DNA from: Halichondria panicea
Taxonomy: Eukaryota > Porifera > Demospongiae > Suberitida > Halichondriidae
Assembly: GCF_963675165.1 (NCBI RefSeq)
Contig: NC_087382.1
Coordinates: 5,185,963-5,249,962, forward strand
Direction: 5' to 3'
Length of the DNA stretch: 64,000 bases
Position numbers and translations under genes: made by a program. The notes under the pieces were generated by a model. The model was not told the origin of the DNA and ran no database searches. It saw only the letters and a program-made list of their open reading frames with translations. Positions 1 through 64,000 of this stretch are shown here, in pieces (positions within the stretch are counted from its first letter, which is position 1; every line of letters begins with the position of its first letter).

Positions 1-1450
1 TGGAAATCTTCTATTCAAAGTTGTCAAGGTACCTGAATACAAAGTTGTAAGTTTTCAAACTCAATAATGTTACATTATTATTATAGACATGCATGCAGGA
101 TTGTGTACAATTAATCCAGCTATAGTGTTGCTACAGTTTTTATGGAGCTATAGTCATCTCCTTGGCAAACTGATTCATGACTGTGATAATAATTTATACT
201 CTTTTACAGAGCAGAGCGACTCATCTCATCTTTCAAGAGTGGATATACATACGTCCTCAGTGGCAGTCTGTTTGCATGATGCACCTCATTCCTCAACTAC
301 TGATTGTTACTCTGATTCTCTCTGGCTTGAGATTGGTGATTTCGTTGGTGATTTCGGAAACTTACTACATAGCGCCAGAAATTTCTACCCATGCATTCAA
401 TGGCTCTAGTAACAAAACACATTTTCGCTTGAGCTACTTAATCAGCGAAACCAATCTTCTAGCGGAGACAGTTTGACTTTGATTTTTCTACCAGGGATTC
501 ATCCTCTTAGTCGTTTCCTTACAGTACAAAATTTCACATTTGTGCAGTTTATTGGAGAGAATAATTCAGTGATACTATAAGGAAAGAGTAGTATCTAATT
601 TACCAGTATCGAATATTCAAAATTTAAATTTTACATCTGAAATTGGAAATAGTTCCCAAGAAAAGCTAACTATTAATGATGTGGCAAACTTTTCCATTTT
701 GGAGTGCTTTTTCTCGAGTTTTTCTGATAGCAGTCCCGCTTTACTCTATATCAGAAACACACAAAACACTTCAATTGATCATGTTTCGTTCAAAAACAAT
801 CTTGCTAGAGCTCTGTATGTACAGTCTGGAAATGCAGTAAGAATCACAAATAGTGTGTTCAAAAGAAACAGACATGATGTTGCTGTACAAAGATGCGGAG
901 GAGCAATCAAAGTGGATTCAACAAACAATCATTGTCATATCGAAATGTACAATAATGCAAGTTATGGTGGAGCAATTTGTGCCCTTCCTCAATCTACTAT
1001 ATCTATCTCAAACAGTGTGTTTGACCGCAACAGTGCTTCTAAAGATGGTGAAGCTATTTATGTTCATTCTAGTGATGCATACATAACTGATAGTGAACTA
1101 ACGAGTAACCGTGCAATGTGGGGTGGAGCGTTATCTATCTTCAATCAATCTAATGTGTCAGTTTCAAACAGTTCATTCAAAAACAACAATGCTACAAAAT
1201 CTGGTGGAGGAATTTCTGCTCATTTTAGTGATAATTATAATTATATATATCGCTGATAGTGAACTGACCAACAACAGTGCAACGTGGGGAGGAGCGATTG
1301 TTATCCATGAACAATCGAATATGTCGATTTCAAACAGTTTCTTGAAAAAAACAGTGCCCAAAGGTTTGGTGGAGGAATTAATGCTCGTTCTAGTATTATA
1401 TATATTACTGATAGTGAACTAACCGACAACAGGGCCGCGCAGGGGGGAAT

Positions 1451-1578
1451 CGACTACCTGCAATTGACCTCACTCAGTCCTCTCAATGCATAAGAACTAA
1501 ACTGAGGGAATTACTGTGGAACCATTTCAGAAATCTGACAATCCATGCACCTATCACTTATGTCCATGTCACAAAATT
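1451..1578 (+). mobile_element. LINE-like fragment inserted in the beta-helix repeats
   Basis: About 127 bp are present here and absent at the matching point of copy 2 (near 17402). In + strand translation the insert reads like the C-terminal tail of sponge or cnidarian retrotransposon ORF2 proteins: RTKLRELLWNHF, then in another frame NPCTYHLCPCHK. The comparison with copy 2 shows the insertion directly; the LINE assignment is from remembered family motifs. Confidence 0.5.
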
Positions 1579-3629
1579 GATATTTATCTTTGATCAATCG
1601 AATATTCGATATCAAACAGTTTATTCGAAAACAACAGTGCTTCCAAATATGGTGGAGGAATTTATTCTCATTCGAGTAACATATACATCGCTGATAGTGA
1701 ACTAACAAGTAACAGTGCGAAATATATAGGAGGAGCAATCTACGCTGATGAGAGTAACGGCAAAATATTCTCGCTTTTCAAATGCAACATAACAAACAAC
1801 AGTGCACATGATTGGGGTGGTGGCATTTATTATTATGCCTGCAATGCCTACATCGTGAAAACAGTCATAAATGGCAATAAAGCCGATTGGGGTGGCGGTA
1901 TACACATGGAGTTGGGTACCCTTAACATATCTGAAAGTGAACTAACAGGAAATCGTGGTGATTATGTGGCAGCTATGTACTCCTATTCGAGTGTGTCTAT
2001 CAGTGATACTGTCATCACAAATAACGTAGCGAAAGCTGGTGCTTTATTCATTCAGCAATCTGTTTTGACATTCCGAGATGCCAATGTTATCAGCGACAAC
2101 AGCAAAAGCTCTATATATGCTCTTAACTGTGTAATTAGATTTGATGGACCAACAAAACTCAATAATAATCACGGCAATCTTGGTGGAGCCATCTTTGCTG
2201 TACAGAGCCAAATCTATTTTAACGCTTGTCTATTTAAACGCTTGGAAAAGTTTTAATTGTCAACAACATAGCTAATTTTGGAGGAGGAATATTTCTGAGA
2301 GAAGCCACGCTATTTGTTTATTATCCAGTTCAAATATCTTTCAATACTGCGAGTAATGGTGGAGGTATGTTCGCTTACCTAAGCAGTATCAAATTTGAAT
2401 CAAACGTATATTATGATACTCGAACAAATATGATCACAAGTAACACAGCTTATCGTGATGGTAGGGGTATCTTTGCTATTGCATCAACCATCACAATTCT
2501 TTATTTCTTTCTGTATGTAGACATATGAACAATGCGATGTCTAATGGCGGGGGAATTTACCTTCAAGAAAGTTCCAAAGTACAAATATTCAAAGAGTGGC
2601 ATGAATACACCTTTGAAGAATGTAGGGTTATGCTACATATCGGAAATAATACAGCTCATTCCGGACATGGTGGAGGTATATACGTTGATGATAGTACAGA
2701 AATCGGTGGTACTTGTAGAGGTGGGATCACCAACGAGTTAGCTGAGAGCGTTTTCTCTGAATGCTTCATTAAAACTCTCAATTTGTATGACTTGACTCAT
2801 TATAATGACACAATTTTTGTAAACACATTCCTCACAAATAATATAGCCTTCAAGTTTGGATCAAATGTGTATGGAGGTCTTCTGGATAGGTGCACACTCA
2901 ACCCTTTCGCAGAATTCTATACAGCTTCAGGAATACTTCAGAAACACTGTCGAACTTTCGAGTGATTTATCAGTGGAAGTAAGTTTGTGTAATGGATCCG
3001 AGAACAGTAGTGTGATTATCAGAGGAGGTGTGCTAAAAATGAATGTTATGGCTGTTGATCAAGTTGGAAATCCAGTTAATGCTACAATTCGAAGCTCTGT
3101 TATCTCTAAAAGTGGTGTTGGTCGTCTCAAAGAAGGACAGACAGAACAAAGAGTTGGCAATCAGTGCACAGAAATAGAGTACAATGTATTCGCACAAGAC
3201 ATCGCTGCTCAAGTGGAACTCTATGCTGATGGTGGTCCCTGTGCTAACCTTGGAAAGTCAACACAGAGTATAAGTATTATATTTCTTTCTTGTACTTGTC
3301 CTGTTTGTTTCCAACAAACCAATGATACAATCGAATGCATTTGTGGCTGTGATCCAGATTTACAACAACATCAAATTTCCGAATGTTCTCATGATCAAGA
3401 AACAGTTTCAACTTGAAACTAATATATGGATAGGGGTTGATAATAGCACTACGCTCAATATGACAAGCTACATAGTTAGCGACTGTCCATTTGATTATTG
3501 TGTAGAGAAACCATTCGACGTTGTTCTTGGCAATCAAAACGAGATAGACAGACAGTGTGACTACAATCGAAGTGGTGTCTTGTGTGGGGAATGTAAAGAG
3601 GGACTCAGTCTTGTTTTAGGTACGTCAAA

Positions 3630-5003
3630 ATGTTTGGAATGCTCAAATCTCTTCCTCTCCTTGTTAATTCCTTTGCTGTATTAGGTGTAGCACTGGTTGC
3701 ATTCATTCTCCTGCTTAATATCACCATAGCTACTGGGACCATACATGGACTCATTTTTTACGCGAATATAGTTGCAGCAAATAGAGCATTGTTTATACCA
3801 CGCGACACCTCAAAGTTTTTAAAAGTTTTCATACATTGGATCAATCTTGACTTGGGAATTGAGACATGCTTTTACGATGGAATGAACTCTCAAGCAAAAG
3901 TTATTTTTCAACTTGTCTTCCCAGCATACTTGTTTCTTTTGATGTTCTTAATAATAATTTTGAGCAAGTACTCTGACTCATTTGCAAAGCTCCTCTCCAA
4001 CAGAAACCCAGTTGCTGCCCTCGGCACACTCATCCTACTCTCTTATTCCAAACTTTTACGGTTTATCATTGCTGCATTGCAGTCCACAGTTTTAGACTCT
4101 TCCCATGGAATGGTTTGGTCCTATAATGGTAACGTGCGTTACTTCAGTCGAGAACACATTCCTCAGTTTGTTGCTGCTATCATAATCCTTGCTGCTGGTG
4201 GATTGTTCACTGTACTGCTGTTCTTTGGACAATGGTTTCCTCTCTGTTCCGAATGGAAGCTCATGAAATGGACCAAAAACACAAAGTACATTGGCTTCAT
4301 GGACGCATACCACGCTCCATTTACTCCCAAGCATCGCTACTGGGTGGGATTGCTCCTCTTAGCTCTGATTATCCACAATCTAGTGACTTCATTCTCACCA
4401 AACCCATACCTACCTGTTATATCAGCTGGCTGCTTGCCAGTGGGAATTATTGTATTCAAAGCAATGCGGATAAGAGTGTACAAAAAATGGTGGAATGAGT
4501 TTACTGAAACATTGTTTCTACTCAATCTCATTTTTCTAGCATTTGGCACTTTGTACACTAACATCAAAACTGTAAATAGCACTGGTTATGCCTTATCTAA
4601 TATTTCTGTGGGCATCACATTCGTTCTCTTTCTAGTGCTTGTTATTGGCTACCATGTTTACGAATTTATTCTCAAGAAAACCGGTATCTTCCAGAAGCTA
4701 TCACATTCCATGAGAAATGTAGCTCGTGACAAAAGGCAAGCTCAAAATGTTGATGGACAAGAAACGAACAAATCCCACGAAACGGTCAATGCCAATGATC
4801 TCGACCTACCAGCAAGTTCTGAGTACCACTCTTATGTCGATGGAGACGGAAAAACCACGACATCTGCTCAGCTGAGACTGTCGTACATTGATGACCTTTC
4901 CCCAGTGGTTGAAGGTGACTACATAATAAACCCTTCTTCTGAATTTCGATCGAAGGTCAGAGTAACACATACAGTGGTTGAATTCAAAAATATAATACTA
5001 TAA
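3630..5003 (+). CDS. Multi-pass membrane and cytoplasmic C-terminal part of beta-helix copy 1
   Basis: This is the longest intact reading frame of copy 1 (457 codons). It holds the membrane domain: hydrophobic segments around residues 10-35, 85-110, 130-150, 180-205, 235-260, 290-310 and 325-350, with conserved loops such as NLDLGIETCFYDGMNSQAK and YFSREHIPQF. A polar tail of roughly 100 residues follows, containing SSEYHSY and RLSYIDDLSPVVEGDY, the latter also conserved in copy 2. The true gene reads in from the Cys-rich region at 3322-3684 through one frameshift near 3675, so the first codons of this frame are not a real start. Confidence 0.6.
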   Translation: MFGMLKSLPLLVNSFAVLGVALVAFILLLNITIATGTIHGLIFYANIVAANRALFIPRDTSKFLKVFIHWINLDLGIETCFYDGMNSQAKVIFQLVFPAYLFLLMFLIIILSKYSDSFAKLLSNRNPVAALGTLILLSYSKLLRFIIAALQSTVLDSSHGMVWSYNGNVRYFSREHIPQFVAAIIILAAGGLFTVLLFFGQWFPLCSEWKLMKWTKNTKYIGFMDAYHAPFTPKHRYWVGLLLLALIIHNLVTSFSPNPYLPVISAGCLPVGIIVFKAMRIRVYKKWWNEFTETLFLLNLIFLAFGTLYTNIKTVNSTGYALSNISVGITFVLFLVLVIGYHVYEFILKKTGIFQKLSHSMRNVARDKRQAQNVDGQETNKSHETVNANDLDLPASSEYHSYVDGDGKTTTSAQLRLSYIDDLSPVVEGDYIINPSSEFRSKVRVTHTVVEFKNIIL

Positions 5004-5040
5004 ATTGAAGAATTATTTTGATTGATGTTTTGTACATCTT

Positions 5041-5370
5041 ATTATAATTATGTTGAGAGCTATATAGTATAATAATTATGTATCGGGTATGTTTCGATGG
5101 TATACCGATAAAACGTTTGTGGAATGACCGTTAGAAAAGTTTTCGCTGAATAGCAGCCTTTCTGCATGCATGTAATATTAATTCGTGGATATAAATGTTC
5201 GTTTATCAAAATAATTTATAACATAATAATTTATTATTTTCTTTGCAACAAGGTCTACATACATGTATTATTATACATAACAGCCATTAAAATAGGAGGG
5301 TATATAAGAGATATGGAATTGAGGGCTAACTGACAGTACCCCAAAACAGTCACAAGTCTACATATCATAA
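5041..5370. other. Intergenic, with a decayed copy of the GTATAGCGGG MITE
   Basis: No gene seen. Positions about 5085-5210 resemble one side of the MITE family found intact at 24237-24433 (GGTAT, TTCG, GGTATA and a later TTCGTGGATATAAATGTTCG-type stretch) but lack clean inverted ends. Confidence 0.4.
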
Positions 5371-5575
5371 TCATCCTCGGACATCATAATTATTAGATTC
5401 TTCATCAGAGTCAGCGATGTAATTCACTGCTTGCTTCTTCTTGTTCCTCGTGGGTTGACCTATCGATTCTTCGTCAGAGTCGATGACGTAATTCACGACT
5501 TGCTTCTTCCTGTTCCTCGTGGGTCGGGCTGCCGGCGTCGGCGATACCACCGCCTTCTCCTCCTCACTGCCATCA
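5371..5575 (-). CDS. Possible terminal exon with repeated PTRNRKKQ-acidic units
   Basis: Reading on the - strand, a good acceptor (TATAAATTTCAG) ends at 5576. It is followed by an open frame of about 67 codons to a TGA at 5373. The product is very polar: an acidic DGSEEE stretch, then two direct repeats of about 20 residues, each PTRN(R/K)KKQ followed by VNY, a spacer and DSDEES. This alternating basic and acidic design is typical of disordered nuclear tails, but I recognise no family. Local base composition is richer in G and C than the surroundings, which supports coding. No upstream exons were identified. Confidence 0.35.
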
Positions 5576-5639
5576 CTGAAATTTATATGCTCCTCATGCC
5601 TCTGTATTATTGCTATGAGCGCCATGGCATGCATGCAGT

Positions 5640-6755
5640 CTTTGTCTGATTGTACTGATGAACTTGTGTTTGTTTTCGGTACCGAGTTCTAATTGGTCAA
5701 CATTGCAAACTGCCACCCTATGTGTTTATATCAACATATAACCCTTGTTGATAGACAGATAGCAGACTAACTAACATACATTGCACTACGGGGATCATGT
5801 TTTGTAAGTGGCTATGACCGAGTCACTATAAGTGGTTGAATTCCTCACGTGTTATACATGCAGGGCTGCGGTTTGCAAGTACTTAGACGCTTACATAAAA
5901 GGACGAAACGTGATCCTTGAGTGTAAGTTGAAGTTAGCCTCTCCTTTTCTTATTTATGGGCTCCTCACGATAGTGAATCTGCAATACTATATGCATAGTA
6001 AGACACTCCATCCCCCTCTTGTGCTCCTGATAAAATTACAAACGTGTATATACAAACAAATGAAGAGCCTAATGGTTGCATAGATTTAGTTAGCCAATGA
6101 AAAGTGGGGTCAAAATAGTGCATTTGGTCAATGCTTTTACTAGCTCTATAGTTCGTAAATTAAAAGCGGGATCTAAATCAATTCGATCTTATGACTGCAT
6201 GTGCATGCATGCATTCTATATACATGCATGTGTCCTTCCTCAGGCCAACATAATTATGTCATGCCCATGGTATAACCATTATACAAAGTATCATTACGAA
6301 GTACCATGCATGTAATTAACTTTTAAGTGATTGAGTGATTTATGGCCAAACATCAATTATTAATAAAGCCATATAATTTCCCGGTATAATTATGTCACTA
6401 CACTCGTTACCTGTAGTTGTGTTCTGCTCATTCATGCATGTGTGAAGGGTATGCACTCCAACGATAAGTTAGTTTCCCGTTCTATACTTAACCCTTTATC
6501 GTTCTTACTTCCTTTAAAGAGGCTGTGGGCAGAAGGTGTAACTCGGTATCTATATAATTTTAGTTACAGTGTCCCAAAGCTGAGGGACATAAATACCTCA
6601 TACCCATAATTATGACCTATTACTTTGTTTCAGAAAAATTAATCCATTTCAATAATGGTCTGACAGCATCTAAGCACAAAACTGTATAATGTACATATAT
6701 ATATACTAAGCTACATCTCAATCTATAAGTTTAGTATCCTTGACATTGCGACTGC
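5640..6755. other. Intergenic, no gene seen
   Basis: AT-rich sequence with many TATAATTATA and ATGCATGC motifs. Segments near 5820-5900 and 5993-6050 match, in different orientations, sequence at 28612-28670 and 28900-28960, so this is old duplicated material. No coding or RNA gene is supported. Confidence 0.4.
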
Positions 6756-6850
6756 TTAAAACAGTGAGGCCAAAGCGGCAATTAGTCCAGTGAGCACCAT
6801 CATTGGCATGGCAACGGTAAATGCAGCACCATTACCAGCATTGGGGCAAA
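6756..6850 (-). pseudogene. Orphan terminal exon of the small GPI-tail protein family
   Basis: Closely resembles the last exon of the gene at 26638-27677. An acceptor TATATTTCAG ends at 6851, followed by a phase-1 exon reading VCPNAGNGAAFTVAMPMM, a hydrophobic tail ending ALASLF, and TAA. A small-residue site followed by a hydrophobic C-terminus is the usual GPI-anchor signal pattern. I found no first or second exon between here and the next gene upstream on the - strand, so it is probably a stranded exon left by segmental duplication. It could still serve as a distant alternative terminus. Confidence 0.6.
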
Positions 6851-7438
6851 CTGAAATATAGAGAAGAAGGTAGTGATTATAATTATCTGTTCACTAACAA
6901 CCATTGTCAAGTCAATATAGTAGCATGAGCCCTATATATATCAGGGGCGTTATTAGAAATTGGAAGGAGGCAATGCCTCCGCAAAATGTTGACTGGAAAC
7001 CACGCCCCTAATTATTGCGTAGAATGCAGGTAAATGGCAGAGTATATAACTGCTCTCAGCGTGGAAGTCGGCTACTCTGGGGCTATAGCCATGGCAGCAG
7101 CTGCCTCCTTTGGGTGCGGCTTGGTGAAATTTACAAAGGCACTCGAAAATTACTCACTATAATTATAGTAAAACTCAGAATGAATATGGATCACCGTCAT
7201 TCTGTGGCAGCAGTATATATCAGAGGAGTAGGAAGATGTTTTTGTAAGGGGGTGCTGAAGGTGGCCAGAGGCCACTGACAAATCTGGGGGTCGGGGAAAA
7301 TTTTGGCATTCTACATTCCCGGAGATAAATTCTAAGCAAATTTGGTATAAAATTATCAGTATCAAAATTTGCCAATTCTACGTGAGTTTACCTATAAAAT
7401 GTTCTGCTATACAATTAATGTATATGTTAAGTGGGTAT

Positions 7439-7906
7439 TAGTCTCATGAATCAGCCGCCGTTCTTTGGAACCACCGTCTGAGCACTCTTGTCATGAAGTC
7501 ATTTCAAAATGGAATGTTGATTGCTCACAAAACCAATGGAATGTAATTAAATCGTGATCTTACGCCCACACATATTTCCTAATTGTTATACAAATCGCCA
7601 AGCGAAGGCATCTCTCTCTACTTGTGTTTTGCTGTGGTGTTAAATCTGTGCCCAAGGACCCCTGCTTGCCTTGCTTATGCTTCGTAGCAGCTTCTATGTA
7701 TGAAGTATTTACCATGCGTAATGCATGCGTAATGATTATCCAAATGCGTTGAGCAAAGTGCAGTTCTTTGCTGCCTCCAAGTTCATCACCTGACTGGACT
7801 TCTGCAATTTGATTGGTCAAGACGGAATTCCGTCTTGGCACATAAAACGATGACAAGAGTGCTCAGACGGTGGTTCCAAAAGAACGGCGGCTGATTCATG
7901 AGACTA
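7439..7906. mobile_element. Mutator-like MITE, family C (468 bp)
   Basis: The ends are long inverted repeats (about 55 bp) starting TAGTCTCATGAATCAGCC. The element is flanked by a perfect 9-bp duplication AGTGGGTAT (7430-7438 and 7907-7915). A 9-bp target duplication with long TIRs fits the Mutator (MULE) superfamily. No transposase is inside, so it is non-autonomous. A near-identical copy lies at 33115-33581. Confidence 0.85.
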
Positions 7907-7991
7907 AGTGGGTATAATCATCTACGATGTGGTTCATCTAGCTGACCTTTGTACTGTGTACGTAACTATGCTAGTATAGCTAGCTCAGTAA

Positions 7992-8039
7992 TAGCCTCGA
8001 TTCCAGGCCGCTTATTCAAGCGGCCTGGAATCGAGGCTA
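7992..8039. mobile_element. Minimal 48-bp palindromic element, TAGCCTCG family
   Basis: An almost perfect palindrome: TAGCCTCGATTCCAGGCCGC, an 8-base centre, and the reverse complement. It is flanked by GCTCAGTAA (7983-7991) and GCTCAGTAG (8040-8048), a 9-bp duplication with one mismatch. It is effectively two terminal repeats with nothing between them. Confidence 0.75.
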
Positions 8040-8049
8040 GCTCAGTAGC

Positions 8050-9780
8050 TACTAGCTCGACTACTATACTAGGTGCTATATCAAGCTAGCTACGTAGCTG
8101 TTCTGAACTTCATGGAGCAAGTAGGTAAGGTAGCTTGAGATAAGGGGGTGCTCCAGCACCCTGAGCACCCGTGCTTCCTACGCCACTGCACATTGGCTGT
8201 TTCCTTGACTTGAGCTTTAACAGAATAGCCCCTTTTTTTGATATGTAAGCTTTTTGTTGTTCTCCAGTGTTGTGAAATAGGTCGAATGGGGTGCCTTCTT
8301 TGTATGGGGTGTCCTGATCTGACCGTTCACAATTGAAAGTTTTAGTGTGAATTTTCTGATTCTTTTAGCTTTACTCTATGAGAATAGCTATTACATAGTA
8401 GCTGTACTAACTCGAAATAAGAATTTTGCCTCAATGAAAAAGTGTGAAAATGTCATGTTGCTCTTTTCCCACACAGGTGTGATTGTAAAACAATGGGCAT
8501 GGGAAGTCAGAAATTGCGTTTTTTTTCAGCGAATGAAAAGCAAGAAGCAGCAGACATCCCCCGTCTGTTCTCATCAGCCTTTACCTGAGTTGACCAGCAA
8601 CTCTTGAATCTCTCCACTTCTTGGTTGCCAAGTCAGTGTTGAACTAATTGCCGTCAAGAACGTGCTCACCATTGTCAAGCTGCCAAGAGTTGATGTCATT
8701 GTCACCTTGTGTGTTCAGTGTCAGCTCATTTGGAACTTGTCAGTACGTTCTGAATATACCCTTACACCCCCTCTCTCAACTCATCACTCCAGTTCTTTCA
8801 ACCTAAGTTACCTTCACCAGCGTGCTGTGCTATTTTGATTGAGATCCATCGATTCCCTGAACTTTTGTGATGAAAATCCTGGCCTTAAATGTTTAATTAG
8901 ATTTGTGAAAGCATCACTCTTCTACACTATATTATTATAGTTGATCAGGTAAGTTCTGTCAAAAAATTGTTCACGAACCGTTACCCAAACGCAGAAGACC
9001 GGACTCTGACAACACATTCTGACTCATATCGTTCATAATGTACGTGTATCTTTACAATGTCATGGCTTGTCTGCAGTTCATAATAATGTTATATAATAAT
9101 GGTGTATAATTATGATGAGTTGTCATGGATGTATAATTGTAGAGCATGGACACATTTCCAGAGTAGAAAGAACCTACAAAAAAAAGAATTTCAAAACTAA
9201 AAGCTTGCACACACATATAGGCCTTCACATGCATTGTATAAAATGACATGATGCATGACTGTCTGCATGGAGAATATAATAGTGAACATTGTAAAGTATA
9301 TATATATAGAGAAACTCATGCATGGAAATGGCATCATGGATTAAATTCACCACATGCACATGCACACATAGCTCAGAGCCCTACTTCCTTGATATGTCTT
9401 CACTAGCAGGAGGGCCCATAGAGGAGGCTGCAACCATACCCAGCAACACAGATCTATCTACTTCCGGCCATGCTTCCGTCTAACACAGACAGTCCATGAA
9501 TTGTGTTCACGTGATCTCGTTTCCAATCCCCTTCCTCTACTATCTATGAGTAATAAACTACCTCCCCAAAGAGTGACACATGCACAGTGTAAAATTGTAC
9601 AGTTGCTAAAAACTTTCTTTCACATGCATGCATGCATGGCAGGTTATATAGACGAACTTAAAATGAGAGTTTGAATGTTTAACTGACATGAGAAGTGACA
9701 AAACAACAGCGTTAGAAGGACAGTTTCAAATTAATTCTTCAAGGAATAGTTCTTCTTGGTGTAACATTGGACTCACAAGC
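8050..9780. other. Intergenic, no gene seen
   Basis: No convincing gene. The stretch 8340-8900 has more even base composition than its surroundings and may be a decayed coding or repeat fragment, but no motif is recognisable in any frame. Confidence 0.35.
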
Positions 9781-9791
9781 ACATAGCAGAC

Positions 9792-9850
9792 TAGCCTCGA
9801 TCCCAGGCCGCACTTCCCACTAGGGAAGTGGCCGGTGAAGGAGGAGGCTA
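9792..9850. mobile_element. Short TAGCCTCG-family element (59 bp)
   Basis: Ends are TAGCCTCGATCCCAGGCCGC and an imperfect inverse ending GGAGGCTA. It is flanked by a perfect 9-bp duplication ATAGCAGAC (9783-9791 and 9851-9859). Confidence 0.7.
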
Positions 9851-9928
9851 ATAGCAGACCGATCATAGCTCTAGATCTACTGAGCATGCGCAATCCAACC
9901 ATAGCCACGCCCACAATTTCAGTACTAG

Positions 9929-10258
9929 TAGCCTCGATTCCAGGCCGCAGGGACAACCGTATAGCGGGTATATTTTGAGTGGTATAAATTTTCGCGGATG
10001 GATCTCTACAAAGGATTTCGCGGATTTTATTTTCGTGGTCTGAGTCCAGCCTTTTGGCGCATGCGCACATCAACATAGAGCTGTAGTACCTCCACACCGT
10101 TAGCCTCGAATCCATAATACTGAACACACGCCTACTATTCATAAATTTTCATGGGTATAAATTTTCGCGGTACAGGCTCAATCCCCGAAAACCGCGAACA
10201 TTTATACCCTCGAAATATTATACCCGCTATACGGTATTGAAGGCTGGAGTCGAGGCTA
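9929..10258. mobile_element. TAGCCTCG-family element split by a GTATAGCGGG MITE
   Basis: The outer ends read TAGCCTCGATTCCAGGCCGC and GTCGAGGCTA. Inside, 9956-10236 is a second element with ends CCGTATAGCGGGTATA and TATACCCGCTATACGG, so the latter inserted into the former. Confidence 0.6.
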
Positions 10259-10259
10259 T

Positions 10260-11150
10260 ACTAGCAAAGACTGGTATGTAGCTACTGTAGCTGCAAACTT
10301 GTACATTTCCTGTACAAAACATGTCATTGTGGATCTTCCTTCCATACTCCATATAATTATATAGGCTGTAGATTTTGGGAGTGTATATCTAAATGCTGAA
10401 ACACAGCTATACATGACATCAGGAGTGCATGATGACATGCAGCTCCTTAATTGAGACAATTAATCTGGCTTTTACACTAACTGCATAGGTAGACACAGAC
10501 CCAGAACTACACACAAAAAAACATTTTTACAGTACGTATACACTCTGCAGTGGGATTATTTTACACCCCATGTTCACCATGTTGAGACACCCCATGACCA
10601 CTATACACCAGTACCGGATTTACTCCCTAGAAGGGGTTGTTTTTTACACCCCTCCTTGTGTTGTTTACGCCCCTGTTTTAACAGTGTATACGACACGTGC
10701 AGCACTATATACGTCTGTCATGCATGCTTGCTAAGCAGCTTTAATAGTTGACCAGAGTGCAGCTTCTATATAAAGGCCACAATAATTATATACAACTTCT
10801 ATCGAGGCAGCCAGACTGTTTCGTATAACAAAGAATTATGCCAAAAATTATACTTACTTCTGTCTGAATCTTCTGCATTTGATCTACGCTATTGTATGTT
10901 TTACCCCCCTCCCCCCAACTTTATATATAATTATAGGAGCATGTATATATACGTATGTCTCTGCCATTCGGTATAGTACTATGTATATACGAAACAGTCT
11001 GGCTGCCTCGATAGAAGTTGTACATAATTATTATCCAAGAGGTGGCAATGCTGCTGACATACCAATCTTAGGGTCAAAGTTCACTCGCATTGTAAGAAAA
11101 TATGTGTGAGAACTTAGTTGACCCATGAATATACAAAACCAACATTCCAT
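10260..11150. repeat. Duplicated spacer, partner at 22737-23262
   Basis: From about 10684 (CGACACGTGCA, then TGTCATGCATGCTTGCTAAG) to the LINE insertion, the sequence matches 22741 onward. No gene seen. The match resumes beyond the LINE at about 13868, so the LINE landed in an already duplicated segment or one duplicated before the insertion. Confidence 0.65.
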
Positions 11151-11287
11151 TACATATTTTTTTTTTTTTATAATAATTCTGCAAAATGCATGGATACACT
11201 AGTAGCATATTACGCTAACCTAATGTGTGCCCTGTATATATTACTTACAATAGCGAGTACAAATTAAAAATAAAGACTAATATTATA

Positions 11288-13399
11288 CTAATGCAAGTGA
11301 CAGAGTACATTTCTCTTAAATGACAAAATCGGTGTACTTTCCTGCAGCTCCAGTGGTAATTCATTCCACACAGATATTGCTTTTGGGAAAAAAGAGTTCG
11401 CATATGCATTTGTTCTGCAAATTGGTCTTTCAAACTGTATATTTTTTGTGCTTCTTAGATTGAGAGGGCATACTCTTCTTTCCAGTGGTGGATCAGGGAA
11501 TTTAAAGTTACCATTTATTACCTGGTAAAGGTATGATAGCTTCAGGTACAATCTTCTTGTAGAAAGGGACGGTAGGTCCACAGTATCTAATAGGGAGTCG
11601 TAGTCCATATTCCAAAGTTTTGTGCAGATTTTAAGGGCAAACTTTTGTACTTTTTCTATTTTGTGAGAATTTGTTTTTTGGTGTGGATCCCAAACAGGGG
11701 CAGCATATTCCAGTTTTGATCTCACAAGGGAGATGTAGAGTTGTCTTAAACATTCTAGTGACGAGTGGCCATAGAACTGTCGGTAAATTATACCAACCTG
11801 CTTGCAGGCATTTCTGCACATTTCTTCTATGTGTTTTGACCATGAGAGGTCGTGAGAGATCCACACGCCAAGGTACTTGTAGTGGTCAACTTTAAGTAGG
11901 GGACATCCACTGATATTGAGACACATGTTGGGAAGTTGTGGGCTGAATTTTCTTGATATAGTCATGTATTTACACTTGCTTTGGTTAAACAAGAGTACAT
12001 TTCTTTCAGACCATGCTTGGAGTTGATCAATATCTCCTTGCAATCTTATATAATCTTCAGGAGATTGAATAGGATGGTAAAGAAGAAGATCATCAGCATA
12101 GAGCAAGAGACTTCCTTCATTTTGATGTAGATCGATGTCATTTATATAGATTAGGAAAAGAAGAGGTCCCAGCACCGAACCCTGGGGAACTCCTGACACA
12201 ACCTCCGAGATACTTGATGACTTTCCATTTATTATGACATATTGTGATCTATTCCTGAGGTAGCTTGCTACCCAAGATACCAGGTGGGGATCTAGGTTCA
12301 GATTGGTTAGCTTACTCATCAATATCGAGTGAGGAACCTTGTCAAATGCTTTTTTGAAATCAAAAAAGACTGCACATACACTCTGACCATCTTCAAGCAG
12401 TTTGTGCCAATTGTGCACTGCCGTAAGCAGCGCACCTGTGGTGGATTTTCCTTTAGTGAAACCCCATCGTTTATTCGAGAGGAAAGATATATCTTTTAGC
12501 TGTTCTAAGATTTTACTATACATATGTTTTTCCAGGAGCTTTACAAGGATGGAGAGTAGCGATATAGGGCGATAGTTTAAGGGATCAGACTTGTCGTTTG
12601 ATTTGGGTATTGGAGTGACATGAGCCAATTTCCAGTCGTATGGCAGTTCACAGTTTTTTATCGATATATTGAAAAGCATTGTTATACTTGGGGTGATCGT
12701 TTCAGCAGTAGCCTTTAGCATTTTGGCGGAGATTCCATCAGGACCATTTGCTTTTGTGGTGTCTAGATTTGATAACAGGTTGAATACTTCATCTTCTGTG
12801 CAGCGTAAGTTCTCAGGTAAGTCTCTTGTTGGTTGTTTAAAGGAATTTGGGTCAAGAGGAGGAAGTGAATGGTTGAAATTTGCATAAAACTGTTTGTTAA
12901 GGACCTGGGCCTTTTCTTCATCCTGTTCGATTTTGCAGCCATTTACTACAAGACATGGGATAGAGCTATCTGATTTTCTCAGGTATTTCAGAGCTGTCCA
13001 AAATTTTTTTGACTGAGGCTTGAGGGTGCTAAAGAAATCTTGTTTACTCCGTCTGAGAGTGGTCACAACCTTATTTCTGATCTGTTTGTAGGTTGCAAAA
13101 TCAGAGGGTTTGTTGTATTTTCTGGCAAGTCTGTAGTAATAGTTTCTCTTTTTGATATCTCTTATTATATTTTTCGTTAGCCAAGGAAGATTCTTTCGGG
13201 TTGCGATTTCTGCTGTGGGAATACAATTTCTCATAGTAGTCATGAATACATTCTTCCACTCTTTCCAGGATGACTCAACAGAACTTGGGTGTATGAAGCT
13301 GGTAAGATCAAATGTAGCCAACATATATCTTGCTTTGTCAAAGTCAGCATAATCATATCTCCATACTTTGTTTGTGTGTACGAGTGTGAGAGTTTGCAC
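11288..13399 (-). CDS. LINE reverse transcriptase (ORF2, C-terminal 700 residues)
   Basis: Copies LINE RNA into DNA at the target site. An uninterrupted frame of about 700 codons carries the classical reverse-transcriptase blocks: RPISLLSILVKLLEKH, GFTKGKST, FFDFKKAFDKVPH, SGVPQGSVLGPLLFLIYIND and the catalytic YADDLLLY. A C-terminal tail holds the HKIEKVQKFALKICTK and SVWNELPLELQ motifs common in Jockey, CR1 and L2 elements. The true protein begins upstream in the endonuclease; the first part of this frame overlaps it in another frame near 13353-13399, where a single-base shift in an AC-rich run separates them. No stop codons interrupt the polymerase domain. Confidence 0.9.
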   Translation of the reverse strand: MQTLTLVHTNKVWRYDYADFDKARYMLATFDLTSFIHPSSVESSWKEWKNVFMTTMRNCIPTAEIATRKNLPWLTKNIIRDIKKRNYYYRLARKYNKPSDFATYKQIRNKVVTTLRRSKQDFFSTLKPQSKKFWTALKYLRKSDSSIPCLVVNGCKIEQDEEKAQVLNKQFYANFNHSLPPLDPNSFKQPTRDLPENLRCTEDEVFNLLSNLDTTKANGPDGISAKMLKATAETITPSITMLFNISIKNCELPYDWKLAHVTPIPKSNDKSDPLNYRPISLLSILVKLLEKHMYSKILEQLKDISFLSNKRWGFTKGKSTTGALLTAVHNWHKLLEDGQSVCAVFFDFKKAFDKVPHSILMSKLTNLNLDPHLVSWVASYLRNRSQYVIINGKSSSISEVVSGVPQGSVLGPLLFLIYINDIDLHQNEGSLLLYADDLLLYHPIQSPEDYIRLQGDIDQLQAWSERNVLLFNQSKCKYMTISRKFSPQLPNMCLNISGCPLLKVDHYKYLGVWISHDLSWSKHIEEMCRNACKQVGIIYRQFYGHSSLECLRQLYISLVRSKLEYAAPVWDPHQKTNSHKIEKVQKFALKICTKLWNMDYDSLLDTVDLPSLSTRRLYLKLSYLYQVINGNFKFPDPPLERRVCPLNLRSTKNIQFERPICRTNAYANSFFPKAISVWNELPLELQESTPILSFKRNVLCHLH

Positions 13400-13866
13400 G
13401 AACTTTCACTTGTAGACTGATGCCAAGATGATCAGAGTTGGCTAGTGGAGGCACCGTTTCACAGTACTTTAGAGTTCTTGGAGATGACATAAGAACGAGG
13501 TCAATAAGAGTTGATGTGCCATCAGCTGCAATGCGTGTGGGTTGTTTCACCACCTGAGTTAGAGAGAAGCAGTCAGTAATATTTGCAAGGTGATTGCACA
13601 AAGAAGTAGTATTTGCTGACAGAACATTCACATTAAAGCCACCTAGTAAAATAAGATTTGAAATTGAACAACTATTTAGACTACTTAAAACATGAAACAA
13701 CTCATCAAAGGTTGACAAAAGTGAGGAAGGGGGCCTATAAAAAACACCAATACAAATACTTTTGTTTTGACTTAAAGTTATGGAAACAAATATAATTTCT
13801 AAGCTACTATAATCAGTAGTGATGATATCAAAAATATAGTTGTCTTTAATGAATAACATAACCCCC
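13353..13866 (-). pseudogene. LINE endonuclease domain fragment
   Basis: Apurinic-type endonuclease part of ORF2, lacking its N-terminal portion through 5' truncation. Visible motifs are GGVMLFIKD, GVFYRPPSS, the NLILLGGFNVNV segment (normally GDFN, here G-G-F-N, so a usual catalytic Asp is replaced), IDLVLMSS and the terminal NSDHLGI (the usual SDH motif). It is joined to the reverse transcriptase by a one-base frameshift. The preceding codons from 13916 are flanking DNA read through, not element sequence. Confidence 0.75.
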
Positions 13867-14296
13867 CCATGCATGTGGACTCCGAATTGCATGAAAGAGC
13901 CTGACTGTATAATCATAGAATGCAGAGTGGGCTCACCTTCTGAAATAAGTTATCACTAATCTATAGAACCTGACTGCATAATGTATTCATTGTGTATGCA
14001 GAGTGCATGGCCACGCTCTCCCACTTGTCGCCCACTTATTGGGAATAACATAACGTCTAGAAAGGTCACCCCCCCCCTACAGTAATATTCGTAGTGTGGT
14101 GCATATATGCATGCACATGCACTATATATATTTGCTTGAAAACCGCTATGCCAACATACCTATATATATATATATATACGTGCACATGCATATACACACA
14201 AAATGTTGTCTTCATGTCAAAGTGTTTTAAATATCTATGTGCTTTAGAAGAGAATACCAGCTATAAAGTTCCCATGCATGTTACAGTTTCACAATA

Positions 14297-14569
14297 CAGT
14301 AGAACCTTGATTATCCGGCCCTCCATTATCCGGAACCTCGATTATCCGGCTTGGCAGTTTTCTGATTAAATAATTCAGAAAATGGGCGTGTCCCTCAAAT
14401 GCGCATGCGCGTTGCAGCTGTTACCATGGAGACATACCTGCTTATCTTCTGCGCATGCGCAGACAACCATGCGGCACTGGATCAAGGCGTGGTTTATCTA
14501 TTCAATTATCCGGCATATTCACTTATCCGGCCTGCCATGCAAGGTGTCCGGATAATCGAGGTTCTACTG
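14297..14569. mobile_element. pogo/Tigger-like MITE (273 bp)
   Basis: Ends are CAGTAGAACCTTGATTATCC and GGATAATCGAGGTTCTACTG with a TA duplication (14295-14296 and 14570-14571). These ends and the TA target are typical of pogo/Tigger elements. No transposase inside. Confidence 0.8.
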
Positions 14570-14647
14570 TAGTTAGAAACGCAATCAGGCTTGTATAGTG
14601 TCATTCACAATTGATTAACCTCGCATTCGTAACCCAATAATGATATC

Positions 14648-14966
14648 CAGGATGTTTCGTATAACAAGTAAAGGGATTATGCCAAAGCAGCGTAACAACT
14701 TGTTTATGGCTACATAATGATAGTTACAATACTTGATTGTCAAGTCATTCAGTTGTTCACCTAACCGTTATAAAGCGAAAACTTCAATGCCATATATATA
14801 TAGTTATATATGGCTGATAATAGTATTCTTTTCCAGGATGTTTCGTATAACAAGTAAAGGGATTGAAAAGTAACGAATTGTTTATGGCTACATAATGATA
14901 GTTACACTTTATTGTCAAGTCATTCAGTTGTTCGCCTAACCGTTATAAAGCGAAAACTTCAATGCC
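14648..14966. repeat. Imperfect tandem duplication, two units
   Basis: Units near 14650-14795 and 14836-14966 both begin GGATGTTTCGTATAACAAGT and end near GCGAAAACTTCAATGCC. Both contain CGCCTAACCGTTATAAAGCG or a close variant, a motif also present in the terminal repeats of the element at 31090-32178. Confidence 0.7.
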
Positions 14967-15279
14967 GCGTATAATATAGCTTTATAATTATAAATGTGGG
15001 TGGAATGCATGCAAACTGCAATACATTATTCAATTGTTGTGTTTAAGAGTGTCACACTGTCACTGCACTCATTACTATCTCGTTGTTGAGGATCATAGTA
15101 TATTTTGGGTATAACAGAAGGAGGGCGTGGCTGCTCTCTGCAACTCTAAAAGGTCACTGTCTGAGCTGATACATATATATATCAGGTTTTGAATGCGTAC
15201 TATATAATTCAATTGTGAATGACAGGGTATGTAATGCAAGGACAAGTTATACCAAAAAGCATCCCTTTTAATTATCATA

Positions 15280-15619
15280 AGCCCCGTTTACACGACACCT
15301 AATCCGAGTCGAATCCGGATTGAATCCGGGTCAGATTTTTCTGAGTAGTGGGCATAGTAAAATGACCACTAATTTCATTTGCACAAACATTGGAAGCTAC
15401 AGGTTTACTCTAGAAACACCCACGAACATGTACAACACCTCAGAATTAGCCCTTTGTGCTTACTCACAGCTAAACTGCTTCTGACACAATCTGAACCACC
15501 TCCAAAGGTGGGTTGGCTAATCCGGATTAGAACCCGGATAAGGGCCGTTTACACGAACGCGGTTAGGTTTAATCCGGATAAATTCCAACCCGGATTAAAG
15601 GCCTCGTGTAAACGGGGCT
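15280..15619. mobile_element. MITE with AGCCCCGTTTACACGA ends (340 bp)
   Basis: Inverted ends AGCCCCGTTTACACGA and TCGTGTAAACGGGGCT, each next to ATA. The interior repeats AATCCGGATT-type palindromes. No coding capacity; superfamily not resolved. Confidence 0.65.
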
Positions 15620-15756
15620 ATATACTGTAAACCGGGTTTCAAATGCGTAGTTACCTGGTTAGGTTTCTAACTATAATTCTATGTCGACCTTGCCCTCACA
15701 ATATCTACATGAAGGTCAAGGCATGATACCCTCCCAACACACACTCCTCCCTTGTT

Positions 15757-15767
15757 CCACGCACGCA

Positions 15768-15824
<57 letters not shown>
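15757..15824. repeat. Microsatellite (ACGC)n then (AC)n
   Basis: A run of ACGC units followed by AC units, immediately upstream of the second gene copy. Apparent peptides of Thr-His or Cys-Val repeats across it are artefacts. Confidence 0.95.
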
Positions 15825-16195
15825 CATTATTTGCAATTGACCAACACCATATGCAGTCGGAGCATCTATAGACCACATTAGTATAAGAAAGAAAGATATA
15901 GAATCAGTCTTAGAGCTATACAGATGATATACAATCCTTTTTTGGAAATCTTCTATTCAAAGTTGTCAAGGTACCTGAATACAAAGTTGTAAGTTTTCAA
16001 ACTCAATAATGTTACATTATTATTATGGACATGCATGCAGGATTGTGTACAATTAATCCAGCTATATATATATAGTGTTGCTACAGTTTAACAGTTATAT
16101 GGAGCTATAGTTATCTCCTTGGCAAACTGATTCATGACTGTGATAATAATTTATACTCTTTTACAGAGCAGAGCGACTCATCTCATCTTTCAAGA

Positions 16196-19100
16196 GTGGA
16201 TATACATACGTCCTCAGTGGCAGCCTGTTTGCATGATGCACCACATTCCTCAACTATACTGATTGTTACTCTGATTCTCTCTGGCTTGAGATTGGTGATT
16301 TCGGAAACTTACTACATAGCGCCAGAAATTTATACCCGTGCATTTAATGGCTCTAGTAACAACACATTTTCGCTCGAGCTACTTATTCAACGAAACCAAT
16401 TTTCTAGCGGAGACAGTATGACTTTGATTTTTCTACCAGGGATTCATCCTCTTAGTCGTTTCCTTACAGTACAAAATTTCACATTTGTGCAGTTGATTGG
16501 AGAGGATAATTCAGTGATACTATTTAAGGGAAACAGTAGTATCCAATTTACTAGCATTGGTCGATTGAACATTCAAAATTTAAATTTTTCATCTGAAATT
16601 GGAACTACTTCGCAAGAAAAACTGACTATTAATGATGTGGCAAACTTTTCAATTTCGGAGTGCTATTTCTCGAGTTTTTCTGATAGCAGTCCTGCTTTAC
16701 TCTATATCAGAAACACACAAAACACTTCAATTGATCATGTTTCGTTCAAAAACAATCTTGCTAGAGCTCTGTATGTACAGTCTGGAAATGCAGTAAGAAT
16801 CACAAATAGTGTGTTCAAAAGAAACAGACATGATGTTGCTGTACAAAGATGCGGAGGATCAATCAAAGTGGATTCAACAAACATTGTCATATCGAAATGT
16901 ACATTTTTGAGAAACAATGCAAGTTATGGTGGAGCAATTTGTGCCCTTCCTCAATCTACTATGTCTATCTCAAACAGTGTATTTGACCGCAATAGTGCTT
17001 CTAAAGATGGTGGAGCTATTTATGTTCATTCTAGTGACGCATACATAACTGATAGTGAACTAACGAGTAACCGTGCAATGTGGGGCGGAGCGTTGTCTAT
17101 CTTTGATCAATCTAATGTGTCAGTTTCAAACAGTTCATTCAAAAACAACAATGCTACAAAATCTGGTGGAGGAATTTATGCTCGTTTTAGATATATATAT
17201 CGCTGATAGTGAACTGACCAACAACAATGCAACATGGGGAGGAGCGATTGTTATCTACAAACAATCGAATATGACGATCTCAAACAGTTTTTTGAAAAAA
17301 ACAGTGCCCAAAAGTTTGGTGGAGGAATTAATGCTCGTTCTAGTATTATATATATCACTGATAGTGAACTAACCAACAACAGGGCCACGCAGGGAGGAAT
17401 GATATTCATCTTTGATCAATCGAATATGTCAATATCAAACAGTTTATTCGAAAACAACAGTGCTTCCGAATATGGTGGAGGAATTTATTCTCATTCTAGT
17501 AACATATACATCGCTGATAGCAAACTAACAAGTAACAGTGCGAAATATACAGGAGGAGCAATCTACGCTGATGAGAGTAACAGCAAAATATTCTCGCTTT
17601 TCAAATGCAACATAACAAACAACAGTGCACATGATTGGGGTGGTGGCGTTTATTATTATGCCTGCAATGCCTACATCGTGAAAACAGTTATAAATGGCAA
17701 TAAAGCCGATTGGGGTGGCGGTATACACATGGAGTTGGGTACCCTTAACATATCTGAAAGTGAACTAACAGGAAATCGTGGTGATTATGTGGCAGCTATG
17801 TACTCCTATTCGAGTGTGTCTATCAGTGATACTGTCATCACAAATAACGTAGCGAAAGCTGGTGCTTTATTCATTCAGCAATCTGTTTTGACATTCCGAG
17901 ATACCAATGTTATCAGCGACAACAGCAAAAGCTCTATATACGCTCTTAACTGTGTAGTTAGATTTGATGGACCAACAAAACTCAATAATAATCACGGCAA
18001 TCTTGGTGGAGCCATCTTTGCTGTACAGAGCCAAATCTATTTTAACGCTGAAATTGGAAAAATTTTAATTGTGCAACAAAAGCTAATTTTGGAGGAGGAA
18101 TATTTCTGAGAGAAACCACGCTATTTGCAAAGTTCCAAAGTACAAATATTCAAGCAATGGAATGAAGACACGACTAGTGGAATATATGTAATGCTACACA
18201 TGGGAAATATTACAGCTCATTCCGGACATGGTGGAAGTATATACGTTGATGATAGTACAGAAATCGGTGGTACTTGTAGAGGTAGGATCACCAACGAATT
18301 GGCTCAGAGCGTTTTCTCTGAATGCTTCATTCAAACTCTCAATTTGTATGACTTGACTCCTTATAATGGCACAGTTTTTGTAAACACATTCCTCACAAAT
18401 AATACAGCCAAGTTCGGATCAAATGTGTATGGAGGTCTTCTGGATAGGTTCACACTCAACCCTTTCGCAGAATTCTATATAGCTTCAAATGGATTGGAAT
18501 ACTTCAGAAACACTTTCGAGTGATTTATCAGTTGCTTCAGACCCGGTGGAAGTAAGTTTGTGTAATGGATCCGAGAACAGTAGTGTGATTATCAGAGGAG
18601 GTATGCTAAAAGTGAATGTTATGGCTGTTGATCAAGTTGGAAATCCAGTTAATGCTACAATTCGAACCTCTGTTATCTCTAAAAGTGGTGTTGGTCGTCT
18701 CAAAGAAGGACAGACAGAACAAAGAGTTGGCAATCAGTGCACAGAAATAGAGTACAATGTATTCGCACAAGACATTGCTGCTCAAGTGGAACTCTATGCT
18801 GATGGTCCCTGTGCTAACCTTGGAAAGTCAACACAGAGTATAAGTATTATATTTCTTTCTTGTACTTGTCCTGTTGGTTTCCAACAAACCAATGATACAA
18901 TCAAATGCATTTGTGGCTGTGATCCAGATTTACAACAACATCAAATCTCCGAATGTTCTCATGATCAAGAAACAGTTCGACTCGAAACTAACATATGGAT
19001 AGGGGTTGATATTAGCACAACACTCAATATGACAAGCTACATAGTTAGCGACTGTCCATTTGATTATTGTGTAGAGAAACCATTTGATGTTGTTCTTGGC

Positions 19101-20573
19101 AATCAAAACGAGATAGACAGACAGTGTGACTACAATCGATGTGGTATCTTGTGTGGAGAATGTAAGGAGGGACTCAGTCTTGTTTTAGGCACGTCAAAAT
19201 GTTTTGAATGCTCAAATCTCTTCCTCTCCTTGTTAATTCCTTTTGCTGTATTAGGTGTAGCACTGGTTGCATTCATTCTCCTGCTTAATATCACCATAGC
19301 TACTGGGACCATACATGGACTCGTTTTTTACGCGAATGTAGTTGCAGCAAACAGAGCATTGTTTCTACCACGTGACACCTCAACTTTTTTGAAAGTTTTC
19401 ATAAATTGGATCAATCTTGACTTGGGAATTGAGACATGCTTTTACGATGGAATGAACTCTCAAGCGAAAGTTCTTCTTCAACTTGTCTTTCCAGCATATC
19501 TGTTTCTTTTGATGTTCTTAATAATAATTTTGAGCAAGTACTTTGACTCATTTGCAAAGCTCCTCTCCAACAGAAACCCAGTTGCTGCCCTCGGCACACT
19601 CATCCTACTCTCTTATTCCAAACTTTTACGGTTTATCATTGCTGCATTGCAGTCCACAGCTTTAGCATGGAATCGTTTGGTCCTATACTGGTAACGTGCG
19701 CTACTTCAGTCGAGAACACATCCCTCAGTTTGTTGCTGCTATCATAATCCTCGCTGCTTGTGGATTGTTCACTGTACTGCTGTTCTTTGGACAATGGTTT
19801 CCTCTCTGTTCCAAATGGAAGCTTATGAAATGGACCAAGAACACAAAGTACATAGGCTTCATGGACGCATACCATGCTCCATTCACTCCCAAGGATCGCT
19901 ACTGGGTGGGACTGCTTTTCTTTGCTTTGATTATCCACAATCTAGTGACTGCATTCTCACCAAACCCATACCTACCTGTTATATCAGCTGGCTGCTTACC
20001 AGTGGGAATTATCGTGCTCAAATCATTACGTATTAGAGTGTTCAAAAAGTGGTTGAACGATTTCGTGGAAACACTGTTTCTACTCAATATCATTTTCCTA
20101 GCCTTTGGTACATTGTATTTCACCATCAAAAATGTGTGAGCAACATTGGTCGTGACGAGATTAGCAATGGCCATGCATTAGCAAACACTTCTATTGGCAT
20201 CGCATTCATCCTCTTTCTAGTGATTGGTGTCGGCTACAACTTTTACCAATTTATTATGAAAAAAACCGATGTCTTCCAGAAGCTATCACATTCATTGAGA
20301 AATGTAGCTCTCGGAATAAAGTCTCAGTGGAAAGCTCGAATTGTTGATGGACAAGAAAAGAACAAATCGTATGCAATGGTCGGCCTACCACGAAGCTCCG
20401 AGTACCACTCTTACACCGATGGAGCCGGTAAAATCACAAGTTCTGATGAGCTGAGACTGTCGTACATCGATGAACTTGCCCCAGTGGTTGAAGGTGACTA
20501 CATAACAAACCCTTCTACAAAAATTCGATCTGAAATCTCGGTAACACATACAGTGAAAAATGAACAATCATAA
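16196..20573 (+). pseudogene. Beta-helix repeat / multi-pass membrane protein, copy 2 (frameshifted)
   Basis: Second copy of the gene at 276-5003. The splice acceptor ends near 16166. The signal-peptide region differs by a 2-base insertion near 16255, so the best open frame starts at 16196. The first 330 codons are open and show an N-terminal domain then beta-helix coils (GGAIYVHSSD, GGALSIFDQS). Breaks follow near 17190, 17293, 18060-18130, 19670 and 20130. The 18125 region lacks about 255 bp present in copy 1 (about two coils). Near 19670 eight bases found in copy 1 are missing, a real deletion. The Cys-rich region (CPFDYCVEKPF, CGILCGECKEG), seven or more membrane segments and the tail ending VTHTVKNEQS are otherwise well kept. 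Expression as a full-length protein is doubtful. Confidence 0.75.
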
Positions 20574-20599
20574 TAATACTATAATAATAGTAGAGTTTA

Positions 20600-21110
20600 A
20601 TTATTTTCATGCACTTGTATGTATCATCGTTTATAATGAGCTACATGCATAATTTGTGTAGATTGAAGTATTATAAGTTAAAAAAAGTTTCTTATAAAAA
20701 TTAATTAGGCTAGACTATAGTTTCCAAGCGTGCATACTAAATATTTTGCTGCGTACATGGTTGCAATGGTAGGCCTTGGAGGATTTTGCTATCATAATTT
20801 TAAGGAGAATAGGTACACTCTACTCCTGCATGAGCATTGAGAATAATGCTGTGAAAATATGCAATACAATTATCGAAAATAAAATGATACTGTGCGATAA
20901 GATAATAGTATTACATAACACAGCCAGCTGTAAGTATGAAGAAGATTCATGCTTTTGAGAAAAAAGTAAAACTTAACTCGTTTGTACCTGGTTAGAGTCG
21001 AAATTATCAGTCAATTAAAGCTTAGTGGTGTATTTTACTGAGTATATCTACCCTTAGTTACTAGTAGCCCAGAATCCAGCAATCTGATTGGTCAGTACAG
21101 GGTTTATGTT
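20600..21110. other. Intergenic, no gene seen
   Basis: AT-rich sequence after the second gene copy; nothing beyond possible 3' UTR and polyadenylation signals is supported. Confidence 0.3.
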
Positions 21111-21111
21111 A

Positions 21112-21240
21112 TAGTTATAACACGGGCACAAGGGATGTATGGAATCATATGGAATATATTGCACTGAAGCACGAGGGCATAAGCCCCGAGGGCTGAGTGC
21201 AATATATTCCATGCATCCCGAGTGCACGTGTAATAACTAG
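21112..21240. repeat. Inverted-repeat hairpin, MITE-like
   Basis: Arms include GGAATATATTGCACTGA (about 21150) and TGAGTGCAATATATTCC (about 21195), extended by ACACGGGCACAAGGGATG and CATCCCGAGTGCACGTGT. Centre contains GAGGGC repeats. No target duplication was resolved. Confidence 0.6.
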
Positions 21241-21424
21241 TTTATATCCCGAGGGCATAGCAACATAACACTGTCTTAGTAACACAATATAAAGTGCACA
21301 AAAAGATGACAAAGACAACTCTAGACACAGCTCCATCTCTTCTCTCTCCTAGACGCCAGTATATGCAGCGTATAAGATTGGCATGACAGACAAATGGCTT
21401 GACACAAAATTGTTGGAGTTCCAA

Positions 21425-21680
21425 CGCTGAAACCACTGCAAAACAGCCCCACCCCACTTCTGGTGCTGCAAAACAGCCCCACCCCTCTACTGCTGCAAAG
21501 AAACAGCCCCACCCAATTTACTACTGCAAAGAAACAGCCACACCCCACTATACTACTCAGTGTAACTGCTGCCTGAACAACCCCCTCCACTAGCACTATC
21601 CTCGGTATCACAACCAAGCCAAAGAAGCTCGCCTCTACACTGCTGCAAAACAGCTCAAGCCTACCTGCAAAAAGAGCCGC
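21425..21680 (+). repeat. Degenerate tandem repeat CTGCAAA-ACAGCCCCACCC
   Basis: Four or five imperfect units of about 27-33 bp with core AAACAGCCCCACCC. The + strand translation gives an A-K-Q-P-H-P rich peptide (AAKQPHPSTAAKKQPHP), and the region is unusually C-rich. It could be a low-complexity exon, but no splice sites or homologue were recognised. Confidence 0.45.
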
Positions 21681-22033
21681 TTCTAGTGCTATGATGAAGC
21701 CAGAATTGACCGTGCATCAAGAAGTGGAGGACTAGGTCTAGGATCACAGAATCTTCACAAAATGAGCCTGGGACGATTTTAAAACCTGCATGGTTGCAAA
21801 GAAGAAACTCCAGCAGTGCTGAACATTCATGCATGGCTGGACTTACTTTGATACTTGTTATTTCTCATGATACAATATTTAATTTAATTATGCCAGAGGG
21901 GCGTTTTGTGGTCAGTGCAATATGACTTTCAGCAGTGCCATTACGCTGTAATAGTGTAAATTGTTCATGTACGGAAGAATTTATACTACTTCAAGCTTGG
22001 TAAATTTGTTGCTTGAATATAAATTAAACTTAC

Positions 22034-22165
22034 ATTATTGGCACTGATGCATGTTGCAAGGCTTGGATTGTTTAGCACTCCATTAACCAAGCAAGTAGCA
22101 TCTTGACAATTAACTGCTGCAAAGCAAGCCACCAGTGCGACTACAACAACCACAATCTTCATTGT
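22034..22165 (-). pseudogene. First coding exon of the small GPI-tail family, orphan copy
   Basis: The exon opens ACAATG after a TTTTTGCAG acceptor and encodes 43 codons: a signal peptide MKIVVVVVALVACFAAVNC followed by QDATCLVNG and CISANN, ending at a GTAAGT donor in phase 0. It matches exon 1 of the gene at 27555-27680, and about 400 bp of upstream sequence (5' UTR exon, intron, TATA box) is duplicated too. No second or third exon follows within the sequence before the next gene, so it is likely a 5' fragment, although long-range splicing to 6850 cannot be excluded. Confidence 0.6.
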
Positions 22166-22406
22166 CTGCAAAAAGAATAGAATTACCTCATGCACACATT
22201 GCACGATAGCATGTATAGCATTGCCATACATGCATGACATTGTGCATATAGACAGCATGAACTTGTAAATACATGTATCACAATAGACAGCATGTATGCA
22301 TTTTTTTTTACCTTGTTGGATTGGTCACAATTTCTTTCTGAGTTGATAGAAGAGCTGGTTAGCTATAATTATAGTTTTAGGTGTCATAGCTTCTCTTGCT
22401 GGCTCA

Positions 22407-22413
22407 TTTTATA
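22407..22413 (-). promoter_or_regulatory. TATA box of the orphan 5' copy
   Basis: TATAAAA on the - strand within GTATAAAATGAGCCAGCAAG, at the same place relative to the 5' UTR exon as in the paralogous gene (27933). Confidence 0.5.
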
Positions 22414-22736
22414 CTTGAATCTCCTGTTTGGAAACTGAAATCTGGAATGGATACATATACAAACCAATATTCAGATACATGCATGCATGGATCAGGAATT
22501 TAAAGAGCCTATAACTATATTCATCATGGAAGGAATAAAATAATGTCTAGAAAGGTCATCTTCTATAATAATAGTCACTATGGTCTAGAGCATGGGCACT
22601 AAATACTTGAAAACCGCTTTATCCCTGGTAAAATTGTTGTAAATTTAATTTGTAACAACAAAGGAAATTGATATTGGATTCTGTGGTACTAGCCATAGGC
22701 GAACTATAGTAAAATATTTACATACACGCACAAGCA

Positions 22737-23345
22737 CTATACGACACGTGCACTATACGTCTGTCATGCATGCTTGCTAAGCAGCTTTAATAGTTGACCA
22801 GAGTGCAGCTTCTATTATATAGGCCACACATATATAACTTCCATCAAGGTAGCATGCAGTAAGGCATAAATCGATCCGCCGGTTCTTGCATGGGGGTGGT
22901 AATAAAATCAAGGTGGTGTTATTTGTTGGTAAATGACTATTTGAACCGCACTTTTCTAGACTGTTTTGTATGACAAAAAATTATATGCTTACTTCTGTCT
23001 GAATCACTTTCGTTATACATTCCTCACTGCATTTGATCTACGCTATTAATTGTATGTTTTACTCCCCTCCTCCCAACTTTATATATAATTATAGGAGCCA
23101 GTATACGTATATCTCTGCCATTCAGTAGTACTATGTACTTATCCAAGAGGTGGCAATGCTGCTCACTCTTGTCGAGAACTACTCAATGACATACCAAGCT
23201 TAGGGTCAAAGTTCACTTGCATTGTATGTGTGAGACCCATGAATATACAAAACCAACCTTCCATTACGTGCATGTGGACTCAGAAAATTGCATGAAAGAG
23301 CCTGACTGCAATCATAGAATGCAGAGTGGGCTCGCCCTCTGAAAT
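22737..23345. repeat. Duplicated spacer, partner at 10684-11150 plus 13868-13945
   Basis: Matches the sequence on both sides of the LINE at 11155-13866 and represents the pre-insertion site: CTTCCATTAC runs straight into GTGCATGTGGACTC near 23265. Confidence 0.75.
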
Positions 23346-23589
23346 ACGATTTTCTATACCGTATACAAGGTTATTTTTGTGGAGCAAAATATTTGTGGTT
23401 TTCGTGGTTGAAGGTCTGACCACGAATATTTTACCCGATGGACCTATAACGTCACATGATATCATGCTCATAACATCGCATATATGACATGGTTGAGAAC
23501 TTTCCGTTTAGGTAACCCATAATCAGATTATTCGTCTGTTATTCTTGAGCTGAACTGTTATTTCATAATTGGTATGTATAAATAATACA

Positions 23590-23846
23590 AGCTTGTTGCT
23601 TTTTGAGTTGAAAGATAGCCCTGATGCTTATACAGGAATTGTTTTTTGTTTGTATAGAGTTAGATTGCATATTTTAACATGTCCTTCGTTTGCTTTGATT
23701 GTTTCAATCGTAATTGGATGCAAGTTTGTTGCTTTTTGAGTTGAAAGATAGCCCTAATGCTTATACAGGAATTGTATTTTGTTTGTATACAGTTAGTTTG
23801 CATATTTTAGCATGTCCTCCATTTGCTTTGATTGTTTTGACACCTT
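23590..23846. repeat. Tandem duplication, two units of about 129 bp
   Basis: Both units start TTGTTGCTTTTTGAGTTGAA and contain GCATATTTTARCATGTCCT and TTTGCTTTGATTGTTT. Differences are scattered substitutions. Confidence 0.8.
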
Positions 23847-24236
23847 TGCTTCGTGTATATTATAATCTCTGCCCACGCCAATTCCCTGTAGCTTATAATT
23901 ATGTGGGTGGGGAAAGCTTGGGTGGGGTACAAGCTGAGCCATCATACATTATTCGTTAGTGTTCCAATGCACACGCCTTACTTGTGAGTTGGTACATGGC
24001 AAGCACTAACTGATTAGAGATCCTCATTAGAAGTGAATATGTCCATTACTCAATCAACAGACAATGACTCTGGTGCATGTCTCTCGCAGATCAGACCCTG
24101 AAACTGTAACGGCTGACTTGCGAGACTACGCCTTACTCTGTCACTGCACTTATTTATTAGTCACATTACCATCTTGTTGTTGCTTCTATTAGTAGGATGT
24201 AATGCAAGGACAAGTTATACGTTATACCATTTTAAT

Positions 24237-24433
24237 TACCGTATAGCGGGTAATTTTCGTGGGGTAAAATATTTGTTATTTTCGTGGGCAGGCTGACCTC
24301 CAGTAGGCGTGGCTTATCGGAACGTAGGAATGCCGTGCAGCCACGAGACTAAACGAAATTTTTACTCACGAAAACTACCTTTTCTTGAGTTGAACGAATT
24401 TTTTACCCCACGAAACTTACCCGCTATACGGTA
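24237..24433. mobile_element. GTATAGCGGG MITE, reference copy (197 bp)
   Basis: Ends CCGTATAGCGGGTAATTTTC and the inverse CTTACCCGCTATACGG, next to TA on both sides, suggesting a TA target. The interior has TTTTCGTGG-type direct and inverted motifs. Relatives occur at 9956, 26085, 38890, 40327, 49105, 50510, 51987 and 54380. Confidence 0.75.
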
Positions 24434-24544
24434 TCATATATACTGTAAACTGGGTTTCAAATGGCTAGTTACCAGGTTAGGTTTCTTCTATGTCGACCCT
24501 GCCGTCAACATATCTACATGAAGGTCAAGGTAGATGATACTCTC

Positions 24545-24563
24545 CCCACACACGTACACACGC

Positions 24564-24656
<93 letters not shown>
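24545..24656. repeat. Microsatellite (CA)n, about 110 bp
   Basis: Nearly pure CA dinucleotides. Flanks match those of the microsatellite at 15757, so both derive from the same duplicated spacer. Confidence 0.95.
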
Positions 24657-24660
<4 letters not shown>

Positions 24661-25883
24661 TATCTATTTATCTTGACTGGTGCCTGTTGCTAATTCTAAG
24701 AACCAAAATTTGAGGTTAATGTTTGTTTTGTGCTTGCTTCGGCTTGACCACGTGGAGGAGCCCACATTGCCCCAACTCCACTATCAACTACATGTACCAC
24801 AAAACCTGGCCCAGACAATACAGTGTTGTACTTCATACCTATATAAGTCCCCCTCAGAAGTTTTCTTTTAAAAGCCAACTTGAAATATCACAGCAACCAA
24901 TATCAAGTCCAAGTTAGAAGATAAGTCTTATAATTCATGTCAGCTTAATTTACAATAATTATTCAGCATGGCCCCAATGTGAATAGATGTACAATAACTA
25001 TTGAGTGTTATATAGCACTGTAGTTGTGTATAATATGTGACTGAATGCAACAGATGAATGGGGAGAGTTGCTGCACCGTTAAAGACTCTTTAACCCATCA
25101 TTCTCGGCTCTCCAGGCCGAGCATCTGTATGCTTTTCTGTTTCTGTCTGTTTTTGTGCTGTGTGTACCTTTAGTCAATTAAAGAAATCAGATCAGCATGG
25201 CCACCCCCAGTAACATACATGCATGTGCATGTACATAGATAACTAATTATGAGTACAGTACTGTAATCTATAACTACCTCTAAACAGTAGGATGTGTAAT
25301 AATGTAAAGTAATACTAAGGATAAAGAAAAGACGACAGCGCTGACAGCATTTTTCTTAAAAAAGCACACAGAAAGACACATAACAGGTACCCCAAAAAAA
25401 CACAATTCATGCAAGTAAAGACTAGACCACAACAGTTGTAGGTATAATAAAGTACATATAGTAAATAAATAAAACTACATATTATTGTACATAATAGTTA
25501 GAAGCATGAATATGAATAATAGCTAGCTAGCCTACCAGCTTGAAATTAGTTATTCCTGCAGCCATTCATGTCTCGTAAGTTTAATTTGTAAGTGCATTAA
25601 TATGGAAATAGGAGAGGTGGTTACCCAATTCTACGGTCAGGTAAGGCAGTTCCTCACAATTTATTTTTTCGTTTCAACCCCTCCAACACACACACACACA
25701 CACACATGCACTTGCGCATGCGCACTAAGGCATAATTATATCCAAATCATACTCTCTAGCATGCAAGTCAAAGTTTACTTTCCTTCTTTCTTCTAAAATT
25801 GTACTTAAATACAACTCTGTGCGAGGCTAATCATGCGTGTGCGTATACCTAGTTATATATATACTTGACGTTATTGTGACAGC

Positions 25884-25978
25884 TTAAAACAGTGAGGCCA
25901 AAGCGGCAATTAGTCCAGTGAGCACCATGATTGGCATAGCAACGGTAAATGCAGTACCATTACCAGCATTGGGGCAGC
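25884..25978 (-). CDS. Second (alternative?) terminal exon of the small GPI-tail gene
   Basis: Lies about 750 bp downstream of the first terminal exon of the gene at 26638-27677, on the same strand. It reads CPNAGNGTAFTVAMPIM then a hydrophobic tail ending ALASLF and TAA. The acceptor is ACTTATAAG rather than the TTTCAG of its relatives, but AG and phase 1 are kept, so joining exon 2 gives an in-frame GCPNAG. It may be a usable alternative last exon that changes the region before the GPI-like tail, or a decaying duplicate. Confidence 0.5.
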
Positions 25979-26084
25979 CTTATAAGTATAAAAAAGAAGG
26001 GGGCATTAGAACTATCTGTTCACTAACAACCATGCATGGTCAAGTTAAAGTATAGCGTGAGAAAGTACGCCCTATAATTATACT

Positions 26085-26215
26085 GTATATATATATAGCA
26101 GGTAATTTTCGAGGGTCCAAATTTCACTACTTGGTTTTTTTAGCTGACTTGTATAATTATTAAGCATGCATTTTCGTGGCTAGATGAAATTCACGAAGGC
26201 CCTCGGAAATTACCC
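26085..26215. mobile_element. Diverged GTATAGCGGG-family MITE
   Basis: Imperfect inverted ends GCAGGTAATTTTCGAGGG and CCCTCGGAAATTACCCAC bound about 120 bp. Confidence 0.5.
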
Positions 26216-26637
26216 ACTTACTATAATACATCAATCAGTCGTGAATCCATGCATATGCAAGCAGTCATTCTGTGGTATCTGCAGTAATCTGCATGCAGTA
26301 TATATATATATACATGCAGTGCAGCAGAATTTCGTTAGAATTTCTGCATGCATGCTTTCCATGCACAACTTACAAATTCTACAAAGTTTCCGTCTATATA
26401 CACTTCCATATTATAATTATGCATGCACGGTTATAATTATTGTTACGAAACCGTTAGTATCATGTTAACGGAGAGTGTCTAAATAAAAATAGTAAGTTTC
26501 TAACATCAACATCAACATGTATATAATTATACTCGCTATAGAAGTAGAGCACTACAGGTTACTGAATCTAGGTGTCTGAATCTATATATATATAATTATA
26601 GTATCAAGTATATATATAGTCTTGACCTTGTGATTGC

Positions 26638-27677
26638 TTAAAACAGCGAGGCCAAAGCCACGACTATTCCAGTGAGCACCATCATTGGCAGGGCAACAGT
26701 AGATGCAGCATCACTTGCGTTAGGGCAAACTGAAATATAAAGAAGGGGTATTATGAGACACCAAATCTGTTCACTAACAACTATGCATGCATGCATGCAT
26801 GGTCAAAAGTAGCCGCGGTCAAGTTCATGCACGCATGGCTATACTATATATAGCAAGCAGTTTATTGGCTCGTAGTGTATATAATGGTCAAGGGCCAGAT
26901 CACTATCACTATATATACAGGGGGCCCCCCAATAACCAGTTTGTGGTACACGTCACATTGCCATGTAATGACTATCTACCTTGCAGACAACCAAAATACA
27001 CTTTTCAATACACTATTCATATATATATGGCCATGCACTCCTAAAACTACAAAATGATTGTACCTATTTAAAAGTAAATTTTGGATAGAGGGTGGTCTCA
27101 GGTCACAAAAAAGGTCACTTTACCCCAGTACAATAATTATGACATAATTATACTGTATATATAGTGGGTTATTTTCGTATCAGATCATCTATAAAACTAC
27201 GAACATTTTCTGGTACAATAAGGTTCAACGTCACTATCCTGAGCTGTACGAAATTAATCAATGCCTGCATAACGCATGCAGGGGACATTATTATAATGCA
27301 TTGTGTAGTGATATTACAAAAAGTCATAGTATAGCTTTCACAATGTACGTATACCAGTACGGTGACTACATGCACATTTTGATAGCAATGAAACTTACCC
27401 GCAATCACTGGGTTTGGTGAAAACCCACATCTGCCATAAAGTGCTGCAAGATCATTGATGCAGGACAGTGAACAAAGGTCACCGCTGTTTTGCTGTATTT
27501 ATAATTGCACAGGAAAGAAGTTAATTAATGTGGATTCAAAGTTGGTAAACTTACAGTAAACATGGTGGCGCATGATACAAGGTTGCCAGTAGTTCCAGTA
27601 GCCAGGCAAACAGGATCTTGACAATTAACTGCAGCAAAGTAAGCCACCAGTGCGACTACGGTAAGCACAATCTTCAT
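26638..27677 (-). CDS. Small secreted Cys protein with GPI-anchor-like tail (3 coding exons, 102 aa)
   Basis: Coding exons are 27677-27555, 27492-27399 and 26729-26638, all with GT-AG borders (GTAAGT donors, acceptors ATACAG and TTTCAG) and phases 0 and 1. A 5' UTR exon ends at 27829 and splices to ACAATG at 27680. The product has a cleavable signal peptide (MKIVLTVVALVAYFAAVNC), then a short domain with about six cysteines (PVCLATG, SCATMF, DLCSLSC, GRCGF, VCPN). It ends in a small-residue stretch NASDAAS and a hydrophobic tail ending ALASLF, as in GPI-anchored proteins. It is probably displayed on the cell surface. I do not recognise the Cys pattern. Upstream lies a TATA box at 27933. Related pieces at 22034, 25884 and 6756 show a local family. 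Confidence 0.8.
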
Positions 27678-27828
27678 TGTCTGCAAAAAGAACAGAATTA
27701 CCTCATGCATGCACACGATGGTGTACAAGCATGTAGCATTGCCATACATGCATGACATGCATGGTGTATATAGACAGCATGCAGTTGTATATGCATTACA
27801 ATAGACAGCATGCATTAATTTTTTTTAC

Positions 27829-27905
27829 CATGTTGGATTGGTGGGCAGTTTCTTTCAGAGTTGATGGAAGAGCTGGTTAGCTATAATTATAGTCCTATAT
27901 AGATG
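27829..27905 (-). other. 5' UTR exon of the small GPI-tail gene
   Basis: Predicted from the TATA box about 30 bp upstream and a donor (AACATG then GTAAAAAAAA) at 27828. The 3' splice site is at 27681. The arrangement is duplicated in the orphan copy near 22320-22380. The 5' end is approximate. Confidence 0.5.
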
Positions 27906-27932
27906 CATGTCATAGCTTCTCTTGCTGGCTCA

Positions 27933-27939
27933 TTTTATA
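27933..27939 (-). promoter_or_regulatory. TATA box of the small GPI-tail gene
   Basis: TATAAAA on the - strand inside AAAGTATAAAATGAGCC, conserved with the orphan copy and placed about 110 bp upstream of the 5' UTR donor. Confidence 0.55.
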
Positions 27940-28421
27940 CTTTACTCTCCTGTTTGGGAACTGGAATCTGGAATGGATATACAAACCAATATTCAGATGC
28001 ATGCATGCATGCATGGACCAGGAATTTAAAGAGCCTATAACTATATTCATTATATAGAGTAAGGCACAATAATGAATTTGAGTACATTCAAGATGTTCAA
28101 TTGTTGTGTTTGAGAGTGTCACTCTGTCACTGCACTCATTACCATCTAGTTGCTGAGGATCATAGCAAATGTTGGGTATCCTTTTCACTTATCATGCACG
28201 CACGTTATTGGTTTCATTTCCGGTTGTTCTTATTTAGTGTGCGTTCCTGGTTTAGTGGCCCTACACGCGCGTGTTAATTGTATTCGTCTTCTTTTGCAAG
28301 TCCTTTGCATGTTTATGACCTATTCATATAAGCTATGCAAAACTCACAATTCACAACTGAAAGAGTATAATATCGTATTCAAAATCCGATAACACAGTGG
28401 TGAGGGACCTGGAGGGGGTCT

Positions 28422-28495
28422 GTGTGTGTGTGTGGTGTGTGTGTGTGTGTGTGGTGTGTGTGATATGGGGAGGGGGTGTGTGTGGTATAGGGTGT
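28422..28495. repeat. GT-rich microsatellite
   Basis: Interrupted GT runs with GGGGAGGGGG. Confidence 0.9.
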
Positions 28496-28959
28496 GCATG
28501 AGGTGTAATAACTATCAAAGCACAAAGTACCTAGAGATCTCACTTTTTCCATTGGCTGACTAGCTAGCAATAAACATTGTATGGTTTGTATTCTCTATAG
28601 ACGATACAGAATCCGCGTAGTAAGACGCTCCACCCCCTCATGTGCTCCTGATACACACAAACTACATAATGTTTCTATATAAATGGGAAATGTCCAAGTG
28701 GCGTACAATTTAAAGGGCTAGTGCCTCATTTTAAAGAAGTATATACGGTATACTATAGTATGTATATATATAGGCATATAGTACCCTAGCTCCCCTCCTG
28801 AGACAATAATCGTATAAACATTACAAATTAACACTACTATACATTTATAACAACCAGATTGACTGTACAAGACTCACCGCATATACGTTTGATTTGAGTG
28901 GTCAATTCGCAGCCCTATAGCTGTTGCGTAGACCATGTGTATAGGGATTCAACCACTTA

Positions 28960-29076
28960 ATTATAGTTTGGCTGTGTATAATTATAGTATTCTCAAACAA
29001 CATATATTGCTCATTTATATAGACTTGATGGACAAGCTGGTTTGAGAATACAAACAATACCATACACAGTCAATAA
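28960..29076. repeat. Inverted-repeat hairpin
   Basis: Arms GGCTGTGTATAATTATAGTA / GTATTCTCAAAC and GTTTGAGAATAC / ACCATACACAGTC enclose about 45 bp. MITE-like, no clear target duplication. Confidence 0.5.
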
Positions 29077-29099
29077 AAAGTGAGATCTAATAATTAGAT

Positions 29100-29610
29100 C
29101 AGCGCATTTGATCATAATGTCCCTCTCAGCCCTGCCTACTATACCACAGGCATGCAGAGAGAGAAAACATTAAATTATGAGCAGAAGTAGCAATTAAGGA
29201 CGTCACAGCGAAGGGCCAACACCTTTTCAGTCTCCTTGTCTGGGTTGCTAATTAATGCATGCATGCACAGACACACTATAATAGCAGGCCGTGGGTGAAA
29301 TGCCCCGTGGAATTTTAGCATGTAAGCATTAATTACCTATACCTACATTTGTGGTCAGTTTAAATACCACGCACATGTATGTATGGGTCAACACGTTCTC
29401 ACATGCACTATGATTATAATATTATTATAGGAAACAAAATTAGCTACTATTGTGCCCACATGCAGAATAAATACATGCAGCATGAGTACTTCTTGTTACA
29501 AGCCAAAGAAGCAGATGCCTAGCTGTTCGAGAATTGGGAACGGTGGATTAATAATATTTGATGGTATATATACACCAACTCTTCCGCATTTCATCATTGC
29601 ATAAATGCAT
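29100..29610. other. Intergenic, no gene seen
   Basis: No coding, RNA or repeat structure could be supported here beyond short ATGC runs. Confidence 0.3.
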
Positions 29611-29620
29611 GTATATGTAT

Positions 29621-29681
29621 TAGCCTCCTTCACCGGCCTTTCCCTAAGTGAAGTGGGAAGTGCGGCCTGGGATCGAGGCTA
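29621..29681. mobile_element. Short TAGCCTCG-family element (61 bp)
   Basis: Ends TAGCCTCCTTCACCGGCC and GGCCTGGGATCGAGGCTA; flanked by a perfect 10-bp duplication GTATATGTAT (29611-29620 and 29682-29691). Confidence 0.75.
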
Positions 29682-29732
29682 GTATATGTATATGCATGAC
29701 CACTAAACATGACAAGTGCATTGATAACTAAT

Positions 29733-30592
29733 TATGCCTCGAGGCGTAGCCGCACGAGGGATACGGTAAAGCTGACTGTGTGTGTGTGTGTGTGTGTCTG
29801 TGTGTGTGTGTGTGTCTGTGTGTCTGTTCCAGCTGCAACTGCTCAACGGTTGCAATGCGACGAAAACTAACAGCTTCTATAGGCTTCTAGCCACGTTCTC
29901 TTGGATTTTGATTCGTGGATTTGCAAACTAAAGCTTCTTTCTCGAGTTATGGCTAGTTTGACTCACATTGAAGGCTGTTGCAGTCTCTTCAGAATCTTTC
30001 ATAGCATCATCTGTCCGCACAAACTTTCTATTCAACATATGAGTTAGCCTTGCACTAAAGCGCTAGCTTTTTGTTAGCTACAATACTCAGAAAATATCTG
30101 TTAAAACAGCTAGCTAGCAGTAGCCATTTGTGAAATTGATCTCTTTGGACACACCCTTTAATTATTCCTGTGTATGTAATGCGCATGCGCGCTCATTCCC
30201 CACGTGTGAGAAAATAATAATATCCAAGATCCAGATCCAAATCCTCCTGGCAGAATCATCTTTGTCTTGAAGGCCTGGTAAGCCACAAAACACTACCATA
30301 TAACAATATAGATAACAATATGCATGTACACAGGTCTTTTCTTCTTAGATATTATATACACTGAACTACAGATCTTGGAAGAATCAATTTTCTTCTTTCT
30401 TGAGGTCCTAGTAAGCCACATAATACAACAATAGATGCATGTAAATAAGTCTTTTCTTCTCAGTGACTTTATATAGATAAGCTAACTTTAATATAAAATT
30501 CATTATAGAAACTAATATAACACTCTAATACTTTTCAGCGAAAGCAAAAACATGGCGAGAGGCATTAGCACAGCGCCAGCTTGAACACTAGT
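29733..30592. repeat. Dispersed repeat R, copy 1
   Basis: Begins ATGCCTCGAGGCGTAGCCGC and ends near GCGCCAGCTTGAACACTAG. A second copy is at 32613-33786, and shorter inverted copies form part of every unit of the array at 48780-54630. It contains a GT microsatellite. No protein-coding capacity seen. Confidence 0.8.
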
Positions 30593-30599
30593 TATTTTA

Positions 30600-31080
30600 T
30601 TAGTCAGTATATCCTTATAGGAAAGATTGCGTGCTGTATATACAAAATGCTTTTTGAAGATGGACAGTACACTATACTGAAGCTACGGGGCCCTCAAAGT
30701 TATAGCTGCTAAAACACATCACTAACGATATCAACTTACATGTTTCGATTCAATACACCTATAGAGTAGAAAGTATTGTGAGACCGTACCAACTATGAGA
30801 CAGCTGTTTATAAAATTAAGTGTGTATGCATGCATATCTAGTAAATTGAGCTGCATGCTTGTGTTGATAGAGACACCTCAGTTTGTTCAAATACATGGAC
30901 AAAGCATCAACATGTAAGTGGGTGCAAAAAGTTTGTAGTACTTAACATAATTATTAATTATGTGTACAAGATACCAGACGTAAAGCCATTAGTGCATGTA
31001 ATGGTGTAATGTATCCCCCCTAGCTGTCTCATAATACCCGACTCACTCAAAACACTATAAACCTATAGCAAAGAAAGCAT
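30600..31080. other. Intergenic, traces of beta-helix gene
   Basis: No intact gene. GTTGATAGAGACACCTCAGTT near 30862 matches 33799, the start of the beta-helix relic, so a little of that gene's 5' region may persist here. Confidence 0.3.
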
Positions 31081-31089
31081 CACTAGAAG

Positions 31090-32178
31090 TAGCCTCGATC
31101 CCAGGCCGAGTTTTCGCTTTTATAACGGTTAGGCGAACAACTGGGCCTGGTACTAGTTGTCTGCGCATGTGTCAGTCGTTCGTCAGATTCTGACTGAATG
31201 GATATTCTCGTTCACTTTCGTGACATTTATATTCGTGTACTATCGTGTACTAGAAGTCAGTTCCCGTTTTATCATTATTGGAATCGATTGGAATGGCTCT
31301 TAGCTGAAGCTTCTCTCTTCTCTGAAGCTTATTCTGAAGACTGAACAACAAGGGAAGAGGTATAAAGCTTTGTCAAGCTTGTTAAGGTCAGATATTTTTG
31401 TGTGGGCCCTATGGCCGGCTATGCTATCAAGTCTTGTTCATGTTTGGCAAGAATGTAGGTAGACTATAGTTTCATCATTAATATGGTGGATCAAGTGAAG
31501 AGTGTGAGCTAGAGAACTTGGTGCTGCCATCATCAGCTCGTCGACAATGACACTATAACCGAGAAATTTAATATGTATAGATCTACACGTATTTAAAATG
31601 TCTACTTCTCTGTACAGGAGCAATGGCTAATATCCAGCTATCCCAACAGTGCTCCTCTTGGCTATACTAACGGACGAGACTGGACAGTTTGAGGTAAGGG
31701 TTTAACCGTCTTTGGTTTCTTTTAATATTGTCCTATACTCACAGACACAGGACTGGAGTATGACCTGCTCATTCGAGCGTTGCTGGGTAGCTCAGAGACA
31801 TCAAGAGAATCTACGTTTTCTCAAGCAATGAGTTACGAGTTGGGGCCTAGAATCAGAGAAGTCCAGCAGCCTGCTAAATCTTTTTGAAACGTAATTTGAA
31901 GGCATTCAATCATCCTGAAGTTGCCCTGGGTCACTGTAATTGTGCTGCAGCACAACTGGCAACTCCCCAGGCCTTTGTGAAGCAGCTCCCTATGTGCATC
32001 TTTTGTGTACTCACTCTGTGCATTTTCTGTGTACAAATTTCTATTATTGATTTATTAAATATTTTTGCCGACCACAAATATACAATGAAAATTTGACGCA
32101 TGCGCAGACAACTAGTACCAGGCCCAGTTGTTCGCCTAACCGTTATAAAAGCGAAAACTCGGCCTGGGATCGAGGCTA
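31090..32178. mobile_element. Long TAGCCTCG-family Mutator-like element (1,089 bp)
   Basis: Terminal inverted repeats of about 80 bp start TAGCCTCGATCCCAGGCCGA and run through GTTTTCGCTTTTATAACGG. A perfect 9-bp duplication CACTAGAAG flanks it (31081-31089 and 32179-32187). Long TIRs plus a 9-bp duplication fit a MULE. The roughly 930-bp interior shows no transposase motif, so it is non-autonomous or carries captured sequence. Confidence 0.85.
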
Positions 32179-32612
32179 CACTAGAAGATGCATGTACATG
32201 ATTATACACAGCATATTGACCGTGGTTGTTACTGAACTGACTAGTTTGACTAGCTCGAAAACATCTGTATATATATACGGGTCATAATACCACTTTAACA
32301 ATAATGGCCAATGGGCATGCAATTTTCCATGATTTGTATTTAATAATAATCAGGCTTGTATATAGTGTTATTCGCATTCAATCAACATGCATGGCATTTG
32401 AAACCCGATACGGTATAATAATTATGCTAGCATCTATTGCAGCACAGAATGCTTTTGCATGTGCCAGGAGGTATATACACAATGCAAACATCACATGACA
32501 CACAACACACATGCAAGGCTCGAAACAACCTGTACTGCATGGGTAAAAGCGTAGAGTTCTTTATAATTATGGACTGTCACGGGACTGTCACGGGAACGTC
32601 TGTTTCACTACT

Positions 32613-33786
32613 TAATTATGCCTCGAGGCGTAGCCGCACGAGGGATACGGTAAAGCTGACTGTGTGTGTGTCTTCTGTCTGTCTGTCTGTGTGTGTATTC
32701 CAGCTATAACTGCTCAACGGTTACAATGCGACGAAAACTAACAGCTTCTATAGGCTTCTAGCCACGTTCTCTTGGATTTTGATTCGTGGATTAGCAAACT
32801 AAAGCTTCTTTCTCGAGTTATGGCTAGTTTGACTCACATTGAAGGCTGTTGCAGTCTCTTCAGAATCTTTCATAGCATCATCTGTTCCCACAAACTTTCT
32901 ATTCAACTTATGAGTTAGCCTTGCACTTAAGCGCTAGCTTTTTGTTGGCTACAAGAGTTAGAAAGAGCTGCTAAAGAAGCTAGCTATTTTAGTAGCCATT
33001 ATTGATTGAACTTGCAGACACACCCCTATTCCTGGATGTAGATCTAATGCGCATGCGCGCTCAATACCGCGTGTATCATTTTGCAGAATCAGAATCATCT
33101 TCTTTGTTGAGGTCTAGTCTCATGAATCAGCCGCCGTTCTTTTGAACCACCGTCTGAGCACTCTTGTCATGAAGTCATTTCAAAATGGAATGTTGATTGC
33201 TCACAAAACCAATGGAATGTAATTAAATCGTGATCTTACGCCCACACATATTTCCTAATTGTTATACAAATCGCCAAGCGAAGGCATCTCTCTCTACTTG
33301 TGTTTTGCTGTGGTGCTAAATCTGTGCCCAAGGACCCCTGCTTGCCTTGCTTATGCTTCGTAGCAGCTTCTATGTATGAAGTGTTTACCATGCGTAATGC
33401 ATGCGTAATGATTATCCAAATGCGTTGAGCAAAGTGCAGTTCTTTGCTGCCTCCAAGTTCATCACCTGACTGGACTTCTGCAATTTGATTGGTCAAGACG
33501 GAATTCCGTCTTGGCACATAAAACGATGACAAGAGTGCTCAGACGGTGGTTCAAAAGAACGGCGGCTGATTCATGAGACTAGTTGAGGTCCAGGTAAGCC
33601 ACAAACCAACCTTTTCTGATAATTACATTATTTTAAATTCGTTACTGTGTTTAATACAATTGCTAGCACCAATTTGAAATCATAATTATTGCAAATTATT
33701 AACCTTTCTATAACACTCTAATACTTTTGAGCGAAAGCAAAAACATGGCGAGAGGCATTAGCACAGCGCCAGCTTGAACACTAGTT
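32613..33786. repeat. Dispersed repeat R, copy 2, interrupted by a MITE
   Basis: Aligns with 29733-30592 from the CTCGAGGCGTAGCCGCACGA start to the GCGCCAGCTTGAACACTAG end. It is interrupted at 33115 by the family C MITE. Confidence 0.8.
33115..33581. mobile_element. Mutator-like MITE, family C, second copy (467 bp)
   Basis: Same ends as the element at 7439 (TAGTCTCATGAATCAGCC) and differs from it at only a handful of positions by my reading. Flanked by a perfect 9-bp duplication GTTGAGGTC (33106-33114 and 33582-33590). The uninterrupted paralogue at about 30250-30285 shows the empty target. Confidence 0.88.
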
Positions 33787-33794
33787 GTATGAGC

Positions 33795-35500
33795 ATTTGT
33801 CTTGATAGAGACACCTCATGTCAGTTTGTGCATATCACTGGCCAGAACGAAAGTACAGCAGTCAGATTCCATAGCAACGGTGCTAACTTTTGTTAACACC
33901 AAATTGAGTATTAAACACTTGGGTTTGGTTGGAGCGAATGTTGGACCACAAAACTTACATCAAGATTTTATCAACGGTTCCTACATTAATGAACTTTATG
34001 GACTTTAAATTACTCAATTGGGCAGAACCACATAGTTACAATTGGCTACTACAACGTATTTGAGAGCACTCTCTTTATGAACACATGCACTGGTCAGGCA
34101 CTGCACGTTGAAGGGATGGTGATGTGTACATGTAGTTAGTTACATAACAAATTTAACAGTGAGTTCGCTAGAAATGATGGAGGTACGTCACAAATAATAG
34201 TGCTGCCTATGGTGGAGTGTTTAATGTTGGCTCAGGCAATGTGTCCATTTCCGACAGTACGCTGACAAACAACAGAGCTATGCATGCTCTCAGTCTGGTG
34301 GTGGAGCAATTAATATTGACCCAGTCAGTAGTCAGGCCACACCAAATTGATCTTATGTTTCACGGACTTTTAATCTCCAAAAACAGACCAGGGTGGCAGG
34401 CAAAAAATAAATAAAATTGATGAATATCATTATAAAACCACAAACAGAGCCACAACACACCACAAAAAGTCACGATAGTAAAACATTTCAACATTTTGCT
34501 AGATCACATGGCTATTCTGACCTCTGACCTGACCAATAGTTGATTTATTTTTTTGGGCATTCTGCAAAAATATGACCCGGAAAATCCGTGAAACATAAGA
34601 TTAATTTGGTGTGGCAAACTAGTGCGTCCATCTCCAAAACAACAGTGCTGACTGGTGGGGTGGAGTGATAAGTGTTAACTCAGAGAGTATGTTTATTTTT
34701 ATATGTAACAACATGCTGACAAACAACAGAGGTTACTATGGTTACGTTGAGTGATTTAATGCGTGTGTCCATGCATCTCCGACTGTAAGCTGACAAATAA
34801 CAGTACTGTATGCATGACAGTTTACAATGTTATATAGTGTGACCATCTCTGACAACATGCTGAAAAACAAAGCGGAGCTAGCATTAATTCATTGGACAAA
34901 GGGCCAGAGGCTAAGGCAGTATAGTGTGTAGCTACATCTTTGATATCATAATGAAAAACAGAGGTGGCGGTGCATGGCGATGATGGTGGAGCGATTCAGT
35001 AAGTATAAGTTATAGTTAAACAATGGCCTCGAGTGGTATATTTGATTTACACGCGAGAGTAATCAGATAAACCACGAGGCGCATGGGTGTTTAAATCAAA
35101 TAGTATTTATGACAGTACACTGATAAACACAATCTATATAGCTGGAAGGAGTAACGGAGCAATTTACATTGTATCTTCCACCTTCACATCCACAATACCC
35201 AAAAATTTGGACATTCAGAAGAGTAAATGTGACATCACTGGAAGGAACACTCAGCAATAGCATTAAATGCTTTATAATTATCTTAATGGACCTAAAAACC
35301 TCAGTACAATTTTGATGGCGTGTTTGGTGGAGCTATATCAGCGCTTACCAGAGTCAATATACATTAACTCAGAAGGAGTGAACATCACTGAATATAGCTA
35401 CCTGGTCTGGAGGAGGGGTATTTCCCTAAACCTTGAAATAGAAATCTGTATAGACTACTACATATAGCATAGGATGGTGGAGGGTTTATGCTTATTCTAG
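33795..35500 (+). pseudogene. Decayed relic of a beta-helix repeat gene
   Basis: Scattered fragments in different frames still read as coils of the family at 276 and 16196: SGNVSISDSTLTNNRAM near 34230, then repeats of the type CTGACAAACAACAGAG near 34270, 34720 and 34790. An upstream piece from 33800 (DTSCQFVHITGQNEST-like) resembles the N-terminal part. Stops, shifts and a 250-bp foreign insertion (about 34330-34620) break every frame. No membrane domain remains. Confidence 0.6.
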
Positions 35501-36425
35501 CAGAGTTGAGTTCCACTCTACGTTATAGTTGTTGACGGTACATGTAGACTCTACATCTAATCATCTAAATAAACAAAAAGTGAGAACCGCGAGTATATAT
35601 ACTATTTTTTGCGTCAATTTATAAAAGCACAATGAGTACTTTTTATAGCTAGCTATAAAGCTAGATCTAGCTTGATTAACTCTATGAATATCATTAACTT
35701 TTAATTACAGTGTTCTGCAACACTATACATACCAAGCAAACTCTTCTTCCTTGGAAGTCCATCCACATGCAGTATCTAACCTTCAAAAGAAATTGATTGT
35801 TAAGCAACAGAAAATTTATAATTTATGACCTCATCAATAATGGGATATTGGGAAATGAGAACCTCCTATAATATCCTGGGGGTGAAACACAATACTGCAT
35901 AAGGCCTCAAACAAGTAAAAGTGTTTCCTGGGGTTTGGCGGGGGGCAACACAGATGGTTTAAGAATAGGCCCCGCCTCCCAATGTAAAGCCAAGGAAAAA
36001 TCACGTGCCTGGACTCTTGTTTCTAATCCCTCTCTTCCTTAAAACCTTAATCTCTGGATTAACTAGCCCCCCTCACAACAGACGACTACAGACCAGCCCA
36101 CCCCCTCCGAGAGTCAACCGTCATCCAGTAGAGTTACTCACACAGAAGCTGCAATGAAGTGTGAACTGTAAATAATTATAGCTTTTTAAAATAACTCATT
36201 TTTGGGGTGTTGTCTAAATAAATAAGTTACACCCAGCTTTGCAAAAGGCACTAATCTTGTTGAAATCAAATTTTGCACTCTCAGCATAACCATACTGAAC
36301 TGACCATCACCTTATGGTCTCATCAATTTACAAAAACCATGTGATATGAGAAATCTAAATTGCCTGGCCTTGCCATAAATAATGCTGGTTCATGAAAAAA
36401 TAAAGATATACAATGCGTGCATGAT
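35500..36425. other. Intergenic, no gene seen
   Basis: No coding region supported. Includes the 3' flank of the mutase gene; no clear polyadenylation site could be singled out. Confidence 0.3.
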
Positions 36426-38663
36426 CTACTTACGAGTACATCTAAAAATGGATGGCCAAAATCTTTCGAAGTAATGTCCTTCCTCAGGATTTTGGTGATG
36501 ATCAACAAGTTTAATGGCATTCTCGTAGAAACGTTTAGGCCTTGAGAGAATTCTTGAGCGACTAACAGAAAATACAGCTCCGTACAAGCCCCTGGCATTT
36601 TGAGGATGAGAAACACCAAACAACGATTTCCAAAATTCTCCAACTGTCATATTATTACATTTGTTCAGATTAACCAACCATTTACCATAGTGATTTATTC
36701 TTCCCCAGGTATCAATACTACTCTTCATTTGAGCAAAAAATCCGTCATGTTGTGCCATATTCACAAACTCTTCCTGCATTCAGATGAACTCCAACGTACA
36801 TGAGTCTTGATTTCTCCTTGAAAGAATAAAGTGGTATCAGCTAGATGATCATAGTTGGTAATGATGTGGTAGAGAAATGTATGGCTTTCTCTTCCAACGT
36901 TTTGCAAGTTATCCCACGTACTAAATTTAATTATCGTGTTTTGACTGACAGTTTGACTACCTTTGTGGATAAACGTGGCAATGATCAGCATAGGGGTAGA
37001 GCCATGACAAATCCTCATTGTAATGAGAAACTACTATCTCGTAGTCCTTCCAGTTGATTACGCGTCTATCGGGTGCTTTCATCGAATTCACAAGGCTTGC
37101 ATTTGAATAAGTTTCTTCAGGAGTTCCAAATAGTATATAGTCGGCAATTTCCACGCCTTGCATGAGAGAATGGTCTTGATTGCTAACTTCGTATTTCCAT
37201 CCTCCAAATCGACCTCGAGAAAAAATGGACTTTGATTCTAGCCATGGTTGAATAGTGTTCAAATATTGGTCACGCTTCAGAAACGGTACAGGGTAGCCAT
37301 GTTCTAGACGCTTGTGGTAAGCGGACAACATTTCATAACCACCAATAAATCCATACTTTTTTAATGCTTCTATGGTCTGTTGAAGTAAAGAACCTGCTTC
37401 CCAGATTGATGGATATTTGACGTGTTTTGGTTCAGCTACTTCACACATTAGTGACCATACTTTACCGGGAGATGGCACGTTGTCGTCAGCGTAGTTTGAG
37501 AACACGGTCACTCGATAAAATGTACTGTCTACATCAGGAAAATAGATCCATGACTTATTGGCCAGGAGAGGGGGAGGTTGTCCTTTCAGTCCAATTCCGA
37601 TCACATGGGTGTGACTGTAGACAAACTTTTGTGAAAGTTCTTTCATTTTATGCACTTGTGAATCACTGTCTGTGACCATACTGAGCATGTCGTCAAGAGG
37701 TGCTGTGGATATTAGATGATCGTATTTCAGAGAATAGGTCAGGATCAGTTTTAACTATATAAATAGTTTTTTTTTCTGAATTAATGGACGACACTGTGTG
37801 ACCAAATCGGAACCACTGTTGAGGTATCAGTTTTGAAATACTCTCCCATATCTGTCCAGTTCCACCGAATGATGGAAATTCAAATATTTGATTTGGTCCC
37901 CAGCGAGTCGAGTCTTTGGCATCTTTGATATTCCCTTGATTCCAGTTCTTAATCTTCAGTTTTATGTCATCAACATGTGGAACAGCGACTCGTTCTCCTA
38001 CCCAATCAGAGTTCATTTCTTTTGGATCAACTGTCCACACTTTGCGATTGTACTTCTCATGAATACTTCACTTAATCCTTCTCCAAAATTCTTGAGCAGC
38101 CATTCATCAAAGTTTTGTGGTTTGGCCAAAATCGGATGAGCTTGGATCTTTTCCAGTCCCTTCAAACTCTCCTGTTGCTCTTCCTTATCAAAAACTTGAA
38201 TATTATGCTGCACAGGATATGGAATAAACGATCTGTTCCCACTCGATCCCATCATGTAAGCAAATGAGGCACGAGAACGATGGTTCCAACCTTTAACTGC
38301 TTTTTTCAAAAGTCTATCAAAGTAAGAGTAATGGGAGAAAACTACATGACCTCCATTATCCCATAAGAAGCCTTTGTCATCTCGATAGGAGCTAGCTAGT
38401 CCTCCTGCTTTCTGTTCTTTCTCTAAAATCAAAACTTCAATCAATCCATTTTCTCTGAACAAGTTTTCAAACAGTCTATACGCAGCTCCAAGTCCTGTTG
38501 GTCCAGCTCCAATGATTACTATACGTTGTTTACTTCTCAACTTTGGCAAAGGACCACGGAAAAATTTTTTATCATCTTGTGGTTGTTCCGTTAATTGACG
38601 TATTACAGCTGCAGAATGTAATGAAAGCTTTCTCAGTGCATATAATAATATAGTACTGTTCAT
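36426..38663 (-). CDS. glf: UDP-galactopyranose mutase fused to a DUF3431-like domain (intronless, frameshifted)
   Basis: Eukaryotic UDP-galactopyranose mutase interconverts UDP-galactopyranose and UDP-galactofuranose with a reduced FAD cofactor. After about 45 N-terminal residues comes the FAD-binding VIIGAGPTGLGAAYRL, then GGLASS, GGHVVFSHYSYFD, PYPVQHNI, YNRKVWTVDP with WVGERVAVP, FPSFGGTGQIW, SHTHVIGIGL, WIYFPD and the C-terminal SRGRFGGWKYEVSNQDHSLM, all in family order. Then EIVVSHYNEDLSWLYPY opens a second domain. It continues as NVGRESHTFLYHIITNYDHL and GLYGAVFSVSRSRIL, then GHYFERFWPSIF, which fits DUF3431, a family of unknown function. There is no intron over 2.2 kb. Four single-base shifts (near 38055, 37722, 36985 and 36785) interrupt it; conservation on both sides suggests assembly errors or very recent decay. 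Confidence 0.85.
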
Positions 38664-38889
38664 GGCAATGGTTGGCCTTTTCGAATTCTTCTCATGTCAT
38701 CAGCGTATTATTCCATGCATGACACCATTCAAATTACACATGTACACAGCAGAAAAATAAAACCAATTTAGGTGACACATTTTCATAGATAGATTTGTTT
38801 GCGATTTCACTGTTTAGCTTAAATCCTGCTCAAGTTGTGAAATTATTCATAGCAAGTAGTTTTAATGAGATTCATTGCATTTTCCAATT

Positions 38890-39110
38890 ATCGTATAGCG
38901 CAAAATTTTCGAGGAACTTATATTTTCGTGGAATAGTCATTTCGTTGCACAATGTTCGTGGAAATGACTGCTTACCGGACCACGCCTTTAATCTTTGTTA
39001 TATCAGGTAATTCAAACAATTTTTCGTGGACTTTATTTTCGTCTGTAGGATTGCTTACCCACAAAATCAGCAAAAATTAAGCCCCTCGAAAATTTTGCGC
39101 TATACGGTAT
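38890..39110. mobile_element. GTATAGCG-family MITE, about 220 bp
   Basis: Ends TCGTATAGCGCAAAATTTTC and GAAAATTTTGCGCTATACGG, near the 5' side of the mutase gene. TA flanks fit the family. Confidence 0.7.
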
Positions 39111-39264
39111 TTGCGAGCACACATTTTTGTGCAGAAATTAAATACTTGCCATGCATACACCTTTAGATTATAATTATAGCACATGCATGCAATAAATTAG
39201 TGTTATGTCGCCGGTTCATGCGTTTAGTGAACAACAGAACTGCACAAGAAGCTAGTAGATGAGA

Positions 39265-39440
39265 GCTAGTCTCATGAATTAGTCACATGAATCAGCCGCC
39301 ATTCCATGGTAGAGTCCATCTGAGCACTTTGGTCCATGCAGAGGTCATTGCACAATGGAATTTTAATTGTCATTACGTCATTGTTAAAACCAGAAGAATT
39401 CAATTTCCAACGCATGCAAAGGTCAATCGCAAACGCTTGA
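39265..39440. mobile_element. Diverged left part of family C MITE
   Basis: TAGTCTCATGAATTAG, ATGAATCAGCCGCC and TCTGAGCACTTTGG align with the left 150 bp of the elements at 7439 and 33115, with many substitutions and no right end. Confidence 0.6.
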
Positions 39441-40320
39441 CTAGCTGGTATGAATTTTTGTTTAGCTTAGCCAGTATCCAGATAGTGGCACAGTTTGCCA
39501 TCTGAACTGTGCCATATGGCAGATAATGGCACAGTGTTTCCTTTGATCTCAGAGGTCAAAATGCAACAATTCCATAATTATAATACATGGTTGCTATGGT
39601 AGTGATGCAACATGCCATATACAGAGCACTGGATTGCTTTGATCTGCCCACTCACTGGGCAACAAAAATACTAGGCGCAGGGCCCCTAGGTGGAGTTTCA
39701 GAACAAAGATGAGGCCAAAACCACACTTCAAAGTATGAACAAAGGCTATATGATGCAATACAACATAATGCTATAATTAAGAGTGGGTGAGAGTGGATGA
39801 GTGTAATTGTAAACAGAGCTACAATAACATTCCATAACACAAACCATGGTAACTAAACAACCATAGTAATTAAAACACATAACTAATAAATCATCACGTG
39901 CACTGCTTCCGCTACCAATCCCTCTTCCTCTTCTACTTATATGGTTGAACTGACGTAGGGAATTGGAATTGACGTAGTAGCGTAGCCTCAGTTGCACACC
40001 CACAACCTCGAGCCTACTACATGCATGTGTGTACCTCAGGACCGCTGTGTAATCCACGCATTCCGATCGCGAGTTGTTCTTTCTATAATAATATACTATC
40101 TACTCTATAAGCATCTATCTTGTGGTTTCAAAAAATACAATAAAAGGTCAAAGGTTGTAATTAAATCTGGGATCTTGGTTTTCGAGGCGTTATAGTGCCA
40201 TTTATCTCTTCTAAATGCTACTGCAGGGGTTAATTTAGCTGCGTTCCTATGCAGGTAGGGGTTGGTAGATTATATGAGCGAGACATACCTTTAATTTACA
40301 CATTTGGGGTATAATATGTA
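39440..40320. other. Intergenic, no gene seen
   Basis: No gene supported; short internal direct repeats of TGGCACAGT near 39485-39535 only. Confidence 0.3.
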
Positions 40321-40326
40321 ACCTTA

Positions 40327-40570
40327 TACCGTATAGCGCGAAATTTCGAGGGGCTTAATTTTCGCAGATTTCGTGGGTTAGCAATCCTACACGAAAATTA
40401 AGTCCACAAAAATTGTTCTTTGATTATAATTATCTGCTATAACGTGCAAAGATTAAAGGCGTGGCTTCCGGTAAGCAGTCATTCCGCGAACATTGTGCAA
40501 CGAAATGCTTAAATTTAGAGGCCAATCCACGAAATATATAAGTGCCTCGAACATTTTGCGCTATATGGTA
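40327..40570. mobile_element. GTATAGCG-family MITE, about 244 bp
   Basis: Ends CCGTATAGCGCGAAATTTCG and the inverse ATTTTGCGCTATATGG with TA on both sides; interior shared with the copy at 38890 in inverted orientation. Confidence 0.7.
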
Positions 40571-40579
40571 TGGTATAAC

Positions 40580-41865
40580 CTCCCAATAAAGGACATCTCC
40601 GAATAGCGGAAAAACCTCCTGCACCAATTTGTTCGTTATTTCAGAGGTTCCACTGTAGTTTCGAAGTGCCCCCTAGACATTTAAACTGTTTCCAACAAGG
40701 TCTCTCTCTGCATGCTTTGAGATTTTCCGCTCATGCATGAGCACAATAATTACATGTATATCAATCACCTTTTCTTCCAAGTCTGAATACGCCACTGTTC
40801 ATCAAGTTGGGGCGAATCGAACATCTCCAAATTGACATCAGCCCTACCAAACTAATAAAAAGAATTATCACTCTCCGTTTCCGTCTCACATCTGTCAACC
40901 ACATTGTCTTGTTCATACAATTAAATAGCCTATCCTGAACGAGTAAATACAATCAAGGGCGTATAAAGAGAAGAGGGCATGCAACTCGCAATGTTGGCCA
41001 CTAACTTGCAAAAACAGACCTATAAACGTAAGTAGCGCTCTCCTGGATTCGAGGCTAAGGCCGCTCTCGAGGATAATTACGTTTTTTCTCGTCTGCTGCG
41101 CATGTGTCAATTGTAACACTAATCAGTATGCGAACGAAACCAAGATAGGCATGAATCACACATGATAGAGTTTTCTGTATCGTCATCTATCCTTCGAACA
41201 CGTTAATTCTCTAGGAAGGAGGCCAAGTTTCTCACAGTCACTTCACAGTCAGTGATTTTAGGGTGGCTTCCTGAAGCTCAATTGCAGTGAGAAAGGCACC
41301 CACAACAACCTTCCACCCTTTGTAACTCGTTTCTTTTAGCGGACAAATATATGATCTTGGTATCTAGCTCTTTGTAAGAAGAACTAATTCAGTATCAGCC
41401 ATTATACCATCCACTCATTTATAACTCCAGCACACTCTGCATTCGATAATCTCACCCAAAAAAGCATGTGAACAAGTAAAAAAACATTTACAATGTGAAA
41501 AGTGGCCAGGGGAAACACCAAAAAGCGTAGAAACAAGAAATCCGGCGAGAACATAACTCCAATCCATTACAACGTCATGAACCGTCATGTACATGCAGCT
41601 ATATAGTGTTAATAGATACATCACATAATTAGCATCACAATTGACTAATTGTAATTACATGTATATAGATCTAGAAGATACAACAATGGTACGGATCGTC
41701 ACCCACCCTCTGCACGCCCAGCTAGTGGGTTGTTTTTCATGACTGACACTTGTAGCTTAGTGATTCAATGTTTATAGTTAGAAAAAAACACACTTGAAAA
41801 CAAGAATCAATGTCAGACACACAATATTCATTTATTACACGTTCACCAAACTAGCTATAGTCTAG
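40580..41865. other. Intergenic, pogo-like end and old repeats
   Basis: AAAGGACATCTCCGAATAGC and GAGGTTCCACTGTAG (40587-40658) look like a pogo/Tigger-type element remnant. Near 41045 a TTCGAGGCTA end of the TAGCCTCG family is seen. No gene supported. Confidence 0.35.
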
Positions 41866-41871
41866 TCACTA

Positions 41872-42425
41872 TGTGTGTTCATCAGCCATTGCTGCATGTG
41901 TGCTTCTGACGAGTTTTATGTAGGCTACATAAATGGGGTCGACTTTGTCAGCGAGGAAAGAGTCTCTGAGGTGAATGCGTTGCTTGTCTCCCCTGGATTT
42001 GATATAGGGATGCATGGTTCCGGGGTCCACGACTACCACGATGCCAGTGACCAGCTGTTGCTCTTCCAATAGTGCCTTGGTGATGACAGGCACAATGTCC
42101 AGTGCTTCTCTCTCCTCTCCCGACAGCTCATGATCAGCATGTATGTGAATGTGTATTCATTTGGTATATATCATGAGCTGTCGGGAGAGGAGAGAGAAGC
42201 ACTTATATACGCAGTCAATTTAACGTCTGTACAGTATCTATTTTTGTACAAATTAAAGTTGTTCACATTTCCCATAAGCTTAAGTTTATATTTTTGCACA
42301 CATGCATGCATGCACTATATATAAATGTTTACGTAACGTTTCGTTGATGTGTAAGTTAGCTCACCTTCCAACAACATTGTGAGTGCGGACAGAAGATTCA
42401 ATATCACTCGGTTTGTAGCAGCTGC
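41872..42425 (-). pseudogene. Partial duplicate of the DIP2 3' end
   Basis: Positions 42130-41895 repeat the last DIP2 exon (GIVVVVDPGT, KQRIHLRDSFLA, VDPIYVAY) with the INSRGEKQ motif changed and no stop at the proper place. Positions 42420-42352 repeat the end of the preceding exon and its GTGAGC donor. The intron between is rearranged and contains a foldback. The parental exons are at 57482-57230 and 57818-57695. There is no promoter or upstream exon, so this is a dead duplicate. Confidence 0.75.
42110..42205. repeat. Foldback inverted repeat inside the DIP2 duplicate
   Basis: About 33-bp arms (GCTTCTCTCTCCTCTCCCGA on the left and its inverse TCGGGAGAGGAGAGAGAAGC on the right, both next to GCTCATGAT/ATCATGAGC) enclose about 30 bp. 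The left arm is exon sequence; the right arm is an inverted copy of it. Confidence 0.8.
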
Positions 42426-42452
42426 CATAATTAATATGCTTTATATAGACAA

Positions 42453-42660
42453 TGGTTTCCTCGCTGTTCCAAGGTTATGAAGTTGACTAAGAACACAAAG
42501 TACATTGGTTACTCGAAACTTCTATGTTTCCATTCTAGACCTCCACCAGGAATAGTTAAAAATAATGGCTATAATATTATGTCATTCACCTTATTTTTGA
42601 CAACACTCTGCTACAATTTTTACCAATAATATTCGTATTCAAGAATTACTCAAGAAGAAC
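42453..42660 (+). pseudogene. Fragment of the beta-helix gene membrane domain
   Basis: CAATGGTTTCCTCGCTGTTCC and ACTAAGAACACAAAGTACAT match the WFPLCS and TKNTKYIGF segment of the genes at 276 and 16196 (about 4228-4300 and 19790-19860). Later TACAATTTTTACCAATAAT resembles a more distal piece. Too short and shifted to be functional. Confidence 0.6.
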
Positions 42661-43011
42661 AATACATGGCTAAAAATAGAGAAAGAAAATACTGTGCTAA
42701 TAAATTAATTATGGCATATTGTACTGTGGTCAATTTTAGATCTGTATATGGCATACAAAGGCAGTTGGGGTTAGCCCTGGCCCAGAGTGCATCATGATAT
42801 GGCTAGTTGTGGGTTCAGCTGACCTAATTAAATTTAATTAAGGTCATTATTATATTGTTTGGATGCACAACCAAAAGTACCGAGATTACGCCCACGTCTG
42901 AAGTTACGTCCACCATACACTATAGATCTATAGTACCGTATAAGTAAACAACAATTGAACGAGACAAAGTGCAAACAACAATTATAATTATAGTGCAGCA
43001 TAATAAAGTTA

Positions 43012-44942
43012 CTAAACAGGCTGTTCTTTAACGAGTCTACAAATGTCCCTGACAACTTCTAAGTCGCTGTGGATCTTAATGCACCCTCTCAGCAGGTATC
43101 GATAAGTGTCTTTGCGATTGGGCTCCCCACGGCCACAGTTGATCTCCTGCCATTTCAGAAGCATCTGATATCCTTTTGTGTGAGCGACGGTGAATCGAAT
43201 GTCGGTTTCAATGTTCTCCAAGTGTACTCTTGTCAGTCCAAGATAGTCGGCATACGTGGACCAGCTGTGCAGGTGCTGGGAGATGGGCAGTAGATGATCG
43301 TGGGAGCACGGCCTGTCCAGTTCTTGAATAGAGATTCCAACTTTTCTTGCCATGTTGTCGATTTGGACATCTGTACCTACATGTATAGAACAAAAACTTA
43401 TAACACGTCCACTGACTACATAAATGAAGGTAGTATATCGAAAGACATGCCAATACAGTACAATCAATCTGCTATAGCTATCAATTAAGGCTTACAGTCA
43501 ATGGCCGATGGTTGCATTGGCGTACTCAACCAGACAGTGTGACTTGGCTTGAGATCCCCATCTAGATCAAAATCTTCAGAACAGCGCCACAGTTTTGTCG
43601 ATACATGCATATCAGCAAAATGGCGTTTGCCTTGTTGTGTTGCTCCTTCGTGTGGGCAGAAGATGCTAATGACTGGCTTGTCGTTGTTGTAGTGAAGTGC
43701 ATCAGAAGCAGCATCTACACCTTCAAGGACACTGGATCTAACTAGAGGACACACGTTCGGAAGCACACGTGGTCGGGCTTTGACATGGACTTCAATACAA
43801 GAGAACGAATCAATGAGAGTGACTGAACCAGGTTCTTTAGGCAGTCGAAATTTGACACAGTTCCTGGCAAGAAGAACTGGCTCTCCAGAAGGAAGACACA
43901 CTTGCCACCCACACTTCTTCATTAGGAACACCACCAAACAACAGAAGACCCCACATCGAATACAGCCACTGACGAATCGGATCAGAAGAGGATCAGCTGA
44001 GGAAGTGAATACACGATGGTGCTCTAACTCAGAGGGTGGAACAGATCTGAGGAGACTGGGCATGAGAAACTCCACTTGAGAGAAGGAGCAATCAATTTGA
44101 CCAAGTAGTGGGATGGTGATAGGGGCTATTATCAGAAGCTCCATCATGATTGCTATCATATCGGCAGGTGTGAAGATGCCATCTTCGTAATGCTTCTGGA
44201 ACTCTTTCGATTCGAGCATATCAATAGTGACAATGCCTCGATCACTGAACTTTAGCCATTTCGCAGCCTTGGCAGAAGTAGAATGAGGGCATGTAACATC
44301 CCTCAGGGAGACAGCATATTCAGTGAGCTCACTGACCTTGTCTAGTGGGACTTGAGGATCCACAAACACAGTGTCGGGCAGGATGTGTGGGTAGTAGTGG
44401 ACAATGCACATGTCATTGAAGTAATCGAGCGCAGCATCCAATGCAGATGGATCAAATCCAAGCTGTTGAGCCAAAGCGATGCACTCACTCTTACTAAGTA
44501 TACCTCTTTTCATGATATCGCAGAGCTTTTGTAGAGCTAATTCCAAGATGAACCACCACAGGGGAACTTTGAGGTCGAAAGTAGGTGAGTTTTCCACTGC
44601 TTTTCGAATTTCTTTGGCAACCTCTTGTGCATTTTTGTCACGACTGCAAGCATTGACGGCAAATATCACATGTTTCAATGGCAGATTGCTGTAGATGACT
44701 TCTTGTTTCAGTTCAAGAGGCAAAGCATCAAGCAAAGCTTGGTTTTTCTCGTCAATAACTTCTTGATCTTTGATTTCGTCGAAGAAAGTGCCCACAAAGA
44801 TGGGGCGTGGTGTGTGCCCATCCTTCTTGCAGGAGAGAAAGGATCGCAGTAAACTCATGTTGGTTTCCAGATACGAGAGGTGAGATTGATATGTGTCTGT
44901 GTATACATTTTTCCCAGGATATTGTACAAACAGAATAAAATC
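43012..44942 (-). CDS. Roc/COR-like GTPase-Death domain protein, 3' part
   Basis: Two exons, 44942(or 44896)-43496 and 43376-43012, joined by a 119-bp GT-AG intron (donor GACT-GTAAGC, acceptor ATGTAG) that keeps frame. The first exon carries the end of a G domain with a G4-like motif VGTFFDE (usual Asp kept, Thr-His-Lys altered). A COR-like region follows (LDYFNDMCIVHYYP, VFVDPQVPLDKVSELTEY), then a long conserved extension. The second exon is a Death domain (WSTYADYLGL, YQMLLKWQEINCG, LEVVRDICRLV). Such proteins are thought to act in innate immune or death signalling, an inference from domain content. The P-loop exons expected upstream were not found between 44942 and 48630, so the 5' end is incomplete. 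Both candidate acceptors of the first exon need a phase-1 partner. Confidence 0.75.
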
Positions 44943-45129
44943 TATAACACGAATGTACAGCATATTTCTGTTCCTCTTACTTCATCCAGTGATGAGCAAT
45001 AGCACTGTATTCTACAGCAACATGTGTTATTACTTCCTATAATATATGGTAGCAGTTATGAGTCCTCTAAAGTTGGTCTATAACATTATTCTAGCACAAC
45101 AACACTATTCTTCTGTTCTCCCTTCTATA

Positions 45130-45310
45130 TACAGTAGACTCTCGCTATTCCGGCTCCCTGAAGTACGGCCACCTAGATATACTGGCCATTTGGCTTGGCA
45201 CGGAATGCTAGCTATATGTTTACTGCACAAAACTCACCCTGAAGTACGGCCACTCACTATTCCGGTTACCGGCCAGTGCTGGCTGTCCCAAACAAGGTTT
45301 TCAATGTAAT
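45130..45310. mobile_element. Degenerate pogo-like element
   Basis: Begins CAGTAGACTCTCGCTATTCC, like the start of the pogo-type MITE at 14297, with later CTATTCCGG and GTACGGCCAC direct repeats. A right end is not clear. Confidence 0.45.
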
Positions 45311-45647
45311 TTTATACGTGTATTACGGCCGGATATGACGTTTTAGGTGTGGTTTAGCAAATAAATTGAATTATGATTCATTATCCTACATTATCCTGTA
45401 GCAGCCAAAAGAGCATAATAACTGCTGATGAGCAAGAGTTTGAAGTAGACAAAACAATAAACGCCCATTTCGAATAAGCGCCCATCTACAGATGCTGCTA
45501 GGAAATAAACGCCCGGGTGTTTAATCAAGTAAATACGGTACATGATTTTCTAAGCAAGTACATGATTTTCTAAGTTGGATAGAACACTTCCTATAGCCAA
45601 TAAGATTGCAGTATTTATGGCAAACATGATCTAAATGTATATAGTTA

Positions 45648-47788
45648 TAAGACATCTAAGAAACTGCCGGGTAGCCTGATTTAGAAGCAAAAGGACATAT
45701 ATAATGTATATATAGTGTCCTTAAAGGGAAGGTACCATGAAAAAATAAAGTTTTATTTTTTTGCCTTAAAATGTTCTTTGTGGGGTATAAAATAGCCCTG
45801 AGACAAAAAAATATTTTTCTGAAAATTAACTTTTCAGAGAAACAGGACTGTAGAAACACAATTTCTGGCTTAAAATTTTGCTTCCTGTTGTGGTCAAATG
45901 TGGGCGCGGTCAAACGTGACGTCAGAGTAGGCATTTGTGCTGCATGTAAAATGTATTCTGTGTGTGTTGAGTGTGTTGCAGCTGGTTGCTCCTTTACATC
46001 TAGCAGTCATACAGTTCTCTCAGTTGAAATATGAGTGGGAAAAACAAGTCCTATTTACCAGAGCTCACTGAAAAGCAACAGAATCCTGTTTCTGTGTACA
46101 GTGAAAACTCACAGATATGACCTCCCTTGCTGCTCAGTTTGGGATCCAAAAGAGGAAGAAGCTGAAATCTGAGGTCTGGAGCCATTCTAACTGTTTTCTA
46201 TAAGGCAGTTATTCAGAAATAAACTGCCATATTGTCCTGTAAAAAGAGAGGCCCTGAGATCAGAGTCATGGAATGGAGAGATAGCCCTATAGAGAAGTGC
46301 CCGGTCGGCCACTGTATACGGAAAAGCGAGAACGGAGACAGGTTAATAGCTTCTGTTTTTGTTCAATCATGTATAATTATAATACCTCGCTGCAGTTGAT
46401 ACTTGATGCTTTACAAGAGACAACCTCTCTATACCGTGACTCCTGCATGTAGACCCGGCATGCAACTGAGACTCCTGATCAGACTACATATGCATGCAGT
46501 ACCTCTCTTCCTATTTTCATGTTGGAAACAACTTCAGCAAGGGTCTCATTGTCATGCAAAGACCAGTGAAACTAAAACTTGACGTGTTAATAATGTAAAG
46601 ATTACCGATAGTAACTCAAACCCCATCTAAATTATAAATTATAACTACCAAGGATGTCGATATTTAGTGTGAAGTGCTTGGACTCATGCATGGTGACTCT
46701 CCCCCTGTTGTTAAATCCCATACAACCTAATTTTGAGCCCAGCATCTTCTTCTCCTAAACGTTTGTCGCGACATTGACAAAAACGTAACTTTTAAATTGT
46801 CTCAAGAGTAATACACGTAATACAGGTTGAGTCAATAATCCTGCATGTAAAGAAGAAGGAAATTTGTTACGAATCGCAGCTATACTGCATGCACAGCTTG
46901 GTAGAACAACTCGTATAATTATATGTCTTCCAAGCCAGCCCCAGCACAACCGACTAGTTAAGAAAGTTATACCTTTCGCACTGATAAACTTACTGGTGTA
47001 TACTTCATTCTCATCTGCCTCACCATATCTGTGTTTGTGGGCAGTGTACGCCATCTGTAGCACCCACATATCAAGGATCAAATCCATCACACTGATTCTC
47101 TATTGGTATATACATTTCTACACAACGTACTACCGCATGCATTCACACCTGACACACTCAATTGCATGACTGTATACTTATACATATAGACCTAGTCTAT
47201 ATACTAATTAGTCAATTAACATTTCCTATCCTGCCTTCATTGTCACCATCATCATCACCACTCGAACTAGCATGGGAAGGCTTTCTCGCTCATACAGATA
47301 TGGCTCCACAGCGCTTGTTTTATCTTCACTGCAGCTTTTTTCATGCTCAACAGATGAGAAGGAGTAGGAAAAACTCAACTGGCTTGAAAATCATAGCTAA
47401 AATCACATGTGTCTGTCAGTCAGACTCATGCAGCCACCAGTATGCATCAATTCAATGTTTACTAGTACCTACTCTGACGTCACGTTTGACCGCGCCCACA
47501 TTTGACCTCAACAGGAAGTAAAATTTTAAGCCTTTCTTAACAATCCTGTTCCTCAGAAACTTTAATTTAAAAAAAAATTTTTTTGCATCAAGGTTATTTT
47601 ATATCTCACAAAGAACATTTTAAGGCAAAAAAATAATACTTTATTTTTTCATGGTACCTTCCCTTTAATAGAGAGGCATCCTCTAGTGTCCTGCACGGGA
47701 GGGTCCGTTATGGGAGGTTGCACTGCATGTAATAGTTATATAGACATCTATAAGAAACTGCCGGGTAGCCTGATTTAGAAGCAACAAC
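45648..47788. repeat. Direct repeats flanking the TTAA element
   Basis: GAAACTGCCGGGTAGCCTGA, followed by TTTAGAAGCAA, occurs at about 45660-45690 and again at 47754-47786, outside the element ends, indicating an older tandem duplication or a larger composite repeat around the transposon. Confidence 0.6.
45725..47664. mobile_element. TTAA-flanked element, 1.94 kb, long inverted repeats
   Basis: TTAA at 45721-45724 and 47665-47668 flanks ends AGGGAAGGTACCATG and CATGGTACCTTCCCT. The inverted repeats extend about 200 bp, through TTTGACCGCGCCCACATTTG near the inner edge. A TTAA target fits the piggyBac or Kolobok superfamilies. The 1.5-kb centre has only short frames (up to about 110 codons) and no catalytic motif I can recognise, so it is non-autonomous. 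Confidence 0.8.
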
Positions 47789-47839
47789 CAACGCAAAGAA
47801 AATGGTTGATGGGTGTGGGCTATGAACTTAAAGCCAAAG

Positions 47840-48352
47840 TAGCCTTGTCCCCAGGTCGAGCTGTCTCTATAATAACGCCAACTATATAGGACTGCATAAT
47901 TATGGGCATGTCTAGTAAATTAACGTCTCTATGTTTTAATGCATGATAGAGAAATGACAAAGAAATATGATCATAGATGTCCAATAGTATGCTATCTATG
48001 TCTAGGTAGATCGAGCTAAATCAAAGTTCATTGCCTGCAGCAACTGGTAGGACCCTATACTGATGTAGGGAACCCTTTTTTCACCACTGGAGTTTACAAC
48101 TTGGACTTCTGCTCATTGAGGGAGGCCTTCTTGGTTGACACAGCTTGATATAGCTACCACCTAGATCTAATACCTATATAGATAGCTTACTTAGCTTTCT
48201 TCAAGAGTAACACAGAGCTATTTTTGTGATTATGGCAGCTCATTGGAATTTGTCAAATCTGAAACTACACGCATATGCAATCTTTACCAGGCCTAGTTGG
48301 TGACCTAGCGTTATTTTAGAGACAAAAACAACCCAGCCTGGGGACGAGGCTA
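47840..48352. mobile_element. TAGCCTCG-family element, 513 bp
   Basis: Ends TAGCCTTGTCCCCAGG and CCTGGGGACGAGGCTA. Inner arm motifs CTCTATAATAACGCCAACTA and CTAGCGTTATTTTAGAGAC pair. Flanks do not show a convincing target duplication, so it is probably old. Confidence 0.6.
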
Positions 48353-48629
48353 CGTCAAAAACACATGCAGCGCTTGGACCAAAGAAGTTCCTGAGCATCT
48401 GTATAGAAGATTCTCTTTCTCCTGTGTCTAGAATCAAGGCTATAGAGAGCATTATAATGAGTATGAAGTATTTGAGCAGTTATTGATGCTTAATCAGTGA
48501 CCCAAACACTGGAATTTTTCAAGTGTTGACATCACCACGGCTACGGCATACATAATCCTATACGTGATTTATAGTTCAAAATAATGAATACTGAATAGAC
48601 GAATTGTTACAAAAAAATGTTCTCATTAC
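48353..48629. other. Unassigned sequence downstream of the coding exon at 48630
   Basis: No exon, RNA or repeat identified. If the gene at 48630-54958 continues, its next exon lies beyond this stretch. Confidence 0.3.
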
Positions 48630-48768
48630 CTTGTTTTCTACGTGACTGCTCAGATTCATCAGATTTCCCTCTCAGCTGCTTATCAATGCATGCAAGTTCT
48701 GTCTCCAGATAATGTTTTCGTTCATCAGAGGGTGAGCTCTGTAGCTCCCGTAGCAACTCACCCATTCT
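48630..48768 (-). CDS. Coding exon downstream of the microexon array (46 codons)
   Basis: Acceptor TCATTGTAG then AGAATGGGTGAG, open for 46 codons plus one base to a GTAATG donor after ACAAG, so it enters in phase 0 and leaves in phase 1. The peptide RMGELLRELQSSPSDERKHY continues through LETELACIDKQLRGKSDESE to QSRRKQ. It is strongly charged and helical-looking; I recognise no family. Its phase-0 entry matches the phase-0 exit of exon 1 at 54911 and of all seven microexons between. Its phase-1 exit is compatible with the Roc/COR-like exon at 44942 or 44896, but that link is untested. The internal ATG offers an alternative start. Confidence 0.6.
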
Positions 48769-49104
48769 CTACAATGAGATATCATTGAGACGAGGATAAG
48801 AGTTATAATGTAAAAGGTGAATGAGGTCAGAGTTCAAGTGGTTGCCAGCTTCGGAGGAGTGAGGACACAAATAACCTTATAATTATAGGCATTAATCATA
48901 ATCTTTTAATGCCATTCTTGGATACGCCCACTCATGTGACCAAAGCTGATTGCCACATGAGTGGGTGTGACCAATATGCAGAGTTATAAGTGTGGAAGGT
49001 TAATTTTCCCACTCCTGGTAAAGCTTTATACATGCAGCTCTTTTCTGGCTCAGGCTATCCTAGCGCTTTAGTGCAAGGTTTGTGCAAACAGATGATGCTA
49101 CATG

Positions 49105-49261
49105 TACCGTATAGCGGGTATATTTCGAGGGTATAAATTCTCGCGGAAATGCTTTTCATTTTTGTGGAATAGCAGCCTTTTTACAGCGGTTATAAATGCT
49201 CACCATACATGCTTATAATCCACGAAAACCACGAACATTTATACCCTCGAAATATACGGTA
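49105..49261. mobile_element. GTATAGCGGG MITE in array unit 1
   Basis: Left end CCGTATAGCGGGTATATTTC intact, right end shortened (AATATACGG). The same insertion is present in unit 2 (50510-50666) and unit 3 (51987-52540), so it predates the tandem duplication. Confidence 0.7.
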
Positions 49262-49573
49262 TATACGCGTGACTCTGAAGATACGTATGCAACATGCAGC
49301 CTTCACTGTGATAACTCCAGAAAGAAGCATTAGGTTGCAAATCCACGAAAATAAAGAGAATGGCTAAAAGCCTATAATATTATAGAAGAGCTGTTAGTTT
49401 TCATCGTTGAGCAGTTACAGCTGGTAACATTAAATTTTATCAATCATGCAAACAGATGATATCAATTAAAGTGAGGAATGTAATTTGTTATGCAGACATG
49501 TAAATAGATGCTACAATGAATAACGTATCAAGTGAACACATGTAACGTCATTATACGGCTGTTTACAACTTAC

Positions 49574-49579
49574 CGATAG
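49574..49579 (-). CDS. Candidate microexon m1 (6 nt, LS)
   Basis: On the - strand: acceptor ATTGACTGATTAG, core CTATCG, donor GTAAGTTG. Two codons, phase 0. Upstream pyrimidine-rich TATTTTCTTCC supports the acceptor. Confidence 0.45.
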
Positions 49580-49892
49580 CTAATCAGTCAATGGAAGAAA
49601 ATACACGAAACAACCAAGTAAAACGGAACCTCTCAAAATGTACATCATTGATGAAATTTATTGTAGCAATTAAATGCTATCAACTAAATTGAGGTATTTT
49701 CTGGTATGTACAGTTACAGATGCCACAATGAAGTACACGTCAACTTCAGACGAGAACAATAAATCATAGATGCATAGTTCCAACAATAATAAATGTAGCC
49801 CTATGAGGTATCATTAGTAGACAGATGCTACAATGAATAATGTATCAAGTGAACACATGTAACGTCATTTTCTACAGCTGTTTACAACTTAC

Positions 49893-49901
49893 CGAATTTA
49901 T
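49893..49901 (-). CDS. Candidate microexon m2 (9 nt, INS)
   Basis: Acceptor CACTGACTGATTAG, core ATAAATTCG, donor GTAAGTTG. Three codons, phase 0, no stop. Confidence 0.5.
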
Positions 49902-50509
49902 CTAATCAGTCAGTGGCACATGTGAGGGAAGAGAATAGAACACATGAAACAACTAAAATTCATCAAAGTACAGCGGAACCAATATGTAAATGTATTAAAT
50001 CAAATTGCAGCTATACATCGAAGAATCTATTTTCTCAGATACACTGAATAAATCCCACAAGCACACGAGTTCGTTATGCTACAAGGTATGCTTTGCTTCA
50101 GTCAAAAGTGCTAGATTGTTACTTCAATCCAATCTTGATTATTCAATGTTAGATTGAAAAATAAGGCCTCCTTCATAGGCCTAGAAAATAACAAGGAGAG
50201 GAAGTTGGTGTGGAGACGAGGATAAGAGCTAAACATTTTATTGTAAAAGGTAGATGAGGTCAGAGTTCAAGTGGTTGCCAGCTTCGGAGGAGTGAGGACA
50301 CAGATAACCTTATATAGGCATTAATCATTAATGCGGATATGCCCACTCATGTGACCAAAGCTGATTGCCATATGAGTGGGTGTGACTAATATGCAGAGTT
50401 ATAAGTGTGGAAGGTTAATTTTCCCACTCCTGATACTTGCAGCTCTTTTCTGGCTCAGGCTACCCTAGCGCTTTAGTGCAAGGTTTGTGCAAACAGATGA
50501 TGCTACATG

Positions 50510-50666
50510 TACTGTATAGCGGGTATACTTCGAGGGTATAAATTCTCGCGGAAATGCCTTTCATTTTTGTGGAATAGCAGCCTTTTTGCAGCGGTTATAA
50601 ATGTTTGCCATTCATGCTTATAATCCACGAAAACCACGAACATTTATACCCTCAAAATATACGGTA
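50510..50666. mobile_element. GTATAGCGGG MITE in array unit 2
   Basis: Same position and same shortened right end as the copy at 49105. Confidence 0.7.
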
Positions 50667-50981
50667 TATACGCGCGACTCTGAAGATACGTATGCAACAT
50701 GCAGCCTTCACTGTGATAACTCCAGAAAGAAGCATTAGGTTGCAAATCCACGAATATAAAGAGAATGGCTAAAAGCCTATAATATTATAGAAGAGCTGTT
50801 AGTTTTCATCGTTGAGCAGTTACAGCTGGTAACATAAAATTTTTATCAATTATGCAAACAGATGGTATCAATTAAAGTGAGGAATGTAATTTCTTATGCA
50901 GACATGTAAATAGGTGCTACAATGAATAACGTATCAAGTGAACACATGTAACGTTATTTTCTACAGCTGTTTACAACTTAC

Positions 50982-50993
50982 CATTCCACCATT
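50982..50993 (-). CDS. Candidate microexon m3 (12 nt, NGGM)
   Basis: Acceptor CACTGACTGATTAG, core AATGGTGGAATG, donor GTAAGTTG. Four codons, phase 0, no stop. Confidence 0.5.
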
Positions 50994-51322
50994 CTAATCA
51001 GTCAGTGGCACATGTGAGGGAAGAAAATATATGAAACAACCAAGTAAAGCGGAACCTCTCAAAATGTACATCATTAATGAAATTTATTGTAGCAATTAAA
51101 TGCTATCAACTAAATTGAGGTATTATCTGGTATGTACAGTTACATATGCCACAATGAAGTACACGTCAACTTCAGACGAGAACAATAAATCATAGATGCA
51201 TAGTTCCAACAATAAATAGCCCTATAATTATGTGGTATCATTAGTGTAGATAGATGCTACAATGAATAACGTATCAAGTGAACACATGTAACATCATTTT
51301 GCTACAGCTGTTTACAACTTAC

Positions 51323-51334
51323 CGATAGCTTTTT
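51323..51334 (-). CDS. Candidate microexon m4 (12 nt, KKLS)
   Basis: Acceptor CACTGACTGATTAG, core AAAAAGCTATCG, donor GTAAGTTG. Four codons, phase 0. Its last six bases equal the whole of m1. Confidence 0.5.
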
Positions 51335-51986
51335 CTAATCAGTCAGTGGCACATGTGAGGGAAGAGAATAGAACACATGAAACAACTAAAACTCATCAAA
51401 GTACAGCGGAACCTCTCAATTAATAATCAATATGTAGATGTATTAAATCAAATTGCAGCTATACATCGAGGAATATATTTTCTCAGACACGTAGCAAGAT
51501 GTTACACTGAAAAATCCCACAAGCACACGAGTTCGTTATGCTACAAGGTATGCTTTGCTTCAGTCAAAAGTGCTAGATTTTTACTTCGATTATCTTCCAT
51601 GTTTGATCGAAAAATAAGGCCTCCTCCACAGGCCTAGAAATTAACAAGGAGAGGAATTTGGTGTGGAGACGAGGATAAGAGCTAAACATTAATTTTTATT
51701 GTAAAAGGTGGATGAGGTCAGAGTTCAAGTGGTTGCCAGCTTCGGAGGAGTGAGGACAAAAATAACCTTATATAGGCATTAATCATGACCTTTTCTTGGA
51801 TCTCATGTGACTAAAGCTGATTGCCACATGAGTGGGTGTGTCCAATATACCGAGTTATAAGTGTGAAAGGTTAATGTTGTCCACTCCTGGTAAAGCTTTC
51901 TTTATACATGCAGCTCTTTTCTGGCTCAGGATATCAAAATATAGCTAGCGCTTTAGTGCAAGGTTTGTGTGAACAGATGATACATG

Positions 51987-52540
51987 TACCGTATATAGCG
52001 GGTACCGTATATGCTTGATCAGGAGCCGCGGCTACTAAATGTTTCATTTTGCTGGAAGAGGAGGCTACAATTCAAGAGAGGCCACTGTTCAAGAGCGGCG
52101 TTTATTAGCTCCAGATAATTTAGTTTGTCATCAAAAGTTGTTTTCACCTGCATAAACTTGAACTCTGCCATGAGAAAGTCTTTGTGAAGCACTAACAAGC
52201 TGCTACTTGTAGCTACGTACATGTAGCTAGCTGCTAGTAATAATTTTTTTGGCTGCCACGTGCAGAAATGCTAGAGTCAAAGTTCACTGAGGCTACTATT
52301 TGAGAGCGGCTACTAAATGTTTCATTTTGCTAGCAAGGGAGGCTACTATTTGAGTGCGGCCTTTATACAAGAGCGGCCTCTGATCGAGCATACACGGTAT
52401 ATTTCGAGGGTATAAATTCTCACGGAAATGCCTTTCGTAATTTTGTGGAATAGCAACAGCGGTTATAAATGTTCACGGTACATGCTTAATCCGCAAAAAC
52501 CACGAACATTTATACCCTCGAAATATACCCGCTATACGTA
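51987..52540. mobile_element. GTATAGCGGG MITE of array unit 3, split by another MITE
   Basis: Outer ends CCGTATATAGCGGGTA and ATATACCCGCTATACG. Here the right end retains the CCCGCT lost in the copies of units 1 and 2. The interior is interrupted at 52005-52397. Confidence 0.7.
52005..52397. mobile_element. Nested TA-target MITE (393 bp)
   Basis: Ends CCGTATATGCTTGATCAGG and CTGATCGAGCATACACGG with TA at 52003-52004 and 52398-52399. Interior carries two direct repeats beginning GGCTACTAAATGTTTCATTT. Absent from units 1 and 2, so it inserted after the array formed or only in this unit. Confidence 0.75.
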
Positions 52541-52852
52541 TACACACGATTCTGAAGATACGTACTGCAACATGCAGCTTTCACTGTGATAACTCCAGAA
52601 AGAAGCATTAGTTTGTAAATCCACAAATATTATAGAGAATGGCTAAAAACCTATATAGAAGAGCTGTTAGTTTTCATCGTTGAGCAGTTACAGCAGAGCT
52701 GGTAAATTAAGTTTTATCAGTTATGCAGACAATTATTAGCGATTAAACTGAGAAGTCTAATTTCTCATGCAGACATGTAATTAGACGCTACAATGTATAA
52801 CGTATCAAGTAAACACATGTAACGTCATTTTCTACAGCTGTTTACAACTTAC

Positions 52853-52864
52853 CATTCGCTTATA
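52853..52864 (-). CDS. Candidate microexon m5 (12 nt, YKRM)
   Basis: Acceptor CACTGACTGATTAG, core TATAAGCGAATG, donor GTAAGTTG. Four codons, phase 0, no stop. Confidence 0.5.
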
Positions 52865-53174
52865 CTAATCAGTCAGTGGCACATGTGAGGGAAGAAAATA
52901 CATGAAACAACCAAGTAAAGTGGAACCTCTCAAATTAAATTGTAGCCATTACATGGTATCAACTAAAATGAAGTATTTTCTGGTATGTACAGTTACAGAT
53001 GCCACAACAAAGTATATGTCAACTTCAGACGAGAACAATATAGATCATGGATGCATAGTTCCACAACAATAAATGTAGCCCTATGTGTGGTATCATTAGT
53101 GTAGATAAATGCTACAATGAATAATGTATCTTGAACACATGTAACGTCATTTTCTACAGCTGTTTACAACTTAC

Positions 53175-53183
53175 ATAACGTCT
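53175..53183 (-). CDS. Candidate microexon m6 (9 nt, RRY)
   Basis: Acceptor CACTGACTGATTAG, core AGACGTTAT, donor GTAAGTTG. Three codons, phase 0, no stop. Confidence 0.5.
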
Positions 53184-53296
53184 CTAATCAGTCAGTGGCA
53201 CATGTGAGGGAAGAGAATAGAACACATGAAACAACTAAAACTCATCAAAGTACAGCGGAACCTCTCAATTAATAATGTAATCAATGTAATCAATGT

Positions 53297-53629
53297 ACCG
53301 TAATTTATCGGAAAGCAAAAATTGGAAATTGTCCGGGTATAATTGAAACAGATTTTTATAGAGCATGCAATTAGAACAAGCAAGCAGCTGCATGCGAGCT
53401 AGCTAAGTTTAATAGAACAGTGTGCGACTGAATAGTTGCACTATAGCTAGCTACTCAAAGCTATCTATAACTGCAGCACTCTAAGTCTTTCTTGCCGTCT
53501 ATGAAGAATGTAACTCAACTTTTCAAGGTATTGTCAGGATATTTAATTAAAGCACAGGATGTCCGTTGTATTAGAACAAATGAATGAAAATTGCCCAAAA
53601 GAGTGTCCGATAATTTAGAAGATATACGG
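53297..53629. mobile_element. TA-target MITE in array unit 3 (333 bp)
   Basis: Ends CCGTAATTTATCGGA and TCCGATAATTTAG, the right side continuing to GATATACGG; TA at 53295-53296 and 53630-53631. Not present in the other units. Confidence 0.65.
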
Positions 53630-54379
53630 TAATTAATTAACAAATAGCAGCTATACATCGAGGAATCTATTTTAATTCTTAGACATGTAGCAGGATGCTA
53701 TATACACTGAATAATCCCACCACGAGTTCGTTATGCTATACAAGGTATGCTTTGCTTTGGTCAAAAGTACTAGATTGTTACTTCAATCCAATCTGATTAT
53801 CTTCAATGTTAGAATGAAGCATAGAGATGATTTTGCCTCATTAACAAGAAGAAGAAGTGGGCGTGGGGACGAGGCTTTAAGAAAAGGGTGGATGAGGTCA
53901 AATTTAAAGTTGCCGTTGATTCTAGGTTTAATTTTGTCCACTCCTGATATACATGCAGATCTACTCTGATTGTTGTAGCTATTAAATAGCTATAGCGCTT
54001 TAGTGGAAGGCTAACACGAATAGAAAGTTTGTGTGAACAGATGATGCTATACACACGATTCTGAAGATACGTACTGCATGTACATGACATGATTGCTGCT
54101 CTAAACCACACCCAATTCAGTAAAGTCCAGGAACAAGCTATAGTCCGTCTAGCTAGGCTACAGCAGCCCTGTCCTGTATCCGTCCCTAAAGAAAACCTCT
54201 GAAAAGAGGACAAATGCTCTGCTCCCAAACTGTCCTTCATTCGGAGGTTGCACTCTTTAATAGTTTCTGAGATTTTTACGCAGTTATAGATACTACAAAT
54301 AAGTACACCTCAACTTTGGACGAGAGAACACAATGTTAATATCTTCTATTGCTGCTTACAACTCAGTTACCCGACGAAC

Positions 54380-54512
54380 CGTGTATAGTGCGTATATTTC
54401 GAGGGTATATAATTGCGGTTTTCGCTGATTAAGCATGCATACTGCAAAGGCTGCTGTTCCGCGAAACTTCTTTATTTCCGCAAAAGTTTATATACCCTCG
54501 AAATAATTATAT
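54380..54512. mobile_element. GTATAGCGGG-family MITE beside a decayed module
   Basis: Ends GTATATTTCGAGGGTATATA and TATATACCCTCGAAATAATT. It sits where the acceptor side of a further microexon-type module would be expected (donor-like GTAACT at about 54375 on the - strand). Confidence 0.6.
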
Positions 54513-54587
54513 CTACAAAAAGTACAACACCTCAACTTTAGACGTAAGAACACACTGATCTTCTATTGCTGCTAATATACGACTTAC

Positions 54588-54608
54588 CCAAAGCTGCTGA
54601 CGCTTCGA
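54588..54608 (-). CDS. Candidate microexon m7 (21 nt, SKRQQLW)
   Basis: Acceptor CACTGACTGAATAG lies directly upstream and donor GTAAGTCG directly downstream. Seven codons, phase 0, no stop. This is the longest and most diverged member and the nearest to exon 1, so it may be the ancestral exon. Confidence 0.55.
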
Positions 54609-54910
54609 CTATTCAGTCAGTGGCACATCACATGTGAGGAAAGAGAATAGAATACATGAACGAACTCTGATCCATGAAAGGACAGTAATTGATTCTCTAA
54701 ACACGTTACACAGGTAGGCCATGACTACGAGCATAGATTACTGACAGTTCTATCTATGGTACGAGTGACTATAGATCTATCAAACGTATCTACACTGACC
54801 AATCATGTCAAACCTATAGTACATGCAGTATCATAATGACATGAACATATCACAGTATCATAATGACCTTCTGAATAGTCTATTCTGATAATAAATATTA
54901 ATCAGCTCAC

Positions 54911-54958
54911 CTCATCCTCGGAGTTAGAGTACCCTTCTTCCATTGCTTCAGTCGCCAT
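54911..54958 (-). CDS. First coding exon of the microexon-array gene (16 codons)
   Basis: ATG at 54958 opens MATEAMEEGYSNSEDE, ending exactly at a GTGAGC donor in phase 0. A 5' UTR segment with ATTTTCAGTCAAGACA precedes it, so the ATG exon may itself begin at an acceptor 8 bases upstream. The peptide is acidic. A diverged copy of this exon and its surroundings lies at 63688-63720 with the same phase and donor, which supports it being a real exon. Confidence 0.6.
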
Positions 54959-54964
54959 TGTCTT

Positions 54965-57229
54965 GACTGAAAATAGTTTATTGTTCTTCTAGATTCTTAG
55001 GGGGCGGGGCTGGTGGTCAGAAGGTTCCCCCTCTAGCTCTTTGGCTCTTGAGCTCAGCTCAGCAAAGGTGGGTGTTTGAGTGAATAAGAACATAGATAGA
55101 AAGTGTAGACAGAACAAGATCATATAAATGGTATGGCCAAGAGGGTCAGTGACTCATCCTATCAGTATGGAGAATGAAAAATTTTTTTTGTAAGAGGCTC
55201 ACAATACGTGTTGGCCAACACGCTGGGAACTTCTCACGACGTGCTCTGAACTGCAACCTCGCGATGTGTTCTCACTACACGCAGCGAGAACACTTGATGT
55301 GTACCTATATAGCCATGCATGTGACGTGGCTGCAATGTTTGAGGTGGATACTAGATACTCTTAGACCATTCCAGCTGATACTCAAGTTTCTGGTCCACCG
55401 CATTATTGCTATACTATTATACTACGCATGCGCACAATGGTGTGATAACTATATATAGATAATTATAATAAATTATTCATTTGCAAAAAATTTATAATGA
55501 ATGATTCTTATAGCAATTTCGCTACCTTGCCCGATTCACGTGCAGATTTCTGCAACACTGACCTCAACTTTGGCCTTTTTTCCCCATTGGTGACCCAATC
55601 CAATACCCCATCATGCATGGCAGTGAAATCCCTCCCCTTTTCACATAATGGTGAACCCCGGTTACATGGCATCAATTTTAGCAACTTGGCAACTCCATAA
55701 TTATTTAGTCAATAGCAGGTAAAGGGGCAATGACAATCATGACAAACGTGTCCCACCCGCATGGAACTGATTCTGCTATATATGCTGTAAAAGACAGAAT
55801 AAGAATTTATTTGTAGCCTGCCATTCTAGGTACATGCACTCCTGCTCAGCACCACCATACTCAGCATTAAAGTAAGAGATGGATTACAACATGTGAGGTG
55901 AAAAGCAAAGAATGCATGACATTGTAATAGTGAGAAGTTTAGGTTTTAGAATGCAACTCTGAATTTGCTGTTGTTAATTTTCTCCTTTTCATACTGGCAT
56001 TCAGACAGAGAGCTGCATGCCATTCTAGCATAAGTACCTGCTCAACCCCATCGTACTCAGTATATACAGAATCGAAAAATCAGATTGATCGAGAATCAGT
56101 ATCCGCCATTGTTTTGCTCATGTGATTTTGTTCTTACTACGCGGTGTGTGGATTTGATTGGGAACCCATCGCATGACTCAGTTCAGGACACGTCGTGAGC
56201 AGCTCAGAACGTGTTTTGTGAGCCTCCTCATTCAGCAATCCATACGCGCGTGGTAGGAAAGACGCAACACACGTAAGACAAAGACTGCCAGCAATTTTTC
56301 AAGTCAGTGCATGAAGCCGCTCAGTCTGCACATAGTCAAAGGTCAATGAGTGCTTGTCTGAATCCTTTTGTTGAATTACGAATGCAAACAAGAATTCATT
56401 GACTTTTTACTTTGTGCAGACTGAACACACTTGAAAAATTGCTTTGCCCTCGATTTGTTTTTCCTCTACTGCGTGCATTGAACTTGCTTGCTGCAAACAG
56501 TTAATTGTGCCAGTGTATATATATAGCTAGCTATAGTTTGTTATTGTGTGCTACATGTAATTCGCTTGAAAAAAGATCGATGCTCATGGAGCACTGATTC
56601 ACCTCGTGAATTGAGCAGCGGAAAATGGTACCGTAATGACAATTATGAGGAATATGATCGTGAATCTATAAAGCAACGACTATATATTAATTTATTTTAT
56701 CGCCTTCGAAGATCGCCTATACAAGCTTAAGTCTATATAGCTATAGCTTCAACTATACTGTCTCATTATATAGCAGTCCTTGAAACGTTCACTCAAACAG
56801 CTCATTTTTGTGTCCACACACAAACGGACAATCACTCTACCCTATATAGGCCTGCTGCGCATGCACGGGGTAATTATGATAATTATCTTGTCATACAATC
56901 AAAGTAAATAACTCCATGCAGGTCCATAAATTATGTGCATGCAAATACTTTATTTATAGCGTGTGTACATAAGTATAATTTATATACATTATAATCACAC
57001 CATTTCATTTGATACACTTATAAGAAACCCCCCCCCCTCTGTTCACATGTTTCAAAGTATACACAATAATAAAGCAGTAAAGCAGACAGTGCATACAACT
57101 ATTGTGAGCATGTACAACAGTGTAGGCGATACTCTAAATACAAACTACTGAGCTGCACACATAAAGAAAATATATTGTGGTGGATGAAACATAAAGTGCC
57201 TGTAACTACAATTAACAGACGAGTTTTGG
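54965..57229. other. Intergenic, with an inverted repeat pair
   Basis: No gene seen. Segments at about 55185-55290 and 56120-56250 are inverted relative copies (AGGCTCACAA, CTCACGACGTG, CTGAACTG, CGCGATG or CGCATGA) and bound about 1 kb, possibly an old element. Within it TGCCATTCTAG is repeated near 55820 and 56020. Confidence 0.4.
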
Positions 57230-58670
57230 TTACAAATTGTAGGCTACATAAATGGGGTCGACTTCGTCAGCAAGGAAAGAGTCTCTGAGGTGAATGCGTT
57301 GCTTCTCTCCTCTGGAGTTGATGGGGATGGTTCCGGGGTCCACGACTACCACGATGCCAGTGACCAGCTGTTGCTCTTCCAATAGTGCCGTGGTGATGAC
57401 AGGCACAATGTCCAGTGCTTCTCTCTCCTCTCCCGACAGCTCAGCCACCACCACCAGCAGGCGATTGGACGAGAATACAGCACTGTATGCGAGTGGGTGT
57501 ATAAGTGAGGGGGTGTATGTGAGTGTATGTGAGTGTATGGGCATGCATGTCTTAGTACAGTCATGTTATGAAGTACTTCTTTTTAATTTTTGTTGACATA
57601 ATTATTTTAGCACACATTCATAACTACATATGTACTGTACGTTTTGTTTATGCGTGGCCACATACATGTACTACTTGTATAGGAGTTAGCTCACCTTCCA
57701 ACAACATTCTTGTGACTGCGGACCACAGAAGCTTCAATATCAGCAGGGTGGTATCGGAACCCTCTAATGTTCAGAGCCTCATCCAACGCCCCCACCACAT
57801 ACACACTGTCGTAGTTAGCTGAAGGGAGGAGGGTGTAGTGATACAATAGTATACTGTGCATATAGCACAGATATACAGCTAGGGACGTAGCCACACTGTA
57901 CACTCAACCGATTGCCTATTTGATTTCTATAGTACCAAAAGCTATGAAAAGTAGCAATCCAATGGCAGAGGTCTATGCTCTATTAACACATGCAATCTAT
58001 TTGTATGTGAGCTTGACAGCTGATAATTTGCGGAGAATCTCACCTCCCTGCCTGTCAGTCTTCTCTGACTTCATCATAAAGCCGAGGTAGCCAGTACGGG
58101 CGTAGTGGACACTGGTGTCCCCTCCACCCTGCACTACTGTCTTGAAGTGCTCCCGAGACAAGGCATCATTGATCTCATCCTTGAGCCCGTAATAACCACT
58201 GCCATTGTGAGGACTGCTCACCCAAATCTATAATTGATTATACATGTACTGCAACTCGTATATAGCCGTACATGTAGGGCATATACATGGTTGTACTTTC
58301 ATCACACAGAGTACATGTACAAGTAAGTACAATAATTAACACACTGTCATAATTATACATGTATGTACACTTCTAACTGCCTATAGAAATCTGCTACTCC
58401 ATTCGATCACACCCACATAAAGAACACCCACCTCTCCCAGGTCCGTGTGGGCACAAGGAATTTTTGTATCTGGGTGGACAATGGTCAACTTCACATCAGG
58501 GAGAATCTGGGGATCAGTCAGCATAATTATTTCGTGATATTTATACAACGCAAATCTAATATTGTACGTGTACATGCACATGTGTTTACGGGGATATACA
58601 TGTACATGTATTATTGACCTTTTCTATTAAAGGTACATGTACATGATGATGCATGTAAATGTGTATGTCT

Positions 58671-58713
<43 letters not shown>

Positions 58714-61700
58714 ATGACTGACCTTCCCACACTCCATTAAACAGACACTGTGAGGAGCCCCCCTCTCTAGCACAGTCACCCTATCCACTCTCAGAGCACG
58801 CTGGTCCACATACACACTGGACGGCTCGGGGTGCTGGGGACCTACAGGGTGGGGGGAGCGCATCGTATAATCTGAAAAATAGTTGTGAACGTACATGTAC
58901 CTACATGTATACCATAATAGCAAGACTCAGTCTGACTGCAATGAAATATGAGTACTAATGCTGATTGATATTGCTATCCCTGTTATATATGATAATGAAT
59001 CAAAGCTAGTTGCTTTAAATATAGCAATAGTAAGTAGAGACCTGCAAACAGCAGATAATTACACACAGAATTGCCACCGCAGCTCCACCAACATAAAAGT
59101 CACTATAATTACACATACACACATACGTGACCCCACCTTGTAGACAGATGACAGAGTTGACTCGACAGCCAAACGAAGCACTGACTGTATGTGACGCTAG
59201 TCCGAGGGGGCTAAACAAGGCAGCAAAGGACGAGAGGAGGGAGGTCCTGGGTCGCTCCTCACTCACCACCACACACGTACGAACCACCGACAGGTCAATG
59301 CCCCGAGTCTGGAGAGAGAGAGAGAGAGAGAGAAGAGTCAACGTGTTAATTCTGTACAACCACGTCATGAATATCTCTAGCATACTGCATGCATGCAGTT
59401 AACATGAACTCTTTCTACCTTTAATGACTCTGTGCTGCTGCCCAACTCTCTACAGCAGATGTCAATGGTGGCATAGGAAACGTATGTGTCTCGAACTGTG
59501 TGTACGTGTGTGCGCACAGGGTACAAATAAAAGCAATACATGTATAGAGCATACAATATGATTATCATCACACAAAGCAGTGTGCTGTGCTTAGTCAGCA
59601 GAGGTCATCATAACTCTCTCACCTTTGTTGTTGCTGACCACGGACAACCAGAGGATAGGGTTCAGCTCGAGGTCGTACGGGCTGATCAAGAAAGTGTGGT
59701 GACCAGCATACACTCTGAAGGGGAAAATGATCCGAGAGTAAAATGTAACATGATCTACCAAATTTTTAGCCATACCATTAGGCTTTAAAAATAATTCGTT
59801 GCATAAATGGTGTAATGCATGTACATGTAACACAGACTATACATGCTCAGTTCATAAATAACTCCGCGGTATCTGAGAAGTACGTGTACTGCAACAGGTG
59901 CAAGATTAGGTACTTGTAGCTCACCCAGACATAGCCCAGAGCAGTAGCCCCAGGCCAGAGTAAGGGTCCAGACACAGGGTCACCTCTCTTGAGGGGTACA
60001 GCTCACAGATGTGCTTGTGGGCCCGACACATGCCCATGATCGCAGCATGGGATACCTGTCATAGCAGCACTCAAGGTAACAGCATGTAGTGTGTATATTC
60101 AATGTTAGTAACACATACACGTGTGCATGTACGTGTACATACAGTCTGTATTGTACAACAAATTTAGCTTGAGCGCACATCAATACTTTTCCCAAGCTGT
60201 ACTTTATGTATATATACACAGAAGGTAAAACAATGTACATCAGCAATTCGACCGCAAATAGACTACTGCTAATGATGCATGTAGCTACATACATGTACAA
60301 CCAACAGATCAACAAGTAAATGTCCAGCATTTACGGATAGTCGGCACGTATACATACGTAGTAGTGATACATGCATGCACGTACACGTGTACAATAATTA
60401 GCGTACCTTGACCCCTGACAGGACTCCAGTGGTGGAGACACTGAAATCAAGGTAGGCTATCAGTTCTGCGGTGGGTGGTTTGTAGTACTTCTCTATCTTC
60501 TTCTTGGGTAGGTCATCAGTGACCATCAGGGGAGGGATGGTCTTAAAGTCAAGCATCGGAGCAGCCTCCTTCGACTTGAGGATTCTGTAGTATATACACA
60601 AAACACAAATAAGTAAATTAGTTTGTAGCTTAACATTACTTTCATACTCTATACTGCAAAAGAAAATGTAGCATAAGACTCTGTAAGTCCTGAGGAATGT
60701 CTTTCACTAAACTTAATTTATGGGACCAGTCCAGTATAACTGTTGTATTTAAGGGAAGGCTAGAGCTATACGGTTAGACAATTAACTATAGCTAAAAACT
60801 TTACTACATGTACGTGGAAGCATGATCGAGTTATATCAGTTTACAAAAGCTTACCGTTCACTATAGTGCATGAACACAAGCTTGTAAGACATGCAGACTC
60901 ACTTGAGGACAATGTTGGACGAGAGTATGGCTCGAGAGTTACTGATCTGCAGAGTCAGCTTAATGGTGGGCAGACTACCAGGGAGGTTGGTCATGAGGGG
61001 GGGTCGGATAATGACAGGGACCATCCCCACGTACAGGCAGCCATAGAACGCTGCGATGAGCTCAATACCAGGTGGGTAGAGGAGGGCAATGTGGTCACTA
61101 GAGTTGAGCCGAAGCTTGTCCAAGATGAAGGCACCGATACGTTCAGCACGCTTGTGGAGATTGATGCAGTTCATGGCTCGCAAAGAGTGGCCCTGAAAAG
61201 AAACAAGGAGGACGATTAAAACAAAGACTATACAATGCCATTAAAACAGACTGCTACGTAAGATGTATAAACAACGTAGAACAGCAGTAGAAATTGTAGT
61301 ATAAGTACTGTACTAGTATTGATCATGGGAGATTTGGGGCTGTGCAGAAGTTAATATCGAAATTATGTTGTAATACTACATGCACTTCTCACCCTATTGT
61401 CTAGTAGACTGTTGTCTGGCTGAGTCTGTGCCCTCCAGCGGAGGACCTCCCCAAGATTCTGGAACTTGCCAGCTCCGTCACCATCGTCATAAGGGAGGTT
61501 GAACGCCTGGCCGGTTATGTCAGCCACTCGACCCGTCACCAGATCTCCTATCAACTGGGCGGCTCCGGTCACAGCTACATGTACAAGGGGGTGTGGTCAT
61601 ACGAGTGCTTCATCTAGTGCGCTAATCTGAGATGCTCGCAGAACATTTGTTAAAGCAAAACGAAGCATAACATTCTACACATCTCAAATTCCAATTAAAA

Positions 61701-62155
61701 ACATGTATAGTACTGAGTACATGAATATGCATTCGTAAAGATCAGCTAAAACCTGTAGTATAGGCAGCTTCAACTGTACATGTACATGATGCATAAGGAC
61801 ACAGACCTAAAAGCCTCAATGCATGCATGTACATACACACAACCAATATTCTTTACAGCCAAGTATTGTAAAACCTACTCACATGAGTGAGGCTTGGGTA
61901 CTGGGAGGTTGGTGACACACTGGTAGGGACACATCAACAAGTTGACCAGATGCAGTGAGCCCTCTAGCTCTATAAACCTCTGTCTTGCCTCGTGGACTTG
62001 TACCAACCCTCCGGCCCACGAGGCAGTTGTCCATTACCAACCAATACAATGCCGTACAAGTTGACGCCGTGGATACTCTCAACGGCTGGGACAACACTGT
62101 TCATCCAGGTGGACGCTTCTTCATCGGTACAGTTGGGCTTCTGTTCCACCACTCT
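57230..62155 (-). CDS. DIP2: DIP2 homologue, second adenylate-forming half (13 exons seen)
   Basis: Disco-interacting protein 2 has two fatty-acyl-AMP-ligase-like domains; this is the C-terminal one. Exons: 62155-61883, 61574-61393, 61192-60903, 60584-60407, 60055-59935, 59714-59633, 59495-59419, 59308-59137, 58871-58723, 58506-58432, 58227-58044, 57818-57695 and 57482-57230. All borders from the second exon onward are GT-AG and in frame. Motifs include LGEVLRWRAQTQPD, ALLYPPGIELIAAFYGCLYV, AYLDFSVSTTGVLSGVK (P-loop-like), CLDPYSGLG, RTCVVVSEERPR, ARTGYLGF, DSVYVVGALDEALNIRGFRY and the terminal DEVDPIYVAYNL. The first exon listed (RVVEQKPNCTDEEASTW) loses frame near 62030 and again before its donor. 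No exons for the DMAP1-binding or first adenylation domain occur up to 64000, so the gene is either truncated or has a very long intron. Confidence 0.9.
58675..58710. repeat. Microsatellite (GT)n in a DIP2 intron
   Basis: About 36 bp of GT immediately downstream of the donor side of the exon ending at 58723; it lies only about a dozen bases from the splice site. Confidence 0.9.
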
Positions 62156-62165
62156 CTCAAAAAAT

Positions 62166-62277
62166 AATGCTGATTCAGCAATAATTATGCACATAATCTT
62201 CAGTGCGGCCTGGAATCGAGGCTAATCCCTTTAATTATTGCTGACTGTGCATAATTGTTGCTGAATCAGCATTAATT
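62166..62277. mobile_element. Inverted-repeat element next to the first recognised DIP2 exon
   Basis: Arms AATGCTGATTCAGCAATAAT / TATGCACA and TGTGCATAATTGTTGCTGAA / TCAGCATT flank a centre holding a GCGGCCTGGAATCGAGGCTA end of the TAGCCTCG family. Confidence 0.6.
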
Positions 62278-62279
62278 TT

Positions 62280-63430
62280 TGCAAAATATTTGTCCAAGTG
62301 GTTTTTTGCAATTTACTATTATAGTATTTGCCCTAAACTTCCTAGTGAGCTGCAAAGGGCAGTATGTAAACAATACAAAGAGCATAGTTAAAACATTATC
62401 TATGGTTAAATGTTCAGTCATGTTTGCATATCTATCAATTCGTCTTTTACTCCAGGCCAGTCATGACTTTTGTCTCTATATTCTCCTTGTCACTGTCACT
62501 GGTCTTCGCTGTCCGAGTTCAATTCAATTTCTGGCTCTTTCGTTTCAGCAATCTCTCTGCAAATGGACCAGAAGTACACCCTGGTCCACAGCCACAGTAA
62601 TAATGGCTGTATCCCACTGCTGCTAACGTTTAGAAATGCTTAAAAACTCGCTATTACGTGGCAAATAACGGTGAGATTAATTAACCTGTTGCTCGTTAAT
62701 GTTGCTCGTTAATGTTGGATGTTCAGAAATAATTTATGAGTAATATTACAGGTTTATTCCACTTGCTAGGTATACTAAATAAGCTGGGTAGGTTAGCTGA
62801 GCTTCTCTACAGTGGGGTAAGCATATACAGTGGTCTGTTCAGGCAATTCCTGATAAAAAAAAATTATTTGACCTGTAATAATAGCGTATTTTTCGTACCA
62901 CACAGAATACAAGTACGACTGATTTGGACGATGCTTGGAATGTATTGAGGAGGACGTCTGTTAGATGTAATACACAAATGTGGCTTATTGTGTGCTCACA
63001 TCTCTCCGACTAGTACTATTTTGTGGTTTTTTATACAGCATTTTCAACGATGCATTTCTAGACTCTCAATGGATCGACACGAAAAACAATTACATACAGA
63101 TGTTCATCAATCCTATAAGATAGCACTGAACATGTTCAAATTCATCTCATACCTTTGCAACAATTTGTCAGTTCAGTTTGCTGTGGCATGTAAATTTGTC
63201 TAAATATGTTTGTGTTGAAGTTTCTAAGCAAAGCCACATGGCGGCTTTGTGGCTATATTTAGTTCCTGCCATGTGTAATAGATTGGTGCAGGAAGCAGGA
63301 AACAAACTGCAAAGGGAAGAGAGTTATAAAAAAATGCTACTTTTGCGCAAGCAATTGTGAATAGCTCATTATATATTCATAAAACTTCACGTAGGAGCAT
63401 GCGCTGGAACCATTGCGGTTCGACTGTTCA
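62280..63430. other. Unassigned sequence upstream of DIP2
   Basis: No exon of DIP2 or other gene recognised. A frame on the + strand at 62279-62626 has no supporting motif or codon evidence. Confidence 0.3.
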
Positions 63431-63434
63431 GAAG

Positions 63435-63790
63435 AGAGAACACAATGTTAATATCTTCTATTGCTGCTTATCTGATCCATGAAAGGACAGTAATTGATTC
63501 TCTATACACGTACACAGGTAGGTCATGACTACGAGCATATAGTACTGACAGTTCTATCTATGGTACGAGTGACTATAGATCGGTAGATCCACATCCACAC
63601 TGACCAATCATGATCGAACCAGTGCATGCAGTATCAAAATTATGACATGAACATAGTCTATTCTGATATAATTATTAATCAGCTCACCTTATTAACAGAG
63701 AACCCTTCTTTAGTCGCCATTGTCTCAACCATAGTGTCTCAACTGAAAGTAGATTCTTAGGGGGGCGGGGCTAGTGGTCAGAAGGTTCCC
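63435..63790. repeat. Duplicate of the microexon gene's 5' region
   Basis: Matches about 54325-55040: AACACAATGTTAATATCTTC, GAAAGGACAGTAATTGATTC, GACAGTTCTATCTATGGTAC, TATTAATCAGCTCACC and GGGGCTAGTGGTCAGAAGGT are all shared, in the same order and orientation. The m7-containing piece is missing. Confidence 0.85.
63688..63720 (-). CDS. Diverged copy of the microexon gene's first exon (11 codons)
   Basis: ATG at 63720 opens MATKEGFSVNK ending at a GTGAGC donor in phase 0, matching MATEAMEEGYSNSEDE at 54958 with internal deletions that keep the frame. It lies upstream of, and on the same strand as, the DIP2 exons. It could act as a first exon for the truncated DIP2 gene, as an alternative first exon for the downstream microexon gene, or be inert. 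Confidence 0.5.
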
Positions 63791-64000
63791 CTCTTTGGCT
63801 CCAGAGGAGGTCCGACAACAGTGCGCCTGAGCTTTCTGAAGCAACGCTCTTTAGTAAAAAAAGGATCATTATGCCGATTCAGCAAAAAGCTAAAGAAGAT
63901 AAATGTCACACAAAGTTAATTTTGGCAGGCTGCTGAATAAAATGCAATGTGCGCTACAAGTTCTATACCAGACACTTCAGTTGACATTGCCATTAATAAT

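Follow-up and report, generated by a model that had tools for sequence, protein, structure and literature searches.

What does a row of seven exon-like modules, with cores of only 6 to 21 nt, do in the first coding intron of a sponge gene? In the window, i.e., the whole 64-kb stretch of Halichondria panicea DNA that was analysed, the modules form a tandem array on the - strand that runs from exon 1 to exon 2, and its coordinates are exact to the base. Our re-reading of this strand agreed, base for base, with the earlier description of exon 1, the seven cores, exon 2, the acceptors and the donors. We consider it most likely that the cores are real coding microexons, which would make up a fast-diversifying N-terminal linker.

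Anatomy of the array

The features of the array are given below in transcript order.

54911..54958, - strand: exon 1, MATEAMEEGYSNSEDE, donor GTGAGC, phase 0; a paralogous exon 1 is present in the second copy
54588..54608, - strand: module 1 core, 21 nt, SKRQQLW
54359..54370, - strand: donor remnant GTAACTGAGTTG left by a decayed module between modules 1 and 2
53175..53183, - strand: module 2 core, type A, 9 nt, RRY
52853..52864, - strand: module 3 core, type B, 12 nt, YKRM
51323..51334, - strand: module 4 core, type A, 12 nt, KKLS
50982..50993, - strand: module 5 core, type B, 12 nt, NGGM
49893..49901, - strand: module 6 core, type A, 9 nt, INS
49574..49579, - strand: module 7 core, type B, 6 nt, LS
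48630..48768, - strand: exon 2, RMGELLRELQSS...RRKQ; entry phase 0, exit phase 1; the paralogous exon has boundaries in agreement with a RefSeq protein

Every module has a strong GTAAGT donor and a long pyrimidine tract, and the flanks are alike across all modules while the cores are free to vary. Two features were absent from the earlier note. The modules are A/B pairs within a repeat of ~1.4-1.9 kb, in which A is followed by ~300 nt, then by B and then by a dispersed foldback element. In addition, both gene copies (see below) carry a decayed further module between modules 1 and 2; it has no proper acceptor, and in the second copy it reads 14 nt and retains its GTAAGTTG donor, 14 nt downstream of a TAG.

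Specificity of the module pattern

On both strands of the window, the combination of a pyrimidine-rich acceptor, 3-30 nt and GTAAGT matched seven times, at the seven modules and nowhere else, with thresholds set after the array had been seen. The acceptor 14-mer, allowing at most 3 mismatches, had 17 matches in the window, against a mean of 7.9 and a maximum of 14 in 100 shuffles. The seven module acceptors differ from it by 0 or 1 mismatch, and a single other site with 1 mismatch lies at 24004 on the + strand.

Genome-wide, TGATTAG-N(3-27)-GTAAGTTG had 21 exact matches (7 in a reversed control), of which 11 lie inside two arrays and 10 outside. The gaps of the 11 are all multiples of three; those of the 10 are 6 (four copies of one sequence), 7, 7, 9, 13, 14 and 18 nt. 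An origin of the modules as dispersed repeats was ruled out: a 166-nt module probe matched the genome 14 times, and all 14 matches fall inside the two arrays. The only dispersed part is the foldback, found in the introns that follow modules 3, 5 and 7 (694 first-look candidates; at least 51 matches). The exact module pattern had no match in viral_contigs and genome_contigs, collections without sponge genomes as such.

A second array and the reading frame

A second array of seven modules, also absent from the earlier note, occupies a tandem paralogue 26 kb away. All seven of its cores are in frame and most differ from those of the window, so that 14/14 cores of the two arrays are multiples of three and free of stops. 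Two core pairs differ by 3 nt in length; M4 and M6 changed in opposite directions, and the summed core length is 81 nt in each array. By our own parsimony count, at least five length changes are needed among the cores. Among the gaps between the two arrays, 20/98 are multiples of three, which gives ~4e-4 for five such events, and the probability of finding no stop in 54 codons was 0.016 in shuffles.

Both junctions of exon 2 are confirmed by the RefSeq protein of a third paralogue, in which exon 2 follows an upstream exon in phase 0 and leads into the GTPase exon in phase 1. Together with the second array, in frame at 7/7 cores, this match upholds the earlier claim that the cores are microexon-like and sit in frame at a single site in a protein. 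The third paralogue's protein has no insert and no microexons at the junction of the upstream exon with exon 2, which indicates that the insert is dispensable in the family. A BLAST search of its first intron, which covers related modules only, found no array-like flank. Among cluster representatives within a length range, none of 69 candidate proteins contained exon 1 or any core; a second such search gave one match of 66, the third paralogue itself, without cores.

Divergence of cores and flanks

Cores differ between the arrays far more than their surroundings. In the five core pairs of the same length, 22/60 sites differ, against 48/821 in the flanks within 60 nt of all seven (Fisher, 3e-11). 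Flank divergence is 5.8%, hardly lower than the 7.7% of the whole aligned stretch, and constraint on the flanks therefore does not explain the contrast. When partners were chosen by nearest flank (8 pairs of the 12 modules M2-M7), 25/70 core sites differ vs 140/1905 flank sites; in the M6/M6 pair, 0/9 sites differ and only the length does. There is no excess divergence in M1 (4/21, P 0.21) or M7 (0/6). The excess is weaker (P 0.002-0.02) when cores are compared with site differences of 0.20-0.24, a level close to the COR exon's synonymous divergence (dS 0.20-0.29). Modules are mosaic, with sequence exchanged between positions, so the cores are not independent. A module tree from flanks only was set aside for this mosaicism and because adjacent A and B modules share part of their 250-nt flanks.

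The host gene and its family

The host gene comes from a large family, probably ROCO (Roc-COR); it is GTPase-COR-like and has an exon resembling a Death domain. Two further exons of the window bear on this placement.

43496..44896, - strand: truncated GTPase-COR exon, P-loop part deleted; 5' candidate acceptor and 3' GTAAG donor, by eye
43012..43376, - strand: last coding exon, Death-domain-like; Pfam Death scores 17.7 bits against a cut-off of 22.6, which it misses; 5' boundary by eye

The family placement was made through the RefSeq relative, i.e., the third paralogue, and not through the isolated exon. The isolated COR exon had no Pfam match above the cut-off and gave weak small-GTPase matches only in a PDB sequence search (best E 0.24). 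The first half of the third paralogue's protein scores 24.9 bits for Roc, vs a cut-off of 27, and its second half passes for COR-A (40.6 vs 35.3), in a match that falls outside the half homologous to the window's exon. A structure model of the query exon, built from 47 sequences (the query exon and 46 of 120 proteins listed), has a pLDDT of 81.

The window's copy matches the paralogue's exon from residue 224 onward, with a break at 44893-44904. The P-loop half is missing, so that the P-loop looked for as a mark of ROCO proteins is absent from the window's own copy, which may therefore not be a functional gene. In both copies the COR exon remains open (dN/dS 0.27-0.35). In the second copy, an 897-bp transposon-like insertion ends ~23 nt before the ATG.

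Origin of the array and competing explanations

Our preferred explanation, to which we give a probability of about 0.6, is an expanded first coding intron whose phase-0 coding cores are under diversifying selection. The first coding intron of this sponge GTPase-COR/Death gene would have grown by repeated local duplication of a two-microexon unit. Each core of 6-21 nt would be a phase-0 coding exon adding 2-7 residues, up to 27 in all, after the short N-terminus and before the segment that exon 2 encodes upstream of the GTPase. Diversifying selection would act on the cores and not on the introns, and the array would thereby form a fast-changing linker or binding segment. It is from the genomic sequence that we infer the inclusion of cores in mRNA and selection as the driver of their divergence. 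Given that the cores are spliced in, the odds that different transcripts carry different subsets of them are about even, and the array may let the gene vary a short stretch of its protein. The maximum of 128 combinations put forward in the earlier note would be a hypothetical figure.

If all seven cores were always joined, the product would carry a fixed 27-residue linker that evolves fast in sequence without any splicing diversity. The strong donors and long pyrimidine tracts at every module fit such constitutive use, as does the conserved total of 81 nt despite the opposite length changes of M4 and M6, whereas the third paralogue's protein, by lacking the insert, speaks for its being dispensable; we regard this account as possible, if somewhat doubtful. 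Its first half, that the cores are coding, is common to it and to the preferred explanation. The inclusion of a single core per transcript, as in Dscam-type mutually exclusive splicing, would agree with tandemly duplicated units bearing diversified exons, but core lengths that span 6 to 21 nt speak against it; we consider it very improbable.

The gene copies could also be decaying, with cores that drift freely and a frame kept by inheritance and chance. The P-loop half lost from the window's copy, the transposon-like element just before the ATG of the second and the lack of a core-bearing protein among the 69 and 66 candidates are what such relics might show. Drift, however, predicts cores that change no faster than introns, and the cores differ far more; their length changes remain multiples of three, and the COR exons stay open in both copies at the dN/dS given above. 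We therefore find decay rather unlikely. Finally, the modules could be non-coding aids to splicing, such as decoy sites or points at which a long intron is spliced recursively, with cores never kept in mRNA. Acceptor and donor stand back to back, as they do at recursive splice sites, and the flanks are alike in all modules while the cores are free. Yet discarded cores would have no reason to be multiples of three and stop-free in 14/14 cases, and to our knowledge ratchet points carry no core, which leaves this a decidedly improbable reading.

Comparison with known systems

Rows of small in-frame exons are already known, and the earlier note's remark that it knew of no described repeat-borne microexon array of this sort finds no support: troponin T and the schistosome micro-exon genes (MEGs) are precedents for rows of small same-phase exons. 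Exons 4-8 of fast skeletal troponin T (TNNT3) are very small, and we know of no near-identical intron blocks around them. These 5' exons are described as alternatively spliced and of the same phase, and cited titles from 1985 and 1986 name combinatorial splicing and unusual interspecies divergence (PMC2447309). The positions and phases of the sponge cores resemble this arrangement, with small same-phase cores in a row at one site near the N-terminus. TNNT3 is a vertebrate muscle gene; the cores of the sponge array sit inside near-identical intron blocks. Splicing is established for TNNT3 and predicted for the sponge array.

MEG exons are very small, mostly multiples of three from 6 bp up, and held to diversify proteins through alternative splicing; they account for the bulk of the coding sequence, and MEG products carry signal peptides (PMC4350168, PMC10526429). 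The sponge cores are similar in being very small multiples of three (14/14), their exon status being predicted, and the array differs in being one insert in a gene of large exons (27 core residues vs exons of hundreds of codons). By eye, the start MATEAMEEGYSNSEDE shows no hydrophobic stretch that would recall a MEG signal peptide.

Dscam-type exons are large, tandemly clustered, mutually exclusive and coding for parts of Ig domains; the sponge cores measure 6-21 nt. Alternative exons of the Dscam type diversify one protein (PMC5465998). The predicted host gene resembles ROCO proteins in its GTPase and COR-like regions, with a Death-like exon. Within this ROCO-like family, the third paralogue lacks the array in RefSeq, and the genome has no match to the modules outside the two arrays. 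Searches combining microexon, positive selection, array and tandem duplication found no literature, and papers on microexon arrays or clusters described no such array in their titles and abstract starts.

Implications

A bolder reading, which we think unlikely, is that of a repeat-borne hypervariable array in an innate-immune-type GTPase-COR/Death gene. Combinatorial splicing would then give each animal many short peptide variants at the N-terminus, and unit duplication would supply new cores whose difference selection would favour. If true, this reading would describe a device that creates diversity through splicing as well as in the germline of an early-branching animal. If splicing includes the cores at all, annotation can miss such exons, no core-bearing protein having been found, and a string of exons of 2-7 residues would have been built by copying intron blocks and diversified with the frame kept. 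The setting would then be a sponge gene family resembling internal immune signalling, and the array would let the idea of microexons as fast-evolving variable elements be tested.

Organisation of the array and of its tandem copy

The first two exons of the gene, on the - strand of the window, are separated by seven microexon-like modules (M1-M7 in transcript order).

54911-54958, - strand: exon 1, MATEAMEEGYSNSEDE, donor GTGAGC
48630-48768, - strand: exon 2, after the seven modules, exit phase 1

Each module has a pyrimidine-rich acceptor that ends in CACTGACTGATTAG or a variant of it, then a short core (21, 9, 12, 12, 12, 9 and 6 nt in transcript order) and a GTAAGT donor. The sequence agrees with the earlier note on exon 1, the seven modules, the core lengths and exon 2. 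When both strands of the 64 kb were scanned for an acceptor followed by 3-30 nt and GTAAGT, with thresholds picked only once the array had been seen, seven sites were found, all inside the array and all with lengths that are multiples of three. Modules 2-7 alternate between two types, with type starts spaced 319-341 nt, and the repeat unit is a module pair plus the long intron that follows. Modules 3, 5 and 7 are each followed by an intron with a foldback element (52396-52538, 50522-50672 and 49117-49267), a member of a dispersed family for which the genome gave 694 first-look candidates. Elsewhere in the window, a 156-nt tandem repeat spans 16951-17541 (3.8 copies).

The window is C6:5185963-5249962 of a 131-Mb, 39-contig genome, taken to be that of Halichondria panicea, three named proteins of which match its loci at 100% over 680-698 residues. 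A module probe matched 14 places in this genome (genome searches score the best candidates only): the seven of the window and seven at C6:5261795-5267169, on the same contig. The second array lies in a tandem paralogue with an exon 1 and an exon 2 of its own. The cores sum to 81 nt in each array, despite length changes in opposite directions in M4 and M6. The region upstream of the window gene (56963-60347) shares 92% identity with its counterpart before the second paralogue, which is what a tandem duplication of some 26 kb would give.

Table. Cores of the two arrays (module: window; second array).
M1: SKRQQLW, 21 nt; SKLQQFL, 21 nt
M2: RRY, 9 nt; ERV, 9 nt
M3: YKRM, 12 nt; NYQP, 12 nt
M4: KKLS, 12 nt; RGH, 9 nt
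M5: NGGM, 12 nt; NELL, 12 nt
M6: INS, 9 nt; SNIA, 12 nt
M7: LS, 6 nt; LS, 6 nt

Divergence and frame of the cores

Divergence was compared between copies in one individual's genome, in one sponge species. From exon 1 to exon 2, the two arrays differ by 7.7% over the whole alignment. The five core pairs of equal length differ at 22 of 60 sites, against 48 of 821 in the flanks (up to 60 nt, all seven pairs; Fisher, 3e-11). Relative to ungapped intron windows of the same size, M2 (7/9 sites), M3 (6/12) and M5 (5/12) fall in the top 0.3%, 1.4% and 2.2%, respectively. No excess core divergence was found in M1 (4/21, P 0.21) or M7 (0/6). Because the modules are mosaics, we redid the test, choosing each partner by nearest flank: cores differ at 25 of 70 sites and flanks at 140 of 1905, in eight pairs that reuse modules and are therefore non-independent. 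The excess is weaker (P 0.002-0.02) if the neutral difference is set at 0.20-0.24 per site, close to the synonymous divergence of the COR exon (dS 0.20-0.29).

The claim that the cores are stop-free multiples of three, such that any subset stays in frame, holds for all 14 cores of the two arrays. Gaps between the arrays are multiples of three in only 20 of 98 cases. By our parsimony count, the core set requires at least five length changes, yet every core is still a multiple of three. With shuffled core letters, the 54 codons were stop-free in 1.6% of trials. Both copies also have a decayed module between M1 and M2, without a proper acceptor, in which the TAG nearest to the donor lies 14 nt away in the second copy; this is a single case, not a control set.

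The host gene and its family

The phase-1 exit of exon 2 fits a downstream exon in the second and third paralogues that codes for a P-loop GTPase-like, COR-like protein. A Death-like exon lies downstream in the window (17.7 bits, under the Pfam cut-off) and in the second copy (93% identity). In LOC135337779 isoform X2 (RefSeq, 2064 aa), a protein of the third paralogue, which is a further copy on the contig, an upstream exon (C6:5408661-5408882) is joined to exon 2 in phase 0, without microexons, and the junction of exon 2 with the GTPase exon is in phase 1, matching the prediction. This protein has an Ig domain, and its second half a COR-A domain over the Pfam cut-off. Its N-terminal exon has relatives at C6:5618576-5640916 and on C16, C9 and C1, some in open frames of more than 1000 residues, so the N-terminus may be common to several gene families.

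The family is large, with at least 79 matches when 62 of 295 first-look candidates were scored. The COR exon has a dN/dS of 0.27-0.35 and is under purifying selection; the AlphaFold model of the GTPase-COR exon of the third paralogue has a mean pLDDT of 81 and a pTM of 0.84. Exon 2 is looser than the COR exon, with a dN/dS of 0.84 between the two array-bearing copies and 0.47 in the other two comparisons. Two N-terminus-directed protein searches, among cluster representatives within a set range of lengths, yielded no core-bearing protein: none of 69 candidates in one, and one match among 66, without cores, in the other. At 34% identity, a protein assigned to a bacterial metagenome-assembled genome (Cycloclasticus, a sponge symbiont) is also related to this sponge family; its sequence is probably host DNA in the bin.

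At a break at 44893-44904, the window copy lacks about 1.3 kb that the third paralogue has. The loss takes in the P-loop half of the GTPase-COR exon (its first ~223 residues); a candidate acceptor at 44896 would stay in frame with exon 2. In the second copy this exon is open and stop-free. A transposon-like element of 897 bp (C6:5267481-5268376, inverted ends AGTCTGCCCTAAGACCCC) stops some 23 nt upstream of the second copy's ATG; it recurs, at 99.8% identity, about 3 kb farther upstream. Two open frames on the - strand of the window match other proteins: a flavin amine oxidase at 38013-38696 (Pfam Amino_oxidase, E 1e-10) and a DIP2-like AMP domain at 41869-42156 (E 1.2e-6).

A candidate linker of variable sequence

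We propose that each core is a phase-0 coding exon and would lengthen the linker that joins a short N-terminus to exon 2, any subset leaving the frame intact. The array probably grew by duplication of units and exchange, after which selection would have pushed the cores apart. We give coding use of the cores with diversification a probability of about 0.6; variable inclusion, at roughly half of that, is a more tentative proposal.

In a literature search judged from listings, we found no system in which near-identical intron blocks bear microexon cores that are different in nearly all copies. Known systems include troponin T, reported to have alternatively spliced exons of the same phase near its 5' end (PMC2447309), and the schistosome micro-exon genes (MEGs), whose proteins are described as varied through very small symmetric exons (PMC4350168, PMC10526429). 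The array is not a MEG, because the sponge gene, unlike those, is mostly in large exons. If the cores are spliced in, the array would work as in troponin T and the MEGs.
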